The translations under genes were made by a program, and so were the position numbers. Positions 1 through 37,804 of a stretch of DNA of 37,804 bases are shown piece by piece. Source of the DNA: Campylobacteraceae bacterium (GTDB lineage Bacteria; Campylobacterota; Campylobacteria; Campylobacterales; Sulfurovaceae); the NCBI GenBank assembly GCA_027038275.1, contig JALVXC010000107.1, positions 1 to 37,804 of the forward strand, in the 5' to 3' direction. The notes under the pieces are model-generated. The model worked only from the letters and a program-made list of their open reading frames with translations, had not been told where the DNA came from and made no database searches. How positions within the stretch are numbered: position 1 is the stretch's first letter; every line of letters begins with the position of its first letter.

Positions 1-248
1 GTATAGATATAGTCACTTCCTGCTACAGTCGAACCATTATCTACAGTCTTATAGTGAACAGTTAATGACCCAAATAGAGAAGAGGGAGGAGATTCAATAG
101 TAACATTAAACTCTAAATAGCCATCAGGTTCATGAATAGATGAAGCATCAGAAATATTAATATTTTTTAACAAAATATTATCAGCAAACAATGAGGTGTT
201 AAAAATGATTATCCATAAAAATAGAAATTTTTTAAAAAAAGTATCCAA
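1..248 (-). CDS. Secreted Calx-beta domain protein, N-terminal part (runs off left edge)
   Basis: The reading frame starts at a TTG (248-246) preceded at good spacing by AAAGGA, and stays open to the window edge, giving 82 residues. The first ~25 residues form a signal peptide (two lysines, then FLFLWIIIFNTSLFA), so the protein is exported. The next residues resemble the start of a Calx-beta domain: a strand ending in an acidic EPDG turn, then SLTVHYKTVDNGSTVAGSDY, which fits the family pattern V-Y-T-x-dGTA-x-xG-DY. Calx-beta domains bind calcium and usually occur in large surface or adhesin-like proteins; the full size cannot be seen here. It is divergent from nothing nearby: proC upstream is on the same strand. 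Confidence 0.7.
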   Translation of the reverse strand, partial: MDTFFKKFLFLWIIIFNTSLFADNILLKNINISDASSIHEPDGYLEFNVTIESPPSSLFGSLTVHYKTVDNGSTVAGSDYIY

Positions 249-257
249 TGTTATTCC

Positions 258-307
258 TTTAAGAAATATAAATTATTTTTATTATAATATTTTTATAATT
301 TCTTAAA
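258..307. promoter_or_regulatory. Inverted repeat around the -10 region of the Calx-beta gene
   Basis: A perfect 10-bp inverted repeat (TTTAAGAAAT at 258-267 and ATTTCTTAAA at 298-307) flanks an AT-rich 30-bp stretch holding TATAAT on the minus strand (286-281). Its inner edge touches the ribosome-binding site of the Calx-beta gene. It could be an operator or a leader hairpin; the very AT-rich context makes a chance match possible. Confidence 0.3.
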
Positions 308-355
308 GTTTAATTTAGATAAATAATATAAAATTAATTTAATAATTTTTAATAT

Positions 356-1102
356 TTATTTCTGTGTAACCCTAAAAGCCTCCCCTACAGCCTTAATAAA
401 AGCACCTCTTACAGCCCCCTCCTCCAACGCTCCATAAGCAGCAGCTGTTGTTCCTGCTGGACTCATGACCGAATCTTTAATGAGTGCTGGGTGATTAGAG
501 GCAATAAGTGGTGCAAAACCTTTAAACAGAGAGTTAGTTACCCCAATAGCATCTACTCTCTTCATTCCCTCTTTAACCAAACCGTCCATCATAGCCTCAG
601 CAACTAAAGTCAAAAGTGCAGGACCAGAACCTGCTATGGCAGTAGCTATATCCACCTCCTTTTCACTATCTACCCAAAAGACATCTCCAATAACAGAAAA
701 AATCTCTTTTGCTTCCTCTTTTTTAGCAACATTTCCCGTCATTACAGAAGTAGAAGCTTGAAACTTAGCCGCAACATTAGGCATAACTCTTACTACATTT
801 TTAGTAGATATATTAGCTCTTAAAGCCTCTATTGTAGTACCTGCTAAAACAGAGTAGAGTGAGTCTGCTTCACCGCTAAGTTGCTCTCCTACACTCTTTA
901 GGGCATATGGTTTAACAGCTAGTAAAATATTTTTCTTAGTAATATCAAAATTCTCTAAAGCATAAACCTTAGCTGAAAACTCCTCTTTTATCTTCTCTAA
1001 CTTAGTTATATCTCGTGCTACAAACTCTAATTTATAGGTATCTTTTAGTCCATAAGCAATCGCCATTGCCATGGAACCAGGTCCAATAATTGTCAATGTC
1101 AA
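356..1102 (-). CDS. proC: Pyrroline-5-carboxylate reductase
   Basis: ProC catalyses the last step of proline synthesis, NAD(P)H reduction of pyrroline-5-carboxylate, in the cytoplasm. The N-terminal Rossmann motif reads IIGPGSMAMAIAYGL, and the C-terminal dimerisation domain has the family signature around GSGPALLTLVAEAMMDG and the typical VMSPAGTTAAAYGALE segment. I place the start at a TTG (1102-1100): AAAAGGGG lies seven bases upstream, and an extended -10 (TGCTATAAT, minus strand 1138-1130) would start transcription near 1123. The longer open frame up to 1183 begins upstream of that promoter and has no Rossmann-like sequence, so I reject it. The product is then 248 residues, slightly short of the usual 255-275. 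It is divergent from bamD. Confidence 0.92.
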   Translation of the reverse strand: MTLTIIGPGSMAMAIAYGLKDTYKLEFVARDITKLEKIKEEFSAKVYALENFDITKKNILLAVKPYALKSVGEQLSGEADSLYSVLAGTTIEALRANISTKNVVRVMPNVAAKFQASTSVMTGNVAKKEEAKEIFSVIGDVFWVDSEKEVDIATAIAGSGPALLTLVAEAMMDGLVKEGMKRVDAIGVTNSLFKGFAPLIASNHPALIKDSVMSPAGTTAAAYGALEEGAVRGAFIKAVGEAFRVTQK

Positions 1103-1129
1103 AACAAAACCCCTTTTTGATTTTTGGTG

Positions 1130-1138
1130 ATTATAGCA
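1130..1138 (-). promoter_or_regulatory. Extended -10 promoter of proC
   Basis: TGCTATAAT on the minus strand. The same nine bases precede der and trpS, which fits the Campylobacterota sigma-70 promoter type with a weak -35. It sits 28 bases upstream of the proposed TTG start. Confidence 0.55.
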
Positions 1139-1141
1139 AAA

Positions 1142-1147
1142 TATAAT
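1142..1147 (+). promoter_or_regulatory. -10 element of bamD
   Basis: TATAAT on the plus strand, back to back with the proC promoter in the divergent gap. The bamD ribosome-binding site AAGG follows at 1187-1190. Confidence 0.45.
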
Positions 1148-1193
1148 AGATATTGAGGTATTATATTTTTTTAAAAGTTTCAATATAAGGTTA

Positions 1194-1853
1194 ATGATGA
1201 GAATTCAATTAGATATTAAAAAATTAGGAGCAGTTCTGCTCTTTATATTATTTTTCACAGCTTGTAGCAACAAAGATGCAGTTAATGAATATGATAGACC
1301 TGCAATCTATTGGTATAATCAAGTTGTAAAAGAGATTGCTTCATCTAACCTAGACAAAGCAGACAACTACTATATTTCACTTAGAAGTGAACATGCTCAC
1401 TCTCCTCTTTTACCTACAGCCACTATGCTTTTAGCACAAGCTCACATGGAGGAGCAGGAGTATATTATGGCAGACTACTATCTCGATGAGTATCTTAAAA
1501 AATATGCAAAAGGAACTAAGATAGAACAGGCAAAATTCTTAAAAATCAAAGCAGCTTTTTTAGGTATAAAAGATATTAACAAAGATCAGCAACTGATGCT
1601 TGACACCTTAGCCAATGTAGATAAGTTTGTTAAACGCTATCCTCACTCTATCTATCTACCTGTTGTAGATACCATTAAAGTTCGCCTTCATATGGCTCAA
1701 TATATGCTTAATGAAAACATTGCTAATCTCTATAAGCGACTGGGGAAAGAGAAAGGATTTAAAAAATATAAAGAAAAAAATGCACACTCTCCTCTTAACA
1801 TGGCAGACATTAAAGTTCCAGAAGTTAGCTTTTTAGAAAGTATCTTTAACTAA
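1194..1853 (+). CDS. bamD: Outer membrane assembly lipoprotein BamD-like
   Basis: This is a lipoprotein with TPR-type helical repeats, matching BamD (ComL), the BAM-complex subunit that helps insert beta-barrel proteins into the outer membrane. The N-terminus has a hydrophobic stretch and a lipobox ending in FFTAC (Cys24). Helical repeats follow, e.g. RPAIYWYNQVVKEI, LPTATMLLAQAHMEEQEY and ADYYLDEYLKKYAKGTK, the typical outer-membrane-lipoprotein TPR pattern. At 219 residues it is near the usual size. Two ATGs are adjacent (1194 and 1197); AAGG at 1187-1190 suits the second slightly better. Lon follows after 17 bases on the same strand, so the two are probably co-transcribed. Confidence 0.82.
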   Translation: MMRIQLDIKKLGAVLLFILFFTACSNKDAVNEYDRPAIYWYNQVVKEIASSNLDKADNYYISLRSEHAHSPLLPTATMLLAQAHMEEQEYIMADYYLDEYLKKYAKGTKIEQAKFLKIKAAFLGIKDINKDQQLMLDTLANVDKFVKRYPHSIYLPVVDTIKVRLHMAQYMLNENIANLYKRLGKEKGFKKYKEKNAHSPLNMADIKVPEVSFLESIFN

Positions 1854-1870
1854 AATATTGGGAAAAGAGT

Positions 1871-4303
1871 ATGCAATTAAGTAATTACGAACCATTTCCA
1901 ACTCAGATACCAGTTATCATAGAAGATGAACTCTTTTTATACCCTTTTATGATTTCCCCTATTTTTTTAACAAAAAAAGAGGACATAGATGCTGCCACTT
2001 TTGCCATGGAGAAGAACTCCTTAATTTTGCTTACTACTACTAAAGAGAGTTTTGAGGGTTCACGAGAAGAGGAAGATATTCATAAGATTGGAGTTATTGG
2101 CTCTATTATGCGTAAGGTAAATATTCCTGATGGTCGTGTCAAGATTCTTTTTCAAGGACTTGCACGAGGTGAAATTATTAGTGATTTAGAGAGTGTTGAG
2201 ATAGAAAATCTTACTTTTCAAAGTGCTATGGTATACCTACTTGAGAACAAACCTTATGATGAGCTAAAAACTAATGCACTAATAGCACTATTGAACGAAA
2301 AAATTAAACTTCTATCTAAAATAAACAACTCTATTCCATCTGATTTACTTAAAACTATTTCAGAGACCGATAACCCATACCGAATTGTAGACTTAGTCTC
2401 ATCTTTGCTTAAACTCTCAAAAACTGAAGCTTATGAGCTTTATGCCAATGATGATGTAGAGCAGAGACTACTTAAAGTTATTGACATTATTGTCAATGAG
2501 ATGGAGTCTGCACGAGTTGAGCGTGAAATTCGCTCTAAAGTACACTCAAAAATTGAGCAGATTAACAAAGAGTACTTCTTAAAAGAGCAACTCAAAGAGA
2601 TTAATAAAGAGCTAGGTGTTGATACACAACGTGAAGAGGAGATAGAGGAGTTTAGAAAAAGGTTAGAGGAGCTAAAACCTAATCTTACAGAAGATGCCTA
2701 TACGGAGATAGAAAAACAGCTCAACCGTTTTGCAAGAATGCACCCAGAGTCAGCCGATGCAGCACAGATTCAAACCTACCTAGAGTATGTCTTTGAGATG
2801 CCATTTGGTAAGTTTAGTGATAAAGAGTTACAAGTAAAAGAGGTTCAAAAGAGACTCGACCTTGACCACTTTTCACTAGAAGAGCCCAAAAAGAGAATAG
2901 TAGAGTTCTTCTCTGTGCGACAACTAGCCGAACAGCGTGACATTGCTCTTGATGGAAGTGCAGGAGCAATTCTTTGCTTCTGGGGACCTCCTGGGGTTGG
3001 GAAAACATCACTTGCTAAGTCTATTGCTAAAGCATTAGATAGACCTTTAGTACGAATAGCCCTTGGTGGACTAGAAGATGTAAATGAGCTAAGAGGACAT
3101 AGAAGAACCTATGTTGGAGCAATGCCTGGGCGTTTAGTTCAAGGGTTTATTACAGCTAAGAGCATGAACCCTGTAGTTGTCTTAGATGAAATAGACAAAG
3201 TAGGACGAGGACACCGTGGAGACCCAACATCTGTTCTTTTAGAAATCCTAGACCCAGAGCAGAACAAAGAGTACCGTGACTACTACCTAAACTTTGACAT
3301 AGACCTAAGCAAAGCTATCTTTATAGCAACTGCTAATGATGTAGCACAGATACCTGCTCCACTTCGTGACCGTATGGAGTTTATTGAGGTAAGCTCCTAC
3401 ACACCAAATGAAAAGCTAGAGATTGCAAAACAGTATCTCATTCCTCAAGAGTTAAAAAAACATGCACTCAAAGAGGATGAGTTTGAGATAACTAACAAAG
3501 CTCTAAAGCTACTTATTGATGAGTATACAAGAGAACCAGGGGTAAGAGGGCTACGCCGTAAAATTGCAGGTATGATGAGAAAAGTAGCAACCAAACTACT
3601 TTTAGATAATGAGCTAGAGAGAGTAAAGATTAAAATCAAAGATTTACCTGAATTTGCCAACAAAAAGGTATTTGAAATCTCAAATGTTGACAAAGAACCT
3701 CTTGTTGGAGTAGTAAATGGTCTAGCGTGGACATCTGTAGGTGGAGATGTACTCAAAATAGAAGCCATTAAACTCAAAGGGAGAGGCTCTGTTAAACTTA
3801 CAGGTAGCCTTGGTGATGTTATGAAAGAGTCAGCTCATATTGCCTTTTCAGTTGTAAAAAGACTCATAGAAGATGGCTCTTTAACTATTGATAAAAATCT
3901 AATTCCCCTAAAAGAGAAAGAGTCTATAGAGAGTGTTGAGCCAAATGAAATCTTTAAGCGTTTCGATTTACATATTCACGTTCCAGAGGGTGCTACTCCA
4001 AAAGATGGACCAAGTGCTGGAATCACTATGGCTGTTGCTATTGCTTCAATTTTATCTGAACAAAAGGTAGACAACAAAATAGCCATGACAGGAGAGTTAA
4101 CCCTAACAGGAAAGGTTCTACCTATTGGTGGACTAAAAGAGAAACTCATAGCAGCATATAAAGCAGGAGTTACCAAAGCTCTTATTCCTGAAAAAAACTA
4201 TGAACGTGATTTAGAAGATATTCCTAGTGATGTAAAAGAGGCTATAGAGATTATTGCTATTTCAGAAATAGAAGATGTTTTAGAAGAGGCACTAATTCAT
4301 TAA
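1871..4303 (+). CDS. lon: ATP-dependent protease Lon
   Basis: Lon is the cytoplasmic ATP-dependent serine protease for damaged and regulatory proteins. The 810 residues show all family parts: an N-terminal substrate-binding domain starting FPTQIPVIIEDELFLYPFM; the long coiled middle; the AAA+ module with Walker A GPPGVGKTS (Lys378) and Walker B VVVLDEIDKV; and the C-terminal protease domain with the catalytic serine in PKDGPSAGIT (Ser715) and lysine in GGLKEKLIAA (Lys758), 43 residues apart as in E. coli Lon. Length is normal. No HrcA or HspR operator was recognised upstream. A GTAG-type hairpin begins two bases after the stop codon and may end the transcript. Confidence 0.98.
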   Translation: MQLSNYEPFPTQIPVIIEDELFLYPFMISPIFLTKKEDIDAATFAMEKNSLILLTTTKESFEGSREEEDIHKIGVIGSIMRKVNIPDGRVKILFQGLARGEIISDLESVEIENLTFQSAMVYLLENKPYDELKTNALIALLNEKIKLLSKINNSIPSDLLKTISETDNPYRIVDLVSSLLKLSKTEAYELYANDDVEQRLLKVIDIIVNEMESARVEREIRSKVHSKIEQINKEYFLKEQLKEINKELGVDTQREEEIEEFRKRLEELKPNLTEDAYTEIEKQLNRFARMHPESADAAQIQTYLEYVFEMPFGKFSDKELQVKEVQKRLDLDHFSLEEPKKRIVEFFSVRQLAEQRDIALDGSAGAILCFWGPPGVGKTSLAKSIAKALDRPLVRIALGGLEDVNELRGHRRTYVGAMPGRLVQGFITAKSMNPVVVLDEIDKVGRGHRGDPTSVLLEILDPEQNKEYRDYYLNFDIDLSKAIFIATANDVAQIPAPLRDRMEFIEVSSYTPNEKLEIAKQYLIPQELKKHALKEDEFEITNKALKLLIDEYTREPGVRGLRRKIAGMMRKVATKLLLDNELERVKIKIKDLPEFANKKVFEISNVDKEPLVGVVNGLAWTSVGGDVLKIEAIKLKGRGSVKLTGSLGDVMKESAHIAFSVVKRLIEDGSLTIDKNLIPLKEKESIESVEPNEIFKRFDLHIHVPEGATPKDGPSAGITMAVAIASILSEQKVDNKIAMTGELTLTGKVLPIGGLKEKLIAAYKAGVTKALIPEKNYERDLEDIPSDVKEAIEIIAISEIEDVLEEALIH

Positions 4304-4305
4304 CT

Positions 4306-4331
4306 GTAGGGTGCGATTGTGCTATCGCACC
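4306..4331 (+). repeat. GTAG-hairpin (REP-like element) after lon
   Basis: GTAG (4306-4309) is followed by a perfect 8-bp stem, GGTGCGAT (4310-4317) and ATCGCACC (4324-4331), with a 6-base loop. This 5'-GTAG-plus-hairpin layout is that of REP sequences. There is no T-run directly after it, so a plain intrinsic terminator is less likely, although it could still end lon transcription or stabilise the mRNA end. Confidence 0.6.
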
Positions 4332-4351
4332 AATCTAATTCTTCCTATCTT

Positions 4352-6265
4352 TTATACAATATTTCTTTTTAAATTTATTGATTTTACATAAAACTCAGAA
4401 GCATTATCTTTATCTTTTTCCAAAAAAGCTAAATAACTTCTATAAGCATAACTTCGTGCTAAACTATGATTAGCCAAAGGAAACTCTATTTTTAAACTCT
4501 TTTGAACTAAAGCAATAGCTTGATGAAGCTCTATTCCTGCCTCTATTGGCTTATTGTTTTCCAAATCTAACAGAGCTAAATCATTAAGTACTCTAACCAT
4601 CTCTAAGTTATACTTTAAATGACTTGATTTGTTTAACTTTCTATAGGAGAGAAGAGCTCTTTTATAGTGTCTCTTAGCTATAGAGTACTCTCCTTGTTTT
4701 GCCTCTATTTTAGCAAGTAATCTCTCCATCTCAATTAAATAGACCCTATATAGATTATTTCTATTTATCTCAAAGAGTTTTTTATAGATATCTAATGCCT
4801 GTTTATAGTATATTTTAGCAGATTTAAAATCTTTATCTTCCAATTTAAGCTGACTCAATGTACGATAAGATAGTGCTAAATAGGCATAATTTTTCATAGA
4901 TTTTTTATCTAATATAGGTTTAATAATCTCTATAGCCTTAAAATATTTTTTGAAAGCCAACTCTCTTTTATCCATAAGTAGATAGGTTCTAGCTAAACTA
5001 TTTAGACTCTTGTAATGAAGTAGTGCAAATTTAGACTTTCTATTTTTTGACATAATACTATAGAGTTCAATTGCCTCTTCTCTTAACTCAATAGAGGAAT
5101 TAAAATCTTGCTTATCATAAGCATAAAAATTAGCCATAATATTTAGAGCCATACCTAGACGTATTTTGCTACTCTCTTGTCCATCTTTTGCCTTTTTTCT
5201 GAGCTTTGCTAAGAGTTTTTTGTATATCTTATCTGACTGCTGTAGTAGTTTTTGCTTCTCTTTTTTATTTTTAGTAAATGTTCGCATTTTTGAAATTACT
5301 AAAGCATTAGCTATGGAATACTTCTCAAAATCTCTCTTAACTAAAGGTGAAATCTCCTCTAAAATTTGATGATAGATTTTCTCTGTAGCATTCATGTCTC
5401 CCATCTTTTCAAAAAGCTCTCCTTGATTAGCAAGTGTAGTTATTAACTCCTCTTTAGTTATCTTTTTACTCTTTAAAGCCTTATCATAAAGCTTTGTTGC
5501 TAAAGAGAGATTATTCTCTTTAACAAACTGCATAGCATAACTATTAAGCTCTTTAACTGTTGCATTAAAATCTTCACTTAAATTACCATCTTTTAAGACA
5601 AACTTAAAACCACTTTTCCCTTTAAAATTTTTAACAACACTCTCTGAACTATATTTTGCTTTCTCTTCATCTGAAACCATAGATGAGACAATAGAGGTAG
5701 TAATCTCCATCGCTTTAGCTACTTTTGGGTTAAGCGAATTACTATTGCTCTCGGAAAAACTATCTTTTAATATTTTTAATTTTTCAATATCTATCTCTAT
5801 TTTCTGCTCAACTACTGCTTTAGATTGTTGTCTATTGGTCTCTTGATAGCTCTTATTTGAGCCATTAAATATAGTAAAGAGTGAGTCTCCATAGATACTA
5901 AAGAGTATCCAAAAAATAGTAGCAAAAGTTAAAATAATTCCCAATATTATCCAAACTGTTTTACTACTTTTTTTCTTTTTTACATTAGACAAAAGTACCA
6001 TATTTTCATTATGGGCGATTGTTTTTAGATGCTCTTTAGCCTTTTCAATTAACTCTTCATCTTCATGATTTAAAGTAACAAAAGTTTTTCTAGCACCTAG
6101 TTTGGCTTCAAAATGGAAACCATAGAGTTCAGCTTTATTTAAAATCTTAATCATATCCCAAATAACTTGATTCATCTTAATTGTCTTGGAGTGAAGATTA
6201 GCAGAGTCCTCTTTACCACTCTCTGATGTAACGTCTGTAGGTATATAGGTATTAGTTCTTTTCAA
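4352..6265 (-). CDS. Membrane-anchored TPR protein of unknown function
   Basis: I do not recognise a named family. The 637-residue product has a ~100-residue cytoplasmic N-terminal part, one strong membrane helix at about residues 103-124 (TVWIILGIILTFATIFWILF), a lysine-rich linker, and then a long C-terminal region of tetratricopeptide-like repeats, e.g. LATKLYDKAL, NATEKIYHQIL, SAKIYYKQALDIYKKLFEIN and SIAKRHYKRALLSYRKLN. The positive-inside rule (KKKKSSK before the helix) puts the TPR part in the periplasm, where such repeats usually scaffold protein partners. The start is TTG, with AAGGAT just upstream. It is on its own: downstream lies lon (convergent), upstream the M16-like gene on the same strand 118 bases away. 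Confidence 0.75.
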   Translation of the reverse strand: MKRTNTYIPTDVTSESGKEDSANLHSKTIKMNQVIWDMIKILNKAELYGFHFEAKLGARKTFVTLNHEDEELIEKAKEHLKTIAHNENMVLLSNVKKKKSSKTVWIILGIILTFATIFWILFSIYGDSLFTIFNGSNKSYQETNRQQSKAVVEQKIEIDIEKLKILKDSFSESNSNSLNPKVAKAMEITTSIVSSMVSDEEKAKYSSESVVKNFKGKSGFKFVLKDGNLSEDFNATVKELNSYAMQFVKENNLSLATKLYDKALKSKKITKEELITTLANQGELFEKMGDMNATEKIYHQILEEISPLVKRDFEKYSIANALVISKMRTFTKNKKEKQKLLQQSDKIYKKLLAKLRKKAKDGQESSKIRLGMALNIMANFYAYDKQDFNSSIELREEAIELYSIMSKNRKSKFALLHYKSLNSLARTYLLMDKRELAFKKYFKAIEIIKPILDKKSMKNYAYLALSYRTLSQLKLEDKDFKSAKIYYKQALDIYKKLFEINRNNLYRVYLIEMERLLAKIEAKQGEYSIAKRHYKRALLSYRKLNKSSHLKYNLEMVRVLNDLALLDLENNKPIEAGIELHQAIALVQKSLKIEFPLANHSLARSYAYRSYLAFLEKDKDNASEFYVKSINLKRNIV

Positions 6266-6383
6266 AAAATATCCTTAAAATAATATTAAAAGATATTTTA
6301 ATGAAATTAACCTAAGAAACAAATAAGATATGACTACTATTGCACTAAATAAAGAGGTTTAAAGCTATTTTATTATATTTACC

Positions 6384-7667
6384 CTACTCTCCTGTTACCA
6401 CAGAAAAAGAAATCTTTGAAATCTCGTTATGTCTCTTAATAAAATCATTTAGCTCTTTAAGTTTAATAGCCTCTATCTTTTTTAACTCCTCTTTAGTGTG
6501 TCCTAAAGGTTGATTGTTGTAGTACTCATGAAAAGCTCTGTTGAGTCTCTGAGAGAGAGTCTCATTTCTAAGAGGTTCAGAGCCAAGCAGAAACTGCTGT
6601 GCAGAGCTTAACTCCTCTTGGGTTACACCTTTGTCTAAAAATGTTTTAACTACCTCTTTAACAGAAGCTACAGACTCATCTTTACTCTTAACTTTGGTTT
6701 GAAGATACCCTGAAAAGTAACTATGTGTTTTGTTAATGTTAAAACGGCTATAGGCAGAGTAGGCTAAACCTTTTTTAACTCTTATCTCTTCCATAAGACG
6801 CGAACCAAAACCTGAACTTCCTAAAATAAAAGATGCAACCCTAGATAGGTATCGCTCTTTTGAGTCATAAGGTACATCTAAAGGAGAACCAAAGTAGATA
6901 TATGCCTGTTTACTTGGAACAATCTTCTTTTTTATCTGCTCTTTTGCAATAGGCTTCATTGTTGGTATAGATTTTACCTCTACTTTAGGTAGCAACGCAA
7001 GAACAGAAGTTGCTAATTTTTTAGCCTCTGTTTGATTTAAATCTCCACCCATAACCACAATAGCGTTGTTAACTCCTAAATAGCTTTTAACTTGTGTCTC
7101 AATATCTTCTAAAGTAATGCTTTTAACACTCTGTAGTGTTCCTAGTGATGGTTTAGCCAAGGGAGTATTTGGAAACAACATCTTTTTCATCTCTAATGAA
7201 GAGATGTAGTCAAAGTCACTCTCTTTTCTCTTTAGTGTACCTAAGGTCTTTGTCTTAATCTTTTGGAGAGTATCTTTTGAGTAGTTAGGGTCTAAAAGTA
7301 GCTCTTTTAGTCTATCTATTGCTTGACTAAACTGCTCTTTTAGTGAACCAACCTCTAAAACAAAAGTCTCTTTTCCTGCATGAGCAGAAAGTGAAATGGC
7401 ATGGTTGTCAAGTTTTGTTGCAAAACCTGTACTTCCATCTTTTTTTGTCCCCTCATTAAGCAAAGAGGCTGTCATCTTTACTAAACCATCTTTGCTGTCT
7501 GTTAGAGAACCTGCATTTTTAAAAATAAGTTGCATAGAGGCAATTGGTAGATTTTTATCCTCTTCAAATATAAAAGGTACTTTAGTACCATTAACCTCAA
7601 TATTGCTAAGGTTAGCACTCATTAAAATTCCTTGTATTGTAACTAGTAAAAGTAATATTTTTTTCAT
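6384..7667 (-). CDS. M16-family peptidase-like protein lacking the zinc motif
   Basis: The 427-residue product has an N-terminal signal sequence (about 17 residues) and two M16-type halves; the second carries the conserved segment EEIRVKKGLAYSAYSRF, which matches the R/Y motif that shapes the M16 substrate pocket. The zinc-binding HxxEH motif expected in the first half is absent: the matching stretch reads DGLVKMTASLLNEGT. I therefore read it as the non-catalytic type, as in two-subunit M16 complexes and in the Helicobacter/Campylobacter homologues annotated as processing protease. It is probably periplasmic. It starts 8 bases after the end of mqnC, with a weak GGTCAAGAG site, so it is likely the last gene of that operon. 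Confidence 0.8.
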   Translation of the reverse strand: MKKILLLLVTIQGILMSANLSNIEVNGTKVPFIFEEDKNLPIASMQLIFKNAGSLTDSKDGLVKMTASLLNEGTKKDGSTGFATKLDNHAISLSAHAGKETFVLEVGSLKEQFSQAIDRLKELLLDPNYSKDTLQKIKTKTLGTLKRKESDFDYISSLEMKKMLFPNTPLAKPSLGTLQSVKSITLEDIETQVKSYLGVNNAIVVMGGDLNQTEAKKLATSVLALLPKVEVKSIPTMKPIAKEQIKKKIVPSKQAYIYFGSPLDVPYDSKERYLSRVASFILGSSGFGSRLMEEIRVKKGLAYSAYSRFNINKTHSYFSGYLQTKVKSKDESVASVKEVVKTFLDKGVTQEELSSAQQFLLGSEPLRNETLSQRLNRAFHEYYNNQPLGHTKEELKKIEAIKLKELNDFIKRHNEISKISFSVVTGE

Positions 7668-7675
7668 CTCTTGAC

Positions 7676-8740
7676 CTAAAATCTCTCTAAAATTTCATAA
7701 GCTGTATTTCGCTTTGCAGGGTGTTCACCCACATCACGAATCAACTCTATCATCTCTTTTTGGTTCATAGAGTTTGCTGCTCCTGCCGCCGAGACTACAT
7801 TCTCTTCCATCATGGTTGAGCCTAAATCATTTGCTCCAAACTTTAAAGCCATCTGACCGATGTAGCTTCCTTGGGTTACCCATGAGCTTTGAATGTTGGG
7901 AATATTATCTAAAAATAGCCGTGCTACAGCTAAATAGCGTAAATATTGGTTAGGAGTTGTCTTTGTAATGGTCGGGAGTTCACGCTTTAGTTGTGTATTG
8001 TCACTCTGGTAACTCCACATAATAAAGGCTCTAAACCCACCTGTCTCATCTTGAAGTTGTCGTACATAGTCCCAATGCTCCACAATCTCACGTGTTGTCT
8101 CAACTGTTCCATACATCATGGTAGCTGTTGATTTAATGCCAAGCTTATGAGCCTCACGATGAACCTCTAACCACTTTTGAGTTCCCAATTTTTTAGGAGC
8201 AATAATATCACGAACCCTATCAGAGAGTATCTCAGCACCTGCTCCTGGAATAGAGCTTAAACCTTTAGCTTTTAGACGAGCCAATACTTCTGAAACTGAG
8301 AGCTTAGAACGCCCTGCAATATAGTCTATCTCTATAGCTGAAAACCCATGAATAGTAATAGTCGGGTACTTGTTATGAATATGCTCTACCAAATCTTCAT
8401 ACCACTCAATTTGAAGTTTTGGGTGAACTCCACCTTGAAAAAGAATCTGTGTTCCACCAATAGCTATGAGTTCCTCTATCTTCTCATCTATCTCATCAAA
8501 GGTTAAAATGTAAGAATCTTCCTTTTTCTCATGAGTGTAAAAAGCACAAAATTTACAGTCTACCCAACAGATATTGGTGTAGTTGATATTTCTGTCAACC
8601 ACAAAGGTTGTTACCCCTTTTGGGTGTAACCTCTTTTTTACCTCGGTTGCCATACGTCCAAGTGTTTTTAGGTCTGCTTTTTCAATTAGCTCTACGGCTT
8701 CATCTATGGTCATTCTTTTATTCTGGTTTAATGCACTCAT
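7676..8740 (-). CDS. mqnC: Cyclic dehypoxanthinyl futalosine synthase, radical SAM
   Basis: MqnC cyclises dehypoxanthine futalosine in the futalosine route to menaquinone, the respiratory quinone of Campylobacterota. The 354-residue product carries the radical-SAM cluster motif C-x3-C-x2-C in NICWVDCKFCAF (Cys58, Cys62, Cys65), preceded by DRNINYTN, which is typical of MqnC rather than MqnE. Further family segments are LFQGGVHPKLQIEWYEDL, HGFSAIEIDY and SIPGAGAEILSDRVRD. It starts at ATG with a strong AAGGAG site. A degenerate GTAG-hairpin fills the 37-base gap between nusB and this site. The other menaquinone genes are not in the window. Confidence 0.95.
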   Translation of the reverse strand: MSALNQNKRMTIDEAVELIEKADLKTLGRMATEVKKRLHPKGVTTFVVDRNINYTNICWVDCKFCAFYTHEKKEDSYILTFDEIDEKIEELIAIGGTQILFQGGVHPKLQIEWYEDLVEHIHNKYPTITIHGFSAIEIDYIAGRSKLSVSEVLARLKAKGLSSIPGAGAEILSDRVRDIIAPKKLGTQKWLEVHREAHKLGIKSTATMMYGTVETTREIVEHWDYVRQLQDETGGFRAFIMWSYQSDNTQLKRELPTITKTTPNQYLRYLAVARLFLDNIPNIQSSWVTQGSYIGQMALKFGANDLGSTMMEENVVSAAGAANSMNQKEMIELIRDVGEHPAKRNTAYEILERF

Positions 8741-8754
8741 TGGTCTCCTTTATG

Positions 8755-8781
8755 GGGGACAGACACGGAGGTCGCCCCTAC
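8755..8781 (-). repeat. GTAG-hairpin (REP-like element) between nusB and mqnC
   Basis: Read on the minus strand, GTAG (8781-8778) is followed by GGGCGACC and, after a short loop, by GTCTGTCCCC. The stem is imperfect: GGGG pairs with CCCC, then one C:G pair and GAC with GTC, with two single-base bulges. The TAG of this GTAG is the stop codon of nusB, and the other edge lies next to the mqnC ribosome-binding site. Confidence 0.5.
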
Positions 8782-9230
8782 AGTGGTTTCTCTTTTGGAA
8801 CTTCTTGCTCTTTTGGTTTTTCAATATTTGCTGACTCTTTTTTACCAATGGCATCTAGTACAGCGTTAATAAAGCGTGGAGATTTATCGTCAGCTAATGC
8901 CTTTGCTAACTCAATTGCTTCATTAATAATAATTCTTTTATCTACACCCTCTATCATAATCTCATACCCTGCTAGACGCATAATTGACTTCTCTACTTTT
9001 CCAATAGAGTCATAGTTCCACCCTTTGAGGTGTTTCTGAATCTCTGCATCAATGGTTGCTAAGTTTTTAACAGTTCCTGCAAAGAGAGCTTTTGAGAACT
9101 CTCTTTGTTTGTTACGAATTTTATCTTCTTCTAAAATAGTATCTGAAAAGAGTCCTATATCTTCATTACCTAAATCGTAAGCGTAGAGTAGACCTACTAC
9201 TGCTGTTCTTGCTTGGTGTCTTGTTGCCAT
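8778..9230 (-). CDS. nusB: Transcription antitermination factor NusB
   Basis: NusB binds boxA RNA with NusE/S10 in rRNA antitermination complexes. The start MATRHQARTAVVGLLYAYDLG and the C-terminal block DKRIIINEAIELAKALADDKSPRFINAVLDAI are characteristic. At 150 residues it has a short extra tail after the conserved end (NIEKPKEQEVPKEKPL), rich in lysine, glutamate and proline. The stop codon is the TAG of an inserted GTAG-hairpin element, so the final residues (probably Pro-Leu) may derive from the junction with that repeat. It lies downstream of ribH on the same strand, a common order in Campylobacterota. Confidence 0.95.
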   Translation of the reverse strand: MATRHQARTAVVGLLYAYDLGNEDIGLFSDTILEEDKIRNKQREFSKALFAGTVKNLATIDAEIQKHLKGWNYDSIGKVEKSIMRLAGYEIMIEGVDKRIIINEAIELAKALADDKSPRFINAVLDAIGKKESANIEKPKEQEVPKEKPL

Positions 9231-9298
9231 ATCTATATTGCCTTATTTAAATATATATGAAAATTCAAAAGGTTATTGAATTTTAATCTATATTTTAT

Positions 9299-9318
9299 GG
9301 TGTGATTACCATCACACC
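9299..9318. repeat. Hairpin after ribH, related to the lon-side element
   Basis: A perfect 8-bp stem, GGTGTGAT (9299-9306) and ATCACACC (9311-9318), with a 4-base loop. The arms differ from those after lon by one compensated base pair, and both are followed by CAAT-type sequence, so they look related; the GTAG is not preserved here. It sits 7 bases past the ribH stop and may act as a transcript end or mRNA stabiliser. Confidence 0.45.
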
Positions 9319-9325
9319 AATTTAT

Positions 9326-9796
9326 CTATTTTTCCAATTCCGTATAGAGATTCATCATCTCAATAAGCCCTGCCATAGCCTCACCACCTTTATTACCAGC
9401 TTTTGTACCTGCTCTCTCTATGGCTTGTTCTATGCTATCTACAGTTAAAACACCATAAGTAACAGGCTTTCCATGTTTCATAGTTACAGTTGCTATACCT
9501 TTTGTTGCCTCTGCTGAAACATAGTCAAAATGAGGAGTCGCTCCACGAATAACAGCACCCAGACAACAAACAGCATCATACTTACCTGAAGCCAAAGCTC
9601 TATCTAGTGCAAAAGGAATCTCAAATGCACCTGGAACTAAGATTAAATCCAAATCATTAACATCTCCACCATGTCTTGCGTAGGTATCTTTTGCACCCTC
9701 TACTAATCTATCTGTAATAAAGTGGTTAAATCTTGCATTAATAATGGCTACCTTTTTACTCTTGTCTACTTGAAAATCACCTTCAACTACTTTCAT
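9326..9796 (-). CDS. ribH: 6,7-dimethyl-8-ribityllumazine synthase
   Basis: RibH joins 3,4-dihydroxybutanone phosphate to the ribityl-aminouracil in riboflavin synthesis. The 156-residue product has the family landmarks: [15 protein letters not shown] at the start, the substrate loop [34 protein letters not shown], and the C-terminal [14 protein letters not shown]. The length matches the family. The start ATG is preceded by AAAGGTAGTAG. It lies between kdsA and nusB on the same strand, separated from kdsA by a double-hairpin repeat. Confidence 0.97.
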
Positions 9797-9818
9797 CTAC
9801 TACCTTTAAATTTTTTTA

Positions 9819-9890
9819 GCTCGTTCCCACCGTCCTCGGTGGGAATGCATACTCTCATATACACTCCCACGCAGGAGCGTGGGAGCGAGA
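9819..9890. repeat. Double-hairpin interspersed repeat between kdsA and ribH
   Basis: Two perfect hairpins lie in series: TCCCACCG/CGGTGGGA (9825-9832 and 9837-9844, loop TCCT) and CTCCCACGC/GCGTGGGAG (9864-9872 and 9877-9885, loop AGGA). CTCG at 9820-9823 pairs with CGAG at 9886-9889, so the whole can close as a cruciform. It is much more GC-rich than its surroundings. From memory it resembles a dispersed bacterial repeat with CCCACGCTCCTGCGTGGG cores; I could not check this. Confidence 0.65.
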
Positions 9891-9916
9891 AGAAATTTTT
9901 GTGAAATTATAACCAA

Positions 9917-10717
9917 TTATTCTACAATGCTTCTAATAGCATCAATCTGCTCTATTAAACTATCTAGCTTATTTAACTCTATCATATTTGGACCATCGCT
10001 TAGAGCAATAGATGGGTCAAAGTGTGTCTCAAAAAAGAATCCATCAACTCCCACAGCTGCTGCACCACGTGCAAGATATGGAACTAAAGCCGAATCCCCT
10101 CCTGAAGTTGCACCACCAGAGGCTGGTTGTTGTACGGAGTGAGTTGCATCAAAAACTACAGGGGCAAACTCTCGCATCTGCTTTAGACCTCTCATGTCCA
10201 CAACTAAGTTACCATAACCAAAAGTTGTTCCTCTCTCTGTTAACCAAACACCATATTTCTCTGCATTTTCATAACTGGCTTCACCATTAAAACCACGTGT
10301 TTTAAGCACTTTTTTAACAGAGTGTTCCATAGCTTGTGGAGCTAGAAACTGCCCTTTTTTAATGTTTACTACAGCTCCTGTCTTAGCAGATGCTACCAAT
10401 AAATCTGTCTGACGACATAAAAAAGCAGGAATCTGAAGTACATCTACCACCTCTGCTACAACTTGAGGTTGAGTATAGTCATGAACATCAGTTAAGAGTT
10501 TATATCCAAACTGCTCTTTAACCTCTTGAAGCATCTTTAAGCCCTCATCAAGCCCAGGTCCCCTAAAAGAGTCAAGGCTTGTTCTGTTTGCTTTGTCAAA
10601 ACTAGCTTTAAAGTAGAAATTTTTAGTACAATCTTCATGATATTTATTTAAGCTTTCTGCAATTCTCATAACATTATCACGGCTCTCTAGCACACATGGA
10701 CCTGCTATTAGTATCAT
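9917..10717 (-). CDS. kdsA: 3-deoxy-D-manno-octulosonate 8-phosphate synthase, metal type
   Basis: KdsA condenses phosphoenolpyruvate with arabinose 5-phosphate to Kdo-8-phosphate for lipopolysaccharide. The 266 residues include [14 protein letters not shown] at the start, [28 protein letters not shown], and [11 protein letters not shown] near the end. The cysteine in AGPC (Cys8) is the metal ligand of the metal-dependent class (as in Aquifex); the metal-free E. coli type has Asn at this site. It starts at ATG with AAAGGA upstream and is the first gene of the kdsA-ribH-nusB-mqnC run. Confidence 0.97.
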
Positions 10718-10733
10718 TTTTTATCCTTTACTA

Positions 10734-11001
10734 AGGCTCCTCCAAGGAAATAGACAGATAAATAGCTTTATGAGGTTTTTCATAGGCAAGGCAATCGTTT
10801 GCAGGACTAGCCTCAGCTAATTCAAAAACGATTAACACAGTCTATGGGAAACCTCATAAAGCCCGTAGGGAAGCCACAGAGAGGGCAATCTTCACAAAAT
10901 AAAATTCTTAAATTAGCTGAGGCTAGTCCTACAAATTATATTTTGTGAAGATTGCCCTCTCTGTGACTTCTATTTATCTGTCTATTTCCTTGGAGGAGCC
11001 T
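10734..11001. repeat. Large nested palindrome with kissing-loop potential
   Basis: Four sets of complementary arms are packed in 268 bp. Outer arms: 10734-10765 with 10970-11001, 32 bp perfect. Hairpin I: 10765-10785 with 10842-10862, 21 bp with two G:U-compatible changes; inside it 10793-10800 pairs with 10826-10833. Hairpin II: 10875-10900 with 10940-10965, 26 bp perfect. The loop of hairpin I (10803-10822) is perfectly complementary over 20 bases to the loop of hairpin II (10911-10930). GTAG motifs occur at 10865-10868 (+) and 10932-10929 (-). The right outer arm encodes the last codons and stop of the EamA gene. It is not protein-coding and may be a non-autonomous mobile element or a structured RNA. 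Confidence 0.75.
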
Positions 11002-11888
11002 AAGGCAACTATTAGCCCTGAAATTATGACCAAAATTATACCTAAAACTTTCAAAGGTGTTGGTATAGGGTCACCTAAAGCAACACCAATAATAAGTGCA
11101 AATACAATATTTGAGTAGGAGATAGTCCCAACAATTCCTGCTTTGGTATACTCATACGCTTTGGTCATAAGCACTTGTGAAGCTGTTGCAGAGAGACCCA
11201 TAATGATTAAATAGAGCCATAAAATCCCATTTGGCATAACAAATTCATCGAACATAAACTCTAAATATTTTGGAGGTTCAACATAGGGTGAAAGAGCCAT
11301 TAAAAGCATAGGTGCTAATGTACCCACGCCCATAAAACTCATAACAATAGCTCTTGTATCATAATATGCTCGAAGCTCTCTAATAGATGTATAGGCTAAC
11401 GCTGCCCCTACCCCTGAAAAGATTCCTAATATACTATATTTACTAAAACTAGCCCCCTCTGGAGGCAATGAGATACATGCCATACCTGTAAAGCCTAAAA
11501 GAATTGCTATAATAGCCCACCTATTAAGTTTTTCATTTAAAAAGAGATAGGCAAAAATAGCCACAAATATTGGCGAAGTTTTATTGTAAGTAACTGCCTC
11601 TCCAAGAGGAATATAGGCAATAATATAAAAGTAAGCCAAAAGTGCTACAAACCCCATAGTTCCACGAAAAAGCAGTAAAAGTGGTCTACCACCTTTCTGT
11701 TTTAGAGGAGATTTATAGATAGCAAAACCAACCAAAGCGACACCAAAAACATTTCTAAAAAAAGTTACTTCTACAGGGGGAAGTACTTCACTGACCATCT
11801 TAGCAAACCCACCCATAACAGCAAAAGAGAGTGAAGCTAAAAGCATAAAAAGAACTCCTCTATCTATGCCTAAAATATATTTTTTCAA
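10974..11888 (-). CDS. EamA/DMT-family membrane transporter
   Basis: The 304-residue product has ten hydrophobic segments in two repeated EamA halves, typical of the drug/metabolite transporter superfamily in the inner membrane. Recognisable stretches are SFAVMGGFAKMVSEVLPPVEVTFFRN in the first half, PLGEAVTYNKTSPIFVAIFAYLFLNEKLNRWA at the end of it, and SATASQVLMTKAYEYTKAGIVGTISY in the second. The substrate cannot be read from the sequence. The start is TTG with AAAGG seven bases upstream. The last residues (SSKEIDR) and the stop lie in the outer arm of the nested palindrome, so the natural C-terminus was probably replaced or extended by that element. Confidence 0.88.
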   Translation of the reverse strand: MKKYILGIDRGVLFMLLASLSFAVMGGFAKMVSEVLPPVEVTFFRNVFGVALVGFAIYKSPLKQKGGRPLLLLFRGTMGFVALLAYFYIIAYIPLGEAVTYNKTSPIFVAIFAYLFLNEKLNRWAIIAILLGFTGMACISLPPEGASFSKYSILGIFSGVGAALAYTSIRELRAYYDTRAIVMSFMGVGTLAPMLLMALSPYVEPPKYLEFMFDEFVMPNGILWLYLIIMGLSATASQVLMTKAYEYTKAGIVGTISYSNIVFALIIGVALGDPIPTPLKVLGIILVIISGLIVALGSSKEIDR

Positions 11889-11964
11889 AAAAAACCTTTA
11901 TTTTTTTGAAAGTTTAGCATATTTCCGTTAGAATACTTTAAAATTTAATTAATAAAGAAGCTAT

Positions 11965-13158
11965 ATGAATTTAAAACTAATATCAATTTTCTTTCTACTG
12001 ACCCTAACGATGACTAGCTCCATTGCACAAGAGTATAAATGGAGTAAAAAGCTTACCTTTTTAGGTTTTTTAAAAAAACATCATATTCCTCAAAAGATAT
12101 ATTATGATATGGATAGAGAAGATAGAGAGCTTATTCAAGAGATTAAAGCTGGACAAAACTATACTATCAACTGGAAAAAAGGTAAAATATCTACAATTAA
12201 TATTCCTGTTTCAGATGATTTAATGTTGCAAATTAAAAGAGGTAAAAAAGGCTATAGTGCTAAGTATGTCCCTATTCCCTATAAACTTATAGAAAAGACT
12301 ATCTCTATTAGAATCAAAAATGGATTAGATAAAGATTTATACAGAGCAACCAAAACACACTACTACTATAAAGAGATTAAAGAGGTCTACTCAAAAGCTC
12401 TGCCTCTACATAAAATGAGAAGAGGTGACAGAGTTATACTCTTCTATACTCAAAGATATAGACACAATAAACCATACACAAGTCCAAAGATAGAGGCTTG
12501 TCTTATTGAGATTAATAGAAAACCATACTATGGCTTCTTAATGGATGACAATAAATATTATGACTCTACAGGAGTAAAATATCAACGTACATATAAGACA
12601 CGTTTTATTCTTCCTGTCTCATACAAACGTATCTCTAGTCGATTTACCCAAAGTCGTTACCACCCTATTTTACGCCGATATAGAGCCCATTTAGGAATTG
12701 ACTATGCAGCTAGAAGAGGCAATAGAATTGTTGCTAGTTCTTCAGGAAAAATTGTCTTCAAAGGTTGGAAAGGTGGCTATGGTCGTGTTGTAGAGATAAA
12801 ACATCCAGGTGGATTAAAAACTCTCTATGCACACATGAGCCGTTTTGGGAGATATAATCGTGGTGACTATGTAAAACAAGGTCAAGTTATTGGGTATGTT
12901 GGAAGCTCTGGACGAAGCACTGGTCCGCACCTACACTTTGGTCTTTACAAAAATGGTCATGCCATTAATCCTGCTAGATATGTAGCAAAGAGACAAGCCA
13001 AAAAGGTAAAATTGAAAGGCAAAAAGTACAAAAAACTTAGAAAGCGTGTGTCACACTTTAGACCTCAATTTAGAGAGGTAAAAGAGAGAAAGAGTAGTAT
13101 TATAAAAAAAGAGAGTAGCAAGTGTTTGAACTGCTTTAAGAAACTACCTCCGAGATAG
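11965..13158 (+). CDS. M23 peptidoglycan endopeptidase, Csd3/HdpA-like
   Basis: The 397-residue product has a signal peptide (cleavage probably after SSIAQ), a ~190-residue N-terminal region, and a LytM/M23 domain at about residues 220-340. The zinc ligands are visible: the histidine and aspartate of HLGIDYAARRGN, and the second histidine of HLHFGLYKNGHAINP, with the YAHMSRFG loop between. Length and layout match Csd3/HdpA of Helicobacter (~400 residues), a DD-endopeptidase/carboxypeptidase that shapes the curved or helical cell; that assignment is inference. The tail is strongly basic and carries a CLNC pair. It is divergent from the EamA gene and ends at a shared terminator. Confidence 0.85.
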   Translation: MNLKLISIFFLLTLTMTSSIAQEYKWSKKLTFLGFLKKHHIPQKIYYDMDREDRELIQEIKAGQNYTINWKKGKISTINIPVSDDLMLQIKRGKKGYSAKYVPIPYKLIEKTISIRIKNGLDKDLYRATKTHYYYKEIKEVYSKALPLHKMRRGDRVILFYTQRYRHNKPYTSPKIEACLIEINRKPYYGFLMDDNKYYDSTGVKYQRTYKTRFILPVSYKRISSRFTQSRYHPILRRYRAHLGIDYAARRGNRIVASSSGKIVFKGWKGGYGRVVEIKHPGGLKTLYAHMSRFGRYNRGDYVKQGQVIGYVGSSGRSTGPHLHFGLYKNGHAINPARYVAKRQAKKVKLKGKKYKKLRKRVSHFRPQFREVKERKSSIIKKESSKCLNCFKKLPPR

Positions 13159-13160
13159 GA

Positions 13161-13184
13161 AAACAGCGACTATAGTCGCTGTTT
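13161..13184. terminator. Bidirectional terminator
   Basis: A perfect 10-bp stem, AAACAGCGAC (13161-13170) and GTCGCTGTTT (13175-13184), with loop TATA. It lies between the stop codons of the convergent M23 and DUF3108 genes, 2 bases from each, with A- and T-rich flanks that serve both directions. Confidence 0.8.
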
Positions 13185-13186
13185 AG

Positions 13187-13924
13187 TTACAGTTTTGTTG
13201 CTCTAACATCTCCAAAGAAAATCAAATCTTTTAATACTGCTTTTTGAGTAACCCCATCATCTCCAATTCGTAACATTAATTCCCCTTTATCACTAGAGAA
13301 GATATTTTGATGAATAATTGCTTGTGCATACCAAGAGTTATTATTCTCTCCTAACATCTTTTTATATTCACTATATTCACTCTTTTTAGGAATATAAATT
13401 TCAGCTTTCCCATCCTGCTTTTCAGCTCCTACAGCAAGAAAAGTGTAGTGTTTGTTCTCTTTAGTTCTGTCTATCTTTTTATTTAAATTAAAATATAGTG
13501 TCAAGAGGTCATCTTTTGAGTAGAACTTTAACTTCTCTGTACTCTCACTCTTAACTTTACCATTTTTCCAACTTTTATACTTTTTTGTTACTGTTTTATT
13601 CTTATGGTCAATGGTATAGACCTTATTACTTGTTTTAGAACCATGAGACTTAATAACTTGGTATAAATCTGAAACCATAAGCCCATTTTCAATATGCCCT
13701 TTAGAGATATGGTGCTCTGTTCGTCCACCTGAAAGTGTTTTAGCTAAACCTGTAGCTTTTAACTGAACATCAATCTCATAAGAGTTTTCATCTCTTGTTA
13801 AAACAGCATTGGCAATACCTATTTCACCTATAATTCCAAACTCTACCTTATAGTCTGCCTTGATTGTTTCTGCATTTAAAGTTACACCTAAAAGTAGTGT
13901 TAAAACTAAAAATATATTTTTCAT
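13187..13924 (-). CDS. DUF3108 periplasmic protein
   Basis: The 245-residue product has a clear signal peptide (MKNIFLVLTLLLGVTLNA) and then a beta-rich domain matching DUF3108: ADYKVEFGIIGEIGIANAVL, YEIDVQLKATGLAKTLSGG, and DLLTLYFNLNKKI. The molecular function of the family is not established; members are exported and often lie near envelope genes, and here it is next to a peptidoglycan peptidase. AAGGATTATT precedes the ATG. A dyad at 13955-13987 lies in its promoter region. Confidence 0.8.
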   Translation of the reverse strand: MKNIFLVLTLLLGVTLNAETIKADYKVEFGIIGEIGIANAVLTRDENSYEIDVQLKATGLAKTLSGGRTEHHISKGHIENGLMVSDLYQVIKSHGSKTSNKVYTIDHKNKTVTKKYKSWKNGKVKSESTEKLKFYSKDDLLTLYFNLNKKIDRTKENKHYTFLAVGAEKQDGKAEIYIPKKSEYSEYKKMLGENNNSWYAQAIIHQNIFSSDKGELMLRIGDDGVTQKAVLKDLIFFGDVRATKL

Positions 13925-13954
13925 AATAATCCTTAATGATTTTTGTTAATGAAT

Positions 13955-13987
13955 TTAATCACATTTATGTGTAATAACCGTGATTAA
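13955..13987. promoter_or_regulatory. Dyad upstream of the DUF3108 gene
   Basis: TTAATCAC (13955-13962) and GTGATTAA (13980-13987) form a perfect 8-bp inverted repeat with a 17-base spacer, 31 bases upstream of the DUF3108 start. It could be a regulator site; nothing in the window identifies the regulator. Confidence 0.3.
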
Positions 13988-14027
13988 TCGAAACATTATA
14001 TCCAACATCAAGCAATAATTAAAACTC

Positions 14028-14036
14028 TGCTATAAT
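14028..14036 (+). promoter_or_regulatory. Extended -10 promoter of der
   Basis: TGCTATAAT, the same extended -10 as in front of trpS and proC. Transcription would start near 14043, so the following inverted repeat pair is transcribed as part of the der leader. Confidence 0.55.
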
Positions 14037-14053
14037 TAGGCTAATTTTTAACC

Positions 14054-14145
14054 GTAGGATGTAGTCCCCTGACTACACCATTAAAACCAAACCCCTTTAA
14101 AAATCAAACTGTTATTTGATGGTGTAGTCGGGGACTACACCCTAC
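14054..14145. repeat. REPIN-like inverted pair of GTAG-hairpins in the der leader
   Basis: Left unit on the plus strand: GTAG (14054-14057), then GATGTAGTC (14058-14066), loop CCCT, GACTACACC (14071-14079), one mismatch in the stem. Right unit on the minus strand: GTAG (14145-14142), then a perfect 9-bp stem GGTGTAGTC/GACTACACC with a 3-base loop (14121-14141 on the plus strand). The units point toward each other across 41 bases, the layout of a REPIN/BIME. The element ends 28 bases before the der ATG. Confidence 0.7.
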
Positions 14146-14173
14146 ACAGCAAACAAATATAGAAAGACGAACC

Positions 14174-15583
14174 ATGACCCAATTAAAAAAAGTAGCTATT
14201 TTAGGGCGACCAAATGTAGGAAAAAGCTCCCTTTTTAACCGATTAATTAGACAAAGAGATGCCATTACCTCTGATGTGGTAGGAACTACACGAGATATAA
14301 AAAAAAGAGTTGCTACTATCTCAGGCAATAGAGACTTTGAGATTATCGATACAGGGGGGATTGACGACTCAACAGAGATGTTCTCAACTGTTAAAAAGCT
14401 CTCTTTACGTGCTGCTAGGGAGGCTGATATTATTATCTTTATGGTAGATGGTAAGAGTATTCCCCAAGAGGAGGATAGAGAGCTTTTCTACCAACTTCAA
14501 GACTTAGGCAAACCCATTGCGTTAGTAGTCAATAAAATTGACAATGACAAAGATGAAACAACACGCTATTGGGACTTTTTAGAATTTGGAGCAGAGAGAA
14601 CTTTTCCTATGTCTGTAAGCCATAACCGTTACATGAATGACTTTTATACATGGTTAGAGAAGTACATTCCTGAGCGTAAAGATGAGGAACAGGGTCTACA
14701 ACTAGAAGAGGATGATGAACTATCTTTTGAAGATATTGTTGAGATGGTTCAACTAGATGAGAAGGAAGAGGAAGATAGAGAGATAAAAGTAGCCATTATT
14801 GGTCGTGTCAATACTGGTAAGAGTTCTTTACTTAATGCTTTTTTAAAAGAGGAGCGTAGTGTTGTATCTGATGTAGCAGGAACAACTATTGACCCTGTTG
14901 ATGAGTCTATTGAGTATAAAGAGCATAAGATTACCTTTGTAGATACAGCAGGGATTAGAAGACGTGGTAAGATTGTAGGTATTGAAAAGTATGCTTTTGG
15001 TAGAACGGAAGAGATGTTAGAAGAAGCTGATATTGCTCTACTTGTTATTGATGCTACAGAGGGTGTACTTGAGCTTGATGAGCGTATTGCAGGACTTATA
15101 GAGAAGTATAAACTTGGTTGTCTAATTGTACTTAATAAATGGGATATTAAAAAAGAGAATGAAGAGAGCTATCAAAAAGCTGTAGATGATATTCGAGACA
15201 ACTTAAAGTTTTTACACTATGCTCCACTTATTACTGTTTCAGCAAAGACAGGACTTAGAGTTCATAAAATTTTAGATGAGATTATTGCTATTTATGGGCG
15301 ATATAAAAAGAGAATTCCAACATCTAAACTTAATGAAGTTCTAAAATATGCTATTGCAAGACACCACCCACCAACCATCAATGGTGGTGTAGTACGTATT
15401 AAGTTTGCAACGCAATATGAGATAAAACCACCTAAAATTGCACTTATTATGAATCGACCTGATGGGCTTCACTTCTCTTATAAACGCTATTTAACTAATA
15501 TTTTTAGAGAGAAGTTTGACTTCGAGGGTGTTCCTTTAGATATTGGAGGAAGAAAACGCGGTCAACGAATGGATGATGAATAG
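14174..15583 (+). CDS. der: Ribosome assembly GTPase Der (EngA)
   Basis: Der is the tandem GTPase needed for 50S ribosome maturation. The 469-residue product has GTPase domain 1 with P-loop GRPNVGKSS (residues 11-19), DTGG and NKID; an acidic linker (about residues 175-205, many Glu/Asp); domain 2 with P-loop GRVNTGKSS, DTAGIRRRG and NKWD; and a C-terminal KH-like domain ending in FDFEGVPLDIGGRKR. The length is usual. The ribosome-binding site before the ATG is weak (AGAAAGACGAACC), and the leader carries a REPIN-like element that could influence translation. Confidence 0.97.
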   Translation: MTQLKKVAILGRPNVGKSSLFNRLIRQRDAITSDVVGTTRDIKKRVATISGNRDFEIIDTGGIDDSTEMFSTVKKLSLRAAREADIIIFMVDGKSIPQEEDRELFYQLQDLGKPIALVVNKIDNDKDETTRYWDFLEFGAERTFPMSVSHNRYMNDFYTWLEKYIPERKDEEQGLQLEEDDELSFEDIVEMVQLDEKEEEDREIKVAIIGRVNTGKSSLLNAFLKEERSVVSDVAGTTIDPVDESIEYKEHKITFVDTAGIRRRGKIVGIEKYAFGRTEEMLEEADIALLVIDATEGVLELDERIAGLIEKYKLGCLIVLNKWDIKKENEESYQKAVDDIRDNLKFLHYAPLITVSAKTGLRVHKILDEIIAIYGRYKKRIPTSKLNEVLKYAIARHHPPTINGGVVRIKFATQYEIKPPKIALIMNRPDGLHFSYKRYLTNIFREKFDFEGVPLDIGGRKRGQRMDDE

Positions 15584-15598
15584 AGTACTTATTGCACT

Positions 15599-17479
15599 CT
15601 ACCTATCTTCTTTGCTCAATTCAGAATAGGGAACTGCTTTAGAGAAGTACCAACCCTGTCCATACTTAACCCCAAAACCTTTTAAAATATCTACAACAAC
15701 TTGATTGTCAATAAACTCTGCAATAACTTCAATGTTATTTTGTTGACAAAATAGGGCAAATGTTTTAACAAGGCTATAAGCCTTTTTATCATGATGAATC
15801 TCTTTTATAATACTTCCATCAATCTTTAAATAATCAATAGAAAGATTAAGCAGATGATTTAAGTTTGAGTAGCCTGAACCAAAATCATCAATACAGATTT
15901 TATATCCAAATAGTTTTAATTTCTGTAAAGAGAGTTCTACTTTATTATAATCAATACTCTTGTTCTCTAAAATCTCAATATATAGTCTATCAGCTAAATC
16001 CGAATTTTGTGCAAATATTGCTAAAATGGAATCATTAATTAAATCATCAGCTGAAAGGTTTATAGAGATTTTTATATTTTCATCTTCTCGTAACTTTTTA
16101 ATATTGTACTCAATTACTCTCTTTGTTAAATAGGTGTATAGATACGAATCCTCCAAATCAGGTAAAATTTTATCAGGAAAGATAATATTGTCTCCATCTT
16201 CAATACGTAAAAGTGCTTCATAGTGATGAAGCTCTTTAGTCACCAAATCTTTAATAGGCTGATAGTAACAAATCAACTTATCTGACTCTATCAACTCTTT
16301 TAGCTTCTCTCTATAGAGTCTTTTTGTTTGACTAATATCAAAGTAAGAGATACAGTTTCTACCATTATGTTTAGATTCATAAAGAGCTGTATCAGCTTTG
16401 TGAATCACCTCTTGTAGTGACTTTTCTATCTCTGTGTGTAGTAATACACCAATAGATATGGTTAGAGAGGTCTTCTCATTATCAACAGTAAAAGTTGAGC
16501 GTTCTACAGCAATACGTATTCTCTCCAAGATAGTGCGTATCTGCTCTTCTGTTCTATTCTCTTTAGAGAAAAAAATTAAAAACTCCTCTCCACTATACTG
16601 AATAAAAATATCACTCTTATCTAAAAATGATGCCATAATTTTAATAACAGAGATAATTATCTTATCTCCATTCTCTTGCCCATACAGATTGTTTATTCTC
16701 TTAAAAAAATCAATATCTGCTAAAGCAACATAATAGTTTTTAAAATTAATCTTATCGTAATTGTCTGTTATATAGACTCTATTATAGGTATTTGTTTTAG
16801 GATTACGATATACTTTATATTTATTATAGTGTGTATAGAGTATATAGACCAAAAAGAAGAACAGAAAAAACAATAAGATTAGAGCAAAATAACTTAAAAA
16901 ATCAACACTTACTCTTAAAAGTGAAGAGAGCCGATTTTCAGTATAGTCAATAACTAAAATAGCAACTGTTTTATTGTTCTGAACAATAGGTTTAAGTAGA
17001 GTAAAAGATAGTTCTTCAATACCTCTTTGAACAAAAACTCTCTTTTGCTTCTCTTTTACTACCTGATTAAAAAACTGTTCATGCTCTGGTATAAAAGGTT
17101 CACTAACCTCTGTATGTTCATCCTTATCTATGTCAAATAGAAAAAAATATTTTCCTCTATTCAGATACAGAACATAAATAGATTTAATATCTTGATTTGA
17201 TAAGACAGAGAGTCGCTTCTCATTTTCAGCTCTTAATGCTTCATCCTGTAAATTTGTCTTAATAAAATTTGGATTTTTAAATATAATTTGGTCAAGAATT
17301 TTACTAGAGGTATCATCAACAATACCAATAGCTCTATTTAAAAGAAAATTTTCAACTCTCTCCTCATATCCACCAATACTTTTATAGGAGAAAACAAGTA
17401 AAAAAGAGAGCACAATATAGGCAAATATTAAATAATAATACCTCCTATCACTGTTAAAAAAAGTCAGTTTATTTTGCAA
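15599..17479 (-). CDS. Membrane GGDEF-EAL protein with periplasmic sensor
   Basis: The 626-residue product has a membrane helix at about 17-33, a ~155-residue periplasmic part, a second helix at about 193-216, a GGDEF domain (about 220-380) and an EAL domain (about 395-620). GGDEF active-site residues read SGEEF (296-300) rather than GGDEF, and no RxxD inhibitory site precedes them, so cyclase activity is uncertain. The EAL domain keeps its key motifs: EALLR (421-425), NLSADD, LYIEILEN, DDFGSG, LKIDG and IAEFID, so c-di-GMP phosphodiesterase activity is likely. The start is TTG with GGGAAGAG upstream. The gene upstream on the same strand encodes a small exported protein that may be its regulator. 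Confidence 0.9.
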   Translation of the reverse strand: MQNKLTFFNSDRRYYYLIFAYIVLSFLLVFSYKSIGGYEERVENFLLNRAIGIVDDTSSKILDQIIFKNPNFIKTNLQDEALRAENEKRLSVLSNQDIKSIYVLYLNRGKYFFLFDIDKDEHTEVSEPFIPEHEQFFNQVVKEKQKRVFVQRGIEELSFTLLKPIVQNNKTVAILVIDYTENRLSSLLRVSVDFLSYFALILLFFLFFFLVYILYTHYNKYKVYRNPKTNTYNRVYITDNYDKINFKNYYVALADIDFFKRINNLYGQENGDKIIISVIKIMASFLDKSDIFIQYSGEEFLIFFSKENRTEEQIRTILERIRIAVERSTFTVDNEKTSLTISIGVLLHTEIEKSLQEVIHKADTALYESKHNGRNCISYFDISQTKRLYREKLKELIESDKLICYYQPIKDLVTKELHHYEALLRIEDGDNIIFPDKILPDLEDSYLYTYLTKRVIEYNIKKLREDENIKISINLSADDLINDSILAIFAQNSDLADRLYIEILENKSIDYNKVELSLQKLKLFGYKICIDDFGSGYSNLNHLLNLSIDYLKIDGSIIKEIHHDKKAYSLVKTFALFCQQNNIEVIAEFIDNQVVVDILKGFGVKYGQGWYFSKAVPYSELSKEDR

Positions 17480-17593
17480 AATCTCTTCCCTATCTTAGTT
17501 TATATATTTAAAATTTTAACATAAAAATGTGCCCAATTGTGAATATTAAGTAAACAGGCTTATATTTATTTAATTTTTCTATTGTTATAAACA

Positions 17594-18025
17594 TTAGTTT
17601 ATATCAGCTAATAGACATATTGGGTCAATCTGACATTCACTTAGAATATGCTTATTATAGGACTTCGGAAGGGCTAAACCATTTTTTTTTAAACGCTCTT
17701 CAATAAAAATTATCTGAGTCCGCCCCTTTTTAAGATAAATTGCTCCTATACTATTTTTATTATTTTGTAAAGCTCTATATGAGTCAACAATTAACATCTT
17801 ATTCTTAATTTTCTTTTTCGGAAAAAGAATAATATTAGCTTTTTCTAAAGAGGTAAACTTTATTCTTTTTGTTAGTTTTATACTCTTATTATCATTGAAA
17901 AATTTTAAAACTCTATTGGACCTAACAGATTTCAAATCTGCAAGAGCTTCACTTACTTTATCTACATTTAATCCAGCAACTAAAAAAATAGGTACAATAA
18001 GAGCAATATATAGTAAATTTTTCAT
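17594..18025 (-). CDS. Small exported protein, possibly YfiR-like
   Basis: The 143-residue product has a signal peptide (MKNLLYIALIVPIFLVAG). The rest is not clearly assigned. Its second half, ANIILFPKKK..MLIVDSY..GAIYLKKGRTQIIFIEERLKKNGLALPKSY, follows the pattern of YfiR (DUF4154): a strand with 'chvlfi', then a glycine-led strand, then F-x-I-N...A...GL-x-LS. YfiR proteins are periplasmic inhibitors of YfiN-type membrane diguanylate cyclases. The gene lies 114 bases upstream of the membrane GGDEF-EAL gene on the same strand, which fits such a pair. It is shorter than usual (about 190), so this is a hypothesis. AAGGATAACATA precedes the ATG. Confidence 0.7.
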   Translation of the reverse strand: MKNLLYIALIVPIFLVAGLNVDKVSEALADLKSVRSNRVLKFFNDNKSIKLTKRIKFTSLEKANIILFPKKKIKNKMLIVDSYRALQNNKNSIGAIYLKKGRTQIIFIEERLKKNGLALPKSYNKHILSECQIDPICLLADIN

Positions 18026-18135
18026 TATGTTATCCTTATTTAAGAATAATACTATAAAACATCATAAAACAATATAAAATATATAAATTAAATATAATAA
18101 TAAAGTTTTATTTATATATTAAAGAATAATAATTC

Positions 18136-18144
18136 TGCTATAAT
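18136..18144 (+). promoter_or_regulatory. Extended -10 promoter of trpS
   Basis: TGCTATAAT on the plus strand, followed after about 28 bases by the ribosome-binding site AAGGGAAATT and the ATG. No Trp codons, leader peptide or T-box structure is visible in the short leader. Confidence 0.55.
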
Positions 18145-18179
18145 TCAATCAATATTTTATAATTACATTAAGGGAAATT

Positions 18180-19145
18180 ATGCGTGTACTAACTGGAATT
18201 CAAGCTTCAGGAAAGCTTCATATTGGTAACTATTTTGGAGCAATGAAGCCTATGATAGAACTTCAAGAGAAAGAGGAGCTTTTTACTTTTATTGCAAACT
18301 ATCACTCTTTAACTACATCAAAAGATGCAAAACTTTTAAAAGAGCTAACATTTGAAGCAGCAGTAGATTATCTCTCTTTAGGAATAGACCCACAAAAAAC
18401 CACTTTTTGGGTTCAAAGTGACGTACCTCAGGTACTTGAACTCTACTGGATACTCTCAAAATTTACCCCTATGGGGCTACTAGAGAGGGCTCACTCATAC
18501 AAAGATAAAGTAGCAAAAGGTATTACAGCTAACCATGCACTCTTCTCTTACCCTGTACTTATGGCTGCTGATATTCTTATACTCGATACCCAAAAAGTAC
18601 CTGTAGGAAAAGACCAAATTCAACATGTTGAAATAACTCGTGATATTGCTACTAAATTTAACAATGAGTATGGAGAGATTTTTACTCTGCCTGAACATGT
18701 AGTCAATGAAGAGGTGGCTACTATTCCAGGTATAGATGGGCAAAAGATGTCAAAATCTTATGACAATGCCATTGATATTTTTATGGAAACAGAGAAAAAA
18801 CTCCAAAAACGCTGTAATAAAATAATTAGTTCTTCAACACCACTTGGTGAGCCTTTAGAGTATGAGGGGTGTAATATCTATAACCTTGCCTCACTCTTTT
18901 TAAACAATGAAGAGAGATTAGAACTTCAAAAACGCTACAAGAGTGGCAAAGAGGGGTATGGACACTTTAAAAAATACCTTAAAGAGCTTATTTGGGAAGA
19001 GTTTGCAGAGGCTAGAGAGAAGCGTGAGTACTATATAAATAATCCTGATGTTGTAAGAGATATTTTAAATGAAGGGGCTAATAAAATGAGAAAAATTGCA
19101 GATAAGAAGATGGCACAAGTGCGTGAGGCTGTGGGGATTCTATAA
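18180..19145 (+). CDS. trpS: Tryptophanyl-tRNA synthetase
   Basis: TrpS charges tRNA-Trp with tryptophan. This is a class I synthetase of 321 residues, normal for the bacterial short form. The HIGH-type motif is GKLHIGNYFGA (HIGN 14-17) and the KMSKS motif is in GQKMSKSYDNAI (189-193). The segment SYPVLMAADILIL and the GKDQIQHVEITRDIA stretch are also characteristic. AAGGGA gives a good start at ATG 18180. Its last six bases overlap the end of murI on the other strand. Confidence 0.97.
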   Translation: MRVLTGIQASGKLHIGNYFGAMKPMIELQEKEELFTFIANYHSLTTSKDAKLLKELTFEAAVDYLSLGIDPQKTTFWVQSDVPQVLELYWILSKFTPMGLLERAHSYKDKVAKGITANHALFSYPVLMAADILILDTQKVPVGKDQIQHVEITRDIATKFNNEYGEIFTLPEHVVNEEVATIPGIDGQKMSKSYDNAIDIFMETEKKLQKRCNKIISSSTPLGEPLEYEGCNIYNLASLFLNNEERLELQKRYKSGKEGYGHFKKYLKELIWEEFAEAREKREYYINNPDVVRDILNEGANKMRKIADKKMAQVREAVGIL

Positions 19146-19877
19146 CCACCTATCTGCTATTTTTCTAAGTCCTGCTACATTATCAGAAGCAAATATCTTC
19201 AGATTTGCTTCCTCCTCTCTCTTTTGTAAATCATAATGTGCCTCCAGATACTCAACAATAGCTTCTCCTGAATGAATAAGTATTGGCTTATGTTCAAAAT
19301 ACTCTAAAAGTGCATCCCCTATAAGAGGAAAATGCGTACACCCCAAAATAATAGCCTTAGGGGTCTCTATATCTGAAAAGTAATGCTCCATAGTTGCTCT
19401 AACAAGCTCTCCTGAAAAGATGCCCTCCTCTACTAAAGGGACAAAAAGCCCTGTCTGCAAAGAGGTTATATTACTATAGCCTAAATCCTCTAACGCACTC
19501 TGATAACGCCTAGAGTTAATAGTTGCACGTGTAGCCATAATCAAAATATGTTCATCTTTAGCTAAGTTGCTATTTTCAAGTGCCATTACCCCAGGTTCAA
19601 TCACCCCTAAAACAGGGTAGTTACTTTGAGCATTCATATCAGGAAGAGCATAAGCAGAGACTGTATTACAAGCTGTAATTAGTAAATCAATATCGAAGTT
19701 ATTAAAAAACTCTAAAGCTTCTAGTGAGTAGCGAATAATAGTATTTTTATCTTTTGGGCCATAGGGGACACGAGCTGTATCCCCATAATAGATAATCTCA
19801 TCAAAAAAGTTATGAGCAAGGAGAGATTTTACAACACTTAACCCCCCTGCTCCTGAGTCAAAAACACCTATTTTCAA
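19140..19877 (-). CDS. murI: Glutamate racemase
   Basis: MurI supplies D-glutamate for peptidoglycan. The 245-residue product shows the N-terminal IGVFDSGAGGLSVVKSLL and the two catalytic cysteines in ITACNTVSA (Cys70) and LGCTHFPLI (Cys180). It is on the minus strand just downstream of rho (14-base gap), so the two may share a transcript, and it overlaps the end of trpS convergently by 6 bases. The start ATG has no strong ribosome-binding site, which fits translation following rho. Confidence 0.96.
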   Translation of the reverse strand: MKIGVFDSGAGGLSVVKSLLAHNFFDEIIYYGDTARVPYGPKDKNTIIRYSLEALEFFNNFDIDLLITACNTVSAYALPDMNAQSNYPVLGVIEPGVMALENSNLAKDEHILIMATRATINSRRYQSALEDLGYSNITSLQTGLFVPLVEEGIFSGELVRATMEHYFSDIETPKAIILGCTHFPLIGDALLEYFEHKPILIHSGEAIVEYLEAHYDLQKREEEANLKIFASDNVAGLRKIADRWL

Positions 19878-19891
19878 AATGTTATAAAATT

Positions 19892-21214
19892 TTAATCATT
19901 CATCATTGCTAAGAACTCAGCATTGTTCTTAGTTTTTGTCATTTTAGAGTAGAGGAACTTTAAGCCTTCTACATCTTCCATATTTTGCATAGCGTTTCTA
20001 ATTGCCCAAACTTTTTGGAGGTCTTCTGCTTTAACCATAAGCTCCTCTTTTCTTGTTCCTGACTTAGTTACGTCAATAGCTGGGTAGATTCTTCGCTCTG
20101 CTACATATCTGTTTAAAACAACTTCTGCATTTCCTGTACCCTTAAACTCCTCGAAGATAACCTCGTCCATTCTACTTCCAGTATCTATTAGAGCTGTAGC
20201 AACAATAGTTAAAGAGCCACCCTCTTCAATATTTCTTGCTGCTCCAAAGAAACGTTTTGGTTTATGAAGTGCGTTAGCATCTACACCACCAGAGAGTACC
20301 TTTCCTGAACTAGGAGTTACTGTATTGTAGGCACGAGCTAAACGAGTAATAGAGTCAAGTAAAATAATAACATCTTTGCCCATCTCTACACGTCTTTTAG
20401 CTTTTTCAATAACCATTTCAGCTGTTCTAACATGGTTTTGTGCAGGTAAATCAAAAGTAGAAGAGTAAACTTCACCTTTAACAGAACGTTGCATATCTGT
20501 TACCTCTTCTGGTCGCTCATCTACCAAAAGAACCATTAATGAAGCATCTGGATTGTTATGAGTAATTCCATGAGCCAACTCTTTAAGAAGTTCTGTCTTA
20601 CCTGTTCTTGGAGGTGCTACTATTAAGGCTCTTTGTCCTTTACCTATAGGAGAGAACAAATCAAGTACACGCCCTGTTAGTTTAAGTGGGTTATACTCTA
20701 ATTTAAGTTGTTCTGTAGCATATAGTGGAGTTAAGTTATCAAAAAGTGGTCTCTTTTTTGACTCTTCAGGAGGTAAGTAGTTAATAGCTTCTATTTTTAG
20801 AAGAGCATAATACTTCTCTTGCTCTTTTGGTTGCCTAACTTGACCTGTAACCACGTCACCATTTCTAAGGGCAAAACGTTTAATTTGAGTACTACTCACA
20901 TAGGTATCATTTTGAGAGTTAGCAAAGTTTCCATCTTCACTTCTTAAGAAACCATAGCCATCATTCATGACCTCTAAAATACCAGTAAATAAGATGAATC
21001 CACCTTGAGAAACCTGAGACTTTAAAATTTCAAATATTAAATCTTTACGCTTATACTCATTTGGATTTTCAACTTTTACTTTAAATGCTATGTCAACTAG
21101 CTCTTCAAGTGATTTTTGTTGTAACTCTTCAACTTTATACCCATCTACAGGTACATGTGTTCTATGGTTGTTTTTCTTATGATTGTTATGTCTTTTTGAT
21201 TGTTGTTCGCTCAT
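19892..21214 (-). CDS. rho: Transcription termination factor Rho
   Basis: Rho is the hexameric RNA helicase for factor-dependent termination. The 440 residues comprise a basic N-terminal tail ([13 protein letters not shown]), the Rho N-terminal helix region, the RNA-binding cold-shock-like domain ([20 protein letters not shown]), and the ATPase core with Walker [13 protein letters not shown] and Walker [17 protein letters not shown], plus the Q-loop stretch [13 protein letters not shown]. Length is normal, with no large insertion. The start ATG has AGAGGACC upstream, and TATAAT on the minus strand at 21276-21271 may be its -10. Confidence 0.97.
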
Positions 21215-21315
21215 TGGTCCTCTTAAAAGCTATCACGGGGATTTTGTAGTTTTAATTTTGTAGTCATGCTATTATAATCAACTTTTTATTAATTTTCCTT
21301 ATTCTTAGGGTAAAA

Positions 21316-21708
21316 TTATGCTATTAACGATAAATATAGGAGAGGAACATAGGTAAGAGGTGATAAAAACTTAACACCCAACGTCATTTTTAACTCCATC
21401 ATCTTCTCTAACTCTTCATCCATTACAGGTTCATAGTATCTCTCTTTAATCAAAGATATTTTAAAAAACAGGTCAAATACCTTTAAAAGTAAAATTGTAA
21501 TACTATAAAAATTGAAACTATCAAAGTAGATAGTTACTCCCAAAACATAATAAAAAGTAGGATGTATTAAAAAGAATAGAAAAACACTCTTATTATAATA
21601 AGAATAGAGATTATCAATCATATCTCTTAATGTATCTGCTTTTTGAATATATAGTTCAAAAATTTCTAAAAATATCATAATTATGACTATTTGTATTACT
21701 ATTTCCAT
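21316..21708 (-). CDS. Small integral membrane protein, unknown
   Basis: I do not recognise this gene. The 130-residue product has a hydrophobic N-terminal helix (IVIQIVIIMIFLEIFELYI), a polar stretch (QKADTLRDMIDNLYSYYNK), then two or three more helices (VFLFFLIHPTFYYVLGVTIYF, FYSITILLLKVFDLFF, FLSPLTYVPLLYLSLIA) with an acidic loop between the last two. It is likely an inner membrane protein. No clear ribosome-binding site precedes the ATG. It is divergent from the HAD gene, and a short dyad lies between them. Confidence 0.6.
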   Translation of the reverse strand: MEIVIQIVIIMIFLEIFELYIQKADTLRDMIDNLYSYYNKSVFLFFLIHPTFYYVLGVTIYFDSFNFYSITILLLKVFDLFFKISLIKERYYEPVMDEELEKMMELKMTLGVKFLSPLTYVPLLYLSLIA

Positions 21709-21718
21709 AGTGAAAGTT

Positions 21719-21735
21719 TAGCCAACTCTTGGCTA
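21719..21735. promoter_or_regulatory. Dyad overlapping the HAD gene -10 element
   Basis: TAGCCAA (21719-21725) and TTGGCTA (21729-21735) form a perfect 7-bp dyad with a 3-base centre. Its right arm overlaps TATAAT at 21734-21739, the likely -10 of the HAD gene, and it lies just upstream of the divergent membrane protein gene, a good place for a shared operator. Confidence 0.35.
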
Positions 21736-21760
21736 TAATACTCTAAAAAAGAGAGTCTTT

Positions 21761-22594
21761 GTGAAAAAACTTTTTATTACCGATTTAGACCATACCTTTT
21801 TACACAGTAACCAAAGTGTAAGTATCTTCTCAAAACAGATATGGAATGAGAAGAGTCAACATGCCCTACTTAGTGTAGCAACAGCTAGAAGTTTCTCTAA
21901 AACCCAAGAGTTTTTAGAGGGTTTAGAACTAAATCTTCCTCTTATTTTACTAGATGGAGCTATGATTGCAACAACTGACAAAAAGCTTATTTCACTCAAT
22001 ACTCTATCTAAAGAGCTTAGTGATGCTATTATTGAGGAGAGTAGTAGATTTGGTATCTACCCCTATGTTATTGCCCTTAAAGATAAAAAAACTTTAGATG
22101 AGAGTTTTGATATTCCACCTATTTTGAACTATTATCAAAAATTTCTTGTTGAGAATCACTATACTAGTGACAAACGGATTGTCCATAAAAAGAGAATAGA
22201 GGGAGATGACAATACATTAAAGCTTGTCTATATGGGCGAGGAGAGTATACTTCATCCACTCTCAATACATCTAAAAAAGGTTTTTGGCTCTCAAATAGAG
22301 GTTAAACTCTCACCTGAAAACTATATGAAGTGCTATTTCTTAACCATACTGCACCCTCTTTCAGACAAAGCCCATGCTCTACGAAAGGTTCATGAGTATC
22401 TAAATTATGATATCAAAGAGACAACTGTTTTTGGAGATAGTGTTAATGATATTGAGATGTTTCGACTAGCAGGAAAGGCTGTTGCTGTTGCCAATGCCCT
22501 AGATGAAGTCAAGAGAGAAGCAGATGTTATCCTAAAAGAGAGCAATGATGAAGATGGAGTCGCTAAATACTTGCAACAGATGATTAGAAGTTAA
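21761..22594 (+). CDS. Cof-type HAD-superfamily phosphatase
   Basis: The 277-residue product belongs to the HAD hydrolases of the Cof/YidA class. The catalytic aspartates are in ITDLDHTFLH (Asp8 and Asp10), the second motif is near SVATARSFS, and the Mg-binding motif is VFGDSVNDIEMF, with AGKAVAVANALDEVKREAD behind it, typical of Cof proteins. These dephosphorylate sugar phosphates or related metabolites; the substrate is not evident. The start is GTG with AGAGAG upstream. It ends by overlapping the response regulator gene by 11 bases on the opposite strand. Its nearness to the cell-wall recycling genes raises the idea of an amino-sugar phosphate substrate. Confidence 0.88.
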   Translation: MKKLFITDLDHTFLHSNQSVSIFSKQIWNEKSQHALLSVATARSFSKTQEFLEGLELNLPLILLDGAMIATTDKKLISLNTLSKELSDAIIEESSRFGIYPYVIALKDKKTLDESFDIPPILNYYQKFLVENHYTSDKRIVHKKRIEGDDNTLKLVYMGEESILHPLSIHLKKVFGSQIEVKLSPENYMKCYFLTILHPLSDKAHALRKVHEYLNYDIKETTVFGDSVNDIEMFRLAGKAVAVANALDEVKREADVILKESNDEDGVAKYLQQMIRS

Positions 22595-23261
22595 TCTTGT
22601 ACCCTACTCCATACTGATTTTTAATCAAATCTTTTGGAATCTTTTTACGTAAATTTTTAACTAATGTCCTAATAGATGAATTGGTAATAACCTTGTTAAA
22701 CTCATCTCCCCAAACATAAAAGAAGATTTCATCATCAGAACAGGGAGCACCTGCTTTCTCAACAAGAAGCTCAAAGAGTTTTGACTCTCTCTTAGTTAAA
22801 GTTACTGCTCTCTCTTCGCAAAAGAGTGTTTTACTTTTACTATCCCAAGAACAGCTACAAGGAAGTGGAACACTTCTTCCTCCATCAACTTTTTTAGAAA
22901 CCTTAAGGAGTGCATTCATTAAGTCTGAACGTCCAACAGGCTTAATTAGAAAAGATGAAAAGTTTAAATCTACAAGCTCAAGTAAAATCTCTCTATCTGA
23001 ATGAGCAGTTAATGCAATTAATGCCACACTATCATCTTCTTGACGAATTTTTTTAGCTAGATTAATACCATTTATTTTAGGAATTAGCAAATCGAGTATA
23101 ATAAGATGAATATCTTCCTCTTGATAAATACGAAGTGCCTCTTCACCATCTCGTGCAATATGTACCTCTCGACAAAGCTCTCCAATAAAGTAGGCATATT
23201 TATCAATAATCTCATCTTCATCTTCAATATATAATATATTCAAATTTTTTAAAATTTTCAT
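22584..23261 (-). CDS. OmpR-family response regulator (orphan)
   Basis: The 225-residue product has an N-terminal receiver domain (phospho-acceptor Asp57 in LIILDLLIP, conserved lysine in FLIKPVG) and a C-terminal winged-helix DNA-binding domain (VTLTKRESKLFELLVEKAG ... SSIRTLVKNLRKKIP ... GVGYKINF). It is therefore a transcription factor. No histidine kinase lies beside it. It is downstream of murU on the same strand with a 58-base gap, so it could be transcribed with the recycling genes, but it also has its own AAAGGGAAAAA site before the ATG. Confidence 0.93.
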   Translation of the reverse strand: MKILKNLNILYIEDEDEIIDKYAYFIGELCREVHIARDGEEALRIYQEEDIHLIILDLLIPKINGINLAKKIRQEDDSVALIALTAHSDREILLELVDLNFSSFLIKPVGRSDLMNALLKVSKKVDGGRSVPLPCSCSWDSKSKTLFCEERAVTLTKRESKLFELLVEKAGAPCSDDEIFFYVWGDEFNKVITNSSIRTLVKNLRKKIPKDLIKNQYGVGYKINF

Positions 23262-23319
23262 TTTTTCCCTTTTTTAAGTTATCTAAATAATTTAGAATAT
23301 AATTACATAATATTGTGAA

Positions 23320-23970
23320 TTAACCGTGATTTTCCAACATATTTAAATACTCCAAACGTTGTGGTGTTCCAATATCATACCACTCTCCTTGATATAATTC
23401 TGTTCTTAATTGACTTTTCTCAACTGCATCAAACAGAAGAGGAGCTAAGGGCTGTTTCCCATACTTTAGCCCTTTAAACATCTCTTTTGAGTAGTACCCA
23501 ATACCAGAAAAAGTATACTTCTCTTGAGTTTTGGTCAAATAGAAATCGCCATCTAAATTATGTTCAGGATTCTTTACTAAAATGAGTTTAGCTAAGAGTC
23601 CATCTTTTAACTTATAATTACTATCAAATGGATAGTCTGTCCATACATCTCCATTGACCACCAAAAAGGTATCTGAAAGCAGAGGAAGTGCCTTTACAAT
23701 CCCACCTGCTGTCTCTAAAGCCCCCTCATGTTGTTCATCAGAGAACTCAATCTGCACACCAAAATTTGAACCATCACCCAAATAGTCTATAATTTGTTGA
23801 CCTAAGTAGGCAACATTAATAACTATTTGAGTAAAACCAGCTTTACGCAATCTATCTATATGCCAAACAATAAGAGGTTTTCCTCTTACTTTTAAAAGTG
23901 GTTTTGGAGTATGGTTAGTAAGTGGTCGCATTCGCGTACCTAACCCTGCTGCAAGTATCATTGCTTTCAT
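23320..23970 (-). CDS. murU: Nucleotidyltransferase, MurNAc-1-phosphate uridylyltransferase-like
   Basis: The 216-residue product is a sugar-phosphate nucleotidyltransferase: LAAGLGTRMRPLTNHTPKPLLKVRGKPLIVWHID is the nucleotide-binding start, and LVVNGDVWTDYPF holds the metal-binding aspartate. Length and its position after an AmgK-type kinase match MurU, which makes UDP-MurNAc from MurNAc-1-phosphate and lets recycled wall sugar bypass de novo synthesis. The start ATG overlaps the amgK stop by 4 bases, so translation is coupled. Other members of this fold act on other hexoses; the context decides the call. Confidence 0.82.
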   Translation of the reverse strand: MKAMILAAGLGTRMRPLTNHTPKPLLKVRGKPLIVWHIDRLRKAGFTQIVINVAYLGQQIIDYLGDGSNFGVQIEFSDEQHEGALETAGGIVKALPLLSDTFLVVNGDVWTDYPFDSNYKLKDGLLAKLILVKNPEHNLDGDFYLTKTQEKYTFSGIGYYSKEMFKGLKYGKQPLAPLLFDAVEKSQLRTELYQGEWYDIGTPQRLEYLNMLENHG

Positions 23971-24911
23971 AAATGGCTTCCTTTTTTTAAAAACTCTCCC
24001 AATGGCTTTAACTCATCATACTTTTGACACACCTCATCAATATATTGTAGAGTTTGGGGAATATTATCTAAGTAGCTACTCTTTTTGTCACGAATATCTA
24101 GTCTAGCAAAAATCCCTAAAATCTTAATGTGTCTTTGAAGTCCTGTAAAATCAAACCATCGAATAAACTGCTCATCTGAAACATCAACGCCCTTTAATCT
24201 CTTAAACTCTAATGCTAACATCTCCATCTGTTTTGGGTCAAAGTAGACATAGACATCTTTTAAAAGAGAGACCAAATCATAAGTCAAAGCACCATTTCGT
24301 GCATCTTGATAATCAATAATTGCTAATTCATGTCCTGTCTCTATCATAATATTTCGTGAATGGAAATCTCGATGAACAAAAACATCTTGTGGCTGAGATA
24401 AGACTTCATTGCAAATTAACTCCAATGTATCATCTAACATCTTCTGCTCATCTTGACTCAAATCTCTTTTAAGGTGTTGCTCTAAATACCACTCTTGCAT
24501 TAGACTCATCTCAAACATTAAAAACTCTCTATCATAAGGTTCTAAGTTTGTAGTATCTGCCTTTTGAATCTTTAAAATCTCTTCTATCGCTTTAGTATAT
24601 AGTAATTCAACACTCATATCACTTAAAATATCTGCTAAGTGTCGTGAGCCTAAATCTGTCAAAAGTAGATACCCCTCCTCTAAATTTTGAGCAATAATAC
24701 GTGGTACTTCAACTTGTACTTTAAGCAGACGAACGGAAATATCAATAAAAGGGTAAAGCACCTCTTTGTTTGCTGTAGAGTCCATAAGAATATAGCTTTT
24801 ATCTTTCTCTATAACTCTATAATATCTTCTAAAACTTGCATCTCCACCAAGCACTTCTATTTTGTAATCTCTATAACCTAAATCATTTAACCATGATTTA
24901 ATCTTTTGCAT
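23967..24911 (-). CDS. amgK: Anomeric MurNAc/GlcNAc kinase, aminoglycoside-phosphotransferase fold
   Basis: The 314-residue product has the APH kinase fold: nucleotide-binding start (LGGDASFRRYYRV), catalytic loop VFVHRDFHSRNIMIE, and the metal-binding aspartate in AIIDYQDARNGALTYDL. In AmgK proteins this fold phosphorylates MurNAc at C1, feeding MurU. It overlaps anmK by 14 bases at its start and murU by 4 bases at its end, so the three form a tight operon. Identification as AmgK rests on that context and length; the fold alone also covers other small-molecule kinases. Confidence 0.82.
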   Translation of the reverse strand: MQKIKSWLNDLGYRDYKIEVLGGDASFRRYYRVIEKDKSYILMDSTANKEVLYPFIDISVRLLKVQVEVPRIIAQNLEEGYLLLTDLGSRHLADILSDMSVELLYTKAIEEILKIQKADTTNLEPYDREFLMFEMSLMQEWYLEQHLKRDLSQDEQKMLDDTLELICNEVLSQPQDVFVHRDFHSRNIMIETGHELAIIDYQDARNGALTYDLVSLLKDVYVYFDPKQMEMLALEFKRLKGVDVSDEQFIRWFDFTGLQRHIKILGIFARLDIRDKKSSYLDNIPQTLQYIDEVCQKYDELKPLGEFLKKGSHL

Positions 24912-25983
24912 ATATTGCCCCTAAAATAGTATTATCTTTTGCACCTGTGACACTCTTGAGGTCAACTTTTTCATGATGCACTCTCTTGTAGGCTAACCAA
25001 GCAAATATCATCGCTTCCATATTGTCAGCATCTACACCATACTTCTGTGTTGAACTAACTTCAACATCTTGTAAAGCCTCTTGTAAATTTTCCATTAAAA
25101 AAGTGTTTCTTGCCCCACCACCACAAACTAAAAGCTCTTTAACATCAAATTGTCTAATTTCGTTTGCAATGCTCTCTACTGTCAATGCTAAGAGAGTTGC
25201 TTGAACATCTTTGGCACATATTTTATCTAATGCTTCCAAATATTTTCTTAAAAAACTTTTATTAAAATATTCTCTTCCTGTACTTTTAGGATAATTTAAT
25301 AAAAAATAGGGGTCATTTAACATATTATCTAACAACTCCTTATGCACTTGACCAGATTTTGCCCATGCTCCATCTTTATCATAAGAGATATTTAGATGCT
25401 CTTTTACCCACATATCCATTAAAACATTACCACAACCTGTATCGTAACCTAAAAGTTTTGGCTTAAAAATAGAGATATTTGCCATACCCCCAATATTTAC
25501 AACAGCTACTCTATCTAAATGAGAAAATAAAAAAGCATGAAAAGCAGGAGCTAAAGGAGCTCCTTGCCCTCCTAAAGCTACATCTTTAGAGCGAAAGTCT
25601 GAGACAACATCTATTTTCGTCTCAACAGCTACTACAGAAGCATTGCCTAATTGCATTGAAAATGGGTGTTGACCTAAAGGTTCATGCCATAAAGTCTGCC
25701 CATGTAGTCCAATAGCCTCCACCTCTAAAGGGTCAAATGAACTCTTAGCTAAGAGTTCATTTACTGCTTTTGCAAAAAAGAGAGCTAATTGATGGTCAAC
25801 TTCACCTATCTCTTTAAGAGTTACTCTATTGGCTATTAAGTTTAAAATTTGATTTTTTAGAGAATCTTCAAATGGTACAAAGTGTATGGCTAAAAGATGA
25901 CACTTTTTATGACTTATATCACAAAGAGCCACATCAACCCCATCTAAACTTGTACCTGACATAATACCTATATATTTTTCCAT
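24898..25983 (-). CDS. anmK: Anhydro-N-acetylmuramic acid kinase
   Basis: AnmK opens 1,6-anhydro-MurNAc from wall turnover and phosphorylates it to MurNAc-6-phosphate. The 361 residues begin with the ATP-binding GIMSGTSLDGVDVALCDI and contain VSDFRSKDVALGGQGAPLAPAFH, NIGGMANIS, YDTGCGNVLMD and LLVCGGGARNTFLME, all hallmarks of the family. AAAGGTACTAA precedes the ATG. It is the first gene of anmK-amgK-murU. MurNAc-6-phosphate needs MurQ or a MupP-type phosphatase to continue; neither classic gene is next to it. Confidence 0.95.
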   Translation of the reverse strand: MEKYIGIMSGTSLDGVDVALCDISHKKCHLLAIHFVPFEDSLKNQILNLIANRVTLKEIGEVDHQLALFFAKAVNELLAKSSFDPLEVEAIGLHGQTLWHEPLGQHPFSMQLGNASVVAVETKIDVVSDFRSKDVALGGQGAPLAPAFHAFLFSHLDRVAVVNIGGMANISIFKPKLLGYDTGCGNVLMDMWVKEHLNISYDKDGAWAKSGQVHKELLDNMLNDPYFLLNYPKSTGREYFNKSFLRKYLEALDKICAKDVQATLLALTVESIANEIRQFDVKELLVCGGGARNTFLMENLQEALQDVEVSSTQKYGVDADNMEAMIFAWLAYKRVHHEKVDLKSVTGAKDNTILGAIYAKD

Positions 25984-26126
25984 TTAGTACCTTTAAAAGC
26001 CCATTATACTTATATTTGGAATTGTAACTTTTTTATGATTAGGAGTTTGTTAAAGAAGTGTGGTTGGAAAATCCCATCACAAAAAAATCAATATTTAAAA
26101 AAAGTTCCCATTTAAGCCCAATAGAG

Positions 26127-26132
26127 TATAAT
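26127..26132 (+). promoter_or_regulatory. -10 element of the AAA/nuclease gene
   Basis: TATAAT 25 bases upstream of the ATG. The ribosome-binding site that follows is poor (AGAGCAAAAG). The rest of the 174-base gap back to anmK shows nothing else distinct. Confidence 0.4.
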
Positions 26133-26157
26133 CAAAAAAAACTCCAAAGAGCAAAAG

Positions 26158-27837
26158 ATGAAAAAGATACCCATAGGAAGAAGTAACTTTAAAGAGTTAA
26201 TAGAAGATAACTTTTACTATATAGATAAAACAGATTTTATTAGTGAGATTATAGATAGTAGTGCAAAAGTTATTCTACTTCCACGCCCAAGACGATTTGG
26301 AAAAACACTCAATCTTAGTATGGTAAACTATTTTTTTAATGTTAAAGAGAAGAGCAGAGAACTCTTTAGTGGACTTAGTATCTCAAATAATAATGAGGCT
26401 ATGAGCCACTGTAACAAATATCCAATTATCTATATCTCATTTAAAGATATAAAAGAGGATAACTTTGAAAAGAGTTTAAGAAAGATTTATTCTCTCATTC
26501 GAGAGGAGTTTGGAAACCATCAAAGCAGTATTGAAAAGATTATTGATGGTTTAAAGAGTGAAGATAGAGAAAACTATTATGCTATTGTAAATAGAGAAGC
26601 AAAACAAGAGCAGTATGAAAACTCTTTTAAACTCCTCTCAAAACTACTAACTGTAGCTTATGGTCAAAAGTGTATAGTTCTAATAGATGAGTACGACACC
26701 CCCATACAGACAGGATTTTTACAAGGATATTATGAAAAAATTGTAGGATTTTTTAAAACCTTTATGGGGGCTGTGTTAAAAGATAATGACCTTTATATCT
26801 ATAAAGCTGTTCTAACAGGAATCTTGCGAGTATCTAAAGAGTCTATATTTAGTGATTTGAATAATATTGAGGTCTATACTCTGCTAAACAAAGAGTTCAA
26901 TAACAGATTTGGATTTACTGAAAATGAGGTAAAAGCAATTTTAGAAGATTATAATCTCTTAGAGCATTTTGAAGAGGTCGATAAGTGGTATGATGGTTAC
27001 AAGATAGGTGACTGTACCATCTATAACCCTTGGTCTCTGTTGAGTTTTGTCAATCGAAAAGAGATAGATGTCTATTGGGCGAATACTTCATCTAATGGTA
27101 TTATACGAACATTAGTAGAGAATTCAGAAGATTTTAGAAGTGATTTAAAAGTACTACTAAAGGGAGAGAGTGTAGAGAAGATAGTTAATCCTAATATTAC
27201 TTTTAGAGATAAAGATTTTAACTTTAAAGAGGAGATGCTGTACTCTTTTCTTTTCTTCTCTGGCTATCTCAAATATACCCAAAAAAAGTTTGTAGAGGGT
27301 GAGCATATCTGTCAACTTGCTATTGTCAATCAAGAGTGTCGCTATATCTTTAGAAATATTATCTCTAATTGGATTACTGATAGCTTCTCTAACTATAAAT
27401 TAAGAATACTCCTAAAATCACTTATTACAGGAGACCTATTTACATTTGAGCGAATCTTTAGTGAGTTTGTACGAGATACACTATCATTTCATGATACAGC
27501 TAAGAAAAATGTAGAGAGTGTATATCATGCTTTTTTCTTGGGATTATTGGTTAACCTTGGTGATTATGAGGTTATCTCAAATCAAGAGGCAGGATATGGA
27601 CGAGTTGATATTATTTTACTTCATAAAACAGATAAACAGAAGTTAGCTATTGTAATGGAGTTAAAGACCATTGATGATTTTATGGACGAGACTAAAGAGA
27701 ATGCTTTGATTAGTGCTGTTGAACAGATAAAAGAGAAAGAGTATATTGCTTTGGTTAAAAAGAGAGGATATGAGAGTATTTTAAGTTTTGGTGTGGTGTT
27801 TGATGGTAAGAGGGTTTGGGTTAAGGAGGTGGAATAA
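26158..27837 (+). CDS. AAA-ATPase-like protein with PD-(D/E)XK nuclease domain
   Basis: The 559-residue product matches the AAA-ATPase-like/PDDEXK_9 family (formerly DUF1703). The N-terminal half begins IPIGRSNFKELIEDNFYYID, with a P-loop in RPRRFGKTLNLS (Lys49) and a Walker B-like CIVLIDEYDTPIQ. The C-terminal ~90 residues carry a nuclease-like core: GYGRVDIILL (Asp484) followed by IVMELK (Glu501, Lys503). Such genes occur in many copies in Campylobacterota and Bacteroidota genomes; no function is firmly established, though defence or mobile-element roles are suspected. It stands alone between anmK and a convergent lipoprotein gene. Confidence 0.88.
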   Translation: MKKIPIGRSNFKELIEDNFYYIDKTDFISEIIDSSAKVILLPRPRRFGKTLNLSMVNYFFNVKEKSRELFSGLSISNNNEAMSHCNKYPIIYISFKDIKEDNFEKSLRKIYSLIREEFGNHQSSIEKIIDGLKSEDRENYYAIVNREAKQEQYENSFKLLSKLLTVAYGQKCIVLIDEYDTPIQTGFLQGYYEKIVGFFKTFMGAVLKDNDLYIYKAVLTGILRVSKESIFSDLNNIEVYTLLNKEFNNRFGFTENEVKAILEDYNLLEHFEEVDKWYDGYKIGDCTIYNPWSLLSFVNRKEIDVYWANTSSNGIIRTLVENSEDFRSDLKVLLKGESVEKIVNPNITFRDKDFNFKEEMLYSFLFFSGYLKYTQKKFVEGEHICQLAIVNQECRYIFRNIISNWITDSFSNYKLRILLKSLITGDLFTFERIFSEFVRDTLSFHDTAKKNVESVYHAFFLGLLVNLGDYEVISNQEAGYGRVDIILLHKTDKQKLAIVMELKTIDDFMDETKENALISAVEQIKEKEYIALVKKRGYESILSFGVVFDGKRVWVKEVE

Positions 27838-27849
27838 AGCGGTAATGCC

Positions 27850-27955
27850 AATTAAATAAGCTCAAATTCTGTAGGTTCGATTTCATCGAAAAAATTAGAA
27901 CCTATAAAATTCGAGTTTGGTTAAAAATATGGGTTTTGCTTATGCTAATTTAATT
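27850..27955. repeat. Imperfect palindrome between convergent genes
   Basis: Nested arms include AATTAAAT (27850-27857) with ATTTAATT (27948-27955), an imperfect 18-bp pair around GTAGGTTC/GAACCTAT (27871-27878 and 27898-27905), and a small perfect hairpin TTCGAT/ATCGAA (27876-27881 and 27885-27890). GTAG at 27871-27874 starts the inner part, as in the other REP-like units. It may terminate both genes; its right edge covers the last codon and stop of the lipoprotein gene. Confidence 0.45.
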
Positions 27956-28696
27956 ACAACTTGAAACTTTTTTAATCTCTTTAATAATATTTCCATCTTC
28001 ATCAACTGATTCACCAAGAACAATGTTACCATCTTTCAAACTAATGGTTCTTTTTTCATCATCAATGGCACTGTTTAACACCATAAGTGTATCACTAATA
28101 TCTATTTGGTCTCCACTCATAATTGGTACATCTACACCATGTCTTGAAACTGTTATATTAAATGACCCATCACAAGTAAACTCAATTTTATTTGAAACTA
28201 AACCATCAGATTTATAGTTAATTTCATAGCCTTGAAGATTCTGTACATCGAATGTTTTTGAATTGTTAGTTGGTGGTGTACTATTTAATGACGATCCTGT
28301 TGCTGTCCATGTTCCACTACAGCCTAAACTATCTGACCAATTTCCACTACCACTGTTATTTTTTATATTTCCATTATAAATTGCTAGGCGTTTATTGTTT
28401 TTTGCAAAACCTCCATCTATGTCACCACTTTGTGAGGTATAAGTTCCAGATATAACTAAATTGTCACCCCATCCTGTCTTGATAGTTCCAGATACATCAG
28501 AACCATTAATAACCATTGTCCCATTAGCTCCACGACAGTTTTCACCTGATGTTGGAGTTGCTACTATCTTGTACTTTTTAATGTCAGAAGTCGTATTGTC
28601 ACTCTTTTTAGGTGTATCAGAAGAGCCTCCACCTCCTCCACAAGCTGTTAATGCAATGGCACTAAAAAGTAGTGTTGCTAAGTAATTTTTTGTCAC
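27950..28696 (-). CDS. Lipoprotein of unknown function
   Basis: The 248-residue product has a clear lipoprotein signal with lipobox ALTAC (Cys19), followed by five glycines and a Ser/Lys/Asp-rich linker, as in many anchored surface lipoproteins. The mature part looks beta-rich, with a short repeat-like stretch (MVINGSDVSGTIKTGWGDNLVISGTYTS ... IYNGNIKNNSGSGNWSDSLGCSGTWTATGS) containing a cysteine pair, then a separate C-terminal domain. I recognise no named family. The start is GTG, with AAAAGGATTT upstream. It is convergent with the AAA/nuclease gene and divergent from the signalling operon. Confidence 0.75.
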   Translation of the reverse strand: MTKNYLATLLFSAIALTACGGGGGSSDTPKKSDNTTSDIKKYKIVATPTSGENCRGANGTMVINGSDVSGTIKTGWGDNLVISGTYTSQSGDIDGGFAKNNKRLAIYNGNIKNNSGSGNWSDSLGCSGTWTATGSSLNSTPPTNNSKTFDVQNLQGYEINYKSDGLVSNKIEFTCDGSFNITVSRHGVDVPIMSGDQIDISDTLMVLNSAIDDEKRTISLKDGNIVLGESVDEDGNIIKEIKKVSSCN

Positions 28697-28870
28697 TGTA
28701 AATCCTTTTTTATTTTAATAAAAAATATTATAATGTGTTATTATACCAAAACCTGTCCCATTTTAGAACTTTTTAAAACAAAATTAATTGATTATAGTTA
28801 AAAATGTATAAATAAAATATATCCTTAAAAAAAATTAATATTTTTTTAATTAAGCTTAATTTTATTAATG

Positions 28871-28876
28871 TATAAT
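28871..28876 (+). promoter_or_regulatory. -10 element of the signalling operon
   Basis: TATAAT 31 bases upstream of the first ATG, followed by the ribosome-binding site AAGGAAATAT. The gap 28697-28906 is extremely AT-rich and shows no other clear signal. Confidence 0.45.
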
Positions 28877-28906
28877 TTCCCTTACAACTATTAAACAAGG
28901 AAATAT

Positions 28907-30025
28907 ATGAAGTGGAATCTTCTAGGTAATATCAATTTATTGATTGTTGATGATGACCCTTTTAATCGGCAACTTGTTATAAATTTGTTGGGAAAAAGAG
29001 AAAATATACATTTTACTGAGGCAGAGAATGGTAAAGATGCTTTAGAGGTTTTAGAAAAACATAATATAGATATGGTACTGCTCGATTTACATATGCCAAT
29101 AATGGACGGATATGAGACATTAAAAGCTATTAAACATGAAGTAAAATATGACCTTATACCTGTAGCTATTGTAACTACTGATGAAGAGGAGATGAACAAA
29201 CTCTACTCTTTAGGAGCAGACGATTTTATCTCTAAACCTTTTAAACTCTCTGAACTCGAATCAAGAATATATGCACATATAGAAAAATCACAATATAGGA
29301 AAAAATATAATGAATTATCAAAAGACAATATTCAAAAGACACTTATAGAATCAAAAACTGAAGTATTAAAAGAGACAAAAGAGGTAGATACTCAAAATAG
29401 CTATAATTTAGAGTCTATTGAAAAGAGTCAAAAAAAGCTCTTCTACTCTATGGCAAAAATGTTGAGTACTAAAAATAAAAACTTTAATGATATTCAAATA
29501 GTAGCACTGCTCTCTAAAGCACTAAGTCTACTTATAGGATACAATAAAGAACAGGCAAATACAATCTATTATGCTACCTTAATTCGTGAAATTGGTACTC
29601 TATCTATAGATGAGAAGATACCTATGCTTTATAGTCTATCTGACTTAGATAGAGAGACTCATACTTCATCTATATTTGCAGGGTATCAACTATTGAACTC
29701 TGCCATAGAGACAAACTTTATTAAAGTAGCCAAAATAATAATATTGCAATCTAAGGAGCATTTTGATGGTTCAGGGTTTCCAAAACAAAAAAAAGAGAAT
29801 GAGATTCATAATATAGCCTATATAGTATCTCTTACGGAGACTTTTAATGCTCTACTTTCTCAAAAGTCTTATTTAAATAACAAACTCCATACAGCAGATG
29901 AGACTTTTGAACTTTTAGAGACAAATAGTGGTCAACGGTTTCATCCAAAGATTACAAAGCTTTTTTTGAATCACTTTGAGTACTTTATTGAACTAAGAGA
30001 AAAAATAGTTAAACAAAATATATAG
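28907..30025 (+). CDS. Response regulator with degenerate HD-GYP-like domain (first copy)
   Basis: The 372-residue product has a receiver domain (acidic pair in LIVDDDP, phospho-acceptor Asp60 in VLLDLHMP, Lys110 in ISKPFK), a linker of about 45 residues, and a C-terminal helical domain with HD-GYP landmarks. The HD pair is lost: the matching stretch reads YYATLIREIG (Arg227, Glu228). The GYP motif survives as HFDGSGFP (285-292). The metal site is therefore probably absent and c-di-GMP hydrolysis unlikely; a binding or regulatory role fits better. It is the first of six closely spaced genes; the FIST gene follows after 18 bases. It has no DNA-binding domain. Confidence 0.85.
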   Translation: MKWNLLGNINLLIVDDDPFNRQLVINLLGKRENIHFTEAENGKDALEVLEKHNIDMVLLDLHMPIMDGYETLKAIKHEVKYDLIPVAIVTTDEEEMNKLYSLGADDFISKPFKLSELESRIYAHIEKSQYRKKYNELSKDNIQKTLIESKTEVLKETKEVDTQNSYNLESIEKSQKKLFYSMAKMLSTKNKNFNDIQIVALLSKALSLLIGYNKEQANTIYYATLIREIGTLSIDEKIPMLYSLSDLDRETHTSSIFAGYQLLNSAIETNFIKVAKIIILQSKEHFDGSGFPKQKKENEIHNIAYIVSLTETFNALLSQKSYLNNKLHTADETFELLETNSGQRFHPKITKLFLNHFEYFIELREKIVKQNI

Positions 30026-30043
30026 AAAGAGAGTAATAACATA

Positions 30044-31180
30044 ATGAAAAGTATTATCGTAAACGCTTACTCAATAAGCGACTTAACAAATAAGATAAAC
30101 AGAAGTATTACAGAAGAGTTTCAACCAACTTTAGCATTTATCTATACTTCACCTAGATATAATATCCGAAAATTAGTGGTAGAGCTTAACAACTACCCAT
30201 TTATGGTTTTTGGCTCAACTACAGTAGGAGAGATTTTTGCAGATGAACAACATGGAGCAAAGGAGAGAGAAGAGACCATTGTCTGTATGCTTTTAGACAT
30301 TGACACTACTGCAATCTCTTTAAGGCTTCTTCAAATAGAAGACAATAGATACTATGAGATAGGTAAACGTGTTGGAGCATGGGCAAAAGAGCAATATGCT
30401 AATCCTGCTATTATTACTGTAACCTCTGGACTTGACTTTGACAATGATGGATATAGCCAAGGTATTGTCTCTACAGGAGTAGAGTATATTTTTGGTGGTG
30501 CAGCAGGAGACGATTTGATTTTGAAAGATACCTTTGTCTTCTCAAAAGAGAACTTCTCTTCTCACGGTATTATTGTTCTTGTACTAGATTTAGAGAAAAT
30601 AGATATTATAGGAACTAGAGCATTTGGTTGGACAGGCATTGGTCAAGAGAGGCTTGTAACAAAAGCTGACAAAAACATTGTTTACGAGATAGATGAAAAA
30701 CCTGCTATTGATTTCTATAAAAAATATCTAAATGTAACATCTGATGATATGCCTCAAACAGGGATAGAGTACCCACTAGAGGTTCGTCTTAAAAATGGTC
30801 AAATTGTCTATCGAGCTGTTCTTGATATTCAAGAGGAGAAAGGTGCATTGGTTTTTGCAGGGCATGTTGAAGAGAAGTCAAGAGTTAGGCTCTCTACAGC
30901 TAAAGGTAAAGCTATAATTCCTTATGTTGAGAAGAGTATTAATGAAACTTTAAGTAAACATAAAGGTTTTAAAGCAGAAATCGGATTACTCTTCCCTTGT
31001 TGTTCACGCAAACAGGTTTTAGGGGAGTATGCTATAGAAGAGATTGAAGCTATTTATAGAGTAACTAAAACTCCATTAATTGGCTTCTATGCTTATGGAG
31101 AGATTGGTGCATTTCCTAATGGTGGAAATGCTTTTCATAATGAGACATTTGTAACAGCACTATTAAGAGAGAGAAGATAA
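30044..31180 (+). CDS. FIST-domain sensor protein (NosP-like)
   Basis: The 378-residue soluble product spans a FIST N-terminal domain (FIYTSPRYN, VFGSTTVGEIF, ITVTSGLDFDNDG, FGGAAGDD) and a FIST C-terminal domain (KPAIDFYKKYL, GLLFPCCSRKQVLG, PLIGFYAYGEIGAF). FIST domains are ligand-binding; in the NosP group they bind haem and sense nitric oxide, and are encoded beside histidine kinases. Here the gene ends 1 base before a hybrid kinase gene, which supports that reading. Histidines possible as haem ligands are at 70, 174, 274, 306 and 365; I cannot say which, if any, serves. There is no signal peptide, so it is cytoplasmic. Confidence 0.88.
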   Translation: MKSIIVNAYSISDLTNKINRSITEEFQPTLAFIYTSPRYNIRKLVVELNNYPFMVFGSTTVGEIFADEQHGAKEREETIVCMLLDIDTTAISLRLLQIEDNRYYEIGKRVGAWAKEQYANPAIITVTSGLDFDNDGYSQGIVSTGVEYIFGGAAGDDLILKDTFVFSKENFSSHGIIVLVLDLEKIDIIGTRAFGWTGIGQERLVTKADKNIVYEIDEKPAIDFYKKYLNVTSDDMPQTGIEYPLEVRLKNGQIVYRAVLDIQEEKGALVFAGHVEEKSRVRLSTAKGKAIIPYVEKSINETLSKHKGFKAEIGLLFPCCSRKQVLGEYAIEEIEAIYRVTKTPLIGFYAYGEIGAFPNGGNAFHNETFVTALLRERR

Positions 31181-31181
31181 G

Positions 31182-33248
31182 ATGTTAGTAGAAAATATAA
31201 CTAAAGCTATAGAGTTAGCACCAGATTTTAAAGATAAAGAGATTACCCTTCAACGTATTCGTACATTTGAAAATAAGTATCATCAATTACATAAAAAATA
31301 TAAAGTTACCAATGAGAATAAGTTAACTATCTCTCACCTTTTAACTGAAGTAAATGCAGAACTAGAGGCATCATTAAGCAATGAAAAACGTTTTATTGCC
31401 TCTGTGAGTCATGAACTAAGAACTCCACTAACAGCCATTTTAGGGTACGGTGAGCTTCTTAACGATACAGCTCTAAACAATAAACAAAAGAGATATTTGG
31501 ATAGTATGATTCAGAGTTCAAACCATCTACTATCATTAGTGAGTGACCTACTTGATGTTGCTAAAATTGGAGACAACAAAATTGAAATCTCTCCAAGAGA
31601 GGTTGAACTAGATGATATTTTAAATGACTGTGCAAATCTTATTCGCTCACGTGTAGCAAAAGATGTTGATTTTATTGTAGATATTCCTATGCTTGAGTAT
31701 ACCATTAATGCTGATGACAAGAGAATTAAACAGATTTTTATTAATCTTCTTTCAAATGCTGCGAAGTTTACCAAAAGAGGTTCAATCCGTTTCTATGTTA
31801 GAAAGATAGAAGAGCTAGAGAATAACAAAGTAAAGATAATTGCAAATGTAGATGATACAGGAGACGGTATTCCTGATGAAGTTGCAGATACACTCTTTAA
31901 TCCATTCCAATCAACCGACAAAACCCAAGGTACAGGACTGGGACTCTACATTTCACAAGAGATTTCTCATCTTATGGACGGAGAGATTACAGTTGATTCT
32001 AAAAAAGGTGTGGGTAGTAGATTTGAAGTAACCTTTATTGTTGAGAAAGCAAACAAAAAAGAGATTGGTAAGACATTAAAGGGTGCTAACATTATGATGT
32101 TCTCCCCTAGAGACACTTTTGTTGAGAAGGTATCAAAAGAGTTTTTAAATCTTGGAGTTAATTTTCAAAATCATGATGTTATAAATGGAGATATTACAGC
32201 TTCATTAGTTCAGATGATAGCTTCAGGACGTTTTTATGATATGGCTATTTTTGATACTGATATTTTCAAAAATCATACCATGGATATTGCAGGAACACTA
32301 AGAGCAATTAATCCCGATATTAAGTTAGTTGCTGTGGTTGATAGAGAAAACGATAAAAACTTCTCTGATTTTGATAAGATGATTAACAAGCCAATTCCTC
32401 ACCAACGTTTTATTAAACAGATTGAAGAGGTCTACTCAAAAGAGTTCTTCGAGTCTAACAAAGAGGTAGACTACTCTGGATTAAATATCTTAATTGTTGA
32501 AGATGTTGACCTAAATAGAGAGTATGAAAAAGAGATGCTAAACAACTTCTTCTCTATAGACTGTGATACAGCAGAAAATGGTCTAATTGCTGTAGAAAAG
32601 GTCAAAAAGAATAACTATGATGCTGTCTTAATGGATATGCGTATGCCTGTTATGAATGGACTTGAAGCAACAAAGAAAATTAGAGAGTTTGACAAAAAAC
32701 TTCCTATTATCTGTATGTCTGCAAATGTCTACAAAGAGGACAAACTAGCAGCAGAAGAGTCAGGAATGAATGATTTTATTGAGAAGCCTTTAGAGAAAAA
32801 AGATATTGAAAATAAACTTATTAAACTACTAAACAATGAGTTTATAACTACAGAACAAGAGAAAACATCTAAAGAGAAAGAAGAGAGTAAGCAAGAGTTA
32901 TCCATAACAGATGCCAATAGCATGAAAGATATAGCACTAAATCATCTAAAAAACAACTTTAACGATACTGTAGCAAATAAGCTGTATCAGAAAGCACTAT
33001 CATCAATTAAAACATATTTTGATAGAGTTGAAAAGAGTGTTGAAAATAAAGATGTTAAAGAGTTAGTAGAGGATTTCCATGCACTTAAAGGTGTCCTATC
33101 AAATATTGGAATTAAAGAGCTATCTAATTTAGCAGGAGATTTACAAAAAAAGGCAGAAAAAGGTGACTTTATATCAATAGTTGATGGTAAAAACAGATTA
33201 ATGGAGCATCTATCTCTACTTTTAGACTCTGTCACAGAGGAGGCATAG
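31182..33248 (+). CDS. Soluble hybrid histidine kinase with receiver domains and Hpt
   Basis: The 688-residue product has no membrane helix and only ~60 residues before the kinase core. In order: HisKA dimerisation domain with phospho-His77 in SVSHELRTPL; HATPase with the N-box (FINLLSNAAKF) and G-boxes (DDTGDGIP, GTGLGLY), to about 290; a receiver-like domain (300-425) that keeps an aspartate in AIFDTD (358) and a lysine in INKPIP but lacks the acidic pair; a true receiver (433-550) with Asp485 in VLMDMRMP; and a C-terminal Hpt domain with His633 in DFHALKG. It is thus a complete phosphorelay in one chain. With no sensor domain of its own, it probably takes its signal from the FIST or ODP proteins encoded beside it. 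Confidence 0.93.
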   Translation: MLVENITKAIELAPDFKDKEITLQRIRTFENKYHQLHKKYKVTNENKLTISHLLTEVNAELEASLSNEKRFIASVSHELRTPLTAILGYGELLNDTALNNKQKRYLDSMIQSSNHLLSLVSDLLDVAKIGDNKIEISPREVELDDILNDCANLIRSRVAKDVDFIVDIPMLEYTINADDKRIKQIFINLLSNAAKFTKRGSIRFYVRKIEELENNKVKIIANVDDTGDGIPDEVADTLFNPFQSTDKTQGTGLGLYISQEISHLMDGEITVDSKKGVGSRFEVTFIVEKANKKEIGKTLKGANIMMFSPRDTFVEKVSKEFLNLGVNFQNHDVINGDITASLVQMIASGRFYDMAIFDTDIFKNHTMDIAGTLRAINPDIKLVAVVDRENDKNFSDFDKMINKPIPHQRFIKQIEEVYSKEFFESNKEVDYSGLNILIVEDVDLNREYEKEMLNNFFSIDCDTAENGLIAVEKVKKNNYDAVLMDMRMPVMNGLEATKKIREFDKKLPIICMSANVYKEDKLAAEESGMNDFIEKPLEKKDIENKLIKLLNNEFITTEQEKTSKEKEESKQELSITDANSMKDIALNHLKNNFNDTVANKLYQKALSSIKTYFDRVEKSVENKDVKELVEDFHALKGVLSNIGIKELSNLAGDLQKKAEKGDFISIVDGKNRLMEHLSLLLDSVTEEA

Positions 33249-34316
33249 ATGAAAGATTTTAAAAATTTTGAAGATACTCTTATCTTAAATGTTGATGATG
33301 ATGAGTTTAATCAAGAGTTAGCAAGTGCAGTTTTTGATGAGTATGATAGAATAAATGTAATACAAGCTGATAATGGAGAGGAGGCTCTTAAACTCTTAGA
33401 GACTGAAGCTATAGACTTGATTTTACTTGATTTAATGATGCCAAAGATGAATGGGTTTGAGACATTAAAATATCTAAAATCTAATGCAGAGTATCGAGAT
33501 ATTCCTGTAGTTGTTGTTACCTCAAAAGAGGAAGAGAAAAGAAAAACTTATCAGCTAGGTGCAGATGATTTTATCTCTAAACCTTTTAATCCCGAAGAGT
33601 TAAAACTACGTGTCTATAACCACCTACGTATTAAAAAGTTCTCTGAACTATTAAGTGAAATAGAAGAGGAGGACTCCTCCTCTTCCTCTAATCTATCTCA
33701 TCTAAAAGAGGCTATAGAGATTGCCATAGGTTCACAAAAAAAGCTTTTAGAGAAGCTTGGCAATATTGCCCATGAAAACTCTCATGAAAATGGTAGTAGT
33801 GATACTTACGCTTCAAAGAGAATTGGAGAGTATGCTAAAGTAATGGCAAAACTCAATGGACTAAACTCTAAAGAGATTGACAACCTATACTACTCTATGT
33901 CTATTTACGATATTGGTCTACTTCGTGTTCCAAAAGAGGATAGAGCTAATCCAAACTCAAAAGCATTTAAAGCCTATCCTCTCTTAGGCTTAGATATTCT
34001 TGAAGAGTTAGAGGAGACTACCTTAATAAAGATGGCAAAAGAGGTTATCTTAACACATCAAGAGAATTGGGATGGAAGTGGCTATCCTCATGGTATAAAA
34101 GGAGAAAGCATTCCTCTTTATGGACGAATTGCTGCTATTGTTAACTATTTTGATGAGCTAACTACTTCTCGAATCTACTCTCCTGAAACTATCTCCTCTA
34201 TGGAAGCTCTTGATATTATTAAACGAGAAAGAGGTATTAAATTTGACCCTGCACTAGTGACTCTATTTGCAGATAATTTTGAACGATTTAGAGATATAAA
34301 GGATAGATTCTCATGA
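33249..34316 (+). CDS. Response regulator with degenerate HD-GYP-like domain (second copy)
   Basis: The 355-residue product has a receiver (NVDDDEF, phospho-acceptor Asp61 in LILLDLMMP, Lys111 in ISKPFN), a serine-rich acidic linker (EEEDSSSSS), and an HD-GYP-like domain. The HD site reads YDIG (Tyr220, Asp221), so the His is lost; His270 in THQENWDGSGYP and the GYP motif remain intact, as does a segment like NYFDELTT. It is less decayed than the first-copy protein, yet metal binding is still doubtful. Its ATG directly follows the kinase stop codon, so it is a likely phospho-acceptor for the Hpt domain. Its end overlaps the next gene by 4 bases. Confidence 0.87.
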   Translation: MKDFKNFEDTLILNVDDDEFNQELASAVFDEYDRINVIQADNGEEALKLLETEAIDLILLDLMMPKMNGFETLKYLKSNAEYRDIPVVVVTSKEEEKRKTYQLGADDFISKPFNPEELKLRVYNHLRIKKFSELLSEIEEEDSSSSSNLSHLKEAIEIAIGSQKKLLEKLGNIAHENSHENGSSDTYASKRIGEYAKVMAKLNGLNSKEIDNLYYSMSIYDIGLLRVPKEDRANPNSKAFKAYPLLGLDILEELEETTLIKMAKEVILTHQENWDGSGYPHGIKGESIPLYGRIAAIVNYFDELTTSRIYSPETISSMEALDIIKRERGIKFDPALVTLFADNFERFRDIKDRFS

Positions 34317-35116
34317 ATAAAGATATAAATACAAAATATGACCTTTCAAAAGATGCAGTACTTTTAATAGACAAAGGTCATCATAAAATATATTGGGTTG
34401 GAACAACCTCTACCGAAGCACTTAGAAGCAATATCTATCTTATAAAAGATAGAAGAGAGGGAATGATTATAGATTGTGGAAGTCAAGGCGAATTTCAAGA
34501 GACAGTTAAACGAATAAAACAGGTAATGCCCCTCTCTTACGTTACTAAAGTATTTGCAAACCATCAAGACCCTGATGTTACATCTGCCATGGTAGATTGG
34601 CTTGAGTTAAATCCAAATATAGAGATTATAGCTTCACCAAATACACATACCTTGATTAAACACTATATGAGTGATGGAAAAGAGTATAGATATGTTAATA
34701 CAGAGAGAAACCCTACATTAACACTCGATTCAGGTGCTGTACTAGAGTTTATTCCATCTCCATTTATGCACTCTCCTGGTTCAGTCTCTATCTATAATCG
34801 ACATACAAAAACTCTCTTCTCTGGAGATATTTGGGCAGCTATTAGTTTAGAGTGGAAGCTTATACTTGAAGATGATTTTAGTGAACATATAGAGCATATG
34901 GACTTTTTTCATAAAGGGTATATCGCTTCAAATAAAGCAGCTAGAAATTTTCTAATCAATTTTAAAGAGAGAGAAGTTACAAATATTATGCCTCAACATG
35001 GAAGCATTATTACACAAGAAAATGTTAAAAAAGCCTTTAGTTATCTAAAAAATTTAAAATGTGGTACAGACTACTTTAGAGATATTAGTGATGAAGAGTT
35101 GAGCTTTATTGAGTAA
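34313..35116 (+). CDS. ODP-type di-iron protein, metallo-beta-lactamase fold (copy 1)
   Basis: The 267-residue product matches the oxygen-binding di-iron (ODP) group, the metallo-beta-lactamase-like half of flavodiiron proteins without flavodoxin. The six expected iron ligands are present: His84, Asp86 and Asp88 in NHQDPDV (flavodiiron: H-x-E-x-D), His153 in PFMHSPG, Asp172 in LFSGDIWAA and His229 in MPQHGSI. Flavodiiron proteins reduce O2 or NO; in Treponema denticola an ODP protein works as an oxygen sensor for chemotaxis. Without a flavin domain, sensing is more likely here than reduction. Its ATG overlaps the preceding stop (ATGA), so it is translationally coupled. Confidence 0.87.
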   Translation: MNKDINTKYDLSKDAVLLIDKGHHKIYWVGTTSTEALRSNIYLIKDRREGMIIDCGSQGEFQETVKRIKQVMPLSYVTKVFANHQDPDVTSAMVDWLELNPNIEIIASPNTHTLIKHYMSDGKEYRYVNTERNPTLTLDSGAVLEFIPSPFMHSPGSVSIYNRHTKTLFSGDIWAAISLEWKLILEDDFSEHIEHMDFFHKGYIASNKAARNFLINFKEREVTNIMPQHGSIITQENVKKAFSYLKNLKCGTDYFRDISDEELSFIE

Positions 35117-35120
35117 CTAT

Positions 35121-35143
35121 TTTAGAGATATAAAGGATAGATT
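35121..35143 (+). repeat. Duplication remnant upstream of ODP copy 2
   Basis: These 23 bases are identical to 34287-34309, which encode the last residues (FRDIKDR) of the receiver/HD-GYP gene and carry the ribosome-binding site of ODP copy 1. The tandem duplication thus included this piece, which now is non-coding and supplies the ribosome-binding site of copy 2. Confidence 0.8.
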
Positions 35144-35146
35144 ATA

Positions 35147-35974
35147 ATGGAGAAAGATATAAATACAAAATATGACTTTAATAAAGATGCTGTACTTTTA
35201 ATAGATAAGGGTCATCATAAAATATATTGGGTAGGAACAAGCTCTTCTGAAGCGTTTAAAAGTAATATCTATCTTATTAAAGATAAAAGAGAGGGGATAA
35301 TTATAGATTGTGGGAGTAGATATGAGTTTCAAAATACACTAAACCGCATTAAACAAATCATGCCAATAAGATATATTACTAAAATATTTGTAAATCATCA
35401 AGACCCTGATGTTACCTCTGCTATGGTAGATTGGCTTGAGTTAAATCCAGACATAGAGATTATCACCTCACCAAATACAAATGTATTGATTCAACACTAT
35501 ATTCCAGATGGAAAAGAGTATAGATATTTTAATACAGAAACAAACCCTACTTTAACGCTTGATTCTGGTGCAGTATTAGAGTTTATTCCATCTCCATTTA
35601 TGCATGCACCTGGAGCTGTAACTATCTATAATCATCATACTAAAACCCTCTTCTCTGGAGATATTTGGGCAGCTATTAGTTTAGAGTGGAAGCTTATACT
35701 TGAAGATGACTTTTATAAACATAAAGAAGATATGGATTTTTTTCACAAAGGATATATCGCTTCAAATAAAGCTAATAGAAATTTTTTAATCAATTTTAAA
35801 GATAGAGAGGTAACAAATATTATGCCTCAACATGGAAGCATTATTACTCAAGAAAATATCTACAAAGCTTTTGATTATCTAAAAGATTTAAAGTGTGGTA
35901 TAGACTATTTAAGAGATATTAGTGATGAGGAGTTAAGCTTTATTGTTAAAGGTAAAAATGAAATAAAAAATTAA
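35147..35974 (+). CDS. ODP-type di-iron protein, metallo-beta-lactamase fold (copy 2)
   Basis: This is a tandem paralogue of the preceding gene: by hand count about 221 of 267 aligned residues agree (83%) with no gap, and it adds eight residues at the end (KGKNEIKN). All six putative iron ligands are kept at the same positions (84, 86, 88, 153, 172, 229). Differences cluster at surface-like positions, e.g. 34-38, 71-80 and 112-120, which suggests that both copies work but have begun to diverge. Its ribosome-binding site (AAAGGATAG) lies in a duplicated remnant of the end of the receiver/HD-GYP gene. It is the last gene of the operon; no GC-rich terminator follows, only AT-rich sequence. Confidence 0.87.
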   Translation: MEKDINTKYDFNKDAVLLIDKGHHKIYWVGTSSSEAFKSNIYLIKDKREGIIIDCGSRYEFQNTLNRIKQIMPIRYITKIFVNHQDPDVTSAMVDWLELNPDIEIITSPNTNVLIQHYIPDGKEYRYFNTETNPTLTLDSGAVLEFIPSPFMHAPGAVTIYNHHTKTLFSGDIWAAISLEWKLILEDDFYKHKEDMDFFHKGYIASNKANRNFLINFKDREVTNIMPQHGSIITQENIYKAFDYLKDLKCGIDYLRDISDEELSFIVKGKNEIKN

Positions 35975-36141
35975 TTATTATTAAAAAATTATTAGCTTAA
36001 AATAGATTAAAACAGTTACTATTTTAAAAAAAATCTTTTTCTTTTAAAATATCACTTTTTTTTTAAAGTTAAGGTTTTTTCTTCAATTATTTATTAAAAT
36101 TATCTCCATAAAAACAATACTAATTCAACATGGAGAGAGAA

Positions 36142-37804
<1,663 letters not shown>

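Follow-up and report, generated by a model that had tools for sequence, protein, structure and literature searches.

A probable MITE-like element carrying an inverted pair of one folded hairpin module at the eamA–kdsA junction of a Sulfurovum-like genome

The usual view of MITEs is that they derive from insertion sequences (ISs) by internal deletion and that their interior is debris. IS982-derived MITEs are known, an example being MITECca01 in Cardinium (PMC9769881). ERIC, also termed IRU, is a 127-bp MITE that reviews place in the Enterobacteriaceae and Vibrionaceae and for which they name no IS partner (PMC2229807, PMC10969869). ERIC RNA is reported to alter the stability of upstream mRNA in Yersinia in an orientation-dependent manner (PMC2229807). 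For the Campylobacterota, a literature search conducted largely without subscription papers found no description of elements of the kind reported here. The element under study lies within a 37,804-nucleotide stretch of DNA (the window) from a Campylobacteraceae bacterium (GCA_027038275.1, contig JALVXC010000107.1), a Sulfurovum-like host whose nearest kdsA relatives are Sulfurovum MAGs. It is probably a MITE-like non-autonomous element consisting of a terminal inverted repeat (TIR), a hairpin module termed X, a mini-hairpin, an inverted copy of X and a second TIR, moved by an IS transposase and with X acting in mRNA.

An initial reading of the sequence alone had described a nested palindrome of 268 bp at 10734–11001, with two long hairpins inside a closing stem. 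The palindrome is real and far beyond chance, but it measures 274 bp (10731–11004; TIR family A); both hairpins were recovered within the closing stem, but hairpin II is longer than had been stated and a conserved mini-hairpin between the two, CCCGTAGGG, had been missed. Inverted-repeat finding gave a closing stem of 35 nt (97%; 10731–10765/10970–11004), hairpin I arms of 21 nt (90%; 10765–10785/10842–10862) and hairpin II arms of 37 nt (95%; 10870–10906/10934–10970). Loop-to-loop complementarity extended over 31 nt (90%; 10798–10828/10905–10935), with an exact run of ~20 nt. The MFE was −160 kcal/mol as compared with −65 ± 5.5 in dinucleotide shuffles (z=−17.4), none of the 200 shuffles folded as well, and the minus strand was similarly distinct from its shuffles (z=−16.5). 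No Rfam family matched at or above its gathering score in the window or in 20 relatives. Low-E matches to miRNA families were rejected as a known RNA family for the element, being generic long hairpins that scored far below the gathering scores. The features of the element are as follows, where R1 is a covariance model trained on hairpin I alone (23 diverse copies) and A1 is the hairpin I alignment.

10731–11004, no strand: whole element, 274 bp, TIR family A; near-empty junction in relatives
10731–10765, plus strand: left TIR (closing stem P1); same TIR family in loci L155–L158
10762–10861, plus strand: hairpin I, module X in sense; R1 match at 10762–10870 (+), E=3.5e-28, this copy being in the R1 training set
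10788–10792, plus strand: X internal loop, 5′ side, AAGGC (A1); recurs in gammaproteobacterial copies and ERIC
10834–10838, plus strand: X internal loop, 3′ side, AACAC in the window and AACGC in the family consensus (A1)
10798–10828, plus strand: apical part of hairpin I, GGACTAGC CTCA GCTAATTC, self-folding
10862–10870, plus strand: mini-hairpin between the arms, CCCGTAGGG, CCC-GTA-GGG; CCC-TTCG-GGG in family D
10870–10970, minus strand: hairpin II, module X in sense; R1 match at 10862–10973 (−), 58.7 bits, E=6e-12
10905–10935, minus strand: apical part of hairpin II, reverse complement of the hairpin I apex
10970–11004, minus strand: right TIR; encodes the end of the EamA ORF (LGSSKEIDR*)

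The element sits between eamA and kdsA. Pfam searches confirmed EamA (PF00892) and, as expected for KdsA, the DAHP-synthetase family (PF00793). The eamA ORF occupies 10974–11888 on the minus strand, and its last codons and stop lie within the right TIR, where they give EamA a new C-terminus (LGSSKEIDR), contrary to the earlier statement that no coding sequence fits inside the palindrome. In relatives (L009–L012 and L014) eamA and kdsA nearly abut, providing the empty site looked for in a MITE. Judged against this near-empty site, the window element is shown to have inserted into a tight eamA–kdsA junction. Approximately six eamA codons of the relatives are missing or changed at the window junction and, therefore, the insertion was imprecise and left no visible duplication.

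The idea that no other copy might exist anywhere was overturned, as copies were present in the host genome itself and in relatives, and both of the searches put forward in the sequence-only reading, for further copies in the genome and by covariance in related genomes, were productive. A blast search with the region detected related copies on other contigs of the host genome (188 contigs, 2.54 Mb), which contains about ten related full copies; the two hairpins were common to these copies and the closing stem was not. All full copies had the same plan, namely TIR, hairpin X, mini-hairpin (CCC..GGG), inverted X and TIR, and the TIRs differed between families. Family A, that of the window, starts with AAGGCTxCTCCAAGG, and two other families were represented among the own-genome copies (B, AACCTGAGTTCGACGGAATACC; C, AAGTACCTGACCATAATAAATG). 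Relatives added five more (D, TATTACCGCACCAA; E, GGGCACCTCTAAAAACC; F, ATACCATCGGTAACTAATTCCC; G, GAGACCACAGCACAATAGG; and H, AGACTTTTTGCAAAACC). Reduced forms comprised TIR-only copies (~50 bp) and X-monomers (~160 bp). One TIR-only relative of family A in the host genome (L097, reverse complement, 316–380) forms a 25-bp perfect hairpin with no X. Searches with R1 detected X in 72 of 397 Campylobacterota genomes, spanning 26 of 68 genera. More distant relatives were detected in 7 of 53 genomes from a single gammaproteobacterial order and, among 50 sampled genomes of other phyla, in a few, including a flavobacterial MAG with an element bearing family-B-like ends. Phages and plasmids gave no blastn match to the element. 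Two viral-contig matches to a word from the loop were discarded as chance similarity to a phage gene. The own-genome copies were mostly located between co-directional genes, often within 60 bp, and read-through transcription would therefore be expected.

The window element is short (274 bp, below 500 bp), multicopy and without a transposase, and has a 35-nt TIR at 97%. Evidence of transposition came from sister families. Identical 5-nt flanks, all TNNNA, were present in 24 of 37 family B copies as compared with 2.9 expected from shuffled flanks, and identical 4-nt flanks in 7 of 18 family E copies (2.1 expected). Family E ends were also found on a 1.3-kb element (L328) with a 396-aa IS5-family transposase (NF033581, E=3e-81), and family B ends on a decayed IS982-family element in genome G021 (PF13612, E=5e-24), inside which a complete B element is nested. 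The X core therefore rides on the ends of two unrelated IS families, and the elements can be classed as MITEs because their TIRs match IS5- and IS982-family ISs and because of the target duplications. The proposal in the sequence-only reading of a non-autonomous mobile element was thus upheld by the many copies, the target duplications of sister families, the IS-matching TIRs and the near-empty site. Neither a clean target duplication nor an IS partner was found for family A, and scans of viral contigs with TIR-A returned chance pairs only. A TIR-B scan of viral contigs likewise yielded chance pairs only, and a TIR-D scan nothing. Searches of the host genome (G000), of G023 and of the closed genome G063 recovered neither of the IS5/IS982-type transposase domains PF01609 and PF13612. 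The 1.7-Mb draft G023 contained 183 family-B ends, and many of these lay where contigs terminate, suggesting that a recent burst had fragmented the assembly. An IMG/VR contig (L331, 572–750) carried an X-like monomer with AAGGC/AACGC just inside an IS5-type end, possibly the end of an IS or MITE.

Although built from hairpin I, R1 also found hairpin II of the window on the opposite strand, and did likewise in many other elements. All 45 inverted neighbouring pairs of R1 matches were arranged as X sense followed by X antisense, each strand having X in sense in its 5′ half. Inverted duplication of a single module accounts for the complementarity of the two loops. A gammaproteobacterial MAG (L309, 1501–1757) provided the sole neighbouring pair that was not inverted, with two X-like hairpins in direct tandem. 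An insert of 27 nt, with the sequence GTCCTCACTTCGTTGCGGAGTTTTACC or one closely similar, occurred at a constant position of the X loop and was always inverted together with X. It was located in hairpin I in L094 and L096, in hairpin II in L095 and in both in L625, a pattern suggesting that the arms have exchanged loop sequence. In L092, L105, L157 and L625 the outer stem of hairpin I contained a further small insert (TCGAAGAGAGTGCAAAGCACTGC or similar).

Selection on X was assessed by covariation and by the balance of G·U and A·C pairs. In the hairpin I alignment, 97.3% of cells were paired and double-sided changes occurred in 27 of 39 pairs. The covariation score was 0.60, as compared with 0.20 in shuffles, of which 0 of 500 reached 0.60, and no more than 0.14 in slid controls. 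Wobbles were conserved: of the 23 sequences, 22 retained a G·U pair, and 19 and 17, respectively, retained each of two neighbouring U·G pairs. Counts of G·U versus A·C were made over unique contexts after the arms had been aligned symmetrically, without favouring G·U. In the TIR stem, single mismatches comprised 31 G·U and 31 A·C, with no strand bias. For hairpin I on the plus strand there were 32 G·U and 6 A·C, and for hairpin II on the minus strand 67 and 9, the excess in X being spread over many positions. Among 118 R1 matches, read on the X sense strand, there were 115 G·U and 23 A·C in unique contexts, a ratio in which selection by the pairing model may lean slightly to G·U. Given a G·U bias in X and none in the TIR, the TIR has the behaviour of DNA and X that of a strand folded in its own sense. 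The bias has opposite polarity in the two hairpins because hairpin II is hairpin I inverted. These comparisons argue for selection on X in the form of a folded single strand, and the simplest reading is that this strand is most likely RNA; a role of X as ssDNA would give equal base-pair evidence. G:U-compatible changes in hairpin I had earlier been taken as a sign of selection on an RNA; the evidence, here for selection on a folded strand, now extends to both hairpins, is strong in each and runs in opposite polarity.

A purely DNA palindrome or cruciform, in which gene conversion or template switching maintains the likeness of the arms and there is no selection on a folded strand, is an unlikely explanation. 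It would agree with the unbiased TIR stem, and arm-to-arm correction would also yield double changes, but such correction would remove G-T mismatches where conserved wobble pairs are seen, and the 115:23 ratio in X switches its sense between the arms. It is distinctly unlikely that X is an ssDNA hairpin recognised, in the manner of REP/BIME or IS200/IS605, by an HUH (Y1) transposase and that the element moves in this way. The resemblance of the inverted hairpin pairs to BIMEs would fit such a mechanism, as would the presence of Y1 transposases in 12 of 12 genomes tested (G000 and 11 relatives, with 9 matches in the host genome and 16 in G071); ssDNA hairpins also tolerate G-T pairs. However, the combination of TIRs with target duplications is characteristic of DDE transposases, and IS200/IS605 elements make no duplications. 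In addition, no X was detected with R1 beside five Y1 loci scanned, and there is no fixed GTAG/CGTC tag, the loop of the mini-hairpin varying between GTA, GAA, AAA, ATA and TTCG.

The perfect complementarity of the two loops had been interpreted as giving a predicted kissing-loop or cruciform fold. The loop centre was common to both hairpins in only 5 of 70 dimers, and the perfect 20-base match was confined to the window and a few other elements. Moreover, each apex pairs with itself, with compensatory changes (TAGC/GCTA, TCGC/GCGA and TGGC/GCCA), and some elements are monomers carrying a single X. The data therefore do not sustain a kissing loop as a design feature, and a trans-acting structured RNA with two kissing loops is highly improbable despite the perfect match of ~20 nt between the loops of the window element. 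A local inversion-duplication peculiar to the window locus, to which the long and near-perfect arms might point, is almost certainly wrong in view of the dozens of copies with an identical plan elsewhere.

Under the preferred reading of a MITE-like element with X acting in mRNA, the element would move as DNA, with an IS transposase recognising its ends in trans, as is suggested by the ends and duplications of the sister families. X would act, if at all, as RNA within read-through host mRNA. The inverted pair gives an X-sense hairpin first when transcription comes from either side, and for this reason the element would work in both orientations. The likeliest role of X would be to bind a host RNA factor or be processed by one, thereby altering the stability of the joined mRNA, an effect on mRNA reported for ERIC in Yersinia, or sparing the host the polarity of an insertion. 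The occurrence of X between the ends of unrelated IS families could reflect end swapping by recombination or repeated capture. A more tentative proposal is that X, with its AAGGC/AACGC internal loop, may itself be a mobile RNA module that has spread across phyla and passed from one set of transposon ends to another, these sets belonging to unrelated families (IS982 type, IS5 type, TATACCC/ERIC type and others). Inverted pairs would then be kept so that insertion in either orientation gives a sense copy in host mRNA, and ERIC would be the best-known single-hairpin relative. The conserved part of the MITE is here its interior, one folded module that occurs in inverted pairs and is combined with ends from different transposase families. 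Should X be an RNA module, this would supply a testable reason for the persistence of the elements and a possible common basis for ERIC-like enterobacterial repeats and the new Campylobacterota elements. The R1 covariance model can be run on all genomes.

Comparison with known systems showed partial likenesses in each case. REP, BIME and REPIN elements similarly consist of inverted hairpin pairs in many intergenic copies. However, REP units are 20–40 bp with a GTAG or CGTC tag (PMC3733652), whereas X hairpins are ~100 nt, lie inside TIRs, are accompanied by target duplications and have no constant tag; the link of REP/BIME to a Y1/RAYT transposase was likewise absent for X at the five Y1 loci scanned. 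CIR elements of Caulobacter and Brucella share a two-armed RNA fold (PMC2229807) but, by description only, differ in having no 5′–3′ closing TIR stem, in being organised around GANTC sites and in being alphaproteobacterial. IS5-family MITEs are matched by family E in its ends, which are those of an IS5-family IS (L328), and in its 4-nt duplications, but the interior of family E is the X core found in IS982-type elements. MITECca01 is ~240 bp, has the ends of an IS982-family IS, lacks a transposase and is present in high copy number (PMC9769881). It differs, by description only, in that no X core is reported, whereas family B carries an X–X′ core and the window has family-A ends.

ERIC resembles the window element in being intergenic and in forming a long hairpin, and it is transcribed, as would be expected of the window element. 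A consensus of seven fetched ERIC loci from E. coli and enterobacterial plasmids has, as does X, an internal loop AAGGC/AACGCA between paired stems (AAGGC/AACACA in the window), a comparison that was made after the similarity had been seen. The strict AAGGC/AACGCA motif occurred once in 5.4 Mb of background. R1 matched ERIC loci weakly, with a best score of 11.7 bits (E=0.08 in 4 kb). ERIC differs in having one hairpin instead of two and another TIR sequence, the window element being 274 bp with ends AAGGCTCC. The gammaproteobacterial X-dimers (L310–L320), in contrast, mostly have the ERIC-like ends TATACCC...GGGTATA. X and ERIC may share a common descent.
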